From contig NC_080672.1 in assembly GCF_030247195.1 (NCBI RefSeq), forward strand, positions 162,305,839 to 162,369,838: a DNA stretch of 64,000 bases, written 5' to 3'. This stretch comes from Topomyia yanbarensis. Lineage: Eukaryota > Arthropoda > Insecta > Diptera > Culicidae. The position numbers were made by a program, and so were the translations under genes. Of the stretch, positions 1 through 64,000 are shown piece by piece; positions within the stretch are counted from its first letter, which is position 1; the number at the start of each line of letters is the position of its first letter. Under the pieces are notes generated by a model. That model searched no databases. It worked only from the letters and a program-made list of their open reading frames with translations, and was not told the DNA's origin.

Positions 1-650
1 AACGAAATATGATCCTTAAATCATAAGTGTCATACAGTTCAGTACTTCATGACGCATATTCGTTTTCATAACGTCACAGACTTTATGAAACATCCCCGTG
101 TTATTACGCAGTTCTTATGTAACATTACATTCGAAACTATGAGTTTGCCATTTATTCCCAGACCTTGCAACACAATAACTTTACATCATAACATTCATAT
201 GCATTATAGGATCCCAGACATACTGACGCAGTATCGTTTCGGACTTGCAACACGAACGATTTCGGATCTTTTGACACATTCTTACTTTCGGATATTATAA
301 TACATGCCTGTGCGTCATAATGTCCCATACGTTGCGACGCACTCCATGCGGACGTTATAACCGCGGATGCAATAACACGACTCAGTCCTTTGACCCTCGC
401 GTAGACAGTCAATTTACGGAACGCATAATTGACACATATTCTGTGATATTGGGACGGGACGAATATGCAAACAACGGTGGTATATATGCTTTTGAATATA
501 AAGAAAATTTAGCATTACAAACAATATGTGAAAGCACGTGTTGTAAAGCTTTGAAAATACGAAACACCATGCGCTTCCTCCGATAAGAATTTTAATGGAG
601 ATGCTTGGTTGTTAGTTTCGATTTGTTGTTTTTGCGAATAACTAACTAAC
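1..650. other. AT-rich stretch, nothing recognised
   Basis: Short open frames exist on both strands, but none shows a recognisable domain or sensible codon use. Phrases such as GACGCA and TTTCGGA recur loosely, suggesting an old degenerate repeat, but I cannot define a unit. Confidence 0.3.
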
Positions 651-654
651 TATT

Positions 655-906
655 CACCACCAAACCAAAAAAATTGCATATTCGTGACCACCAAACGATT
701 TCCTATCGATCTGAATAGATTTGGTAGTGAAATAATGATGTTTCATTTTATTCCGGCCAACTTCACGTTAATTTTTTAATATTTTTTTTATTAATTACCC
801 GCCCACCACCAAACGTTAAAAACCGACTACCAATCACCACCAAACGGCCACCAAACGATTAAAATTTAGTTCATCGAATTTCCGCGAATTTTCCGGCCAA
901 CTTCAC
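655..906. repeat. Cluster of ACCACCAAAC motifs
   Basis: The decamer ACCACCAAAC or a close variant recurs about five or six times between 656 and 870. The 14-mer CCGGCCAACTTCAC occurs twice (753-766 and 893-906). This spacing suggests a small repetitive element with internal direct repeats, but I see no clear terminal inverted repeats or target duplication. Confidence 0.4.
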
Positions 907-1098
907 AGAGGTGAGGAAATAGATGTATATAGGGTCACCCAGGTCTGCCGATCTGTAGCTGAGACAATGCGGACTAAATTCTCGTTTTATCGGCTGCGAG
1001 CCAACGTTGCAGCTGCTTGTCAGCTTCGTCTCCGTACGCTACATCTTCGACTCACTTCACTTTTTCCTATTCTTCCTAATTTTGCACTCTCTTCTTAA

Positions 1099-1114
1099 GG
1101 GGGGGGGGGGGGGG
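1099..1114 (+). repeat. Poly-G tract (16 G)
   Basis: An uninterrupted run of 16 G follows a pyrimidine-rich stretch. It is a G-quadruplex-prone homopolymer and a likely site of sequencing length error. Confidence 0.8.
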
Positions 1115-1119
1115 TTGGA

Positions 1120-1925
1120 AAGGCTTCAGCGTGAAAAAAACACTTTTTTGCGATTTTTTTAGAACTTTGCGTGATGCAAATTTATCAAAACTTTTGTACA
1201 TTATAGTGTATCATTTCAATAACATGCTGCAGTTTTTCTATGCAAAAATATCGACAAACCACTCGGTGACGTAGTTTTTTTTGTAGAACGTCTTTGAAAA
1301 AAAAAATATGATTTGCGGTGTTACCTGCCATTCTAAAACTGCTTAACCAATTTCTTTCAAACATTGCATACATATTATATGTTAAAAATACCTAACCCCT
1401 ACGAAAAGTTTTCAATTATACAATTATCTGACGTATAGCAACAAGGACACCTCAACATCTTTGAAGCTCTTTTCACGTTGACGGTTTCACGAATGGTGCT
1501 CGCAAATATTATAAAGACTTTCGTATATAGCGGCGAACAATTCGTTTGCGTAATGAAGCCGTTTCGTAATAAGCCAACGAAAGTCGTTTCGTGTTTTTTA
1601 CGAAAAATTTGTAATAAAAAATAAAAGTGTTTCAATAGAACTATGAATGTTTTATCATATGTACGAAAAGTTCGCATATTTTACGAAAATTGTCTGTACG
1701 GAACTAATTCGTAGCGATTTTCGAATACATTCTATCAGTGCATAATCCTTGTTCGCGTGAAGTTTGCTGGGAAGTTCTGAGAACCAAGTCAATTACAGAG
1801 AAAATACAGCAGTATTTTTGCAGTATCGATGACCGATCTCTGGAATTTCTGGCGAAAAAGGGTAATAAACTGAACTATAGCTTCCAAAATGTCACGGTGA
1901 AAGTTTATATACCTAAATGGGTTTA
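1120..1925. other. AT-rich spacer, no gene recognised
   Basis: Only short frames occur (for example 1399-1677 minus and 1738-1926 plus), none with a recognisable motif. Confidence 0.3.
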
Positions 1926-1929
1926 AGCC

Positions 1930-2200
1930 GAATTTGACTGAAAATATCTCTTCAGCGGTGTTGTCCGCTCATCGAGATCCCTGCGATAGAAGAATACCTC
2001 CGTATTGTCTATGTTCTCTGTGTTGTTATTTTCCTTATTCCTAGTCTTTCCACTCCCCCAATCTGTTTTATAAAAAAAATGCTGAAAAGACAAATCACGG
2101 CAATGTTCAAATCACTGATAAACATCGGGAAAGTGCCATTTGAGCCAATCGTTACGGATTTCTGTTTCCTCATCGAGTGCCCTTAAAAAGGAATTGGAAA
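1930..2200 (+). pseudogene. Possible I-clade retrotransposon 3' UTR fragment
   Basis: The phrase GTGCCATTTGAGCCAAT at about 2136-2152 also occurs at about 20149-20165, where it follows the C-terminus of an I-clade ORF2. The surrounding layout (pyrimidine-rich stretch, then AAATC-type short repeats, then this phrase) is shared. I infer a 3' UTR remnant of the same clade. No coding portion is readable here. Confidence 0.3.
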
Positions 2201-2248
2201 AGTGGGAAATCGCAGCTATGAAAACAATTGGACTACCACAATTCATTA

Positions 2249-2674
2249 CAGTTAAGACCCGTTTTTATCAGCCCCTTGGTGAATTTTAAGCTGACAAAAC
2301 CGGGACATTCATAAAATCGGGACATATATTTTTCCTTTTTTTTTAAAAAAAACCGAAGCTCTTCTTTAGTCCCTAGATATAGCCTCATAACCTTTCCTGA
2401 TTATTTAGCTTAAACTTCCCTTAAGGAGGTCTGACAGTACAAAATTAAAAAAAATGATTTTTTTTGCATACTTCGGATCTCTAAGATATGAAAAATATGC
2501 TTAAGAAAGGATTTACTCGAATTCAATTTGGTCCGTCTGCTAGAGCCCATCAAACTACCAACTACCAATTTTCATATGAAGCTGATAAAATCGGGGCGAA
2601 AAGCTGATAAAATCGGGGGTAGCTAAAGTCGGGGGCTGATAAAATCGGGTGCTGATAAAATCGGGTCTTCACTG
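2249..2674. mobile_element. pogo-type MITE, 426 bp
   Basis: The left end reads CAGTTAAGACCC and the right end GGGTCTTCACTG, forming terminal inverted repeats of about 28 bp with few mismatches. Both ends are flanked by TA (2247-2248 and 2675-2676), the target duplication of the Tc1/mariner-pogo superfamily, and CAGT...ACTG termini are typical of pogo. The right end carries several extra copies of GCTGATAAAATCGGG as subterminal repeats. There is no transposase frame, so it is non-autonomous. Confidence 0.7.
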
Positions 2675-2676
2675 TA

Positions 2677-3884
2677 CAACAATCAAAGAAATTTATCTCA
2701 CCAAGCGTTAAAAATGCTTGGAGTTTAGGAAGCTCTAACCAAACATTAAACGAAAAGAGCAATGCTTCATGACAGGACTACTTACAGGATCCTGTCCGAG
2801 TAAATAACATCTTATGAAGGTTGGTAAACTTATAAAAGATACATGATACAAATGTGAATTTCATAGTACCTATATTTATTTATTTCAGTTCAACCAAGGA
2901 GTGAAACCCTCAAACTAGATAGTATTTCATTTCGATTTCATCTTTCGAACTTTCACGAACAACGCAATTAGTTACTTTAACAGCCTAAAGCGAAACGCCG
3001 ATAACCTGCGGTGCAAAACTTATCTCCAGCTACAAATCTACCACAAGCCCTCGTGCGTTGGGGTTGGTTTTTGGATTTGGATACCGAACGTTCGCAGCAT
3101 CCTCATGCAGTGACAAATTTACCTTCTTCGTAGCTCGCACTGAATGGACTGCTCCAGATGAGCAAAGATTATTCCTTGCCTTGCCCATATAAGTCGGTTC
3201 TTGATGTGGTTGGCGATGTGTGTCGAGCCAAACCCATTGCTTAAGCGGCACCTTTTACATCGATTACTGTCGCCCATAGCAGAGCGAGTGATCTAGGTTG
3301 GTTTACAAGCCAACCATTTCATCGCGAATAAATCAATCTCACGTGTAAGGTGAAATCGCACATTGGACCGTGGCCAGGAATATGAACCTGAAAAATAGCA
3401 TTTCCCGCAGTGCGCTAATATTTAGTGTGCGACTCATGCCGAGCGAAAAATTGTCATCTAGTGTGGATTCTTTTTCATCTACGAAACCATGAATGGAACG
3501 GGTGCCATTACTAAGAAAAGTCGACATCTGACAAACCGGCCGGCGGATAGATTGCTTTCGTTTTCACTACATCTTGAACTTGGACTTGGATTTGGGCTGA
3601 ATCGCCATAATAGGGGAGACCTAGGCGAGTTGAAATTGTGCCCAATGCTATCGGAACAATACAGTTAGGAAGCTGCCAATAAAGGATGGTGTCCAAGGTT
3701 TAAGTTTGAATCTTTTTCCCGGATGGTTCTAGTTATTTTTAGTTTCTTTATCACATTGAAATTTTACTTTCACTTTATGCGGGAAAGATAAATACCTAGG
3801 GTGGGTAAGATGGTCGTAAATGAATAAATATAATTGAGCTATTTATATGCAAATATTGGAAAAAATCTACAGAAGCAGGATTGG
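2677..3884. other. No recognised gene
   Basis: A 73-aa minus-strand frame lies at 3030-3251 and two short ones at 3339-3696. None matches a family I recognise. Base composition is more balanced here than in its neighbours, so a decayed coding fragment is possible. Confidence 0.25.
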
Positions 3885-4375
3885 TACCTGCAACCTTTGA
3901 GGTTCCGGCCCAATGCACTAACCCTTATGCTATCGCAGGGATATGATGACGTTCCAGAAAGAACATATGATTATCGCACTGGCGACAGTGATCGTACCCT
4001 GTCTGCAAAGTGAAATCACACACAACCGCAGCTGCCACCCAACACATTTGATCTATTAAATTTATCCGCTGGATACCAAGGCCCGGGTTTTATTATTGTC
4101 TGGTGTCTAATTTTTAGTTCATTATCAATCGCACTTCAATGGGGACAGAGCCAATGAAGATTGTCGATTTCTCGTCCCTTACCCAGATAACAGAGCTTTG
4201 GTATTTGGTTTTTGACGTAAGTGTCAATACCTTGGCAGCTGCGGTTGTGTGTGATGGCGCTTTGCAGGCAGGTTACAATCATTGTCGCCAGTGCGATAAT
4301 CATATGTTCTTCCTGGGACGTTATATTATTCCAGGGATAGCATAAGGGGTAGTGCATTGGGCCGGAGTCTGTTAC
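3885..4375. repeat. Inverted repeat with tRNA-like boxes
   Basis: About 150 bp at 3890-4040 recurs in reverse complement at about 4234-4375, at roughly 85% identity by eye; shared phrases include CATATGATTATCGCACTGGC and GGCAGCTGCGGTTGTG in opposite orientation. Reading outward from the minus strand of the left arm, TAGCATAAGGG followed about 35 bases later by GGTACCAATCC resembles RNA polymerase III A and B boxes with decay in the B box. The right arm shows similar text on plus. I infer two oppositely oriented copies of a tRNA-derived SINE, or a foldback element derived from one. Confidence 0.5.
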
Positions 4376-5685
4376 ACATTCGAGATTCTGCTGATTAAAT
4401 GCCGAAACATTTCTTGGAGTGCATTCTCCACGATCCAAATAAGAACGCAGCCAGTTCCAGTACAGTACAAATTTATCGTCCAAAAACTTAATTTAAGGGT
4501 TAGGATGGTGTCTGCCAGTAAAAAAGTCTGGATTAAAAGTACTTTCGCGGGAGTATATTCATCCTCAGCAGATTAAACCAACCATAGAAGGTAAAAATAC
4601 GGCTCATATGCAATTTGCCGCGTGCCAATCGAGCACCGAAGGATTGTTGGTGATAATACACGACATATCTAACGATCATCCCGTTGAGTTCTTCCTGCAT
4701 GTCCTGCTGACGCTTGTGTTCTGCCTTAGAATCGAAAAATCATATGATTCGGACAGCAATATTACCTTAGGTGTCGCTCAGCTCGACCTTTCAAAGTCAA
4801 AAGTAAGCGACAACAACCATTGACGCAGAGTAAATCCTAGCCACATTTCATTATCTGAAAGCACACCGAATCGTGATAAATTCCACGCAATTCCATTGAA
4901 TAGTGCATCTGATAGGTTAGAGCGAAGCAATAGTTACGACAAATAATCAAAAGCCCTTCATCAGGTACATTTGATTGCCTATGTGAGTGTCCAGCAAACC
5001 TCATTAAACGAGACATAACCTCGTTAGAGGGTTTTTTATTTACAGTCCAGACTCGTCGTCTTTACCAGTGCGACGACGATCTCGCGCCAATAATATCGAA
5101 GCCGGACGAACAACCACCACTCGCTATCTTCCACCAAATCATTCGTTCTACGTGGTTCAGGCGACAAAGAAGAAACGGCCACGTCCGTGTGCTAGGAGTC
5201 GCACAGTGAGCAAGTACCACGAGTGCGACACAGGCACAACGTGACAGACCGCAGTGCATTCGTGACGATGCCCGGTGCGAGAGTATAACGGTGTGACAAG
5301 CAGTGCACCGGTCGCGCGACTCAGCAGGTGCATCAATCGACAGCAAGAGATGCAGAGCAGCAGTTGCAACGACACGGGGCCCCTACCGACACCATAGCGC
5401 TGAGGATAGCTTGTCTGTAAAATCATGTGAACCAAACAGAAATAAGTTTGAAATGATAAATTGATGTATTCTTAAGTAGCTAACGATACCGTACTGATTT
5501 ACTTTACGTGAACCATTTCGCTTGTATGAGATTCAGCTTCATTTCCCTCAGTTAATCGGCTAGTAGTATTCTACAGACTGAAAGTGATTAGCCGAGTCCT
5601 CCTAGAGTCGCACTTGAAGTGACAGATGCGTTAACGACCCTCCCACCATCTATATGATACTCTTTAGATTTGTGTGGTTTCGCCT
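4376..5685. other. No gene recognised; GC-richer island at 5060-5400
   Basis: The 5060-5400 island has clearly higher GC and many CGA/CAC codons in the plus frame that reads KKKRPRPCARSRTVSKYHEC (around 5168-5227), but it is closed by stops and I do not recognise the protein. It may be a retroelement remnant. The rest is AT-rich without recognisable features. Confidence 0.25.
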
Positions 5686-5689
5686 CGCT

Positions 5690-5755
5690 AAGAAAGTTCG
5701 TCACAAATCTCAAAGGTTGCGGGTTCGAAACTTGTCTCTGAGGGATTTTTTGTTA
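5690..5755 (+). repeat. tRNA-like SINE remnant
   Basis: GGTTCGAAACT at 5722-5732 resembles a polymerase III B box (GGTTCGANTCC) and is preceded by CTCAAAGGTTGCG, as in a T-arm. A run of T follows at about 5745, a plausible terminator. The A box is not clear, so this is a weak call. Confidence 0.3.
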
Positions 5756-5759
5756 CTTA

Positions 5760-6777
5760 TAATCGCTTCACTCATCATTTCGATTAATATTTCCCATTAA
5801 ATACCACCACAAATATCTTAAAAAGGTATGGGCACTTACGTTAAAAACTAAATAATTGAATTATTACTTCAAATAACATATTTTCGTTAAAGAAATTTAC
5901 GAATTGGCGCAGTTATGGGTTATTTTGTGGATCAATTCGCTTTTGCAGCATCTATTGAGCGTGAAAAGTGCAGCTCGAAATTCTGATTGAAAACAATGAA
6001 ACCACGGAGATTTCCAATTCACATAAGTATAACTTCTATTAGGTCCCTAAAAATGGATATGTTCGTGAAATCGGATTTGGGATAAAATTTTGACTAAAAC
6101 GTGCTATAAAAATGACCCAGTGATCAAGTGAGTTATATTCACTATAATCACATTCGTCCGTGCACTCGCAAACTTATGTGGCGCACCTATGCGTTGCGCT
6201 ATATGTTTTCGAAAATACTTTGGATTGAGTTCGAACATTTTTGTCGTGTATTCTTAGATAGTTTATATAAGGAACAAAAATAAATTTTCTCGATCTTGTA
6301 GAAGATTCGATCCAGGATGCTCTGGGCGATGTAGAAAAGAAATACATAACAAAATGATTGAAGAATGGTTTCGTAGTTTTATTACGCCCCAAAATCGACA
6401 ATATCTCCCAGGTTATCTGCAAACATAATTTCAGCAGTTTTCTCTTCTTGGATTCGCGGTGCTTGCGTGGCCTATTGCACAGTGCTCCAGAATGTAGATT
6501 TTGCAGTATTCTGTTTTAATTTTACCTTCATACTAAATTTCAACTTTATACTAAAACTTAGCAACTTACCCTTATAAAGGCATAATAAGGGTTAATAAGG
6601 GTAGTTTTTGCAGTTTGTTATCCCCTAATTAAGCTCCATCTGTCAACTTTTCAATTTTACAGGACATTAAAAATCGGCGTTCAGAAAAACGTTTCTTATT
6701 CATATAACTTTTGCGGAATTGATTTAAAACTGAAGTATTTTTCGGGAAACTTTAAAATTGATGACGAAGTTAATATT
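5760..6777. other. AT-rich spacer, nothing recognised
   Basis: No frame with a recognisable domain. The stretch 6570-6610 has short AAGGGTTAATAAGGG repeats only. Confidence 0.3.
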
Positions 6778-9267
6778 GAGTAAAGCCATGTCAAGTGATC
6801 CTCGAATTTTTCGCAAAATCACCGATCTTCATGAGGTATATTTTATTGGATAGGGATTATGGTGAATAGCTTTTGGTATAAATATTTCGTTAAAACACCT
6901 TTTATTTTCAAGATATTAACCCTTCAACTTTATTGCATGATAAAATTGTAAATTTTATATCTCAAAAACCACTGAAGACAATTCAATGATTTTTTGCACA
7001 CTTATGGAATGATATTTGCTCTATCTCATAAAAATATTGTTGCTGTATGATTATGTGAATAACGGTACTTTGCATCTATTTAAAAATTTAAATTATATTT
7101 TTTATTGTGTTCTTCACGCTAAAAATTTTCAAAACGTATGTCAAATTATGCGGCAATCTTTCACCTTCAATAATCTGTATTGATCATTTTTCATTTTTGC
7201 TCCTATCGAGAGTTATGGAGGATTTTGTAACAGTGCGCTCTTTCAACGCACGGCCCACTTTGATGCAGTCCGCGAGAACGTTCATATTGGCAACACCGCA
7301 CGTCGCTACGACAGAATGCGCATCGCGTTGGAAGTGCGCATCGCATGACTAAAAGAAACCACATCTCTCGATTAGTGCAAAAGGGTAAACTTTTCTATAT
7401 GTATTATCGAAGATGACTTTTTTCAAATATTTTGAGATGCTTTAAAAATTTTTGACCGAAGTAAACAACAAAAATTATAGTTACTTAATATTTTTTCTAT
7501 TAATATAATTTAACGTTTCTAACAATTAACATCATCAAAAACACTTCTGTTAGTCAAAGTACATCTATGTTATATCCAAATTCATTTTTAGTCTACAACA
7601 TTAATATAGGAAAATCTTATGACAACAGCATTTTATTTCACGTTTTTATTTTCACCAAGTGATATTACCTTTAAACAACGATGTATCTTTTGAAAAAAGT
7701 TTATTTTGTATCTGTTGTTCAATCGCATCGATGGTTTTTATCACTATTGTTTCTGTTAATTCTGTAAATTTGTGGTGCTCCAAGTTCTGGTAAGATGTTA
7801 TTTATTTTATCAAATTTCAGTTAATCATCAACGATCTTTATTTATAAATCATCGTTACAGTTTTCCGCATGAACCTGTTGAGTCAACGAATATTCCAGTT
7901 CCATTACTTTGGCAAACACTATAAGAAGAAAAAAATCCTATATTCTAAACGCGTAATTGAGAAACCCATTACTATAAACATGGGATGAAAAATTGAAAAT
8001 TTAACGAACATTATGTTTTGTTCATGTCCATATTTATTTTCGTTGTATTTTTTGCACCCATTACGACATATGCCGCACATGGGTTGACCAATATAATTTT
8101 TAAATTTATCACTTCACATGGATGCCACAATAACCAGATACGACGAACACATTTATGAATTTTTTTAACGGAATGAATCATTCGTGTGATCGACCCATAT
8201 TTATAACATGAAACAATCGAATGTTTTTTAGCAAAGTTTGTCTATTTTGAGATAATCTAGCATTTTACCATTGTCGAGTTCTTGCTATATGGGAAACACT
8301 CGAGTGCGATCGAAACAAAAACAAACGTCAAAACGTTTTTTCACTCGCACTGATGCAAACTAAATGGACGCGTAATTTAACGTAAAGCCCGATGGCGCAT
8401 GGCTGAAAAGTTGTAATGTGTATTTAAGAAAAGATTCGCAATAAACCACACTACCTCTCAGACAAATGAACTGACAATAAAATGTGGTGAAGTATGTCAA
8501 TTTGCAAAAAATATGTCAACGTAGTCAACATGCTCACTGCTCAACTTTGCTCATCGGCTGCCAATATCCGAGCGCGTTTGTCCGAGGTATTGAGTGAAAG
8601 AAAATTAAATAAGTCCTGAATAAAACATTCACCTTCAATAATCCATAAAGAAAAGCTTGGCTTTTTTCTTTAATCTCATAGATGCCAATTTTGCACATGA
8701 GATACGCTCCTTCAAAGCGATGCGCATTAGGACGTTGCGACGTGCGGCGTTGCCAATATGTACGTTCTCGCGGACTGCATCAAAGTGGGCCGTGCGTTGA
8801 AAGAGCGCACTGTTACAAAATCCTCCATAACTCTCGATAGGAGCAAAAATGAAAAATGATTAATACAGATTATTGAAGGTGAAAGATTGCCGCATAATTT
8901 GACATACGCTTTGAAAATTTTTAGCGTGAAGAACACAAGAAAAAATATAATTTAAATTTTTAAATAGATGCAAAGTACCGTTATTCGCATAATCATACAG
9001 CAACAATATTTTTATGAGATAGAGCAAATATCATTCCATAAGTGTGCAAAAAAATCATTGAATTGTCTTCAGTGGTTTTTGGGATATAAAATTTACAATT
9101 TTATCATGCAATAAAGTTTAAGGGTTAATATCTTGAAAGATAAAAGGTGTTTCAACGAAATATTTATACCAAAAGCTATTCACCATAATCCCTATCCAAT
9201 AAAATATACCTCATGAAGATCGGTGATTTTGCGAAAAATTCGAGGATCACTTGACATGGCTTTACTC
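6778..9267. mobile_element. Foldback-like element, ~560-bp inverted arms
   Basis: The arm at 6778-7340 recurs in reverse complement at about 8706-9267 with only scattered differences (more than 90% by eye). The outer ends are GAGTAAAGCC on the left and GGCTTTACTC on the right. The spacer 7341-8705 is AT-rich and carries no transposase that I recognise; a short frame in each arm is simply the mirrored repeat. This is the structure of a foldback element or long-TIR MITE. Its right arm stops two bases before the hammerhead satellite begins. I see no convincing target-site duplication. Confidence 0.6.
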
Positions 9268-9378
9268 TGCTATATTTCACCCTAAGGAGGAAAATTTGGT
9301 AAAAACCAAAATTTCTCACTAGGGTGAAAATTTGTTGGTAAAAAACCAGGAGGGCACAAATCCTTATTTCATACTATT

Positions 9379-9453
9379 TTGCGTTTCGGCTTCGCCTCAT
9401 CAGAAACCGACACTAACACATTGTCGGAATAGATTAGCGCCGGCTTGACGCAA
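9379..9453 (-). ncRNA. Type III hammerhead ribozyme, copy 1
   Basis: Read 5' to 3' on minus: TTGCGT (stem III), C17 and the cleavage point, AAGCCGGCGCTAA (stem I), a 17-nt loop, TTAGTGTCGGTTT (stem I), the core CTGATGA, stem-loop II GGC-GAA-GCC, GAA, then ACGCAA (stem III). Stem III pairs over 6 bp including the A15.1-U16.1 pair, stem I over 13 bp with three G-U pairs, and stem II over 3 bp. All invariant core bases (CUGANGA, GAA, the UH cleavage site) are present. The open helix is stem III. Activity is inferred from the motif, not measured. Confidence 0.85.
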
Positions 9454-9722
9454 ATCCCTTAAAACTAAAACACACTATGTGTTTCAATCAAACGACTGAT
9501 CAAACGTGATGTCCCGTTCGAGCAGAAGTTCTGTTTATGCCGATGAGACACAAGTGAAGCCGAAACTTGTCTTGGCTTAGCAGGCCTATGCGAAAGCACT
9601 ATGCTATATTTCACCCTAAGGAGGAAAATTTGGTAAAAACCAAAATTTCTCACTAGGGTGAAAATTTGTTGGTAAAAACCAGTCTTTGTACAGGAGGGCA
9701 CAAATCCTTATTTCATACTATG

Positions 9723-9797
9723 TTGCGTTTCGGCTTCGCCTCATCAGAAACCGACACTAACACATTGTCGGAATAGATTAGCGCCGGCTTGACGCAA
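9723..9797 (-). ncRNA. Type III hammerhead ribozyme, copy 2
   Basis: Same 75-nt arrangement as at 9379-9453, core and all three helices intact. Predicted cleavage on minus lies between plus positions 9791 and 9790. Confidence 0.85.
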
Positions 9798-10066
9798 ATC
9801 CCTTAAAACTAAAACACACTATGTGTTTCAATCAAACGACTGATCAAACGTGATATCCCGTTCGAGCAGAAGTTCTGTTTATGCCGATGAGACACAAGTG
9901 AAGCCGAAACTTGTCTTGGCTTAGCAGGCCTATGCGAAAGCACTATGCTATATTTCACCCTAAGGAGGAAAATTTGGTAAAAACCAAAATTTCTCACTAG
10001 GGTGAAAATTTGTTGGTAAAAACCAGTCTTTGTACAGGAGGGCACACATCCTTATTTCATACTATG

Positions 10067-10141
10067 TTGCGTTTCGGCTTCGCCTCATCAGAAACCGACA
10101 CTAACACATTGTCGGAATAGATTAGCGCCGGCTTGACGCAA
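10067..10141 (-). ncRNA. Type III hammerhead ribozyme, copy 3
   Basis: Identical in core and helices to the neighbouring copies. Predicted cleavage on minus lies between plus positions 10135 and 10134, 344 bases from the next site. Confidence 0.85.
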
Positions 10142-10410
10142 ATCCCTTAAAACTAAAACACACTATGTGTTTCAATCAAACGACTGATCAAACGTGATGT
10201 CCCGTTCGAGCAGAAGTTCTGTTTATGCCGATGAGACACAAGTGAAGCCGAAACTTGTCTTGGCTTAGCAGGCCTATGCGAAAGCACTATGCTATATTTC
10301 ACCCTAAGGAGGAAAATTTGGTAAAAACCAAAATTTCTCACTAGGGTGAAAATTTGTTGGTAAAAACCAGTCTTTGTACAGGAGGGCACACATCCTTATT
10401 TCATACTATG

Positions 10411-10485
10411 TTGCGTTTCGGCTTCGCCTCATCAGAAACCGACACTAACGCATTGTCGGAATAGATTAGCGCCGGCTTGACGCAA
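10411..10485 (-). ncRNA. Type III hammerhead ribozyme, copy 4
   Basis: Core and helices intact. One substitution (A to G on plus in CACTAACGCATT) falls in the loop closing stem I, outside the catalytic core. Confidence 0.85.
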
Positions 10486-10754
10486 ATCCCTTAAAACTAA
10501 AACACACTATGTGTTTCAATCAAACGACTGATCAAACGTGATGTCCCGTTCGAGCAGAAGTTCTGTTTATGCCGATGAGACACAAGTGAAGCCGAAACTT
10601 GTCTTGGCTTAGCAGGCCTATGCGAAAGCACTATGCTATATTTCACCCTAAGGAGGAAAATTTGGTAAAAACCAAAATTTCTCACTGGGGTGAAAATTTG
10701 TTGGTAAAAACCAGTCTTTGTACAGGAGGGCACAAATCCTTATTTCATACTACG

Positions 10755-10829
10755 TTGCGTTTCGGCTTCGCCTCATCAGAAACCGACACTAACACATTGT
10801 CGGAATAGATTAGCGCCGGCTTGACGCAA
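10755..10829 (-). ncRNA. Type III hammerhead ribozyme, copy 5
   Basis: Core and helices intact. This is the last full copy in the minus orientation. Predicted cleavage lies between plus positions 10823 and 10822. Confidence 0.85.
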
Positions 10830-11098
10830 ATCCCTTAAAACTAAAACACACTATGTGTTTCAATCAAACGACTGATCAAACGTGATGTCCCGTTCGAGCA
10901 GAAGTTCTGTTTATGCCGATGAGACACAAGTGAAGCCGAAACTTGTCTTGGCTTAGCAGGCCTATGCGAAAGCACTATGCTATATTTCTTCCTAAGGAGG
11001 AAAATTTGGTAAAAAACAAAATTTCTCACTAGGGTGAAAATTTGTTGGTAAAAACCAGTCTTTGTACAGGAGGGCACAAATCCTTATTTCATACTATG

Positions 11099-11139
11099 TT
11101 GCGTTTCGGCTTCGCCTCATCAGAAACCGACACTAACAC
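11099..11139 (-). ncRNA. Hammerhead copy 6, truncated at the inversion
   Basis: The 3' half of the motif is present on minus (one strand of stem I, CTGATGA, stem II, GAA, ACGCAA). The 5' half with the cleavage site is missing because the array flips here, so it cannot self-cleave alone. Confidence 0.8.
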
Positions 11140-11207
11140 AAGCCGGCGCTAATCTATTCCGACAATGTGTTAGTGTCGGTTTCTGATGAGGCGAAGCCGA
11201 AACGCAA
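11140..11207 (+). ncRNA. Hammerhead copy 7, 5' end at the cleavage point
   Basis: On plus it starts at A1.1, directly after where cleavage would occur, and has both strands of stem I, CTGATGA, stem II, GAA and ACGCAA. It lacks TTGCGTC upstream. This is the expected sequence of the 3' product of self-cleavage. Confidence 0.8.
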
Positions 11208-11476
11208 CATAGTATGAAATAAGGATTTGTGCCCTCCTGTACAAAGACTGGTTTTTACCAACAAATTTTCACCCTAGTGAGAATTTTTGGTTTTTACCAA
11301 ATTTTCCTCCTTAGGGTGAAATATAGCATAGTGCTTTCGCATAGGCCTGCTAAGCCAAGACAAGTTTCGGCTTCACTTGTGTCTCATCGGCATAAACAGA
11401 ACTTCTGCTCGAACGGGACATCACGTTTGATCAGTCGTTTGATTGAAACACATAGTGTGTTTTAGTTTTAAGGGAT

Positions 11477-11551
11477 TTGCGTCAAGCCGCCGCTAATCTA
11501 TTCCGACAATGTGTTAGTGTCGGTTTCTGATGAGGCGAAGCCGAAACGCAA
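11477..11551 (+). ncRNA. Type III hammerhead ribozyme, copy 8
   Basis: Full motif on plus with cleavage between 11483 and 11484. One change (AAGCCGCCG instead of AAGCCGGCG) replaces a G-U pair in stem I with a mismatch; the catalytic core is unchanged. Confidence 0.83.
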
Positions 11552-11820
11552 CATAGTATGAAATAAGGATTTGTGCCCTCCTGTACAAAGACTGGTTTTT
11601 ACCAACAAATTTTCACCCTAGTGAGAAATTTTGGTTTTTACCAAATTTTCCTCCTTAGGGTGAAATATAGCATAGTGCTTTCGCATAGGCCTGCTAAGCC
11701 AAGACAAGTTTCGGCTTCACTTGTGTCTCATCGGCATAAACAGAACTTCTGCTCAAACGGGACATCGCGTTTGATCAGTCGTTTGATTGAAACACATAGT
11801 GTGTTTTAGTTTTAAGGGAT

Positions 11821-11895
11821 TTGCGTCAAGCCGGCGCTAATCTATTCCGACAATGTGTTAGTGTCGGTTTCTGATGAGGCGAAGCCGAAACGCAA
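11821..11895 (+). ncRNA. Type III hammerhead ribozyme, copy 9
   Basis: Full motif on plus with cleavage between 11827 and 11828. Satellite homology stops one base after the last stem III nucleotide, so the array ends with the ribozyme itself. Confidence 0.85.
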
Positions 11896-11897
11896 CG

Positions 11898-12170
11898 TCG
11901 TCTATGGCTCTCACGTTGCTGTTTCAGCCAATGCTGCTACTCAATTCAAAGCGCTCGGTGAGAGTACGAGATGCGTGAACATTTGAGGTTGGACCGATGA
12001 AACCATGAAGACGGAAAATTCTGAAATTCTACTGGAGACGCTTGATTGCCTTATAGTTCCAATCTGAGTGTGCAACTTTAGTGTTTGACAATTTTGTTTT
12101 CATTGAAAATATTTTACGTGGTGCATACTGCAGTTAAGTTAAACTCAAAATGAGTTTCGGTTCGTCTGAT
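11898..12170. other. Unique-looking flank, nothing recognised
   Basis: The sequence right of the satellite has no obvious repeat or frame. It includes GTCTATGGCTCTCACGTTGC immediately after the array. Confidence 0.3.
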
Positions 12171-12179
12171 TTGGCTTAC

Positions 12180-12480
12180 CTGTTCAATGAACAGGTTGAA
12201 CGTGCCGACACGTCGCCTCTTCAACCCCAGGTATGTCTCCAAATATGTGCACCATTTTCTTCTGAAACATTTCGGGTGCACTGTTTATGCCAAATGGCAC
12301 TCTATTCCACCTCTATCGACCGAAACGAGTCATGGAAGTTGTTAAGTCCGAACTCTGGCGGTATAGCTCCATTTGCCAAAACCCTCAGGTCAAGTACCGT
12401 GAACGCACATAATTCCGAGCATCTAAGGCGTAAGTGAACCAAAATTTGTTCCGAAAAATCAACCAAAATTGATAGAGTAA
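12180..12480 (-). pseudogene. Ty3/Gypsy reverse transcriptase remnant
   Basis: On minus one reads FTVLDLR, then after a one-base frameshift FWQMELYRQSSDLTT, then RWNRVPFGINSAPEMFQKKM and HIFGDIPGVE. These match the Ty3/Gypsy RT blocks LDLxxGFWQ, DLTTFxTPFGRYRW and R(L/M)PFGIxSAPExFQ. The frame is broken by the frameshift after LDLR and a stop just before RWNR, and homology is lost after GVE. The YxDD catalytic block is not present. It is a decayed fragment of an LTR retrotransposon with no LTRs identified. Confidence 0.8.
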
Positions 12481-12484
12481 TGCA

Positions 12485-13290
12485 CAACACCATACTGGAT
12501 AGCAATTTTGTCATGTTTCATTCTTCATGGAAAATTATAATGACAGGAGAATTTCAACAGAATTTTCCAAAAATTGCGAAAATGAAAGATGTGTACCAAA
12601 TTCCACGCATCATATATTGCGCTGATTGAAATTCCGCGCACCGATGTTTCTCATTCCGCGCAGCGCATTTTTAGCAAGAATCCAACAAATGGGGTAACTC
12701 ATCTACATCTATTGGATTTTTTATGAACGTATCGTTCAAGAATACGAAATACTACCTGAAATTGAATTTTTACTCAATTTTGGGGTAACATTTGAATAAG
12801 GTACATTTAGGTAACCGTGGTGAAGAACATTTCCATTTAACCACGGTAAAGAACCTATTCTTTTGGTTGTTTTTTTGCTATGAATACGCATTGCGGATTA
12901 ATTCATTTCATTTACATCATTAGTTTTTAGATTGGATTGGTTTTTACACTGCAGTTTCCTTTCTTTATATTCTTCGTCAAAAGTTTTTTTGCTTGCTCGT
13001 TTTCATCTGTTCTTCTTCAACTCGCTTTTTATGCAATCTCACTTCTCTTTTTTTAATTTATTTCAACAATTTTTGTCTTCATTGTAACCTCATCAAGATA
13101 TTGCTGCTAGACTAATCGCAATAAACGATAATTATTTTTTCGTATTATCTTCGGATTTACATTTGCTGGTTTGTGAATACTTTTATCAAAAAGAATTTTG
13201 GGATGTTGTCGGATCAACTCAGAATGAAGCGTTCAGAATTTGTTCCATTTGTAACCATTTGTAACCTTGAGTTTATCTGACCATGCATGT
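12485..13290. other. AT-rich spacer
   Basis: No gene or clear repeat. Part may be further eroded Gypsy pol, since minus-strand frames continue a little past 12480. Confidence 0.3.
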
Positions 13291-13295
13291 GATGC

Positions 13296-13445
13296 TCCTA
13301 CGAACGATTTATTTATTTTCAAACGATTTTTATACTGGAGGTTCATCATTGCCGTGTTTTACGGGTTTTACGAGAACTTGTTAAGCGATTCTTATGCTGA
13401 AGGATTTTTGTCCGATTTTTATGCTTCAAGTTTATTTCCGATTTT
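13296..13445 (+). repeat. Dispersed repeat, copy A
   Basis: Phrases such as GGAGGTTCATC, AAGCGATTCTTAT and GCTGAAGGAT recur in the same order at about 29588-29722, with roughly 75% identity by eye. The family is not recognised. Confidence 0.45.
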
Positions 13446-13454
13446 TATATTCTA

Positions 13455-13830
13455 ATATATTTGAAACGGGTTTTGCGAAAAATGTTCTATCCTTGCGACT
13501 TTTATTTTCGGTCGCTCATATGAGCCACCAGGAAAAAATATTTTTTTTTGTTTGTCGGTATGGATAAACTTAAGCAGCACTCTTAGAAAAAATGAAAATT
13601 ACGTTTGACTTAAACAATGTAGCGACGTATTTTTCTGTTTGATACTAGGATTTTACATGTTTCGATATATAAAATTAAATTTTGTGACTCTTTTGATGAA
13701 AAATTCAGACTGAATGAACCAGGGAAAGCCGAACAACTCACATGTTTACAAGTAATTAAATGTAAATTTATGTAAATTGGGACGCTCCTTTTATGTGCAT
13801 CTGGCAAGATGTGAAGTTACAAGATTTTTT
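13455..13830. other. AT-rich, possible MITE end at 13577
   Basis: GCACTCTTAGAAAAAATG with ATTACG following at about 13578-13603 resembles the terminus of the MITE at 29273-29590 in reverse orientation. No partner end is seen. TTGGGACGCTCCTTTTA at about 13778 also occurs at about 35288 and 37530. Confidence 0.3.
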
Positions 13831-13839
13831 TTATGTGAG

Positions 13840-16105
13840 CATATGGTCAAGGCTCCGAAAATGGCAACCACAGGCGAAATTATTTTTTATCAAATTTTGC
13901 GTCAAACTTTTTGTTTTCCGTATGTATATAAACTTTAATATAAAAAAATATGAATGGTGATCCCAGAAAAAAATTCAACTAAAAGACCGTAAGGAGATAA
14001 AAAGGTAACCAAAATCCATATTTTCAACTTTTTGCTTGCAACCACATTTTTCTATCGTAATCTAATTTAAATTTGATGATATTGCTTGAAAAATTTTGAC
14101 GAATATGGATTATTACTTATTTTCAGTTGTGAAGTAATGGAAACCAAATAACTTGTAACGTGACAGATCAAAAATTCAAAAAAAGTTTTGTGGGCCACAC
14201 CAAGCATACAATATCTAACCTGCCTTTTTTCTTACTACGTTGAGTCTACTTTTTGAAACTGTATTGTGAAAACTTTAAAGTTTTATTAATTTTTAAGAAA
14301 ACACAGTTTATCTTATGTAACGTGACAGATTTTTTTGCTGTAAAGCAATTCTATCAAGTTTGATTCAATTGCGTCAATATTGGTGACCATCTTTGATTCT
14401 GATGAAACCTTTTAGGTTTCATGTATATGGGAGACTAAGTATTTTTCAATATTAAACAAACAATTTTTATTCAAGAGTAATATTTACAAAGGGCGTATGA
14501 GATCTTGAATGCACTACTTTCAATATATATTTTTCGAAATTCGCCATTTGTGCAGCAAAACTATATGATAGCGAGTTCTAGGGAATTAATTGTTCTGTGT
14601 GAATATTTTTTGGTGAAATTTTTCAAAAAAAAAAAACAAAAAAATGTTAAAAATACAAATATATTGCTAAAAAACAAAAAAATGAAAATACAATTACAGA
14701 AAAACAATGTTTTTTTTTGTTACGAAAGCCTGTAAACTGATGAAACTATAATTGCACTATTAGGAAGTTATTAGTAAGAAAACATTTTTAACTTCAAGTA
14801 TTCTTCTAAATTTTATAGTATTTGCCAATCATAAATATAATTTTCTTATACAATATTAATACTAAAAATAATTTAATGCTCTTAAGATATTTTTTTTTTC
14901 GAAATATTTTGATTTTTTTTAACAAAAATATCTAGTATTGAAAATGCGCCCTTTTAATAAATCACTCACAAATACCAAACGCAAAAAAACATAACTCGTT
15001 TAAAATATAATTGGTAATAAAAAAAACTTTAAAATATAATTGCATCGTAGAGAAAAAACAATAAAAAGTTTTAACATATTTCAATAATTATTTTAATTCT
15101 GAATTTTTTTCATTTTATATTTATATTATATTTATATTTATTAACTTCATCTTTGACGCAAAGCGCCATACAGACTGTTATTTAAACTAATTACATATGT
15201 ACGTTTCATCACAAAAGTCACTGCATATCACATTTACATTACTTTTCATATACATAACCTTACATATACATTAACACTTATTCAGCAGGTTCCCATACAT
15301 TAAATTTCTCGTGATATTCCCGGAAGCAAGTCCCTCTCGGCCAAGTTGACGGTGACAATGCAGCATTTCTCAGTTTCAAATCTACTCCAACCTTGAACGA
15401 AATGAAAGGCATCGAAGCTAGTTCTTTCCAGTCTGGCACCAGTTTTTCTGAATTCTTTTATTTTTCTTATTCTTTAAATAATTTAGTTATAGAATGTATT
15501 TCAAAATGGGGTTTCAATTCAAAATGCTCACGAAAAATTATCCTTCAAAATGCAGATGTTTTCAAGTTATTTTGGTTTTTCTTTCCACATAATATGTTAC
15601 TTCGTGAAATTACGACCTTTTCCAAAGTTTTTCACGTTTGTTCATCAAAACCAATATGTTTTTCAAAATAAACATGAAATTTCCCGTTAATACTCAGTTT
15701 CTAGATTAAGGATTATTTGTGTACGATTGTCTTGATATCCTTGCTTCATGCATAACTGTAACGTGACAGATTCTGGTTGTAACGTGACAGATCATTGCTA
15801 ATACTCCATAAAATCTCCATAAAATAATTTCTTCAGAAAAACTATATTTCAAACCCTTCCTTGCTTTCTAAGCTTCAACTTAAAACTGTTTTCATGCAAC
15901 CAACCAATGTTTTCATGGGGCCAACCGAACGAACTTTTTCTATTTAGTCGGGCGACCTCCAAACTAACTGCGAAAATTGTGTAACGTGACAGACGTATTA
16001 AAATGACAATAAAGTGAAAACGGTTCATGATTATTGTTTTTGCTGACTTATCTTATGAAATATGCGTAAAAATGTAACGTGACAGACAGAAGCCTTGACC
16101 ATATG
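13840..16105. mobile_element. ~2.27-kb non-autonomous element with 15-bp TIR
   Basis: The left end CATATGGTCAAGGCT (13840-13854) is matched exactly in reverse complement by AGCCTTGACCATATG (16091-16105). The interior is very AT-rich and lacks a transposase frame. It contains six same-strand copies of TGTAACGTGACAGA at 14154, 14316, 15757, 15778, 15980 and 16073, two near the left end and four near the right, as expected of transposase-binding subterminal repeats. Because CATATG is itself palindromic, the exact ends and target duplication are uncertain. The superfamily is not assigned. Confidence 0.55.
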
Positions 16106-16121
16106 TGTATTACATGTTCAA

Positions 16122-16562
16122 TTATTTTAACAAGCCTGCTTCTGCAATTTGACAAACCGGAGTACAAGCCACCATTTGCCCTTTTTGCTTAAACTCGGGA
16201 CTGGGTCGGGTTCTATACCCAACCGCTGTCAATTCGTTCACTTCGACAGATTGACGGATTGGAGCCTGTCTCAGTTTCGTTTCGAGCGATAGTGGCATTA
16301 GTGAAGATCTGTTAGGATCTGTGGTCGTATGCTGACAGGGAAGGGGGACAAACGACGCGTGCGTGAAGCTGCTGGTATATCCGTCTTGCAAAGTGAATCT
16401 TTCGGTACCGTTAATGGTTATTTTGGGCAACTTAAAATTATTTCTTGGATTTCGTTTGTAGATTCGGTTTGTATACAACCCTCGTTTAATATTTTTCTCA
16501 ACAAATAGTTGTTCGGGAATCAGCGCCAATAAGACTTCAATCTTACTAGTATCGATGATCAC
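16122..16562 (-). other. Unrecognised 146-codon open frame
   Basis: This is the longest uninterrupted frame in the 12-24 kb region outside tandem repeats, and its codon composition is less AT-biased than its flanks. It opens from a GTG with VIIDTSKIEVLL, which faintly recalls a retropepsin (D-T-G/S) motif, and it lies downstream of a Gypsy-like Gag zinc-knuckle fragment on the same strand. The rest of the sequence does not look like a retropepsin to me. I do not assign a function. Confidence 0.25.
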
Positions 16563-16569
16563 GGATCAA

Positions 16570-16980
16570 TACGTACGCCGCGTCTGTTTTTATGAATCTA
16601 ATTTTAAGTTCCGTTATTGCTAACAAGCCCGTGCATCAGGTTAACGATCCTTTCCATGTTCAATATTATCGTTCGTATACGTGTATTTCACAAACAATCA
16701 CAAACAATGCTGCTGCTTTTCAGTTAGTGATAAATCCACATTATCCACATTTTCTAATACGCTTTTTCTAAATGTTGGTCTAGCTGCATTGATGGCGTTC
16801 ATAACACACGTAGCAAAACATGCTTTTTCCTTGGAAATATTTCGTTCCGTTGTTTATGGTACTCATATGGAGAAAGTATACTAGCGCCACTGTCAAATCA
16901 GTGGTACATATATGAAACAAACACTATCTGTCATGTTGTCCCCGGGTTGGTCACGCCAGTCAATTGATCTGACAGACTTC
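16570..16980. other. No gene recognised
   Basis: Spacer between the frame at 16122-16562 and the Gag remnant. It may be eroded Gypsy sequence on minus. Confidence 0.25.
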
Positions 16981-16984
16981 ATGC

Positions 16985-17170
16985 ACTCCTCTTCATTATA
17001 TTCGTCTTCTGTGGTCTCCCCTTGGTAGTATCAGCTGCTCCTCCTTTGCAGATTTTCCGGAAATTGCCGATTCAGCCATATTTATTGCACCGGATGTTAA
17101 ACGCCGGACAGTGCTGAGCACTGAAAGCTTGACCGCAATTATAACAGTTACGTTTCACTACTGTTACCTC
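16985..17170 (-). pseudogene. Gypsy-like Gag zinc-knuckle remnant
   Basis: On minus the frame reads CYNCGQAFSAQHCPAFNIRC, then NKYG, a stop, and IGNFRKIC. This resembles the paired zinc knuckles at the end of Gag in many insect Ty3/Gypsy elements. The first knuckle departs from the strict CCHC spacing, and the second has lost its first cysteine context and holds an in-frame stop. It lies on the same strand as the RT remnant at 12180-12480 and could be part of one broken element. Confidence 0.6.
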
Positions 17171-17174
17171 TTGC

Positions 17175-18090
17175 ACTCCGGTTTCTATAATTTCTTCGGC
17201 ATTAATATATTTTCTCTCCTACAATTGTTTATTGGCAGCAGCGCACAGTGGCGGATTTGCCTAAAAATCTGGCCAAAAGTTGAAAATTTCATGGTAGTAC
17301 TTTGGGTTCTAGTACATATATTGTCCTTCAGATGATGCCACCGCATGCTATTTTAAGTGAAGCGCTCCAAAATTTCCATAACCATCGCTTTTTGCTCATA
17401 TTTTTGTCGAGCGCTCGAAATATCAGTATTATTTAAGTATAGTTGGATTTTGATAAAAATGCCGGTTTCGAATTTGGAATAATGGAAAGTTATGCTGACG
17501 GTATGTACTTTATTTATATGTATTGATGTCATAAGATATTTCTTTGTTTGTTTATTGAAAATGTCAATAACTTTCATGCTTTTGTAGCAGACAGCTTCAG
17601 CACACATGTTTGCTAAATTATTGAAATACTTTTTTGTCCACGTATGTCCACTATGTTTCAAGACAATTTGTGTTCCTTGAACGATTCTACATTTGGAACA
17701 TTATAGAATTCTTGCCCGTTTTTGAGTAATCTTTGAATAAGTGGAGACGGAGACGGATTATAAGATCTTCAGCTTAAATTGGCTATTTTCAACCATCAAA
17801 GGCATCGGTCACGATACTCAGTGTGCTCCTGCTTCTGTCCAAGCCAGTGCAAAGCGAACGAAAAAAACAGATACTTGTGCGCATTGTCTGAACAACAAAG
17901 GATACCGTTATTTTTATTCTTGCGTGATCTATCAAGATGACTGAGTCTCATCAACAAAACGTGATTATTCGGCCCCGAAGTTGTCGAAAGAAGGAACATC
18001 TTCCCGACGCGTAAAAAGATCTCCGCTCGCAATACCAAGTTGCGCGCACGGGATCTTACAGGTTAAAAATAAAATTTATTATTTTTATTT
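17175..18090. other. No gene recognised
   Basis: Short frames on both strands (for example 17353-17661 minus, 102 codons) have no recognisable motif. Confidence 0.25.
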
Positions 18091-18094
18091 TATA

Positions 18095-18175
18095 CTTTGT
18101 GTAAATATATAAAAGACCCATGGCTCCTCTAAGCTAACGCATTGAGCCGTGTCAAATAAACGAATTAAAATAATA
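18095..18175 (+). promoter_or_regulatory. TATA-like box and AATAAA, possible LTR remnant
   Basis: TATATAAAAG at 18106-18115 is followed 40 bases later by AATAAA at 18155-18160, a spacing seen in short retroviral-type LTRs. No matching second LTR is seen and orientation is opposite to the Gypsy remnants, so this is weak. Confidence 0.2.
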
Positions 18176-18359
18176 ATCTTCAGTTAAGCTTTGGACTCGT
18201 ACTTTTGATTACTTCTGCACCTCCGGTTGTCGTAGCTCACAATACTGCATTTTGCGCAGGAAGAATTGTGCATTTAGTGGTGAAATTTTCATCGAGATTC
18301 ATAAACATGTTCAACAGTTATTAAAAGTGAAACGCAAAAGACGTAAATAATTTTGGTCG

Positions 18360-18610
18360 CTCATATTGAAAACCAATGAAGTCAACAGAAATGATCGTCA
18401 AAGATTCCAAATTTCAAAAATCGATCAGGAATACCATGCTGAAACGTTACCGGGAAACACTGACGTTTGATTATGCAAAGTAAAACAAATCTAGAGGTGG
18501 AATATATGACTGGATAACACGAGCGAAAATCAGTAGAGCAATGCAAAAGAATACTGGAATCTCCGGCCGTTATTTGGCCAAAAAACTCACTTTGGCGTTC
18601 ACTCCAGCTT
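18360..18610 (+). pseudogene. Tc1/mariner-like transposase N-terminal fragment
   Basis: From 18436 the frame reads MLKRYRETLTFDYAK, a stop, then KISRAMQKNTGISGRYLAKK and a second stop. The segment IxRAMQKNxGxSGRxLAKK resembles the second helix-turn-helix of Tc1-family transposases, where consensus reads KxVRxxKxNPxxSxRxxAKK. The catalytic DDE domain is absent and stops interrupt the frame. Confidence 0.5.
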
Positions 18611-18614
18611 GACG

Positions 18615-19350
18615 AATTTGTTTGTTAGAAGGTCGTCAGTCGTAGTATGTCAGCAAGCATGACAAGATGTTTTCGTATATTTATCATATTCATTTAGTTA
18701 ATCATCAAAACTTCCATCATTCGGGAATAGCGTATTAAACATTTCAACTCCCCGTTGTTCGATCAACCACAGAAATGTTGAAATTTTGCTCTGTTCCAAG
18801 TCACCATTTATTAGCGATCATGTAAATCAAAAACGTCTGCTTCCACTTTGGCCATTCAGCTGTCTTTATCCGGTCGAATTAGAATTTGTTCACTGTCTTC
18901 GACGACGACACGCTGCATCGGAAACGATATTTTCGAATTCCGATGGTTGGGAAAGGAATCCCACTTCTGATGCAATGTAATATTTCCTTAGTTTCTACGA
19001 CAAAAATCCACCTCTCAGTATACGGTAGCCATGATGAGTAGGCCTTTTCTTTAATTAATATTTAATTAATAGAGTATATTTTATACATAGACTGGTGAAC
19101 TCAAACTAAGAGCCCTGATTGAACCTATATTATAGGGTGATATTATTACACTCAGCCAAAACATACAGCGAGATTCATAAGAATTATCATATGATGTATA
19201 GAAAAGTAACAAAACTATGTTTTCATAAGATGACTATGAAAAAATACGACTTTATTGGGCATTGCATACGTTACTCGCTTGAGTTTCATAAGAGCATCTT
19301 ATGATTCACATAAACATGAGATTGGAACAGTCTCACGCACTAGGTAGATA
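18615..19350. other. No gene recognised
   Basis: This may include further Tc1 debris near 18780-18980. At 19165-19320 short CATAAGA/TCTTATG phrases occur in both orientations, as in a small eroded MITE. Confidence 0.25.
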
Positions 19351-19353
19351 CTG

Positions 19354-19969
19354 TACTTCTGCCCCGATAGTCAGGTTGCAATCAAAGCCCTTAGCTCAAA
19401 CAAATCACGGTCCAAACTAGTGATCGCGTGCCGAACTCAAATCGAAGAACTAAGCATTGTCAACACTATCTACCTTGATTGTGTGCCCGGACATTCCGAC
19501 ATTACTGGAAATGAATGGGCTGACGAATTAGCCAGAGCAGGTGCAGCGATTGACTTGGTTGGTCCCGAGCCCGACCTGCCAATTTCTACAAGTTAAATAA
19601 AAGAAAAAATGCGGTCATGGGCTTCGTCCGAGCATCGCAGACGTGTCGTCAAATAAAGGCGTTTCTAATACAACCGTGCCCAGTGATTTCGAAAAATCTC
19701 CTACATTTTTCGAATCTCTACTGCGGAATGCTATCCAGGGCTTTAAGTAATCACTGCAAACTCAATTATCACATGGCAACTATTCAGCGCGCTGAGTCTT
19801 TTTCATGTTATCTTTGTAAACATCAAATCATCTGATACACAACTGTTCAGCAGTAGCGCAATTGCGATTTCGAGATTTCGGCCGTCCTTACATAGACGAT
19901 ACCGTATTTGGACGACTGAAACTCAGAGACATACTAAATTTCCTTATCCAATATAATGAAGAGCTTTAG
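19354..19969 (+). pseudogene. I-clade ORF2 RNase H and C-terminus
   Basis: From 19354 the frame reads YFCPDSQVAIKALSSNK and continues to CVPGHSDITGNEWADELARA, the RNase H motifs SDSQ(A/V)AIKAL and W(V/I)PGHxxIxGNExADxLAR of I-clade non-LTR retrotransposons; the first D of the catalytic set and the GNE/AD motif are kept. The frame closes at TAA after PDLPISTS. In another frame, sequence up to the TAG ending at 19969 reads RFRDFGRPYIDDTVFGRLKL and RDILNFL, the usual C-terminal tail. The RT and endonuclease are absent (5' truncation). Confidence 0.8.
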
Positions 19970-20190
19970 GCTTACTTGCAAAAATTTTTGAACTACTTGT
20001 GAGTTTAACTTACCTGTTGTTTGTTTTTATACTGTTATATTTCCCACCCTTCCAATTCTACGTCGTCTCTCCTCCTTCTTCTTTCCTCCGCTCAGGAAAT
20101 TATGAGAAGACACGACAAGGCACAAATCCCCAACTAAATACGGGGAACGTGCCATTTGAGCCAATATATTCTGATTCTTTCGAGTGACGC
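19970..20190 (+). other. 3' UTR of the I-clade element
   Basis: A pyrimidine-rich stretch after the ORF2 stop leads to GTGCCATTTGAGCCAAT at about 20149, shared with 1930-2200. The element end is not sharply defined by a poly(A) or short repeat. Confidence 0.5.
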
Positions 20191-20395
20191 AGGATTATCG
20201 AAATGTTTCACGACCAAATTGTTCCAGTAATGATGGTGATTTCCCCTGCTGGGTTTCTTAAAGTTGTTTTTCGGCATTAGGATTAGTTAAAATCAAAGAT
20301 AATACTGGAAAGTTTCAGATCGATTGACTCAATTGAATTCGAAATTTGGTGCTCACTGTGGATAATGCTGATTTCGAAATAATTAGCTTGATATC
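20191..20395. other. No gene recognised
   Basis: AT-rich spacer. Confidence 0.25.
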
Positions 20396-20399
20396 AAGC

Positions 20400-20660
20400 G
20401 CTACAATGTCAGTACTTAGTTCTCAGTCGCATTGAAACTTTTAGTAAACGATATTGAGAGTATACACTTCAAATATCCTTTTGTTTAGCCTTTGAGATTC
20501 CTCGCACTGATATTGTCCCATGCTGATTTGAGCATTTCTCTGAGTCCTGCCACAGTCTCGTGTAGTATGTGTTATCAAAAATATCGCAAAAAATCATTTT
20601 CTAAATGTTCTCAATTGATATAATATCCGCAGAGAGTGATAAGAGTTATAATAAATGTGT
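20400..20660 (-). repeat. Dispersed repeat family D, copy 1
   Basis: Shares in order TTAGTTCTCAG, a GATATTGTCCCATGCTGATTT phrase and an ATAATATCCGCAGAGAGTGA phrase with about 31960-32340, and its first part with 34760-34960 (and that copy's duplicate). No coding content. Strand is arbitrary. Confidence 0.4.
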
Positions 20661-20664
20661 TCAC

Positions 20665-21125
20665 AAATAGTATTTCCAATGTTGGACTGGCGTCAGTCCG
20701 GTGGATTGGTCAAGTTCAGTAGGTCTGAAGAAATAAAGTGGAAGCAGTTTGATTTGACTAGTTATAGTTATGTTTTGTGTCCGTAATGCATAATGACGCT
20801 TTTAAAACTAATTTTCTCCTTGTGGAGTAATATACCAGTTTGCCCTTAATCTGGTTAGACTTCACACCGATACTCCAACTTTTAACAAATATGTACCAAT
20901 TTTGTAGATCTGCTCTGATTTGCCCGATTCAATATTGCCACAACAACAACACTGATCTTGGACAACAATATTCTCAGTTCAGAAGTTCGATTCAGTTCAG
21001 AAGAAACAGTCTTGAATATTTATAGACGACGTTCATATCTCCTGTCGCACGCGTATTATTTTTTCTACGTTGATTCGCTCCACCACTTTGGTAGTTCCCT
21101 ACAAGTGATCTTAATATTTATATAT
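20665..21125. other. No gene recognised
   Basis: Mixed-composition spacer without motif. Confidence 0.25.
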
Positions 21126-21128
21126 ATA

Positions 21129-21382
21129 GGGTAATGAGCCTATTTTCGCCATATTTCTATTATCACCCTACCCCTCTTTGTTCAATGAATTGAGTCAAAT
21201 CGTATGGCTATAATAGGGGCACTCTACTCGAGTTTTCGTTGCGATCTAGCACAAGTTTCGTTTTCAGGGCATTTGGTTTATTATCTGGGTTCTTAACAAC
21301 GAAGCAAAGCTGATTGTAGGCCGAGTAATTAATGAATTAGTAAGGCATCTTCCCTAACAGGGTGAAAATAAGCGCTTTACCC
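21129..21382. mobile_element. MITE family E, ~254 bp, copy 1
   Basis: The left end GGGTAATGAGCCTATTTTCG is matched in reverse complement by the right end GGTGAAAATAAGCGCTTTAC(CC). The interior (TATTATCACCCT, ATAGGGGCACTC, GGTTCTTAACAACGAAGC) recurs in the second copy at 25784-27110. No transposase. Confidence 0.6.
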
Positions 21383-21389
21383 TTTATGC

Positions 21390-22430
21390 AATACTCGTGA
21401 CATTTTCTCCTCACCTTTACCTATTCCGCCTACACTTTTTCGCCTGCTCGGATTTACAGTAGGGACATTGTTCTCACTGTTTTAATTCGAATGCGACAAT
21501 TACGATATAAACAATTGGATTAATTTTGTTCTTTGTGAATTTTTTTCAGTCGTTCAAGAAAAACTGCTTTGTGAATGTCGGCTCGAAAAGAAATTCATCG
21601 TTTACTCGATTGATGAATGCCAAAAGTAAACTTACTGTATCGCTTTCGAGAAAATACCAAAGAAAAATTTGGTATTTTCTTGAAACTTATAGACCAATCA
21701 GTGATTACGTATATAAATAAACTATTAATTAGCATGTTCATTTTTTGAAAACTCACCGTGAAACGATGCATTCAAACTTTGGTTGTTTATTTTTACTCAC
21801 TTCCACCACTCAGATTGCAATTCTGATGGTCTCTTTTTCTACATTTAGTTCAAGATCCGAATAAACGATGTTAATCCCATGCGTGGTTTCGAAGTAAATA
21901 TATAATTCATCAGCTGAGTTGAAAATCCGGACCAAGGTTAATATTCGTCGTAGAGAGGTAGTTTATTCAGATGGACACGTTTATTATTAATTACGTAAAA
22001 ATCGCTATTGTGTCCTTTTCGGAACCTTTCAACCAGTCTTAGATTTCTTTTTAACAAAAAAAACCAAAATAGTTGAACTAGTTCTTTGAAGGGAGAAGGG
22101 AAATTGAATATATGTTCTTTTATGTTTGTTTACTCGGGTTTTAAGCTGACCGGATATTCACTACGGAATTGAATATAAATACTCGTTAGCTTTTGTTTTT
22201 GTAATGACAGACTTGGACTACCAAAACAGCTCATAGCGGGATGTCGGGTGGTTCTTGTAGGGCCGACAAGGAATTCTCTACGATGGGTAAGACCATCGTT
22301 TTAGGCTTCAATTTTAGTACATGCTACCACAGTGGTGAGATTGAAAATGATCGGATAGTAGCACTCTGGCGCAAATCGACACCAATACAATGGACTTCTG
22401 AGAACGACAAAAAGAGAAAGAGAGGGGCTA
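21390..22430. other. No gene recognised
   Basis: Only short frames. 22200-22440 has a more balanced composition and could be further retroelement debris, but I see no motif. Confidence 0.25.
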
Positions 22431-22439
22431 AATTCTGAT

Positions 22440-22660
22440 ATTGATTGATTTTTAGTAACAGATAGTTAAGGGACATATATAAGAGATTGCGGCTTGCCAT
22501 AACCTCTCGAACCGGTACGTTGGGTGCTCTCCCTTGGACCCAAAAGAAGTCCATTAACAAAGACCTGGCGAAACTATACTCGGTGCACGCCCAGATAATG
22601 TTTTCGATATCGTAATAGCCGACGTTACAAGTACAGACATCACTATTCATAAGCCCAATA
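22440..22660 (-). pseudogene. I-clade ORF2 C-terminal zinc-finger segment
   Basis: On minus the frame includes CTCNVGYYDIENIIWACTEY, then VPVREVMASRNLLYMSLNYL. This matches the C-terminal region that follows RNase H in mosquito I-clade elements (CxCGxxYxDIEHVVWxCxEY ... VPVRDxLxxRxxxYM). It continues the remnant at 23862-24240; the MITE at 22674-23851 sits between them. Confidence 0.75.
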
Positions 22661-22673
22661 CATCAGACATGTA

Positions 22674-23851
22674 CATTAGAGTGCCCAGAAAAATGGTGAA
22701 TTTTTGAAAACTCAATCGGGCCACCCCTGAGTCGATTCCTAGTCACACCAGGAGTACTTGTTCCAAATTTGAAGCAAATCGGACAAGTCTAGCTACCGGA
22801 CCAACGTACCTGAAGTTTGTATGGGATTTTTCGACAATTTACGCGGAGAAAACCCCCTAACTCACATTTTCGCCGCTAGGTGGCACTGTATACATAGTAT
22901 TATCACTGTAAGTAAAAATAAAAAAGATCATTCAATTGCCTACAACTTTCTTGAAGACTGCTAGTGAATCCGGCTTTGTTAAAAGAAGTTATTAAACTTT
23001 TAACGAAGTAATGTCCGAGTCAGTTTTGCATGGGGCCTAGCAGCGCATGGTTGTGTATCGGTACTCGAGTCCCAACAACTATACATTATTGTGAGATAAT
23101 GGTTAGGTTTAGCTCAATAGTATGTTCAGAAGATTTATACTAAGTAATACTAGTTATGTTTTGGTTAGAAAATTGTAGTTCCACCTGTGACCGCATAGAG
23201 GGCGCCGGCACTAACTTTTCATAGAAATGAGATAGAATATCGAGATGTTCAGATAAATTATTTAAAAATGCTTGTTCTACAACTTTGTGGAAGACATCTA
23301 ATCTCTATCTCTTTCCGTTGAAAAGTTAGTGTTGCTGCCCTCTATGCGGTAAAATGTGGCACTAAAATTTTCTAACCAAAACACTCGTATTACTTAGTAT
23401 AAATCTTCTGAACATACTATTGACCTAAATCTAACCATTATCTCACAAAAATTTTTAGTTCGTGTGAATCAAGTACTGATACAAAACCATCCACTGCTAG
23501 GCCCCATGCAAAACTGACTCAGACATCACTTCGTTAAAAGTTTAATAACTTCTTTTAACAAAGCCGGATTTACTAGCAGTCTTCGAGAAAGTTGTAGGCA
23601 ATTGAATAATCTTTCTTATTTTCACTTACAGTAATAATACTATGCATACAGTGCCACCTAGCGGCGAAAATGTGAGTTAGTGGGTTTCCTCCATGTAAAT
23701 TGTCGAAAAATCCCATATAAACTTCAGGCACGTAGGTCCGGTAGCTAGACTTGTCCGATTTGCTTCAAATTTGGAACAAGTACTCCTAGTGGGACTAGGA
23801 ATAGACTCAGGCATTTGCCGATAGGGGTCATTTTTTCCTGTCACTCTAATG
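22674..23851. mobile_element. Long-TIR foldback MITE, ~1.18 kb
   Basis: Arms of about 580 bp (22674-23260 and 23290-23851) are inverted copies around a short spacer. The ends are CATTAGAGTG... and ...CACTCTAATG, each flanked by TA (22672-22673 and 23852-23853), which fits a Tc1/mariner-like TA target. Shared internal phrases in opposite orientation include CGCCGCTAGGTGGCACTGTA and GCATGGGGCCTAGCAG. There is no transposase frame. It interrupts an I-clade ORF2 remnant on minus. A fragment of the same family lies at 46676-46800. Confidence 0.8.
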
Positions 23852-23861
23852 TACATCCATC

Positions 23862-24240
23862 ATGTAATCGTTTGACATGAGTCACTAAGTCAGGACACCA
23901 CACGGATAAAGTCACGACCCACATCCATCCCTTGGACCAAGGTTTCATCGATACCTTCGAAACTATCGAGGCTATCACCATCTTCCTGGTTTCTCATTGC
24001 TCCCCAAAGTTTGTCAACTTCCGAGAATTCTATGAAAAATTCGTTGAAAATTGGTCTTCCATAAATGTCGCATTATAAAGCACCCTATGTAGCTAAGAGT
24101 CCGCACTCATGTTGCCCGGGATGGAGCAATGAGATGGGACCCAAGCCAAGGTAAACTGGAAAGATTTTTCAGATAAAGCTCTCACGAGCTCCCGCATGTT
24201 ACCCAAAAATACGAAGAGTGGGGTAGTCCTTAGTAACGAG
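23862..24240 (-). pseudogene. I-clade ORF2 RNase H segment
   Basis: On minus the frame reads FTLAWVPSHCSIPGNMSADS then a stop, matching the RNase H motif F(x)WVPxHxxIxGNExADSLA. Further on, GMDVGRDFIRVVS matches the (G)LDxSRDFIRTMSR block between RNase H and the terminal zinc finger. Stops and a lost E in the GNE motif show decay. The frame resumes on the far side of the inserted MITE at 22660-22440. Confidence 0.75.
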
Positions 24241-24244
24241 TTAG

Positions 24245-24650
24245 ACAGGGTGGTTCCAATTTATCGAAATCTGGTTAATAAAAAATGAAGTTTTAATGTT
24301 ATATGTCTAAAATAACCATTTGTCTATCTTACCCACCTGTCCGTCTTACCCACAGTTCCCCTAGTATTACAACTATCTTTTCCGTTTATATTTATTACGG
24401 AAAGCTGAATTGATTTTTCGCAACACATCCTGAATAATTGTACTGTACCAACAATGAATGTCGAACATTTTTTAAAAATAGTGCATGAAAAAGCACATAT
24501 ACTCCTCTCAAAAAATTAAACACCATTCAAACTTAGGTAAAAAGTATAGTGACTAACCTTACCTGTTCAGATAATATTCAAAAATACCGGCACGCGGAGG
24601 TATGCAATAAATACGGTAAACAATTGGGTATGTACACAATGTACCTATAA
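24245..24650. repeat. Spacer with GGGTAAGA-type MITE end
   Basis: At 24330-24362 TCTTACCCAC repeats twice before TTCCCCTAGTATTA, like the end of a small MITE. Otherwise this is the upstream region of the GTSF1-like gene. Confidence 0.3.
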
Positions 24651-24654
24651 CACC

Positions 24655-24684
24655 TATATAAGAGAAAGCGATATTCCTTTCAGT
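24655..24684 (+). promoter_or_regulatory. TATA box and initiator of the GTSF1-like gene
   Basis: TATATAAG at 24655-24662 lies 27 bases upstream of the A in TCAGTT (24680-24685), the arthropod initiator. This spacing is ideal for a TATA/Inr core promoter, so transcription probably starts near 24682, leaving a 55-nt 5' UTR before the ATG at 24737. Confidence 0.65.
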
Positions 24685-24736
24685 TAACAACATCAAGTGA
24701 AACATTCAGTTAGATAACCCATAAAAGTGAACATTA

Positions 24737-25372
24737 ATGATGCCGGAAATCGATGAGTTCGTGGAGTGTCCATACAATCGTGCGCATCGAATTATGCCAC
24801 ACGCATTGCCGATGCATCTCTTCAAGTGTCGAAAAAATTACCCAACGGTTAAGTTAGCAAAATGCCCATTTAATACTGCGCATCGTATTCCATTTCCAGA
24901 ACTGAGACACCACACCAAAACCTGCCCGGATCGTGCATCGTACGAACTCTACAAGTACTGCATATCTACCATGCCGTCGAATCAAACCTCGAGATACCGA
25001 GAACAGAATCCTCGACTGATCTACCACGACCAGGGCAAATCAGCGCAGAAGAAGCTGCTGAGGGATTCTGTTCCGGAGTTAGTTTATCACAACGATACCC
25101 CATCCAAAGTTCCAGGTAAAACGCTCCTTGATGACGATGAATGTTGGGATGATTGGAAAGTGGCAGCATACAATCCCCAGGAGTATTGCAGGAATGCCAG
25201 AGTGATGCGCAAAGCCACGCTCATGAAACCATCCGAGAAGAAGGAGTTCTACCGCGAAGAACGACGACGACTAAAGTCATTCGAGAAACAGGCGGAAAAG
25301 AAGCCGCAGTTGGGTGGTAACAGTTTGGATCATATCACAGCATCGCTTTCACAAAGGTTAAAGATTAATTGA
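24737..25372 (+). CDS. GTSF1/asterix-like CHHC zinc-finger protein
   Basis: An intact 211-aa frame. Two U11-48K-type CHHC fingers lie in tandem near the N-terminus: C11-x5-H17-x9-H27-x3-C31 and C43-x5-H49-x9-H59-x3-C63, with the CPYNRAHRI and CPFNTAHRI blocks typical of GTSF1. Residues about 135-165 hold an acidic-aromatic tail (DDDECWDDW ... YNPQEYC), like the tryptophan-containing segment through which GTSF1 proteins contact PIWI. The C-terminus is basic and probably helical. GTSF1 homologues (Drosophila asterix) work with PIWI proteins in nuclear piRNA-guided transposon silencing or help PIWI slicing. There is no intron in the frame, and TATA, initiator and poly(A) signals surround it, so it looks transcribed. 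It could be the main mosquito asterix orthologue or a retroposed paralogue. Confidence 0.9.
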   Translation: MMPEIDEFVECPYNRAHRIMPHALPMHLFKCRKNYPTVKLAKCPFNTAHRIPFPELRHHTKTCPDRASYELYKYCISTMPSNQTSRYREQNPRLIYHDQGKSAQKKLLRDSVPELVYHNDTPSKVPGKTLLDDDECWDDWKVAAYNPQEYCRNARVMRKATLMKPSEKKEFYREERRRLKSFEKQAEKKPQLGGNSLDHITASLSQRLKIN

Positions 25373-25395
25373 ACATATAATTTACAATTGTTTGT

Positions 25396-25401
25396 AATAA
25401 A
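25396..25401 (+). terminator. Poly(A) signal AATAAA
   Basis: AATAAA begins 24 bases after the stop codon of the GTSF1-like gene and is followed by T-rich sequence, so the 3' UTR is very short. Confidence 0.65.
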
Positions 25402-25497
25402 TGTCATCTTAAAAAGGCAATGTTTTTATTTTATTTGTATTGTTAAACCCATGTTAACATTCTCTTAATGTTGCCACAATATGCAAAATGTCTGATG

Positions 25498-25524
25498 CAT
25501 AGGGTAGCCCGGGGCTACCCTATG
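25498..25524. repeat. Perfect 27-nt palindrome
   Basis: CATAGGGTAGCCC and GGGCTACCCTATG form 13-bp arms around a single G. It lies about 100 bp past the poly(A) signal of the GTSF1-like gene and is GC-rich in AT-rich surroundings. Confidence 0.85.
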
Positions 25525-25780
25525 GCGGTTGGGGTAAGTTGGCGGAGTCTCTTTTTCCCATTTGTGTTGGACATAAAGCGCTACCGCTCGTTGTGTATCT
25601 CAAGTAATATAAAACACATTATCCTATGTGCAAAACTTTATATCTTGTAGAAATTGTGGGCAATATTGTGTTTTCGGGCATACTAAGTAAATTTTCTTAA
25701 TTTTAAAAATGTGGTATTAAAAATGATTTTCAATCTACCTATAATTTTTCGATAGTGCATGAAAATACTTTTTACTATAG
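25525..25780. other. No gene recognised
   Basis: AT-rich spacer. Confidence 0.3.
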
Positions 25781-25783
25781 ATG

Positions 25784-27110
25784 TGATGAGCCTATTAGCA
25801 CTAGGGTTCGCAGTACCGACCCTTTTTGGCGAGAACCGGTACTACGGTACTGAAGCCCTCAGTACCGGTAAAGTACCAGTACTCGAATATTTTTTTAAAA
25901 AATTCTAAAAAAGCTTCAAACTGAAATTGAATGCTCAAACTGATGATCTTATTCTCAGATGATTGATTTTTGCTGATCAAAAACATGTTTACTGTTTTTA
26001 ATTGCTTCGGAATGGCAAGACTCATTTCACAGAAGATATTTTTCGTATAGGGCACCTTCTTTTATTTCGAAATCTAGGCCACTTTGAAATCAATAACTGC
26101 TAAGTGGTGCGACTTTCGTCGACTTGAACAGATGGTAAATGTATGAAACCCTATTAACAACAGTAAATCAAAGCGAGAATGGCAGTAGATCCGAGCAGGT
26201 TAATCGCATTTCCTCTCTTGCTTTTCTGAAAATTGGTTTCGAACTTTATGTCGTTTGCCTACTATTCTCTAACGCATATCCAGGCTCTTTGCTTTCCTTT
26301 AAACTATGGAGTTTTGCTGAATTTTCCGATCACCAATAATTACAAATCGCCCCATTTGAAGCAGTTCACCAAGTCTAAAAGTGTTAGCTACTAAATCGCT
26401 GTTCGTTCTATTATAGATAAAGGTTTAAGAGCAAACCAAATACAGACATGACTTAGACCATAGTCTTATTACGCGCCACCCAGTAAATAATGGAAACCAA
26501 TCAGAATGTCGCTAATAAAACTTAAACTTCTAGAATTATTATGATGATGGCCCCACCTCGTTCCCACACAAATGTGTTATCTCAACGATTTATCTAGAAG
26601 GCAAATTAATATAATTGAACGTTATCTTGCAGACCGATATTTTGAAACAGATCCCCCTTCAGAGTTAACATATTTGTCATAAAAAATGGTATTGTACCGA
26701 AAATACCGGTACTGGCTGTTGTTCAGTACCGGTATTACGGTACCAAAAATGGGTCGGTATTCCCGGGATTTTCGGTACCGGTATTACCGGTACCACAACC
26801 CTAATTAACACCATGTTCCTATTATCACCCTCCCCTTTTGAAGCCGTTGGTTAGAGCAGTGTCTGCCATCTTTGTTCAACGCATTGAGTCAAATGGTAGC
26901 GCAACAATAGGGGCACTCGATTCGAGTTTTCATTGTGCTCAAACACGAGAATTTTACTGTTTTCAACGCATTTGTGTTATTATATTGGTTCTTAACAACG
27001 AAGCAAAGCGGTTTATGTTAATTTTTACGCATTCCATTGATTGTAAGGCAAGAAATTACCGAATTAGTGAGGCACCTTGCTTAGTATGGTGAAAATAGGC
27101 TCATCACCCT
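25784..27110. mobile_element. MITE family E, copy 2, split by a hAT-type MITE
   Basis: The left terminus GTGATGAGCCTATT (25784-25797) and the right terminus GGTGAAAATAGGCTCATCAC (27089-27108) are inverted repeats like those of copy 1 at 21129-21382, and the interior right of 26811 parallels that copy. The 1,002-bp element at 25802-26803 interrupts it close to its left end. Confidence 0.65.
25802..26803. mobile_element. hAT-type MITE, 1,002 bp
   Basis: The left end TAGGGTTCGCAGTACCG and the right end (reverse complement) TAGGGTTGTGGTACCGG are imperfect inverted repeats rich in GGTACCGGTA palindromes, as in hAT elements (YAGGG start). The flanks are ATTAGCAC (25794-25801) and ATTAACAC (26804-26811), an 8-bp duplication with one mismatch, the hAT signature. 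Internal frames have no transposase motif. Confidence 0.75.
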
Positions 27111-27114
27111 AGAT

Positions 27115-27610
27115 ATTACACAATATTCATAATCATAAGTTATTTTTTAAAAACTTGTTTATAAAATATGCGCAGGGCATGTTTCCAGTCATATATTTTG
27201 ATTTCTAGAATTCACTCCAAAGTAAGAGAACATTTTTCTCGTGTATCTCAATGCAGGGAACACACAAGTCCTGCAGCATTTCGAAAAATTTCCTTTGAAT
27301 ATGTTGTACACTTTGAAGTCAAAATGCCGTGGTACTTAACCTGAAATATAATGGCAAATGTCGGTTCATATACAGCTTAATCGAAACGTCATGCATCACT
27401 TTCCATTGAGACCCATGAAGTAATTGAATTCCCATTTGATTGTTATTTCCTGTGGTGCTGCTATCTTACTAACTTACTACGAGACCGATAAAATTCAGAG
27501 AAGTTGCCGACAGTCTGCCCTTTTATTCAACGTGTTCTATATAGTACGATCTACCTACATTAAAGCAGTAAAAATGAAAACTGAAAACACCGTCAACTAG
27601 CCCCGATCTC
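27115..27610. other. No gene recognised
   Basis: AT-rich spacer. Confidence 0.3.
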
Positions 27611-27616
27611 CCCTAC

Positions 27617-28525
27617 CTTTGTACCTTTCACATATAGAAAGGTTATGCAATTGCTCCAAAAACCTACTTTCTAACCGAGGTCCAGAGGGCCGAATCTTAG
27701 AAGCCGAGCCGACTCAGTTCGTTCGAGATCGGAAAATATCTGTGTATATGTATGTGCGTAATGCTGTGTGTATGCGGATATGGTAACAAAATGTCCACAT
27801 CAGTTTCTCGGAGATAACTGCACCGAATTTTACAAACTAAAATTCAAAAGAAATATACAATACTTCCATTGGCTGCTAGTGAATTTCATTTGAATTCGTC
27901 TTTTAGTTCCGGAGTTACAAGCTGAATAGTGCGGTCACATAAAAAATCTAGTTGTAATTTGTCCACATCGGATTCTCGGAAATTTCTGATCCGATTTTCT
28001 CAGACTTAGTCTTAAATGAAAGGCACAACGTTCCGATCGACTGCTATTAGATTTTTTGTGGATCCGACTTCCAATTCCCGAATTATGGAATGATGAATAT
28101 GATCACGCATAAAATACCGATTTGAACGGATACTGCATTGGAATAAAAGGTTAAAATTGTCCTAGTGGGTGAGCTTAATTTCTTGGATTTGTAGTTCTAG
28201 GTCACTATCGGCAATGTCAAGTCACGTGAGCCAGATTGATTATTATATAGGAGACGGTACCGGAAGTGTGGTCATGCTTCAACACCAAGTCACATAAATT
28301 TATCAGAGAGGGTTGGGTCGATTTCCACAAACTTAGTCTCAAATGAAAGTTTTATTATCTATTAAACTTTGTATAGATCTACTATTAAATTTTGTATGAC
28401 TTTTATATGTTTGTGGAAATGTAGTCCGGATTGTTCGGTATGAAATTCCCATATAAGCCGGAATTAAGAATATTTTAAAGGAGGGGGAGTACATGAAACG
28501 TTCACATCGGTTTCGCGGAAGTATA
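27617..28525 (+). repeat. Diverged copy of the 1.2-kb repeat family
   Basis: It opens with CCTTTCACATATAGAAAGG then TTGCTCCAAAAACC, matching the unit start at 60648. It then has several passages of the CACATCxGxTTCTCGGA ... ATGAAAGG ... GATCCGACTTCC type at about 27801, 27963, 28294 and 28503. Identity to the 60-64 kb array is much lower, so this is an older copy. Confidence 0.65.
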
Positions 28526-28558
28526 TTCCTCCTTGGGGTGAAATATAGCAAAGTCCTT
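28526..28558 (+). repeat. Orphan fragment of the hammerhead satellite
   Basis: TTCCTCCTTGGGGTGAAATA and the following TAGCAAAGTCCTT match the satellite segment TTCCTCCTTAGGGTGAAATA / TAGCATAGTGCTT with about four differences. It lacks the ribozyme. It shows the satellite family, or an ancestor, occurs elsewhere. Confidence 0.5.
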
Positions 28559-28559
28559 G

Positions 28560-29270
28560 CAATTATAGCTACTGGCTAGATCTGGCCATAACATAACTTG
28601 ACCATCATGGGACTTAATGAAGAGTAAAATCCGTTTATTGAGCAAAAACCCTTTTATATTCATCCGAATTGTTAGTCTTATGCGTCACAAAAATGCTGAT
28701 TCCCTTGCCACAACTCTCTTGCCAAAACATATTGTTTAATCGAGAAAACAAACTTTAATCTGCTAGAAACAGCGTAGCCTTTGAAAATTCGAGCCCCGGG
28801 ATTTAATTTAACTTGGCTTTCGCATAAGTTTCATGGTCGGTCTAGACATATCCATCGAGTTCGACAGCACTTTGCTGTACAACTAACAGGTTGTAGGCGC
28901 TAAGTAATTTTTTGTATGAAACTTATAGTCATTCGTACTAAGTTTGAGCCTGAGGTACCATGCCTTTAACGGCTGTGATAAGACATTGGAATTCAATCAA
29001 TTGGCCAAGAACTGAGAAACAACGCATCTCAATATGCTGACCTATAACGAACGTGGTTGAATCGATATTTGCACTTGGACTTGTGCTAAATCTTCTCATA
29101 TTTGCCTTGACGGATCAACACAAATTGTCTTAATTTTACGGAACCTGAATTGCCTAAATCAAAGAAACGTAAACGATGTCAATTTAATGGTCAAAAAATC
29201 TTAACAAAAAGATCACTAATTGACTAGCATTTCATTTGTCTAGCAAAACGGTCGCTATATACAGCAGATC
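28560..29270. other. No gene recognised
   Basis: AT-rich spacer. Confidence 0.3.
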
Positions 29271-29272
29271 CT

Positions 29273-29590
29273 GCACACCAAAAAAATCTGAATTTTATCG
29301 TTGACGTAATTGCAAACATGACACAATTCAACAAACCGTAATTTACGAAATGACAGAACATTACCGTGTTCCATTTAATTTTACATGAAACATATACTTT
29401 ACATGCGCAATAACATAAAATTACACTTCCTACCATTCAGAACAAACGCTATATGTGGAGTAAAATTACATGATTTACGAATTTAAACGTCATGTAAAAT
29501 TAAAATCAAACGTAAAACTAAGTCATTTTTGATGCTTGTATATGTCATGGTCAGGAGACGTAAATTTACACTATTTTTTCTAGGTGTGTG
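29273..29590. mobile_element. Short MITE, ~318 bp
   Basis: The left end GCACACCAAAAAAATCTGAA and the right end (reverse complement) GCACACACCTAGAAAAAATA are imperfect inverted repeats. The interior is rich in ACGTAAA/TTTACGT phrases and has no frame. The target duplication is not clear. Confidence 0.5.
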
Positions 29591-29722
29591 CTTACGAATT
29601 ATTTATTTTTATCCGGTTCGTATAATGGAGGTTCATCCTATCCGAGTTTTGCTGTTGACAAGTTTTTAAGCGATTCTTATACTGAAGGATCTCATCCAAT
29701 TTTCATGCTTGAAGTTCAACAA
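29588..29722 (+). repeat. Dispersed repeat, copy B
   Basis: Counterpart of 13296-13445, sharing GGAGGTTCATC, AAGCGATTCTTAT and CTGAAGGAT in the same order. Confidence 0.45.
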
Positions 29723-29773
29723 GTCAATGGCGAAATGGACTCCGTGCAGTAGCGGAGAAAACACAATAGTGAT

Positions 29774-29847
29774 TGCATTCAAGGATGGTGTGATTTATCC
29801 AGCTATTCGCTGCATTCAAGGATGGTGTGATTTATCCAGCTATTCGC
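29774..29847 (+). repeat. 37-bp direct tandem duplication
   Basis: The 37-bp segment beginning TGCATTCAAGGATGG is present twice, back to back (29774-29810 and 29811-29847), without differences. Confidence 0.9.
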
Positions 29848-29849
29848 TA

Positions 29850-30585
29850 ATCTCTAAATAACGTGTTGAGGAATGTGTTTCCAAAATTTGACACTATTTT
29901 GCTAGGAAGGCGTGCCCCTGTTTTGCTAGCCAGATGGAGCCGCCTATGTCTATGAACCCTAAATAAACAATAGTATTATAGTAAAAGAAACTAAAAAAAA
30001 ATAAAAAAAATATCTATATAGCCGTGTGGGAACATTTAATCTTACGCTTAAATATTTCGCACGTGCTGTCAATCCTTAGACAGTCTCATTGCATTTAGCT
30101 GTTTGCAGGAATGACACCACAATGGAAAATTTGTCAATTCACTTTGTTGACGAGGCTCGCAATAAACCGAAATTGGCATGTGGGCGATCGTAAAATACAA
30201 GGCTTTAACTCTCAGTGTACTGACGGCGCGAGGATCACTGGAGATATCTCCGGTGGGTATACAGCAAGTGCCGTCCTTTGTGTGTTCTGATATATAAATT
30301 TCTCCTGACATCCGAATCGTGGTAATTATGAATCTTGATTAATGTTTACCATTCCTCGCTGTACGCCACCTTTTCCCAAGTCGCAACCGTTGTGGTTCGC
30401 CTTTTTCTGGTTCGAACCTTTTGGATTAAGTTATTGCTCGGTCAGACAGCAGGGCCCGTACAATTGCCAAACGTGGTCGCCGAAAGTCGAGGGAATGATT
30501 CGCGAGAAGAAGTTACAACACAACGCTGAAACAGGTTCGCACGCACTCTGTGCTGATGTGGGCATGATAAAAACACTTTATCAAG
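29850..30585. other. No gene recognised
   Basis: Frames at 30069-30311 (minus) and 30342-30605 (plus, 87 codons, fairly balanced composition) show no motif I recognise. Confidence 0.25.
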
Positions 30586-30587
30586 GG

Positions 30588-30655
30588 CGAGTGGCCCAGG
30601 ATTAATTGGGCGGCAGGTTCAAACGATTCGATCCTCACTTCGCACCGAGCGTTCC
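30588..30655 (+). repeat. Possible tRNA-like segment
   Basis: TGGCCCAGGAT followed about 40 bases later by GATTCGATCCTC resembles polymerase III A and B boxes. There is no good cloverleaf, so this is a weak SINE-like call. Confidence 0.25.
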
Positions 30656-30659
30656 GGAC

Positions 30660-31955
30660 ACGAATCATATTCAGTCTAAACGACATATGGGAAGGGTATT
30701 CGTCAGCTTTGCAGGTTATGTCTGCTTTGGTATAAAAATACAATACGTGAAATGCAAATCATTTAGTAACTAATTGCCTTTTCACTAATCAATCTTGGTG
30801 CTTGATTGACTCTAGCTTTTACATTCCGCGAGAAATCAAAATGTGAGCTATAGTGTTCCTTAAACAACGACTTTTATATTTTGTATTTTTTGTAATCTTT
30901 GGAGAATTTAAAATTATTTTAGGGCGCATAATTTGTTGGTAAACACCAACCTATTTTCGTTTCAAAGTAATAAGCAATTTTAAAATATTTTTTTAGATAT
31001 TGTTTGATTCAAGTACTTAACATTAAATATAATTATTGCCATATGATATATTTTACTTCATAGCAGACATCATCAACAAATAAAAACTACTATGTTTGTT
31101 TATATATTGCAATATAACTCAAAAAGTAGTCCATTTTGAGTAAAATATATAAATAACTTTCTAACGAAAGAAACAAGAGGTGCGATATATTGAGACAAAC
31201 TTTTCTCCTTCAACATATCCGAAGTTGTTTCTAAAGCCATCTTAAAAAAAGTCAAAGCTGTAAAAGTTGTATAAACAGAACATTTTCTTCAGATGAGCCT
31301 AATTTTTTGTAGTAAATATTTTGTAAAATGAAAAGTACAAGTATGTCTTATGAGCTTCACTATTTTAGTTTTTTTTAAATACAACTTATTTCAACAACTT
31401 TCTGAAAGACTAGGAAACTCTATCTCGAACTATCAAAAAATAAATTCACAGATTTTAATAAATTTAGTCTAGCGAAGTGCAAACTTTTATCGTAAAAAAG
31501 AAACTATATCTTTTTTATTATCCACTGTGAAATTAATTTCAACATATCACTAAGGTTCAATTCATGAAACATCAAACATTCAATACTACTTTTGCAGTTT
31601 TAGTTTAGTGCATACATACCTTTTAGTTCAGTTTCAGAGTTCTTGAAGAGGCGCATAATCAAAACCCTATCTTCTACTATGATTAAACATATATGATTTT
31701 TTCAAATAAATTTTGAGAAATTTAGAAAAAAATATTGCCATCGCCTTTTTTGCTTATCCAGAAAAACAATAAAAAACGACGTACGTAGGATTGTTTAGAT
31801 ATTTTGAATTTCTGCGAAATGGCACACTTTTTAATAGAAGAACGCTGAAGATGTCATGAAAATCGACACAAAAATGCTCATTTAAAAAAAAATCTTGCGT
31901 GCGTCACTGGAGAAAGCAATTTTAAACAGACTTTCAGAACGATCGATATCGAAAT
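30660..31955. other. AT-rich spacer
   Basis: No recognisable frame, repeat boundary or RNA gene. Confidence 0.3.
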
Positions 31956-31959
31956 AATA

Positions 31960-32340
31960 GCACTGAGGTAGCGTGTTATCAAAAGCTGCAATTTCAGTGC
32001 TTGGTCACAGATCGCCATGAAAATTTGATTTAACGCTATTAAGGATATACTAATACTTCAAATATGTATATGCATTTTGTTGTTGTTGTTTTGGCTTAGC
32101 ACAACATATACAGTCCTTTAAGCGAAATGAGTTTCTTCATTAATAATGCATTGAATGAAGAACTTAAATATTGTTCGCCTATGTTAAAGGGTATTTCTTT
32201 TTCGCTTTACCTTTGGACTTTCGAAATCTCTTGCAATGATGTTGTCCCATACTAATTTGATCGTTATAATATCTGAAGAGGGAGCTGTGAGAGTTATAAG
32301 AAATATTCTCATCACACTGTTAGGTGGATTAAGATGTTTT
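31960..32340. repeat. Dispersed repeat family D, copy 2
   Basis: Contains CAGATCGCCATGAAAATTTGA, GCGCTATTAAG-like, GCTTAGCACAACATATACAG, TGCATTGAATGAA and GATGTTGTCCCATACTAATT phrases in the order seen at 34760-34960, and in part at 20400-20660. Confidence 0.5.
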
Positions 32341-32344
32341 TGGC

Positions 32345-33000
32345 ATTTTTTTTGGGTGGGGGGGATTTTTACCGTTTTGACGGTCATTCATTCCATGCTT
32401 TATTGATTAATGGTAACTTACAATTCTTTTAACAGATTTGTGTCTTCTAGAAATTTTATGAGCTTCGATTATACTTGGGCCCAGTATTTTGTTGATGATT
32501 GATTTCAATTTACAGTTTCTGTTCTAAAAGTATATATTGCACTGTTACTTCTAAGCAAGAGTTAGTTGACTGTGACTGAGAAACAGCTTCAAAGTAGCAG
32601 GCAAAGTTTTCTTAAATCTGCAGGGGATCCTCTATTGTTTGATTATTCACCACTAAAACCTGTTTTAATCCACCTAGTGGTGCAATTGTGCCATTCTCAT
32701 TTGTCCAAACTACGATTCCATAGCTGGTTATGTTCAGTACAATGGTGGAAATGTATATTACATATTCAGTACGATTTGTACATAGTGCAATGGATCGACA
32801 GCCACAATTTTGAGATACTATGTGTCGACACTGAAACATCGCTTGAAACCAACGGTGGATCAAGGAGGAAGATCCGATAAGAAATTTAGTTATAATTTTA
32901 AAGTAGCAACCCCTTACTGCATACTCCTACCTAAGCCAATACAAGCCAAACAAATTTTTGGACGGGATTAGGTTGACGATTTTTAGAGACCTTTCCATAT
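32345..33000. other. No gene recognised
   Basis: Overlapping frames at 32566-32880 (plus) and 32612-32863 (minus) show no known domain. Confidence 0.25.
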
Positions 33001-33004
33001 GATT

Positions 33005-33375
33005 TTCGATTTTGAAATTTTCCCCTACTCCCCCTTTGAGAATTTTTCATTTCAGTTTATATGGGAATTTGTTGTGTGGTCGCACTCTTCAACCCGTAAT
33101 TCGGGAACCAGAAGTTCAATCAACAAAAAATTCAATGGCAGCCGATGGGAAGGTTGTACCTTTCATTTGAGACTTTGTGCAACATTTGTGCAAATCGGTC
33201 CAGCCATCTCTGAGAAACAGAGGTGACATTTTTTTCCACATACACACATACATACACACAGACATTTTCCTATCTCGTCAAACTGAATCGAATGGCATAT
33301 GGCATTCGGCCCTCCGGGCCGGGATTAGGTTGACGATTTTTAGAGCGATTGCATAACCTTTCTATATGAGAAAGG
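33005..33375 (-). repeat. Minus-strand copy of the 1.2-kb repeat family
   Basis: Read on minus: CCTTTCTCATATAGAAAGG, then a passage on GGCCCGGAGGGCC and CATTCGATTCAGTT, a TGTGTGTATG microsatellite, and CTCAGAGATGG ... ATGAAAGG ... GAACTTCTGG. This is the order of the unit at 60648-60980, but shorter and diverged. Confidence 0.65.
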
Positions 33376-33399
33376 TAAAACCGGTTTGTGAATATTCCT

Positions 33400-34484
33400 T
33401 TTGCCGCGTAATGCATTCACTTTACGCTACAACTCGCTTCCGAGTGTTTGAGAATTGATTCTGGAGACAAAGATATCCCAGGTTGCCTTTTTTGCTTCAT
33501 TTACAGCCTTTCTGGATTCATTTCGTGCTTGTTGAAATTCTTCTTCTTCATTGGATCATCGTTGTGTAGTCGTTTCAAAGCTCTATTTTTTTCGCTTAAC
33601 CTTAATTGCTACTCGTACTTCTGTGCTCCACCAAGCAACGCTTTTAGTGCCAAGTTTTCCAAATAATTTTGGTATGGACTGTTCTGCTGCATTGATTATT
33701 TCGTCGCAAAGTTCTTCTGCTGAATATGACTGGTCACGGTAAATTCTTCTAGCAGGATATCTTCCAATATCGTCCAATTCGCTCTATCATATATCCATTG
33801 CCTTCGACGTCGAATTTCTGGTACAAGTTGCGATGAGGTGCTTATCATTGGAAAGTGAACACTCGTACTGTTATCTGCGTCCACGTGCCACTGTAGTTTA
33901 GATACAATTTGTGATAATGCGATAGTTAGATCGATAGCCGAGGTGGCTCCCCTTCTTGGATCTAGGCGTGTGTGTTCTCCAGTGTTGAGGATTATAAGGT
34001 TGTGTTTGGCTGTTAAGTCTTCAATTACTGCTCCTTCACCATCGGTTTTGCTGTTACCCCAAAGTAAGCTGTGGGCATTAAAATCACCCTTCAGGACAAT
34101 AGGAGGTGGTATCTCGGTCACTAGTTGTTCTAGCTCGTTGTGTAAATACCTGGGCCACTGTGACAATGGATGTAAATTGATACATATATGGCTTCGATCG
34201 GATGGTTTAGCCTTGCGGCTACCACTTGTAGATTTGTATTTATTCTCAGAAACTTATGTGGACAGCGAGTGCTACTCCATTCTGAGCCCAAGATATTGAC
34301 CCTGGACGAATTGACCATTTATACTAGCTTCTGTGAAATTTGTCATTATGTCTGCTTGAGCGAGGCGCGTTTCTTGTACAGTAATGATACCTGGTTCGAA
34401 TTCCGATGCTAAAAGTTGCAATTCCGCATAGCGTTCTCTGATACCATTCACGTTCCATTGAATGGCGATACAATGTTCTGGCAC
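33400..34484 (-). pseudogene. I-clade ORF2 endonuclease fragment
   Basis: On minus, starting near 34484: IAIQWNVNGIRERYAELQLL and ITVQETRL (start of an APE-type endonuclease), then LQVVAARLNHPIEAIYVSIY, then KGDFNAHSLLWGNSKTD, ATSAIDLTIAL and SVHFPMI, then SVAWWSTEV and a basic helical linker. These are the blocks of an I-clade non-LTR endonuclease in order. The usual S-D-H-x-P motif has become S-V-H-F-P, and the blocks lie in several frames, so it is inactive. It stops at about 33400 without the RT. Confidence 0.8.
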
Positions 34485-34487
34485 GTT

Positions 34488-34702
34488 TTATGGGTTGTTT
34501 GAAATGGCTGATCGATGTGATGATGTTGTTCCATGATGTGGTTTCTTTGCTGTAGTAGTGTTTAGGACTTGGGTTTGTGTACCATTATTATATTCACCAG
34601 GTAGACCGGAGATTAGCTGAGACAGTGGCATATTGATAACCTTGTCTGCTATCCCCGGTTCGATCTCTGCCTGTGAAAACAGTGGAAGGGCTACTTTCAT
34701 CT
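34488..34702 (-). pseudogene. Probable ORF1 tail of the same I-clade element
   Basis: A short frame directly upstream (on minus) of the endonuclease start, ending TSSHRSAISNNP just before the ORF2 methionine. Its position fits the end of ORF1. It is cut off at 34702, where the 2,242-bp duplication begins. Confidence 0.4.
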
Positions 34703-36944
34703 CTTATCTTCCAAGATGAGCAAGCGGATCTGTGTCGTGCATTGCAGTAGGGGTAGTATAGCTTAGTTCTCAGGTCGCCATGAAAATTTGAATAAGCGCT
34801 ATTAAGTAAATGTACTTCAAATATATTCAATTTTTTTTTCGACTTTTTGGCCTAGCACAACATGTATTGTCCATTAAGAAAATTGAATTTTTCCATTAAT
34901 AATGCATTGAATGAAAAACTCAAATATTTTATTCACAAACCACACTGTTAGTACTTCTGTTCTGTTAGGATTATTAATTCGAAAACAATGCATATCAACT
35001 TTATAGAGTGAAAAAATGGCCAAAGATGCTATTTCAATGACCAGATACAGGTAAATAGCAGCTAGCGATGTTAATCAGCAGCTTGTGAAGAAGTTGAAGA
35101 CATGTATCAAACCCAAAGTTTAAATTTTTATTCTAGACGATAAAAACTACAATAAATAAGCAATATTTTTTTGTATTTGGTATCGAAACCTAGACCAAAA
35201 ATCTAACTGATAATAATGGCTTGACAATACTGAAAGCATTTGAGCAGTTAGTCTCCCCTAATGGATAAGACTGCGCACGCCTATTATTGGGACGCTCCTT
35301 TTAAGTGCATCTAAAGATAAAATTTTGTTAGCTGGGTACAGTTGTTCAAATTAATTCATTTTCAATTTCATAGTGATCGTCTCTTGTACTTCTGCATTCA
35401 ATAGAAAATAAAAGGATTGTCGATTTCCTATCTGAATTTTTCTCTCATGAATAATTACCACAATGATTGCAGCTCGAGAGTGGCATAATAAATATTTGAT
35501 TTGTGTAGTAGTTTTAGATTATCTACACTCTACCAAACTAGACACATGTTCGCATGCAAAATGAATCCGACTCTTTCCCGTTTTGAAGTTCACGATACAA
35601 ACTCATACGCTTTTGCATCGTTTCACAATGCAATGCCGACATCAGAATAACTGGGCAAATAGGGTATTTCGTATATTTTCACACAGTTAAGTAGCAGAAC
35701 CGCATGATTTCGTTAATTAACCGGCCTGCATCCGATAGAAACCCTTTAAATTAGTAATAATAGGGGGTAGGGTAGACAGTGACGAGTCGATACAGTTTTC
35801 GTCCTTGTGGTTATAAGTTACAAAATGTTGCTTCATTCTAAATCTAAATGCACTACATTCAAGCTTACATTACTGTACATCTACTCTCAAACTTACTTAC
35901 TGTTTTCTAATAATTCTAATGTTGAGAAAATAATGTTCCTATCCATCTACATTTCTTCATCAATTCAACCTTACACTTCAAAGGGTGATTTAATACGAAA
36001 TCAAATGTCATGATAGTTCACAACAACATTTCCAGCATAGACTTTCTGTTTAGTTCAAATGGGTTCCACCAGCTCCCTGGCAACCCTATACTAACATACG
36101 GAGTTTGACATCGACTAACATATATGGGGCGTTATAGCTATTCACCCCCCAAACAAACAATTATTTATTTTCGATTTGCATAATATTCAGGTATTCTAAA
36201 CGACGTTTTGCATCTTACGGAATAATTAGATACCATCTCATTAAGAAAACCGACACTTCGTATCCAAATACAGCATTTTAAAGGTTCGATCAACATTATT
36301 GGTTTGATATTCATGGCAGTGATGCTGGCTGCACAGACACGCCTTCCTTGACAGGGGGCTGGGTTCCACATATTACGCACTTCAAACTCATACTTTTCGT
36401 GGAAGGTTGTTCTAAAAACACCAACATTTGATTTATTGAAGTTACTTTGACAACGACTGGTCGCCTCATAACAAGTCATTTATAACACAGTCTACGTTCT
36501 ACTTCTGTGCGAGTCAGACCTACTATCGAGCCAAGGCCGAGCAGCCTCTCGATCTAGTGTGCATTGACTAGAGAACAACGGAAACATTGTATTTATTCTT
36601 GTCATCATGAGTAAAGTTGATGAAAAAGCTCAACCCTTGCCCACCTCTGTGGTCGTCGACTTTAAATTTTGTAAAATATGACCGAGTTTTCGTGAAATGG
36701 AATACCTTCTGGTGGTGAAAATGGAACTTAGAATTACGGATCTCTATCTTCAATATGTAAGATTGATATCATTCAGTACATAAGCTCAAGCCGAACGTAT
36801 CGTTTTGCAGAACAACTTAAAACGCCTAATTTAAAGTGACAATGTTGGAATTAAGATTAACGTGTATATAGAAAATGACTATAAAGAGGTAAGGCTATAT
36901 GATCTATCACAACGTACCCTTCTTGAGCAAATTGCAAAATGCAT
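34703..36944 (+). repeat. 2,242-bp tandem duplication, copy 1
   Basis: Begins CTTATCTTCCAAGATGAGC and ends TTGCAAAATGCAT. It is repeated head-to-tail at 36945-39186 with very few differences (for example TTGCTTCATT against TTGCCTCATT). It contains a family D repeat (34760-34960) and AT-rich DNA. The open frames inside (36165-36479 and 36568-36753 minus) are not recognised. Its right end is a truncated retroelement Gag piece. Confidence 0.9.
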
Positions 36945-39186
36945 CTTATCTTCCAAGATGAGCAAGCGGATCTGTGTCGTGCATTGCAGTAGGGGTAGTA
37001 TAGCTTAGTTCTCAGGTCGCCATGAAAATTTGAATAAGCGCTATTAAGTAAATGTACTTCAAATATATTCAATTTTTTTTTCGACTTTTTGGCCTAGCAC
37101 AACATGTATTGTCCATTAAGAAAATTGAATTTTTCCATTAATAATGCATTGAATGAAAAACTCAAATATTTTATTCACAAACCACACTGTTAGTACTTCT
37201 GTTCTGTTAGGATTATTAATTCGAAAACAATGCATATCAACTTTATAGAGTGAAAAAATGGCCAAAGATGCTATTTCAATGACCAGATACAGGTAAATAG
37301 CAGCTAGCGATGTTAATCAGCAGCTTGTGAAGAAGTTGAAGACATGTATCAAACCCAAAGTTTAAATTTTTATTCTAGACGATAAAAACTACAATAAATA
37401 AGCAATATTTTTTTGTATTTGGTATCGAAACCTAGACCAAAAATCTAACTGATAATAATGGCTTGACAATACTGAAAGCATTTGAGCAGTTAGTCTCCCC
37501 TAATGGATAAGACTGCGCACGCCTATTATTGGGACGCTCCTTTTAAGTGCATCTAAAGATAAAATTTTGTTAGCTGGGTACAGTTGTTCAAATTAATTCA
37601 TTTTCAATTTCATAGTGATCGTCTCTTGTACTTCTGCATTCAATAGAAAATAAAAGGATTGTCGATTTCCTATCTGAATTTTTCTCTCATGAATAATTAC
37701 CACAATGATTGCAGCTCGAGAGTGGCATAATAAATATTTGATTTGTGTAGTAGTTTTAGATTATCTACACTCTACCAAACTAGACACATGTTCGCATGCA
37801 AAATGAATCCGACTCTTTCCCGTTTTGAAGTTCACGATACAAACTCATACGCTTTTGCATCGTTTCACAATGCAATGCCGACATCAGAATAACTGGGCAA
37901 ATAGGGTATTTCGTATATTTTCACACAGTTAAGTAGCAGAACCGCATGATTTCGTTAATTAACCGGCCTGCATCCGATAGAAACCCTTTAAATTAGTAAT
38001 AATAGGGGGTAGGGTAGACAGTGACGAGTCGATACAGTTTTCGTCCTTGTGGTTATAAGTTACAAAATGTTGCCTCATTCTAAATCTAAATGCACTACAT
38101 TCAAGCTTACATTACTGTACATCTACTCTCAAACTTACTTACTGTTTTCTAATAATTCTAATGTTGAGAAAATAATGTTCCTATCCATCTACATTTCTTC
38201 ATCAATTCAACCTTACACTTCAAAGGGTGATTTAATACGAAATCAAATGTCATGATAGTTCACAACAACATTTCCAGCATAGACTTTCTGTTTAGTTCAA
38301 ATGGGTTCCACCAGCTCCCTGGCAACCCTATACTAACATACGGAGTTTGACATCGACTAACATATATGGGGCGTTATAGCTATTCACCCCCCAAACAAAC
38401 AATTATTTATTTTCGATTTGCATAATATTCAGGTATTCTAAACGACGTTTTGCATCTTACGGAATAATTAGATACCATCTCATTAAGAAAACCGACACTT
38501 CGTATCCAAATACAGCATTTTAAAGGTTCGATCAACATTATTGGTTTGATATTCATGGCAGTGATGCTGGCTGCACAGACACGCCTTCCTTGACAGGGGG
38601 CTGGGTTCCACATATTACGCACTTCAAACTCATACTTTTCGTGGAAGGTTGTTCTAAAAACACCAACATTTGATTTATTGAAGTTACTTTGACAACGACT
38701 GGTCGCCTCATAACAAGTCATTTATAACACAGTCTACGTTCTACTTCTGTGCGAGTCAGACCTACTATCGAGCCAAGGCCGAGCAGCCTCTCGATCTAGT
38801 GTGCATTGACTAGAGAACAACGGAAACATTGTATTTATTCTTGTCATCATGAGTAAAGTTGATGAAAAAGCTCAACCCTTGCCCACCTCTGTGGTCGTCG
38901 ACTTTAAATTTTGTAAAATATGACCGAGTTTTCGTGAAATGGAATACCTTCTGGTGGTGAAAATGGAACTTAGAATTACGGATCTCTATCTTCAATATGT
39001 AAGATTGATATCATTCAGTACATAAGCTCAAGCCGAACGTATCGTTTTGCAGAACAACTTAAAACGCCTAATTTAAAGTGACAATGTTGGAATTAAGATT
39101 AACGTGTATATAGAAAATGACTATAAAGAGGTAAGGCTATATGATCTATCACAACGTACCCTTCTTGAGCAAATTGCAAAATGCAT
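36945..39186 (+). repeat. 2,242-bp tandem duplication, copy 2
   Basis: Second copy, offset exactly 2,242 bases throughout. Here the Gag fragment at the right end runs on past the breakpoint (39186), so the order at this side is ancestral and the junction at 36944/36945 is the new one. The breakpoint shows at most 1 bp of homology. Confidence 0.9.
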
Positions 39187-39349
39187 GTCGCAATGCGGAG
39201 AAGTCGAAACCGTCATACCTGATACTTGGTGCTTCCCGGGTATTCCTAACGGTTTTCTTGTAGTTAGGATGCGGATCGAACAAACTATTCCCTCCTACTT
39301 GACTAAAGTTTGTTTGCGACAAAGTCTGAACACACAATTTTTAAAATAA
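39080..39349 (+). pseudogene. Non-LTR retrotransposon ORF1 (Gag) fragment
   Basis: The frame reads ENDYKEVRLYDLSQRTLLEQ, then IAKCMSQCGEVETVIPDTWC and FPGIPNGFLVVRMRIEQTIP SYL. The pattern VRVYDLP...MSQYGEV...FPGIPNGVRVV(R/K)M...IPSYL is common in ORF1 proteins of insect non-LTR elements. Only this segment is present, followed by a stop. Its first ~35 residues also end copy 1 of the duplication at about 36838-36944. Confidence 0.6.
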
Positions 39350-39354
39350 CCTTT

Positions 39355-40245
39355 TTCTACAACATGTAAAATTGACGAACTTTTAAGTTAACTCTGGCCA
39401 TGAGAGTTTGTACAGTGTTCTCTGCCATCGATTTAGTTGCTTTGTTCCACAATTTTTGGCATTTTTTTGGTTTAACCTACTGTTTGCGTTTAAACAGCTC
39501 TCTCATCAAGAAAGCCCAATTTCGCATGATTGGAAGTAACTCTAGAGAGTTTGGTGAATTCGGCTCTTTCAGTGCAAATACGAATTTGCGCTTCATTCAT
39601 TTCATGCAAAACATCACTGACGTAGTGAGAGGATGCAAAATCTGGCTTAAACAGGAAGAGCATGTTATGACTGCACAGAAGTGCCTAAGATCGTTTCTGT
39701 AAACAATCTTGTACATATTCTCGTATGCCTTCCTATTGGTACGAAGTTTTCACTGGTTCAGCTATTGTTGCACAAGACCTGCTAATCCTAATATTTCTTG
39801 TGAAACTTCGACTTGTTTATCGTCAGAATTACTCAATTACACACATTCTGCCTATCACTGTGGTTCATAGCAGTAATTTTGTTGAACAGCATCACTCCTT
39901 AACGATTCTTCGAATTACGCACAAACACATTTGACATTTTTATTTTCCTACCAATAGTTCGTACAGAAAGATATGGTCTTCTTATGAATGATTAGTCACC
40001 CGTAAGTACAAGAAGCAAGGAAGAACATCTGATCGCGGGCACCAAAACAGGTTTAAGGATGATGACCTCGGCATAAAGACACGAGAGCATTTCTCTGTAA
40101 TAATACTCAAAACCAATCATCCATTGCTACGAGGATCAATTGAAAAATTCCCGGCCTCTCAATGCAACACACATAATTCAAGTCAATCAAAAATTTATTT
40201 CTCGACGTACTCACCAATTCATTTGGTCAAACGCTTTTCTCAACC
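39355..40245. other. No gene recognised
   Basis: A 100-codon plus frame at 39400-39702 has no motif I recognise. Confidence 0.25.
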
Positions 40246-40249
40246 CTTT

Positions 40250-40328
40250 ACTGCCGCTATACGCATAATTGTCCCATGTGTATAGGGAATCCCATAGCAC
40301 ATGGGAGAGTTATGCGTATAGCGGCAGT
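40250..40328. mobile_element. 79-nt hairpin mini-MITE
   Basis: ACTGCCGCTATACGCATAA plus TTGTCCCATGTG on the left is matched in reverse complement by CACATGGGAGAG plus TTATGCGTATAGCGGCAGT on the right, 31-bp arms with about two mismatches around a 17-nt loop. Both sides have TTTA/TTTA, compatible with a TA target. Confidence 0.7.
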
Positions 40329-40334
40329 TTAGCC

Positions 40335-42405
40335 AATCAGAAAAAAAATGTTTAGGTAATCCTGAAAAATACTGGTTTACTGACCCTTAAACCTCGGCAT
40401 TTGAGCCATATGTTGACCAACCCAGAAATGTTTTCGTTTTTTTTTTGGGAAACAAAATGAGTAATGTGGGTGTTGAATTTGTTGGTGTTGTGGTGTAAAT
40501 TCTTTTCGAACAGCTGAAGAATCTCGCGCGATATGTCCATTTGAAAGCGTATTTCGTCGATCGTCAACAAACGCGGCACCCATCGCACGGATATTTTTTT
40601 CATGCATAAATCTTCATGTTAAATCTTATGCACCTATTCAGACTATCGCACAAGCCTCAGCTGTTTCCTCAATTGCTTTTCTACGATGTAGATCTTGCTG
40701 AACTGAAACTGGAATTTTTTTCGAGAGAGTTCCGTTGCATAAACCGATTTAAACGATAAGTGGAAAATTATTTTTGTTTTTTCACAAACTTTTTTACACA
40801 AAAAGTAAAAAATGACTTTTGGGGTAAAAACCATACGAACTGAATACACAAACGAAACTAGTAAATAAAATGACGTACCATTTGAAGAGTGTTTGTGCAG
40901 CTATTAGGATATTCTGAGATACGCGGATCTATGAACCCTAAAGATTATGAATAAAAGATCTCTTGACTGTATTAACTTGCCCGTGCATCAATTTTGTACC
41001 AATCTGCCGCGGTCTCTCTATTTCGTTTCTATGAATCAGTATGATAGCAAACATGCCATGAAAATTGCGAATTACTCATGATTTCTTGGAACGAAAATGC
41101 AGCTAAAGCGCCTTTACTTTCACCCAGCAATTTATAGGGGACAGTATGGTGCTATGGAAACTGTAGGTGAGATGAACACTACTTGTTTCACACAAACGGC
41201 GAAACTAAAAAAAAACTATAAAATAAAATTTCTATATGACGTCCAATGATTCTGGAATATACAGCTCCCATCCTAATTTTAAAATATACCACTTTTTATT
41301 AGCCATTTTAAACATCTTTTTGTTTGAATTTCTTCAGTATAAGTAACTATATTGATAGATCATGATCTCAAATCGTGGCCTGTATACCATTTGTGAGCAA
41401 TAAATTACTGGACAAGCACGATTTGTAATTTGACCTCATAGTGTCCGGCTTTACCTACTTTCTCCTAACAGTGCATTTAGCAAAGATGGTTGAATCTGCT
41501 CTGAAAAATCTAATACATAAATTACTTCAAATGAAGGTTGGCAAAAATGATAGAGTTAAAATGGGGTAAACACCATATATAGATTGTTATTTTTTCCTAA
41601 ATATTAGAAATGCACATGCTTGTCCGTTATTCCGATACATTGCATGTTATGTGAAAATGCAATTCGGCGAAAGCTGTTTTTGCGCATAGCACATAGCCAT
41701 CCTCGGGAGTGGTTTATTGGTAGCTACATTGGTAGCTTAGCTATAAAAGAAAGACGTAGAAACCGTTCAATTTTTTGTTTCAGGAAAAGGAGTTTTAAAA
41801 ATATATTAACTCAGTGGTAATGACATGACTGGATAAAGAATTTCTTCAGCTACATTCAACTTTTTTCCAGAATTGTAATATGTTATAATTAGTATGAATT
41901 ATGGCACAAATAAATTTCGAATTATAATGTGAAGGATGCTGCGATTGAAACTTTAAGCTCGTTTTTCTCGAAATCGCATTTTTTTCGTTTTTTCCGCATT
42001 TTTTGACAATTATCATGCTGATACCAACTGTAAATAGTAGCAATGATCGTTATTGCGAATACTCGAACGAAATCGATGGCGTAAAACGGGAGTTATTGTA
42101 AAAAACTTAATGGTGATACTTCAATGATGATAAGCGGGACCGAAAAAGTATAACTTTTGTCCGCAAGGGCTATACTAGTCTACTATCTATGAGTCTAATA
42201 TCGAATGCTTGGTCAATTTGGTTCTCATCAGTAAAAAATCAGAACTTTTGTACTAACACGGACACAGCAGCAGGATTCAGAATCCACGTTCTTGGAATAT
42301 CAGTAAACCCTATCAGAACTTCTGAAAAATAAAATGCATCGATACATTTTAGTTACCTTTCCAAACATTTAATAAAGTAATTAATAAGTATTCGTTTATC
42401 TTATT
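40335..42405. other. No gene recognised; upstream region of the zinc-finger gene
   Basis: AT-rich, with only short frames (40352-40607 minus, 41620-41820 plus). It probably contains intron or promoter sequence of the C2H2 gene. Confidence 0.3.
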
Positions 42406-42411
42406 TTCCAG

Positions 42412-42531
42412 ATCATTTTAGAGCATCTCAAAACACGAAAAAATGAGTCGTTGAACCACTTACTACTGGCTAACTTGCTTCCCCGGTTATGCAAAAATCT
42501 TCAAAATTAGATTCGTGCGAAACCTGACAAC
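42412..42531 (+). other. Likely 5' UTR part of the first coding exon
   Basis: A pyrimidine-rich tract ending TTATTTTCCAG (42401-42411) is a good 3' splice site. An in-frame TAG at 42508-42510 precedes the ATG at 42532, so translation cannot start further upstream in this exon. Confidence 0.5.
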
Positions 42532-49159
<6,628 letters not shown>

Positions 49160-50665
49160 CATCCGCTGGAGGGTCCGTATCCTCCCAATGTCCCACAGAC
49201 AACACTACCAACCCACGTTGGGCCACCAGCTTTGATAGCGATACACCACTGAAGAGATATTGTTGTTGATTACATCGAGGCAGTTTCCAATAGTAGCCCA
49301 GTGCCGAAGACTTCTATGTTACAGTCTCAGACTAGATCTCCTACACTGCAATATCTTCCGATGCTAAAATAATCTACAGAGTGTTAGGGTGAAAAACAAT
49401 TTACATTAATTACAATTTTCATTTATGTGCAAATTTTTCATTTTCGATGCACAATAATTACTGGATCAGACCAAACGTAGTGTTAATGGAATAATGCGAA
49501 ACAGAGCAGTTTACCTCTCATGAGCCTTTGGTGATAATCTACTGAGTTAGTGTCAGGATGGTCTCGGCAAGCAACCGAAATCAGAGAACAAAAACTTATA
49601 TGATTGGATATTATATTTTTATGTGGAAGTCTAATCTATTTCAAATTCTTTTCAATCTTCCTATTAACGGGCTACTTCACTGTAGTGTTTTTAAAGAATC
49701 GTTTTTTTTGCCTAAAAATGTTAAAATATAAAAAGCAGGCTTGTTATTTGCTCACACAATGTGCATAAGATGCGAGATACACCGATACCCCTAGCAGCAC
49801 AAAAACAATGCGATGTGCAGATCACCCGCATAAAGAGAAAATTGAGAACGAAAAATAGAAAGATTTGTGCACCGAGAGATGCACAAAGAGTCACCTTGAA
49901 GAGCCACTTTTTTGTGACTGCCCAAACAGGGAGGAAGTCGTATCAAACTACAATTCAGAAAAAGTTGGATCGGAAGTATATTTTTAACATGTTTTCTGGT
50001 TCCCTTCACTGCTTTCGTGCGCGTGGGACCAAGATGCACACGAAAGAGTCTGTTATTTCTGCTCTTTTAATGTGAGGAACCAAGGAGTAGAATGCACACA
50101 TGGGAGCAACACACATCGAAGTGAAGAGGTTTATTGTAAAAGAGAAGAGCGGTGATTCGCATGAAAAGTACAAAGAGCGTGTTTATTCATCTCTTTATTT
50201 ACTCTGAGGTACATTCCATCTGCATCAACGCCTCTTATGTATACCCTGAGTGTGGGCCAACCCTAGGGGTACTGAAATCTTAAACTACTTTATAAGACAA
50301 TTCGAATACATCATAAAATAAGTCGAAATTCGTATGCTACTTCCAGGTATACACTATTGTTCGCTAGTCGAACTGAAAACGGAAGCCAATGTAAAATCCA
50401 AAGGGGCGCAAAACCCGAGATTCCTCAAAAGGCTCCAGAAGACCACGCTACGGCGGCCAGTTCCATTCAGATTTATTCACAACAAAATGATGTTCTCAAA
50501 TTTAAAGTGTATACAAAAATAAATACCATTCGTGTTTTTATTGTGCGACACGAAAACTTAAAATGAAAAGACTTCGAATTGAAAAAAATAGTGCAAATTC
50601 TGTCGCTCGTTTACTTAGCAAACATAGCAAAGTTCGTGGAGTGAGCTAAATTGATTATCATCGAG
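49160..50665 (+). other. Probable 3' UTR and downstream sequence
   Basis: No gene recognised. 49160-49390 keeps a coding-like composition just past the stop. An AATAAA at about 50517 is one possible poly(A) signal, but the transcript end cannot be fixed. The frame at 49761-50075 (plus) has no known motif. Confidence 0.35.
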
Positions 50666-50669
50666 AAGA

Positions 50670-50790
50670 CAGGAGGCGAACATGGCGTAGTTGGTAAATC
50701 GATTGTCTTGTACGCAGCTTACCTTGGTTCGATACGAGGGATGAACTCAATTCTTAAATGAATTTCCTTCTGTTGACGATGTCGTGAACA
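50670..50790 (+). mobile_element. tRNA-derived SINE (Feilai-like)
   Basis: TGGCGTAGTTGG (50683-50694) is a consensus polymerase III A box and GGTTCGATACG (50726-50736) a near-consensus B box, 43 bases apart. The preceding ACA and following GAGGGATGAACTCAATTCTT extend beyond a tRNA, as in mosquito tRNA-related SINEs of the Feilai kind. I cannot place its 3' end. Confidence 0.65.
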
Positions 50791-50794
50791 ACTG

Positions 50795-53700
50795 CAGCGG
50801 CAAATAACTATTTCACGTTGAACTGTCAACTTATACTTCTGTATTTTAAAGCAAACGCTCACTCTGTACTGCAATGAGATTTATTTTCCTCTTTACATTT
50901 TCTCTTCCTATTCCATTTCTCTACACAAGGCTACGCTCAATGAAACTTCTCAGATGCATTAAAATCGAGCAAAGAAAATTATTCACAGAGTAACTACGTT
51001 TTTCTAACAGGTTCAGTAATGTGTAGGTCTGACAGAAATCGAAACCAAAGACTGATATGGCAAGATATTGCTTCTAAACTGAACGTATACGAGATGAATT
51101 TAGACCGATTATGGAAGATTTGCACACAAACATAGAAAACGAACCATTCAGCTACAAAGTAGAAATTAAACAACATTTAATGGAAACGAACGTTGACAAT
51201 GCATTTCCAAAATCAATATTCGAAACATTTTTCTTGTGTGTTTAAGAGTAAAACAAAAATTAAACCGAAACTGCATAGAATAACCTTTATCGCTATAAGT
51301 AGAGTCGAACTCTTTATACGGAGAAGCAGTTGTTACCAGTAAGATAAATGCCAAATTCATAAAGAAACAATGTTTGGAATTTATGAAACAGTGACTTCAG
51401 CTGATTCCAACTGAGAATACGCACTAGATGCATTTAAGCAACAGCTGATTTCTATGAGTTAAATATAAAAGTTTAAGAAACAAGAGTGCCTAGTTATTGT
51501 ACATTAGGAATTTTCCACCCGTTTCCTTTCCAGTATAAAACACGAATGTGAATTCCACTTCAAAGTCCATACAAAAGAATGAAAGAAAAAGCCGACGTTA
51601 AAGATACCTCTACAATAAAACGAAACACAAATGAAAGAACACGACTGTAAATGCAAAACAAAACTAATTAAACATAGAGCAACCGAAGAAATAAAATATA
51701 GATATATAACTTCCACAACAACAAAACAGATGGTGCTATTTTTATTAAAACTTTTTTAACAGTGGAAAACTTTATTAAGTGATTAACAGAACAAGAATAG
51801 TTAATTGATAATTGAAATCGATCGCGAAACCGATGCAATAGAGTAATACAAACCAAGCAAACAACAAACAAGAGAACAATAGGATAATTAAGTTTTACAA
51901 ACTCATACACACCAACCAACAATAGATAAAACGGTAAACAAACTAGAACAATATGAAATACGACACTCATTATTATATTTATATTGCAATCGAAACAAGC
52001 CAACAATAGAGGAACATACGGCCAGAACATAATTGAAGCAGGAACAGAAACTACAATCAAATATTTACCCAAGAATTTCTTTTTCTTACTCATATATACA
52101 AAACGGAATATAGCAAGATAAACTACAGAAAATGTAACATATGTGGATTTTTATCAGACTTTTGTTCCCGAACGCGCTTGTTTTATGTGCCACAGACAAA
52201 TTTTATTTATGCTAACTGAATTGTTTCTACTCATACTCGCAAACTGCACGCATACGGTGTTAACACCGCCGGGTGACGTAAATCATTATTTACAGGTGAT
52301 AGCTACTGCAAACTTACGTCTTCAAACCAATTTAAGGGTAAGTGAATGTAATAGGAACGAACAACCTCACATACACAAACAACCGGATATATAGTGGCAT
52401 TTTCTTTCGGTACACTCAAGCAGACAACTGAGTGTATGCTTAAACTCGAAGGAAACGGATGGCGAATTATAGTTTGTAAGAAAATTGCCATAGAAAACAA
52501 CACTAAATGTAGTGGATAATGCAACATAAAGTTACGGTTATGTAACGAGATATTTTTTTGTAAACAAAACATTGAAGTCTAAGGATCTAGCAGGAAATCA
52601 GGCACAGGTACAATAAAATAGAGTGTACACAGCGAATGAACCGAATGGATTGTGAATGCTATTCTGTCCTGTCAGAAAACGAAATTACATATCTTGCCGT
52701 TTATTAATTCAGCTAGATCCGTAAACTAACGTGTTGCACACTCAAGTGAAAAAGTACGATAAATTGAATGAAGTTAGTCAACTTATGGAACAGATTGACT
52801 CAATATTAAATATTAGTGAATGATTGGTTTTCACATTTTCAATCAAACGTATTTAGTTTCCTTTATTTCTGTGTTAAAAACAAAAGTCGCCAAGCAAAAA
52901 ATTAAAAAGAACTCAAATTCGAACGATTAAAAAGACTAAAGACTCGTGATATTTGACTTTTAGGCCAATTTTACTGATACTTCTAGAAACCCAATAATTA
53001 TCATCTCAGTAAGCGCACGAATGAACATCGAAGCGTTAATGGAGACAGGAGCGTATTGTCAAACTTGGACTTAGTGTAACATATTTCCCAAGAAACTTGT
53101 TTCATGTTTCTTCTTATTTACGTATTTAAAATCTTCCCAATCATTGCTAGAAATTAGACGTGGAGTCAAAAGAGAAAACTAAATCTGTGATAAGAAAATG
53201 CTCTAAATTATTGTTTTAATTTAATGTCTCGGAAAAAAAACGATTTTAACAATTAGTTATAATTTTCGTTAATGTTGTAAGGAAAGCAAGAACCATTTTA
53301 GGACAAATTTTTATATACCAGAAAATGTATCGCGAGTCAGAAAAAAGTATTTTGGAACGACCAACAACGTTTAGGAAAAGTTTAGGCATAAAAACCAGAA
53401 TGAAAAGAAATTTATCCAGACATATGCATTTGTGTAGTTTAATTATTTTATTTGCGAAATCTAATTATCATTTTTTCCTGTACTGAAGCGGCACGTGCCA
53501 TAGAATTGAGACAATTTAATCGCATAATAGATTTTTTCAAGTGTAAGTCGTTTTTCAGTGCAAAATATTAATGAAAATAACTTTTTGTTATGCAACAAAA
53601 ATAATCTAAATGTAAGTAAAATGAAATCTCTAAATCTAAGCAATACGTCTGTATACCACCTTAGAGATGAGGATATTTAAGAATAAATCAAAGTAAAATT

Positions 53701-54015
53701 ATTGTTTTTTTGGACGAAACAGTGTACTTCTTTTGCAAAGGAAGATTTTTATAAACTAATAGTACTAACTAAAAACTTTTGCATGTTCTAATATACTAAA
53801 ATTGGACCAACATTTTAATTAATTGAGGAAGATTTCAACTTTGTTGAGCCATAAAACGAACATTTTTTTGAAAATTTGCATTAAAAAAGGTACAAAACAT
53901 ACAGTATTGAAATTCTGCGTACTGTTAGTAAATGTATTGACATAGATTAAAACAAGTTTTTGGGGATTACATATAAAAGGGGAGGCAGGTAGCTTTCTCA
54001 AAATCACGTTTTTCA
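50795..54015. other. AT-rich spacer
   Basis: No recognisable gene over 3.2 kb. The longest frame (51668-52093, minus, 141 codons) is very Leu/Val/Phe-rich, as expected from AT-rich sequence read at random. Part may belong to the 3' UTR of the C2H2 gene. Confidence 0.35.
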
Positions 54016-54021
54016 AGTTTA

Positions 54022-54266
54022 TGGAAGTTCTTCAAGGTACTACAGTAAAGTGATAGTTATGAAAATTTTCTGAGATGTGTATCTGGGGTGTGTGCATGGC
54101 TGGCATTAGAAAGTGGAAAAAAAAATGAAAACTTTTCGTTAAAAAAAAAATTTCCGGAATTTTTTTTTCCCCTCATTTTAGTACTAACCACGGACACATC
54201 CTAGCTACATCTCTCAGAAAATTTTCATAACCATCGCTCACCGGTAGCGCCTTGAACGACTTCCGT
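54022..54266. mobile_element. Foldback MITE with ~85-bp arms
   Basis: GTTATGAAAATTTTCTGAGA at about 54057-54076 is mirrored by TCTCAGAAAATTTTCATAAC at about 54213-54232, and matching continues on both sides with scattered mismatches (left arm 54022-54105, right arm 54185-54266). The loop holds purine-rich and T-rich runs. Confidence 0.65.
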
Positions 54267-54269
54267 AAT

Positions 54270-55190
54270 CTTTAAAAAGTGGTTTCGAGAACCAAACCTC
54301 CCGCCTCCTCCTTAATACGTGGCCTTCAAAAAATTGTTTTCATTTCCATCAATACATTTATAGTCAGTACGGAAAATTTCAATATCGTATGTATTGTACC
54401 TTTCTTAATGTAAATTTTCAAAACAAAATTTGTTTTATGTTCCAACCAAGTAAAAACCTACCTTGACGAATTCCCCGCGCGCGATGCCATATGGCATCGC
54501 CAGGCACGACTAAGTCTTGTTCATTTTCCTAGCAACAACTTCTACTTATACTTAATGAAGAGAGATGTTTTTTGATGTAAAATAAATCATGATTCGTTCA
54601 ACTATCATGTCGTAATCATAAAAATGATGAGGAGAAAAACAGGTTTTTTCGTTTGTCTTTTGTGGGGAATGGGTTAATACTAACAGGGGGCAGATATGCG
54701 ACAAAATGATAAAACCCTACATGCATTTGAATGATTCCCTGGACTGCATTCATTCGGCTCATTCTTTTACAAATCACACACCTTCCAAACTTGACGTTTC
54801 TAAATCGTCTGAGTTTTTTATTTAAATGCTGTTTATAAAATTACTTCACACGTATTTCAGGATTTCTAACAAATATATTTTCGAAGATTAGGCGCTTTAT
54901 TAACTGATGATTCATCTGCTACTTAAAATTCCTTATCTTCGGTTGTATTGATCGGATCAATACTATTTTTTATTTTAGTTGTTTATAGTGTACTATAATT
55001 TTTGGTCAATAACATATTTGGACAGATGCACAGTAGGAAAAGCCCGGACTTAATGCGATATTCTCAATATTCTCTTCGGAATGTTATGCGATATTCTCAC
55101 TAGTATTTTTCTCCTATCAGCTGAGCCATCAGAGACATTTTTGCGAGATTTTAAGTGATTGGAACGTAAAATGATTTTTGGCAGCTTTTT
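54270..55190. other. AT-rich spacer with one perfect palindrome
   Basis: Nothing coding recognised. GCGATGCCATATGGCATCGC at 54481-54500 is a perfect 20-bp palindrome. Confidence 0.5.
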
Positions 55191-55222
55191 TAACCTTAGA
55201 ACGTTGCACTTGCGATTTCCAT

Positions 55223-56124
55223 CCTAGAACGTTGCACTGGGGTACAAATGCACCCCACGCGTTTGATCGCAATTTTTGCAGGTAAAAATGCAAACAAAAG
55301 AAATGTATACACCATTTTCTTCGTTTTTTTAATTGCGAAAACAGCTGTGTAAGTGAAAGTACGGAATTTATTGAATCAATGATACATACATTGGTTTGAA
55401 CAAAATAAAAAGTGAAAAAATCGCTGCTTTGACTTTTTTCACGAAAATTAATATAATTTTGCGAATTTTTAACCGATTTGAAAAAAAATCAAATGATTCT
55501 AAAAGTTGAAAGAATGATCTTGATACGGTATAAAATGGAATTTCGATATATTTGAAAAACTTCAATTATTTTGAAGAGTGAAAGTTTAAAAATCGGGTTT
55601 GGAAAAATACCACGAAATGGGGTCGAAATTGAAATGAAAAAAATATTTCTGACCAGTACTGTTACAGCTGTTATTATGTGCAAATTATATTTGCGAGCCA
55701 TAGCTTTGAAAAAGTATAAAAAATTAACTATAAAACAAAAATCAGAAAAAATTAGAACAATTTTTTTGCTCCGCTTCAAAATTTAATTAAACGATTAAAA
55801 ACGATTATATAATACTAATTGTTACTACCGTAGTAAAACAATCGGTATTTAAACTGGTATTGTCACGAATCACTGACAGCACGAAACCTGACGAAACACT
55901 AACGGCAACCGTACACTGGGGTACAAATGTACCCCACGCCAGCTTTGACACCTGCTTCCACGAAGGCTATAAGGAAACTGGCTATAGAATATTTTCCTAC
56001 TCTTACTAGGAACTCTAAATTGAATTATGGTTAGGGTCCCAGGTCGGCAAATGCCGAATTCTCGTTTTTACACGACCCCAAAGAAGGCGTGGTGTACATT
56101 TGTACCCCAGTGCAACATTCTAGG
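55223..56124. mobile_element. MITE with CCTAGAACGTTGCAC termini
   Basis: The left end (55223-55260) CCTAGAACGTTGCACTGGGG then TACAAATGCACCCCACGC is matched in reverse complement by 56086-56124. An extra left-end copy starts at about 55193. A third copy of the ACTGGGGTACAAATGTACCC block at 55914-55940 pairs with the right end to define a smaller 199-bp inverted structure (55914-56112), so two nested elements are possible. A short frame inside (55489-55779) has no transposase motif. Confidence 0.55.
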
Positions 56125-56129
56125 GTTGA

Positions 56130-57380
56130 GCGCACAATTCAGGTGTTTTTTGCATAATTTGACCATAGGAACTACATCCAGTTATTTTTGTTTTTCAAAG
56201 AAATGGTTGATTTTATGCATTTCATTACTTCACCAAAATTATCCGTATGATAAAATTACATCGTAAAATCGCCACTAGTTGGTTTAGTTAATGTTTAGAT
56301 AACTGTTTGTCATGATTTTTTTATGGAATTCGAACTTCTAATGCGATAACAACAGCGACGCCCGTGAATGCCCACGATCACACTATACTCATTCGAAAGC
56401 TTTTAATTTCCTTTTTAAAATGAGTATATGCTAGTTTTGCGAAAACTTGCGATAAGCAATCAAATTTTAAAAAAAACTGTGAATGGAGACGCATGGTTAC
56501 TACTGATATTGAATTCGAATAATCACTTTATAGCTAGAATAATGACACGAATACATGCACAACTTTCAAATAGCTTTGAGAGCATGATCTACAAGGGTTT
56601 TACTAGTGATCAAGAGTAAGGAGCCGAGTGGGAAGTATGTTTTTTAGATGGTAGGGGTATTAAGAATGATTGAAAATCAGTAAATCTTTTCAACCATCTG
56701 AAATAGGTTATAAAATGTTTCTGGAACTATTTCTTGCTAACTTACGCAATACCTGTCAAATAGAGTGATATAGCTTAAGGGTATGCGATATTATCCAAAT
56801 AAAATAAGACCATTTTTAAATGAACCATATACACGAAAAAAGGGGTTTGGATTTATTTTCATTTAAGATATGAAATAAGCAATCTAAGTAACTTAAAACA
56901 CACCTTCGAAAAAAAAATCGTAAGCCATCTTGTTGATTAGTGAATGTAGTTAAACATTCCACTAAGAGGCGCAAAATGTTTGCTTTGAAATTTTTTTGAG
57001 GCACTCTAATGAATGGTAAACGCTTATTTTTGAAATGTTTTAATATCAAAAACTAATTCAGCGTACCAAAATTACATAAAATCGTCCTATTTGAACCGAT
57101 ACGGCAAAGTTTGGACTTTAGTCCACCTTTTGTTCTAAGTCGTGCCACTGTGAGATGGCTTCCGCTTAATTCCGCAATAATAGTAATAATGAAAAACAGT
57201 TGCTTTTCACCATAAATCAGATACTAGTATTTCAACTATTACTTACAGTCTTCTTCATTGGTCATATCAGTCTAAAGAAAATTGTTATTGCTATAAGCTT
57301 TTTTACAGAAACAGGTAGAAAGATCGGTAGGTAACTAGACGCGTGAAGCTGGCCGTACTTTGTGTGCGAGTAGTAGTTTG
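56130..57380. other. AT-rich spacer
   Basis: No gene or clear repeat recognised. Confidence 0.3.
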
Positions 57381-57385
57381 AAAAG

Positions 57386-57724
57386 TCATGAATATCCGGA
57401 CTGTTTGAAAATTTCCAAGCTCTCAGCTACATCGTATTTCCAGGGATTGGTAGTCAGGTCGAGTTTTTTGAAAAAGGCGTGTTCTGCTACCTTAGATTTT
57501 AAGTGAAATGGTACATCTTTTTCCAGTTCCCTAAAAGTTTTGGTAATTTCTGCGACGTTTTCCATAAACCGACTTTCTAATGTTCTCTTGTTTTGCCCAA
57601 TATAAACTTTATCGCAATGAGAACATAATATTTTGTATATCTCAGATTTGCTTAGAGTGTCTATTGGATCTTTTGTGGACCCTAGCATTGACATTAGTTG
57701 GTAATTTCGGTAAGCAAGATCCAT
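57386..57724 (-). pseudogene. Penelope-like element GIY-YIG endonuclease fragment
   Basis: On minus the frame reads SEIYKILCSHCDKVYIGQNK then RTLESRFMENVAEI, the GIY-YIG core with the CxxCxKVYIGQTxRxLxxR(F)xEH pattern specific to Penelope-like retroelements. Downstream KSKVAEHAF and NPWKYDVAESLEI match the end of the domain (SxxAxHxF ... WK(L)xxxEsxEI). The first G of GIY is E here and H after (K/M)E is N, so it is probably inactive. The RT part upstream is missing. The frame itself has no internal stop. Confidence 0.8.
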
Positions 57725-57729
57725 ACCAA

Positions 57730-57865
57730 ACTTTTTTCAATTTTGTTCTGAGTGGATATGCCATATTGTTGTTGAAATCTACAGCTAACACACTCCAGCA
57801 CCCCTCCCCTCGTCAGGATACCACTCCATCCCACCTTTTACAGACCCATAACTCTCTCATTCCCA
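57730..57865. other. Spacer between Penelope-like and R1 remnants
   Basis: A pyrimidine-rich stretch (CTCCAGCACCCCTCCCC) and no gene. Confidence 0.3.
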
Positions 57866-57869
57866 CCGC

Positions 57870-59480
57870 CTTTACCCACCAAGCCTCTGAGTTGTTGGTT
57901 TTTCATTCTCCTCGCATACCTTCCCTTCTCCGTAGTGCCCCATTCCTGCTGCCACCTCGCCATCGAATCGATTCTCACCAGGTTCCTCACATTTCTGGTG
58001 TTTATTCGATAGTAGTATTCGATATCCTCCGCCAGGGTGATGCAGATGAGGATTATCCTGGCGATAACGCATACTGCCTCCGACGATGTTGTAGGCGCTC
58101 ATCTGACCCCGTTCATCCAGTTCTCCATCGCGTCTATTGTCTCCGTTGCAGATGCCTCCACTTCTTCAAGTGTCTCACCCATCACCGTTAGTACCACATA
58201 GTCCACGAAACCCACGATTTTCACTTTCCTGAGCAGCCGCAGTATTAAGACCTCATCGTACATCCCGTTCCAAAGAATAGGAACGATAATGGAGCTCTGA
58301 GAAGCATCCGCTGTCACTCACATTGACTTCTGCCCTTCGTTCTTCGCGTACAACAAACAGCACTCTACTCTGGAAGTAGCTCTTCACGATCCAGCATAGA
58401 TAGTTCCTCATTCTGTGTAGCGCTGCGGCGATGGCTCCCCAGCGCAATATCGATCTCCTCTTCGCCTCCGTTTAGATGCCTTCTCCGCACACTCGAGAAC
58501 TGTCCGCATTGTATCCATTATCGATACTCTTTTGCGGAATCCGAGCTGCATCTGGGAAATTCCGTGCTCGCCCTCCGTGCATTTCAACCTGTTAAGAATG
58601 ATTCTTTCCAGGAGTTTTCCAAGTGTATCCAGCAAATAGCAATCCTATACGAGGTCTAATCTCTCGGTGGCTTCCCTGTCTTTGGCAGCAACACCCGTTT
58701 CTGTACTTTCCAAATTTCGTAGAAGTTGCCTTCATCTTGCAACTACTGCAGCACCATCCTGAACATATCCGGGTATGCCAGGATCGCAGCTTTCAGCACC
58801 AAGTATTCCATCAGGACCAGGGGCTTTCTTTGATTTCAGTCGCTACGATGCTTCTGTAAGCTCATCATTAGTCACTTGCCGATCGTTCTTGTTTGCTCCT
58901 TCTTCTTCGTCGTACTGTGTCGGTGGATCGTGCTTCGGGAAGAGACACTCAACGATTATCTTTAGCTTACTCGGGCACACTTCGGCTGGCATCGACGGGC
59001 CCTACATTTTCGCCATCACGACCGGGTACACGTCGCCCCAAAGATTGGCGCCTACTTCTCAACACAGTTCCTTATGGCAATCTATTTTGTTAAGCCTGAT
59101 CTCCCGTTTTAAAGCGGTCCTAACTTCCCTAAACGCTGCCTTGCGCTCCTCTCAATCTGACTCCGATACTGTTCTCTGAACCCACCCTCTGGCTCTAATA
59201 CAAGCAGCGCGTAGCGTACTGAATGTCCCGTTTCACCAATAAGCTGGACGCCGTCTAATTTGCGGCATTGTAGCGTCACAAGCCGTCACAATCCGTCTTG
59301 TTAGATTAACCACACCCACGCTCTTGGCCCCGCCGTCCGGCCGAAGTGCCTCAACGAAGTGGTCTTTATTGAAAGCTTTCGTCTTCCACATTTGCTCGCC
59401 GGGCATCCTTCTCCGTGCTGCAGCAGGGTTCCGCTGGCCGATACGGTAGCGAATCGCCTGGTAGTCGATATGCGTACTTC
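57870..59480 (-). pseudogene. R1-clade non-LTR ORF2 remnant with RT core
   Basis: On minus, from about 59480: RYRIGQRNPAAARRRMPGEQ, MWKTKAFNKDHFVEALR (endonuclease-RT linker), then LDTLGKLLERIILNRL and HGISQMQLGFRK (RT), then GAIAAALHRMRNYLCWIVKS YFQSRVL, LWNGMYDEVLILRL, FVDYVVLTVMGETLEEVEA and, near 58000, SSEAVCVIARIILICITLAE. These are R1-clade blocks in order. The catalytic F(A)DD has become FVDY, and frames shift repeatedly. It is the same family and strand as 46820-48290. Confidence 0.8.
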
Positions 59481-59484
59481 TGGC

Positions 59485-59790
59485 ATACTCTTCAATCCAT
59501 ATGTGTGTTTGTGTGTGTATATACAATCCCTCCACCACTGGCCGGCAACGCCTCCATGGAAGACACCTGTCTGCATCTATTTATTTGTTTTTACCCATAG
59601 ATGAAAACGTGTTTAGTATTTTTACTGTAATTCCAATGACCGAATTGATGATTCCAAATGATCATAAACCGAATCGACCGAATGGAATTTGTAAAACGCT
59701 ATCGCGGTGAACATTTGCAACAATTTTCAAACATTAAGTTGAATGCCATGCACCACCAAAACAAACAAACACAACTCTTGGCATCGATTG
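59485..59790. other. No gene recognised
   Basis: Includes a few more codons of R1-like sequence on minus up to about 59570, then AT-rich spacer. Confidence 0.3.

Positions 59791-59791
<1 letters not shown>

Positions 59792-59839
<48 letters not shown>
59792..59839 (+). repeat. (TG)24 microsatellite
   Basis: An uninterrupted dinucleotide run. Confidence 0.95.
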
Positions 59840-59840
<1 letters not shown>

Positions 59841-59841
59841 C

Positions 59842-60645
59842 AATACCGCGCAGCAAATACCCGCACTTCAAAAAGCGGTTAAAAGCGTCTTACTGGATCG
59901 CAACCGCTACGAGCCCTAAGCGTTGATGCGGTACTTACCCAACGTCAGTCTATCGCGGATTTGTATTGTACTCATTTCTGAACAGTTTACCGAAGAAGGT
60001 CCAAATATATAAAAATTTGAACGTTGTTTCGCCGAAATCGACTTATATCCGCTTGTATGCAATCTATGGACTCCTAAATGGCTTAACCGATTGCCGTAAA
60101 AATTTATACATAGTAGACATTTGTGTTTTTTACTTCTATTTCGCTGAAAGTCGCAGAAACGCGCGACGGATAACAGATAGTATATAATAATATGAATAAT
60201 ATTAGAACGAGCTCACCGGTCATTAATACGCGCCGATGCTGATGCAGAACCTGACACACTCGCAACTGCTGTCCCCATTGTGGTGCTGGCGACATTGATT
60301 GTAGATCGCCCGTGCTCTTTCATGCCCTTGAGTTTACCTGTAAACTCCAGATAAAAACCCACATTTGTGAATGAGTGAGAAACAAAGAACCATATCCTAA
60401 ATGTTTGCTTGTTCCACTTGTTCCAGTGCTTTCACTAAAAATACGAGTTCCTGAAAGTGCGGCAAAGCTTCCGCCAAACCATGAATTTGGTGGTTGGTTT
60501 TTGGTGGCTGAAGGTACAAAACCTGGTGATCAAATTTTCACTTTTTCTTCAAACTTGGTAATTTTGTTGCACTATTCTTTCGGATTTTGTTTGAAAGGTT
60601 GGAAAAATGGAACAAGAGCTTCACTTATTAACATTTTATGTCTGA
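59842..60645. other. No gene recognised
   Basis: Short frames without motifs. 60370-60640 reads through into the tandem array without coding signals. Confidence 0.3.
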
Positions 60646-60647
60646 TT

Positions 60648-61846
60648 TTGCCTTTCTCAATAGAAAGGTATTGCAATTGCTCTGAAAACCGACTTTTTAA
60701 CGGAGGCCCGGAGGGCCGAGTGACATATACCATTCGATTCAGTTCGTCGAGTTCGGCAAATGTCTGTGTGTGTATGTATGTGTGTATGTATGTATGTGTG
60801 TGTGTATGTGTGTGTGTATGTGACCAAAAATGTCACTCATTTTTCTCAGAGATGACTGAACCGATTTTGACAAACTTAGTCTCAAATGAAAGGTGCAACG
60901 TTCCCATAGGCTGCTATTGAATTTCTAATGGATCCGACTTCCGGTTCTGGAATTACAGGGTGATAAGTACGAACACGCAGAAAATGTCGATTTTAATAAA
61001 TTCTGCAATGAATGTATAAAGGTGAAAAATTTTCCAAAATATGACCACAACTGCTTCGATTTGTAGTATTAGGTCACTAACATCCATTCAAAGTCTATTT
61101 GGCCACATTGGCCACCATCCTCGGTTCCGGAAGCCCCGGCGGAAGTATCTAAATTCAGAATAACAGTCACATCGGTTTCTCGGAGATGGCTAGACCGATT
61201 CGACTAAACTTGGCCTCAAATGAAAGGTATTGCGTCCCCGTAAATGGCTATTTAATTTCATCCCGATCCGACTTCCGGTTCCGGAGTTACAGGTTGTGGC
61301 GTGCGATCACATAGCAAATTGTGATTCAAACCGATACTCCGATGAAAGCAAAAAAGGTAAAAATTTCGCTAAAATGTCTCTCAAACAACTTAAATTTGCT
61401 GTTCTAGGTCACCGACGGCCAACCAAACTTTCGTTGACTACATTAACCACCATAGACGGTTCCGGAAGTGCCCGGGAAAAGCGGCCATCTTTCAAAATTT
61501 AAGAACTCACATCAGTTTCCCGGAAATGGTTGGGCCAATTTTCACAAACTTTGTCCCAAATGATAGCTATAATATCCCCATAGATGTCTATAAAATTTCG
61601 TACGGATCGCTTATATGGATCCGGAAATATAGACTAAACCGTCCGGTCACATATGAAATTCCCATATAAGCCGGAACTCAAATTTTTTTTCAAAGGGGGG
61701 ACCTCATGAAATTTCAGAAATCGAATTCGTATTTTCGATGCCAAACATCTTTAAAATGCATGAAACGTCGAGATTTTATGTTATCTCGAAAAATTTTTTT
61801 TTTTATAAAAATCGACTTTTTGGGACTTTGCCGATTTCGCACCTTT
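60648..61846 (+). repeat. 1.2-kb tandem array, unit 1 (1,199 bp)
   Basis: Starts TTGCCTTTCTCAATAGAAAG, a small hairpin, followed by GGCCCGGAGGGCC, then a TGTG/TATG microsatellite (about 60760-60820). Three related passages follow at about 60845, 61169 and 61507: each has an opening like TCTCGGAGATGGCTAGACCG, then TCAAATGAAAGG, then CCGACTTCCGGTTCCGGA. The unit is thus a higher-order repeat of ~330-bp subunits plus a 5' module. Frames of 90-137 codons recur in each unit but start in the microsatellite or elsewhere and show no domain. Confidence 0.9.
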
Positions 61847-63044
61847 TTGCCTTTCTCAATAGAAAGGTATTGCAATTGCTCTGAAAACCGACTTTTTAAC
61901 GGAGGCCCGGAGGGCCGAGTGACATATACCATTCGATTCAGTTCGTCGAGTTCGGCAAATGTCTGTGTGTGTGTATGTATGTGTGTATGTATGTATGTGT
62001 GTGTATGTGTGTGTGTATGTGACCAAAAATGTCACTCATTTTTCTCAGAGATGACTGAACCGATTTTGACAAACTTAGTCTCAAATGAAAGGTGCAACGT
62101 TCCCATAGGCTGCTATTGAATTTCTAATGGATCCGACTTCCGGTTCCGGAATTACAGGGTGATAAGTACGAACACGCAGAAAATGTCGATTTTAATAAAT
62201 TCTGCAATGAATGTATAAAGGTGAAAAATTTTCCAAAATATGACCACAACTGCTTCGATTTGTAGTATTAGGTCACTAACATCCATTCAAAGTCTATTTG
62301 GCCACATTGGCCACCATCCTCGGTTCCGGAAGCCCCGGCGGAAGTATCTAAATTCAGAATAACAGTCACATCGGTTTCTCGAAGATGGCTAGACCGATTC
62401 GACTAAACTTGGCCTCAAATGAAAGGTATTGCGTCCCCGTAAATGGCTATTTAATTTCATCCCGATCCGACTTCCGGTTCCGGAGTTACAGGTTGTGGCG
62501 TGCGATCACATAGCAAATTGTGATTCAAACCGATACTCCGATGAAAGCAAAAAAGGTAAAAATTTCGCTAAAATGTCTCTCAAACAACTTAAATTTGCTG
62601 TTCTAGGTCACCGACGGCCAACCAAACTTTCGTTGACTACATTAACCACCATAGACGGTTCCGGAAGTGCCCGGGAAAAGCGGCCATCTTTCAAAATTTA
62701 CGAACTCACATCAGTTTCCCGGAAATGGTTGGGCCAATTTTCACAAACTTAGTCCCAAATGATAGCTATAATATCCCCATAGATGTCTATAAAATTTCGT
62801 ACGGATCGCTTATATGGTTCCGGAAATATAGACTAAACCGTCCGGTCACATATGAAATTCCCATATAAGCCGGAACTCAAATTTTTTTTCAAAGGGGGGA
62901 CCTCATGAAATTTCAGAAATCGAATTCGTATTTTTGATGCCAAACATCTTTAAAATGCATGAAACGTCGAGATTTTATGTTATCTCGAAAAAATTTTTTT
63001 TTATAAAAATCGACTTTTTGGGACTTTGCCGATTTCGCACCTTT
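61847..63044 (+). repeat. 1.2-kb tandem array, unit 2 (1,198 bp)
   Basis: Nearly identical to unit 1, apart from microsatellite length (about 61960-62020) and scattered substitutions. Confidence 0.9.
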
Positions 63045-64000
63045 TTGCCTTTCTCAATAGAAAGGTATTGCAATTGCTCTGAAAACCGACTTTTTAACGG
63101 AGGCCCGGAGGGCCGAGTGACATATACCATTCGATTCAGTTCGTCGAGTTCGGCAAATGTCTGTGTGTGTATGTATGTGTGTATGTATGTATGTGTGTAT
63201 GTATGTATGTGTGTGTGTATGTGTGTGTGTATGTGACCAAAAATGTCACTCATTTTTCTCAGAGATGGCTGAACCGATTTTGACAAACTTAGTCTCAAAT
63301 GAAAGGTGCAACGTTCCCATAGGCTGCTATTGAATTTCTAATGGATCCGACTTCCGGTTCCGGAATTACAGGGTGATAAGTACGAACACGCAGAAAATGT
63401 CGATTTTAATAAATTCTGCAATGAATGTATAAAGGTGAAAATTTTTCCAAAATATGACCACAACTGCTTCGATTTGTAGTATTAGGTCACTAACATCCAT
63501 TCAAAGTCTATTTGGCCACATTGGCCACCATCCTCGGTTCCGGAAGCCCCGTCGGAAGTATCTAAATTCAGAATAACAGTCACATCGGTTTCTCGGAGAT
63601 GGCTAGACCGATTCGACTAAACTTGGCCTCAAATGAAAGGTATTGCGTCCCCGTAAATGGCTATTTAATTTCATCCCGATCCGACTTCCGGTTCCGGAGT
63701 TACAGGTTGTGGCGTGCGATCACATAGCAAATTGTGATTCAAACCGATACTCCGATGAAAGCAAAAAAGGTAAAAATTTCGCTAAAATGTCCCTCAAACA
63801 ACTTAAATTTGCTGTTCTAGGTCACCGACGGCCAACCAAACTTTCGTTGACTACATTAACCACCATAGACGGTTCCGGAAGTGCCCGGGAAAAGCGGCCA
63901 TCTTTCAAAATTTACGAACTCACATCAGTTTCCCTGAAATGGTTGGGCCGATTTTCACAAACTTAGTTCCAAATGATAGCTATAATATCCCCACAGATGT
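63045..64000 (+). repeat. 1.2-kb tandem array, unit 3, cut by the window end
   Basis: Same unit with a longer microsatellite (about 63160-63235), so downstream landmarks lie 1,214 bp after those of unit 2. The array continues beyond the window. Confidence 0.9.

Follow-up and report, generated by a model that had tools for sequence, protein, structure and literature searches.

A dispersed 344-bp repeat of Topomyia yanbarensis with type III hammerhead motifs and Penelope-like insertion ends

The window analyzed here is a 64,000-nucleotide stretch of the Topomyia yanbarensis genome (assembly GCF_030247195.1, contig NC_080672.1, positions 162,305,839 to 162,369,838 of the forward strand). It holds an array with a 344-bp period, which TRF resolved into two blocks, one of 5.5 copies (9264-11140) and one of 2.2 copies (11139-11896), each with 98% matches. 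The unit has a GC content of 41.9% and is noncoding, its longest stop-to-stop stretch being 80 codons. The features of the array, with positions inside the repeat given as unit positions, are as follows.

9264..11140, minus strand: minus arm of 5.5 units of 344 nt in tandem; its 5' end, on the inner side, is at unit 27 and its outer B end at unit 193
9379..9454, minus strand: complete type III hammerhead (strict motif search)
9723..9798, minus strand: complete type III hammerhead (strict motif search)
10067..10142, minus strand: complete type III hammerhead (strict motif search)
10411..10486, minus strand: complete type III hammerhead (strict motif search)
10755..10830, minus strand: complete type III hammerhead (strict motif search)
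11139..11142, no strand: head-to-head junction of the minus and plus arms, read by eye, with 2-nt microhomology (CA)
11139..11898, plus strand: plus arm of 2.2 units in tandem, with unit 1 at its inner 5' end and unit 71 at its outer A end
11476..11551, plus strand: complete type III hammerhead with one stem I mismatch (C at 11490; strict motif search)
Parts of the 11476..11551 hammerhead, plus strand: predicted cleavage between 11483 and 11484; stem III 11477-11482/11546-11551; stem I 11484-11496/11514-11526; core 11527-11533; stem II 11534-11542; GAA 11543-11545
11550..11565, plus strand: A zone (unit 67-82), shown in one unit; the end of one arm in 18 of 29 insertions, taken as reverse-transcription start A
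11670..11681, plus strand: B zone (unit 187-198), shown in one unit; the end of the other arm, taken as reverse-transcription start B
11708..11734, plus strand: complement of the hammerhead core and stem II (unit 225-251), a predicted mask of the ribozyme in a monomer or circle
11820..11895, plus strand: complete type III hammerhead (strict motif search)
28523..28558, plus strand: diverged 36-bp fragment of unit 162-197 (the hairpin end with the B zone)

The inner 5' end of the plus arm coincides with the predicted cleavage point, with an ambiguity of about 2 nt. Two more cores, at 11183 (plus) and 11123 (minus), are truncated by the inverted junction and have no 5' side. Rfam matches to microRNA families around 11052-11254 were rejected, since they reflect the inverted junction seen as a long hairpin. 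The preliminary description of this stretch mentions neither the head-to-head junction nor the core-complementary segment, nor the Penelope-like element resident in the genome.

The strict motif search returned the same seven complete hammerheads that had been described before, five on the minus strand and two on the plus strand, with cleavage points 344 nt apart within each strand. Stem III (TTGCGT/ACGCAA) has 6 bp, stem I has 13 bp including three G-U pairs, and stem II is GGC/GCC with a GAA loop; stems and core agree with the earlier account, except for the stem I mismatch in the 11476-11551 copy. All seven full copies carry the core CUGANGA / GAA / UH and the U16.1-A15.1 closing pair. The open helix is III, hence the motif is type III, a kind uncommon in animal repeats, and not the type I of metazoan retrozymes; the earlier claim of a type III hammerhead in each monomer is supported. 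The covariance search that the preliminary description had proposed as a check went against it: at the gathering threshold, Rfam gave no hammerhead match in the window. At E<=10, only RF00008 matched, nine times, with 18.7-20.9 bits (gathering threshold, 48.5) and E values of 0.43-1.8; these matches span a 39-45-nt part and use helices I and III other than those named above. Moreover, the hammerhead (-22.5 kcal/mol) is less stable than the best local fold (-26.7 kcal/mol), which counts against an active ribozyme. The 5' part of loop I (TCTATTCCGACA) and the GAA loop are conserved, and UUC and GAA could pair, yet the lengths of helix I (13 bp) and helix II (3 bp) make a contact between loops I and II geometrically doubtful. 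A second hammerhead suspected by eye on the opposite strand of the unit (CCGATGAG...GAAGCCGAAAC) was rejected: it has no fitting stem I or III and is the complement of the masking segment. A 24-base core pattern, used to look for relatives beyond the source genome, had no match in viral contigs.

The repeat had been described as a satellite, a label that does not fit a family with target-site duplications and Penelope-like ends. Its copies are spread over the genome, with at least 94 matches in about 39 clusters; these are lower bounds, as 40 of 121 candidates were scored, and longer arrays may lie elsewhere. Eighteen of 29 independent insertions (L016 being counted once, by its most complete copy) consist of head-to-head inverted arms with one A and one B end; 16 of them were read by alignment, and two with a 6-15 nt arm (L023 and L044) by eye. 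The A end lies just past the ribozyme (unit 67-82) and the B end 115 nt further on (unit 187-198). Seven insertions have a single such end (L011, L022, L025, L029, L035, L038, and L040) and four are odd (L018, L019, L034, and the L024 group, which lies within another repeat of about 2 kb). No insertion among the 29 has two A or two B ends. Exact target duplications of at least 10 bp flank 13 of 28 loci (10 bp once, 11 bp eight times, 12 bp twice, and 13 and 14 bp once each), while 756 swapped-flank controls reached 9 bp once and 10 bp never. No such duplication is detectable at the other 15 loci, including the window copy, which counts against the explanation that we favor; the window copy has a 6-bp match, a length that 16% of controls reach. 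We consider it very likely that the window array is a single insertion of a genome-dispersed, nonautonomous retroelement without a protein of its own.

Across 29 loci, and with the majority base per site as reference, divergence was 1.9% at paired and core sites, 4.9% in the rest of the unit, and 7.1% in loop I (p=0.0003). This conservation supports the hammerhead motifs despite their subthreshold Rfam scores. Among the core sites, unit 48 alone has changed at two or more loci (3 of 28); it is hammerhead position N7, which accepts any base. With one hammerhead per locus (26 loci, 20 distinct rows), 97.3% of 439 cells are paired in the named structure, and sliding the partner by 1-3 columns lowers pairing to 27-45%. 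Shuffling the 3' letters gave a mean of 96.7% and reached the observed value in 5 of 500 trials. Double changes are confined to one pair, a count reached by 215 of 500 shuffles; pair types are not raised (8 versus 8.2 in shuffles), and the covariation score is (reached by 0 of 500). Covariation in the hammerhead is thin. Judging from the aligned copies, three helices with an open helix III appear to be maintained by selection.

One could argue that the hammerhead is a dead relic in an element that moves by other means, the motif being kept only through recent spread. The Rfam miss and the more stable alternative fold would fit such a relic, and the L024 group has spread with a broken core (GAA to AAA). 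In addition, a published Penelope assay obtained insertion without need of a hammerhead, and no RNA read in it started or ended at the cut site of the hammerhead (PMC11167929). Nevertheless, across subfamilies, divergence at ribozyme sites is lower than in the rest of the unit by a factor of about 2.5, and the changes fall in places that a hammerhead tolerates, namely loop I, N7, and a stem II pair. On balance, a dead relic seems unlikely.

The T. yanbarensis genome also contains a Penelope-like element, with RVT_1 followed by GIY-YIG in a single open reading frame (L049, 505-1875), both above the Pfam cutoff; against solved structures, this frame gave two weak reverse transcriptase matches only (E 0.005-0.006). 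Among 21 independent two-arm insertions, chosen by their visibility as pairs in the match listing, 19 have two different ends (reference positions 112-115 and 146-158) and none has equal ends. Of the 21, one has a duplication of 10 bp, 13 have one of 11 bp, and three have one of 12 bp, and 420 controls reached 10 bp once. The longer copies show an 11-bp duplication at L051 only; those at L050, L052, L053, and L054 (7, 5, 6, and 7 bp) are at chance level. In a comparison of the 344-bp family with this one resident family, the modal duplication is 11 bp in both, and insertions so alike suggest the kind of enzyme that moves the repeat. Comparison of the 344-bp element with the Penelope-like copies, in body and pseudo-LTR, found no sequence likeness; therefore, the shared signature points to a kind of machinery rather than to that very element. 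A core search found no hammerhead in the Penelope pseudo-LTR. A near fit noticed there by eye has an extra A and is not claimed.

The preferred reading is a type III hammerhead retrozyme moved by Penelope-type machinery, with two internal sites of the RNA from which reverse transcription starts, one for each strand of the target, and we hold it with considerable confidence. Alternatively, a LINE enzyme may have acted by twin priming, in which a second priming takes place inside the RNA from the other nick. Twin priming produces head-to-head inversions. However, two fixed internal RNA end zones, one of each per insertion, and a near-fixed duplication length would not be expected from LINE behavior as generally understood, and we regard this scenario as improbable. 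In its favor, both LINEs and Penelope elements have been named as candidates (PMC7229834).

A foldback or other DNA transposon, which a transposase would move and which would have a fixed end on either side, inverted tandem arms, and the hammerhead as a passenger, would suit the near-constant duplication length and the ACTATG shared near both outer ends. Yet the outer ends shift by several nucleotides between insertions and are unlike each other beyond about six bases, arm length and inner 5' end vary, and single-orientation copies occur, one of them (L029) starting at the cleavage site. The end rule and the duplication length also recur in the arms of an element coding for reverse transcriptase and GIY-YIG. 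We regard a transposase as very unlikely. Plain satellite DNA, spread by unequal crossing-over with an incidental hammerhead, is barely credible: tandem units are indeed 98% alike, full units differ by 0.9% within a locus (13 pairs) and by 3.6% between loci (65 pairs; 2.0% without the diverged L017), and two adjacent window units have one private change in common, but the copies are dispersed and short, with clustered outer ends and fewer than three units per arm at every mapped locus save the window and L011, and the duplications and the A/B end rule strongly disfavor this model.

If the retrozyme is cut by its own ribozyme, 5' ends might gather at the cleavage site. Six of 46 hand-read 5' ends lie within 4 nt of it (1.2 expected; P 0.0015), two of them sharing one junction, and at +-4 nt no window on the circle is richer than that at the site. 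With other widths, it is equaled or beaten by windows near unit 175-180 (and, at +-3, unit 42). A sharp pile-up exactly at the site was rejected, the excess being only modest, and in L012 and L015 the sequence reaches past the site into the upstream side by up to 4-5 nt, which counts against cleavage there. The evidence for cleavage from 5' ends is modest. As for the RNA, the unit is predicted to fold into a rod (z -6.3; 0 of 100 shuffles), in which the B zone would pair with the A zone or next to it. This prediction is clear in the 344-nt unit; in the Penelope-like element, end-zone pairing is weak (-1.6 to -6.1 kcal/mol), with other pairs winning in two of eight copies.

The sequences themselves show the dispersed copies, the mostly 11-bp duplications where detectable, the rule of one A and one B end, the head-to-head junctions, the ribozyme conservation, and the shared Penelope signature, while self-cleavage, circle formation, and the identity of the mobilizing enzyme are inferred. 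Multimer transcripts would be cut at GTC|AAG into 344-nt RNAs, the unit-length processing already proposed being the expected outcome, and these RNAs would probably be ligated into circles. Within the long rod, the ribozyme core is predicted to pair with the masking segment, so that the circle would be kept from recutting itself. A Penelope-type reverse transcriptase/endonuclease would then bind the RNA and nick both target strands about 11 bp apart. Reverse transcription on each strand would start from a different internal site, A past the ribozyme and B across the base of the long hairpin, and the two cDNAs would meet head to head and be joined. A more specific version, to which we give slightly less than an even chance, is that the circle acts as a two-headed template for a dimeric Penelope-type enzyme, with facing starts on one rod stem, nicks 11 bp apart, and a viroid-like masked ribozyme. 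With two facing starts, one per nicked strand, each full insertion would have to end in one A and one B. A purified Penelope enzyme has been reported to use two internal start sites and to extend both strands (PMC11167929).

The likeness to retrozymes noted in the preliminary description holds. Metazoan non-LTR retrozymes are also noncoding tandem repeats of 150-450 bp with GC below 50%, a hammerhead per unit, and target duplications of more than 4 bp (Cervera and de la Pena 2020, PMC7229834). Their ribozymes are type I and mostly free in the circle, whereas the one described here belongs to type III and has a predicted mask. Their mobilizer was left open, with LINEs or Penelope-like elements among those assumed and the latter a strong candidate (PMC7229834); here, the insertions bear a Penelope-type signature. 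Plant LTR retrozymes share the type III hammerhead and a complementary segment in the circle that blocks the ribozyme, as predicted here, but they have 4-bp duplications, LTRs of about 350 bp, a primer-binding site, and a polypurine tract (PMC7229834, PMC7761336). We found no LTR arrangement in the mapped loci, where arms are tandem or inverted and duplications, where found, are mostly 11 bp.

Penelope-like elements have head-to-head pseudo-LTRs, one of them tailed, and 8-10-bp duplications (Arkhipova 2013, PMC3846280), compared with 11 bp in the resident T. yanbarensis element; the 344-bp insertions likewise combine head-to-head arms, a tail at one end, and an 11-bp modal duplication. Two internal start sites, use of both strands, and a hammerhead upstream of the starts, as proposed here, are also known from Penelope (Frangieh 2024, PMC11167929). 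Unlike the 344-bp element, which is noncoding and has a full type III motif, Penelope elements code for reverse transcriptase and GIY-YIG and carry minimal type I hammerheads; the window array has no stop-free stretch above 80 codons. Type III hammerheads are also encoded in fly and termite genomes and in HDV-like circles, and those of dipterans share the long helix I (de la Pena 2021, PMC7936874). The fly motifs are said to resemble the designs of toad and termite, which have an internal loop in helix I, a loop-loop pseudoknot, and a 6-bp helix II (PMC7936874), in contrast to the uninterrupted 13-bp helix I and 3-bp helix II of the window; the cited part of that report presents the termite motifs as isolated, without mobile-element context. 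According to the earlier account, the unit is not known to have been described in mosquitoes, which is true of the literature searched for this repeat itself, but the fly motifs and the hammerheads of interspersed Aedes aegypti repeats were known (Perreault 2011, PMC3088659). The Aedes type has a palindromic stem III, is thought to act as a dimer, and showed no cleavage in the example assayed (PMC3088659), whereas stem III of the window motif is open.

The family is a readable record of insertion, with two end zones, never alike in 29 insertions, and an 11-bp duplication matching that of the resident Penelope-like element, so that one RNA and one enzyme would suffice for a direct test of the Penelope hypothesis. 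The family is also relevant to the suggestion that a type I hammerhead may be needed for repeat spread (PMC3088659) and to the contrast between masked plant and unmasked animal ribozymes (PMC7229834), because an element in an animal genome joins a type III motif to a predicted mask. The literature searched yielded neither a genomic record of retrozyme movement nor a type III retrozyme in animals. If the circle does serve as a two-headed template, T. yanbarensis would provide both.

The repeat units of the window form two inverted arms, joined head to head at 11139-11142. They hold seven complete hammerheads, as stated in the preliminary description, at a constant spacing of 344 nt on each strand; two further hammerheads are interrupted by the junction. 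The helices also agree with that description: stem III has 6 bp, stem I has 13 bp including three G-U pairs, and stem II, capped by a GAA loop, has 3 bp. Because helix III is open, the hammerhead is of type III. The Rfam check proposed in the same description gave no hammerhead match in the window at the gathering threshold; at E<=10, RF00008 scored 18.7-20.9 bits (gathering 48.5), on shorter, different helices. The lowest-energy local fold is another structure (-26.7 vs -22.5 kcal/mol for the hammerhead), under energy rules that ignore the non-canonical core. The array and the other features of the window are as follows.

9264-11898: array of 344-bp units, 5.5 units on the minus and 2.2 on the plus strand
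3874-3933, minus strand: tRNA-like match scoring 35.9 bits over model positions 7-64 of 71, perhaps the head of a SINE or a tRNA pseudogene
29774-29848: 37-bp sequence duplicated perfectly in tandem
33696-34166, minus strand: ORF resembling, by its motif, the endonuclease portion of a non-LTR retrotransposon (candidate)
43022-43936 and 45286-45762: C2H2 zinc-finger-like ORFs (by eye), adjoining the 9-base repeat
44009-44819: 9-base repeat AAACAATAC, about 90 copies, open in several frames
60375-60920 and 61706-62119: two segments with a long identical translated stretch in common, adjoining TG/TA microsatellites; probably a dispersed repeat

A one-unit DNA search of the genome (1.17 Gb in 1044 contigs, of which the three largest seen measure 218, 470 and 429 Mb) gave at least 94 matches; with 40 of 121 candidates scored, all genome copy counts are lower bounds. 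We fetched 36 regions (L numbers denote fetched genome regions). Nine were counted once because they share flanks, one copy being carried inside another dispersed repeat, which left 29 independent loci, window included. The nine are:

L024, L026-L028, L030-L033, L042: single broken-core hammerhead copy (GAA to AAA) riding inside a dispersed repeat about 2 kb long

L026 is a near-perfect 4.3-kb inverted duplication of this repeat with its broken-core hammerhead.

We mapped insertion ends on the circular unit, position 1 being the first base past the predicted cut. Outer ends cluster in two zones: A (unit 67-82), just past the ribozyme, and B (unit 187-198), past a long hairpin. Inverted head-to-head arms with one A and one B end account for 18 of the 29 insertions, 16 by alignment and two (L023, L044) with a 6-15-nt arm read by eye; the duplicated-copy locus L016 was counted once, via its most complete copy. 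Seven have a single A or B end only, four are odd (L018, L019, L034 and the L024 group), and A+A or B+B pairs occur in none of the 29. Exact target duplications of at least 10 bp flank 13 of 28 loci (L024 group excluded), eight of them exactly 11 bp long; among 756 swapped-flank controls, 9 bp was reached once and 10 bp never. Outside this count, L039 has an 11-bp duplication with one mismatch. The window insertion has only a 6-bp flank match (ATGGCT), a length that 16% of controls reach. Judged by these ends and duplications, the repeat, previously called a satellite, is a dispersed retroelement with a type III hammerhead, and its insertions bear a Penelope-type signature. Within the element copy at L041, inspection by eye showed a subsequent insertion at 1836-2665, with GGGGAAGATGG...CCATCGTCCCC as its inverted ends.

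The same genome harbors a Penelope-like element. A GIY-YIG search, with 150 of its 439 candidates scored, gave at least five matches. In L049, the open frame 505-1875 encodes RVT_1 (E 4.5e-13) and then GIY-YIG (E 9.1e-6), both above the Pfam cut-off. Its 114-bp pseudo-LTR has 865 candidates genome-wide and at least 63 matches (40 of 865 scored); those listed are mostly 97-98% identical, many in close inverted pairs. We fetched 37 pseudo-LTR regions, favoring listed pairs. Arm ends fall at 112-115 and 146-158 in 19 of 21 independent two-arm insertions; in the remaining two (L083, L095) one side ends at 75. Duplications in the 21 measure 10 bp (one), 11 bp (13), 12 bp (three) and 4-7 bp (four), and 10 bp was reached once in 420 controls. 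Among longer copies, the duplication is 11 bp at L051; flank matches at L050, L052, L053 and L054 are 5-7 bp, at chance level. Many short copies (L067-L086, L093) are built from paired pseudo-LTR arms lying head to head. At most of 18 such junctions, the arms halt near a common place (TATAGACTGATAC), as if the 5' end of the template RNA were fixed. Thus, in a comparison limited to these two families, both elements have head-to-head arms, two different end sites used once each per insertion, and a near-constant duplication length; no sequence likeness between them was found.

Across the 29 loci, the 58 hammerhead positions that are paired or in the core (stem II GAA loop included) diverge from the majority base by 1.9% on average, the remaining 269 positions of the unit by 4.9% (Mann-Whitney p = 0.0003) and the 17 positions of loop I by 7.1%. 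With a window unit as reference, the values were 1.9/5.7/10.9%, inflated by its own changes. Variable sites lie in loop I (unit 26-29), in the stretch next to stem III on its 3' side, in stem II and at unit 48. Unit 48, altered in 3 of 28 loci, is N7, a core position that is free to vary. In L025, L041 and L043, both sides of a stem II pair have changed, from G-C to A-U. Over 26 sequences (20 distinct), 97.3% of cells are paired in the named structure and none of 500 shuffles equaled the covariation score; double changes are confined to one pair, a count matched by 215 of 500 shuffles, and the pair-type count is not above shuffles. The hammerhead is thus conserved and its covariation thin.

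The ribozyme would cut multimer transcripts into 344-nt pieces. Insertion 5' ends lie at unit 1 in the window plus arm and L029, at unit 3 in both arms of L010 (inside a 6-bp palindrome), at unit 4 in L035 and at unit 341 in L012. Among 46 hand-read 5' ends, six are within 4 nt of the predicted cut (1.2 expected, P 0.0015). At a width of +-4, the window at the cut site holds more ends than any other on the circle; at other widths, windows around unit 175-180 equal or exceed it, as does 42 at +-3. L012 and L015 extend across the cut site, taking in as many as 4-5 nt on its upstream side. Overall, the 5' ends give modest signs of unit-length cleavage. Arms with as many as 5.5 tandem units require a template that is multimeric or circular. 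Full units differ by 0.9% within a locus (13 pairs) and by 3.6% between loci (65 pairs; 2.0% without L017). In the predicted fold of the unit, core positions 44-64 pair with 225-251, which would mask the ribozyme; excerpts of PMC7229834 describe masking in viroids and in the retrozymes of plants, most animal retrozymes being different in this respect.

According to portions of PMC11167929, purified lizard Penelope protein nicks each target strand and extends it, and reverse transcription begins at two internal RNA sites matching the genomic "tail" ends; the RNA's hammerhead cleaves only with protein present, and its loss leaves insertion in vitro unaffected. Rotifer Penelope insertions, in the text available from PMC3846280, have pseudo-LTRs arranged head to head, with palindromic junctions and with one of the inverted ends bearing a tail; their duplications are 8-10 bp, some insertions having none. 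Compared with such insertions, the hammerhead element fits closely, its own tail being 115 nt. The predicted fold of the unit, at -117.1 kcal/mol, is a rod that none of 100 shuffles matched (z -6.3). Across one stem of this rod, zones A and B face each other, in a register that varies between folds. Two enzyme subunits might occupy this stem, with a start at A for one and at B for the other. This is a guess, because such pairing of end sites is predicted to be weak in the Penelope-like element itself.

Animal retrozymes are type I in the sections of PMC7229834 consulted, whereas the Topomyia yanbarensis element is type III. Type III hammerheads occur in HDV-like circles and in the genomes of flies; their helices I and II are designed differently from those of the 344-bp unit (PMC7936874, in part). 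Passages of a review (PMC7761336) mention type III hammerhead elements in insects, with reference to earlier studies and to others in preparation, and hammerhead-bearing repeats are known from Aedes aegypti (PMC3088659, in part). In the literature searched, with most subscription papers and all preprints outside it, we came across neither an animal retrozyme of type III nor a retrozyme described as carrying a Penelope signature.

A covariance model built from the motif also recovered diverged relatives in flanks:

L050 591-681: 52.7 bits
L053 3211-3295: 47.0 bits
L050 409-496: 43.4 bits
L044 2044-2120: 32.7 bits
L020 108-195: 27.3 bits

Diverged relatives of the unit, 67-85% alike over aligned pieces in L050 and L053, occupy L050 1-700, L053 3211-3877 and L020 108-195; in some relatives the third stem I pair is altered (by eye). 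A further repeat resembling a hammerhead, whose core is CTGACGAGGAGAATCCGAAAC or a near match, forms head-to-head pairs at L044 2044-2222 and L053 4216-4383, in L053 adjoining the end of a Penelope-like copy. Some of the diverged relatives are likewise head to head, and the hammerhead lineage therefore looks old, diversified and varied in the T. yanbarensis genome.
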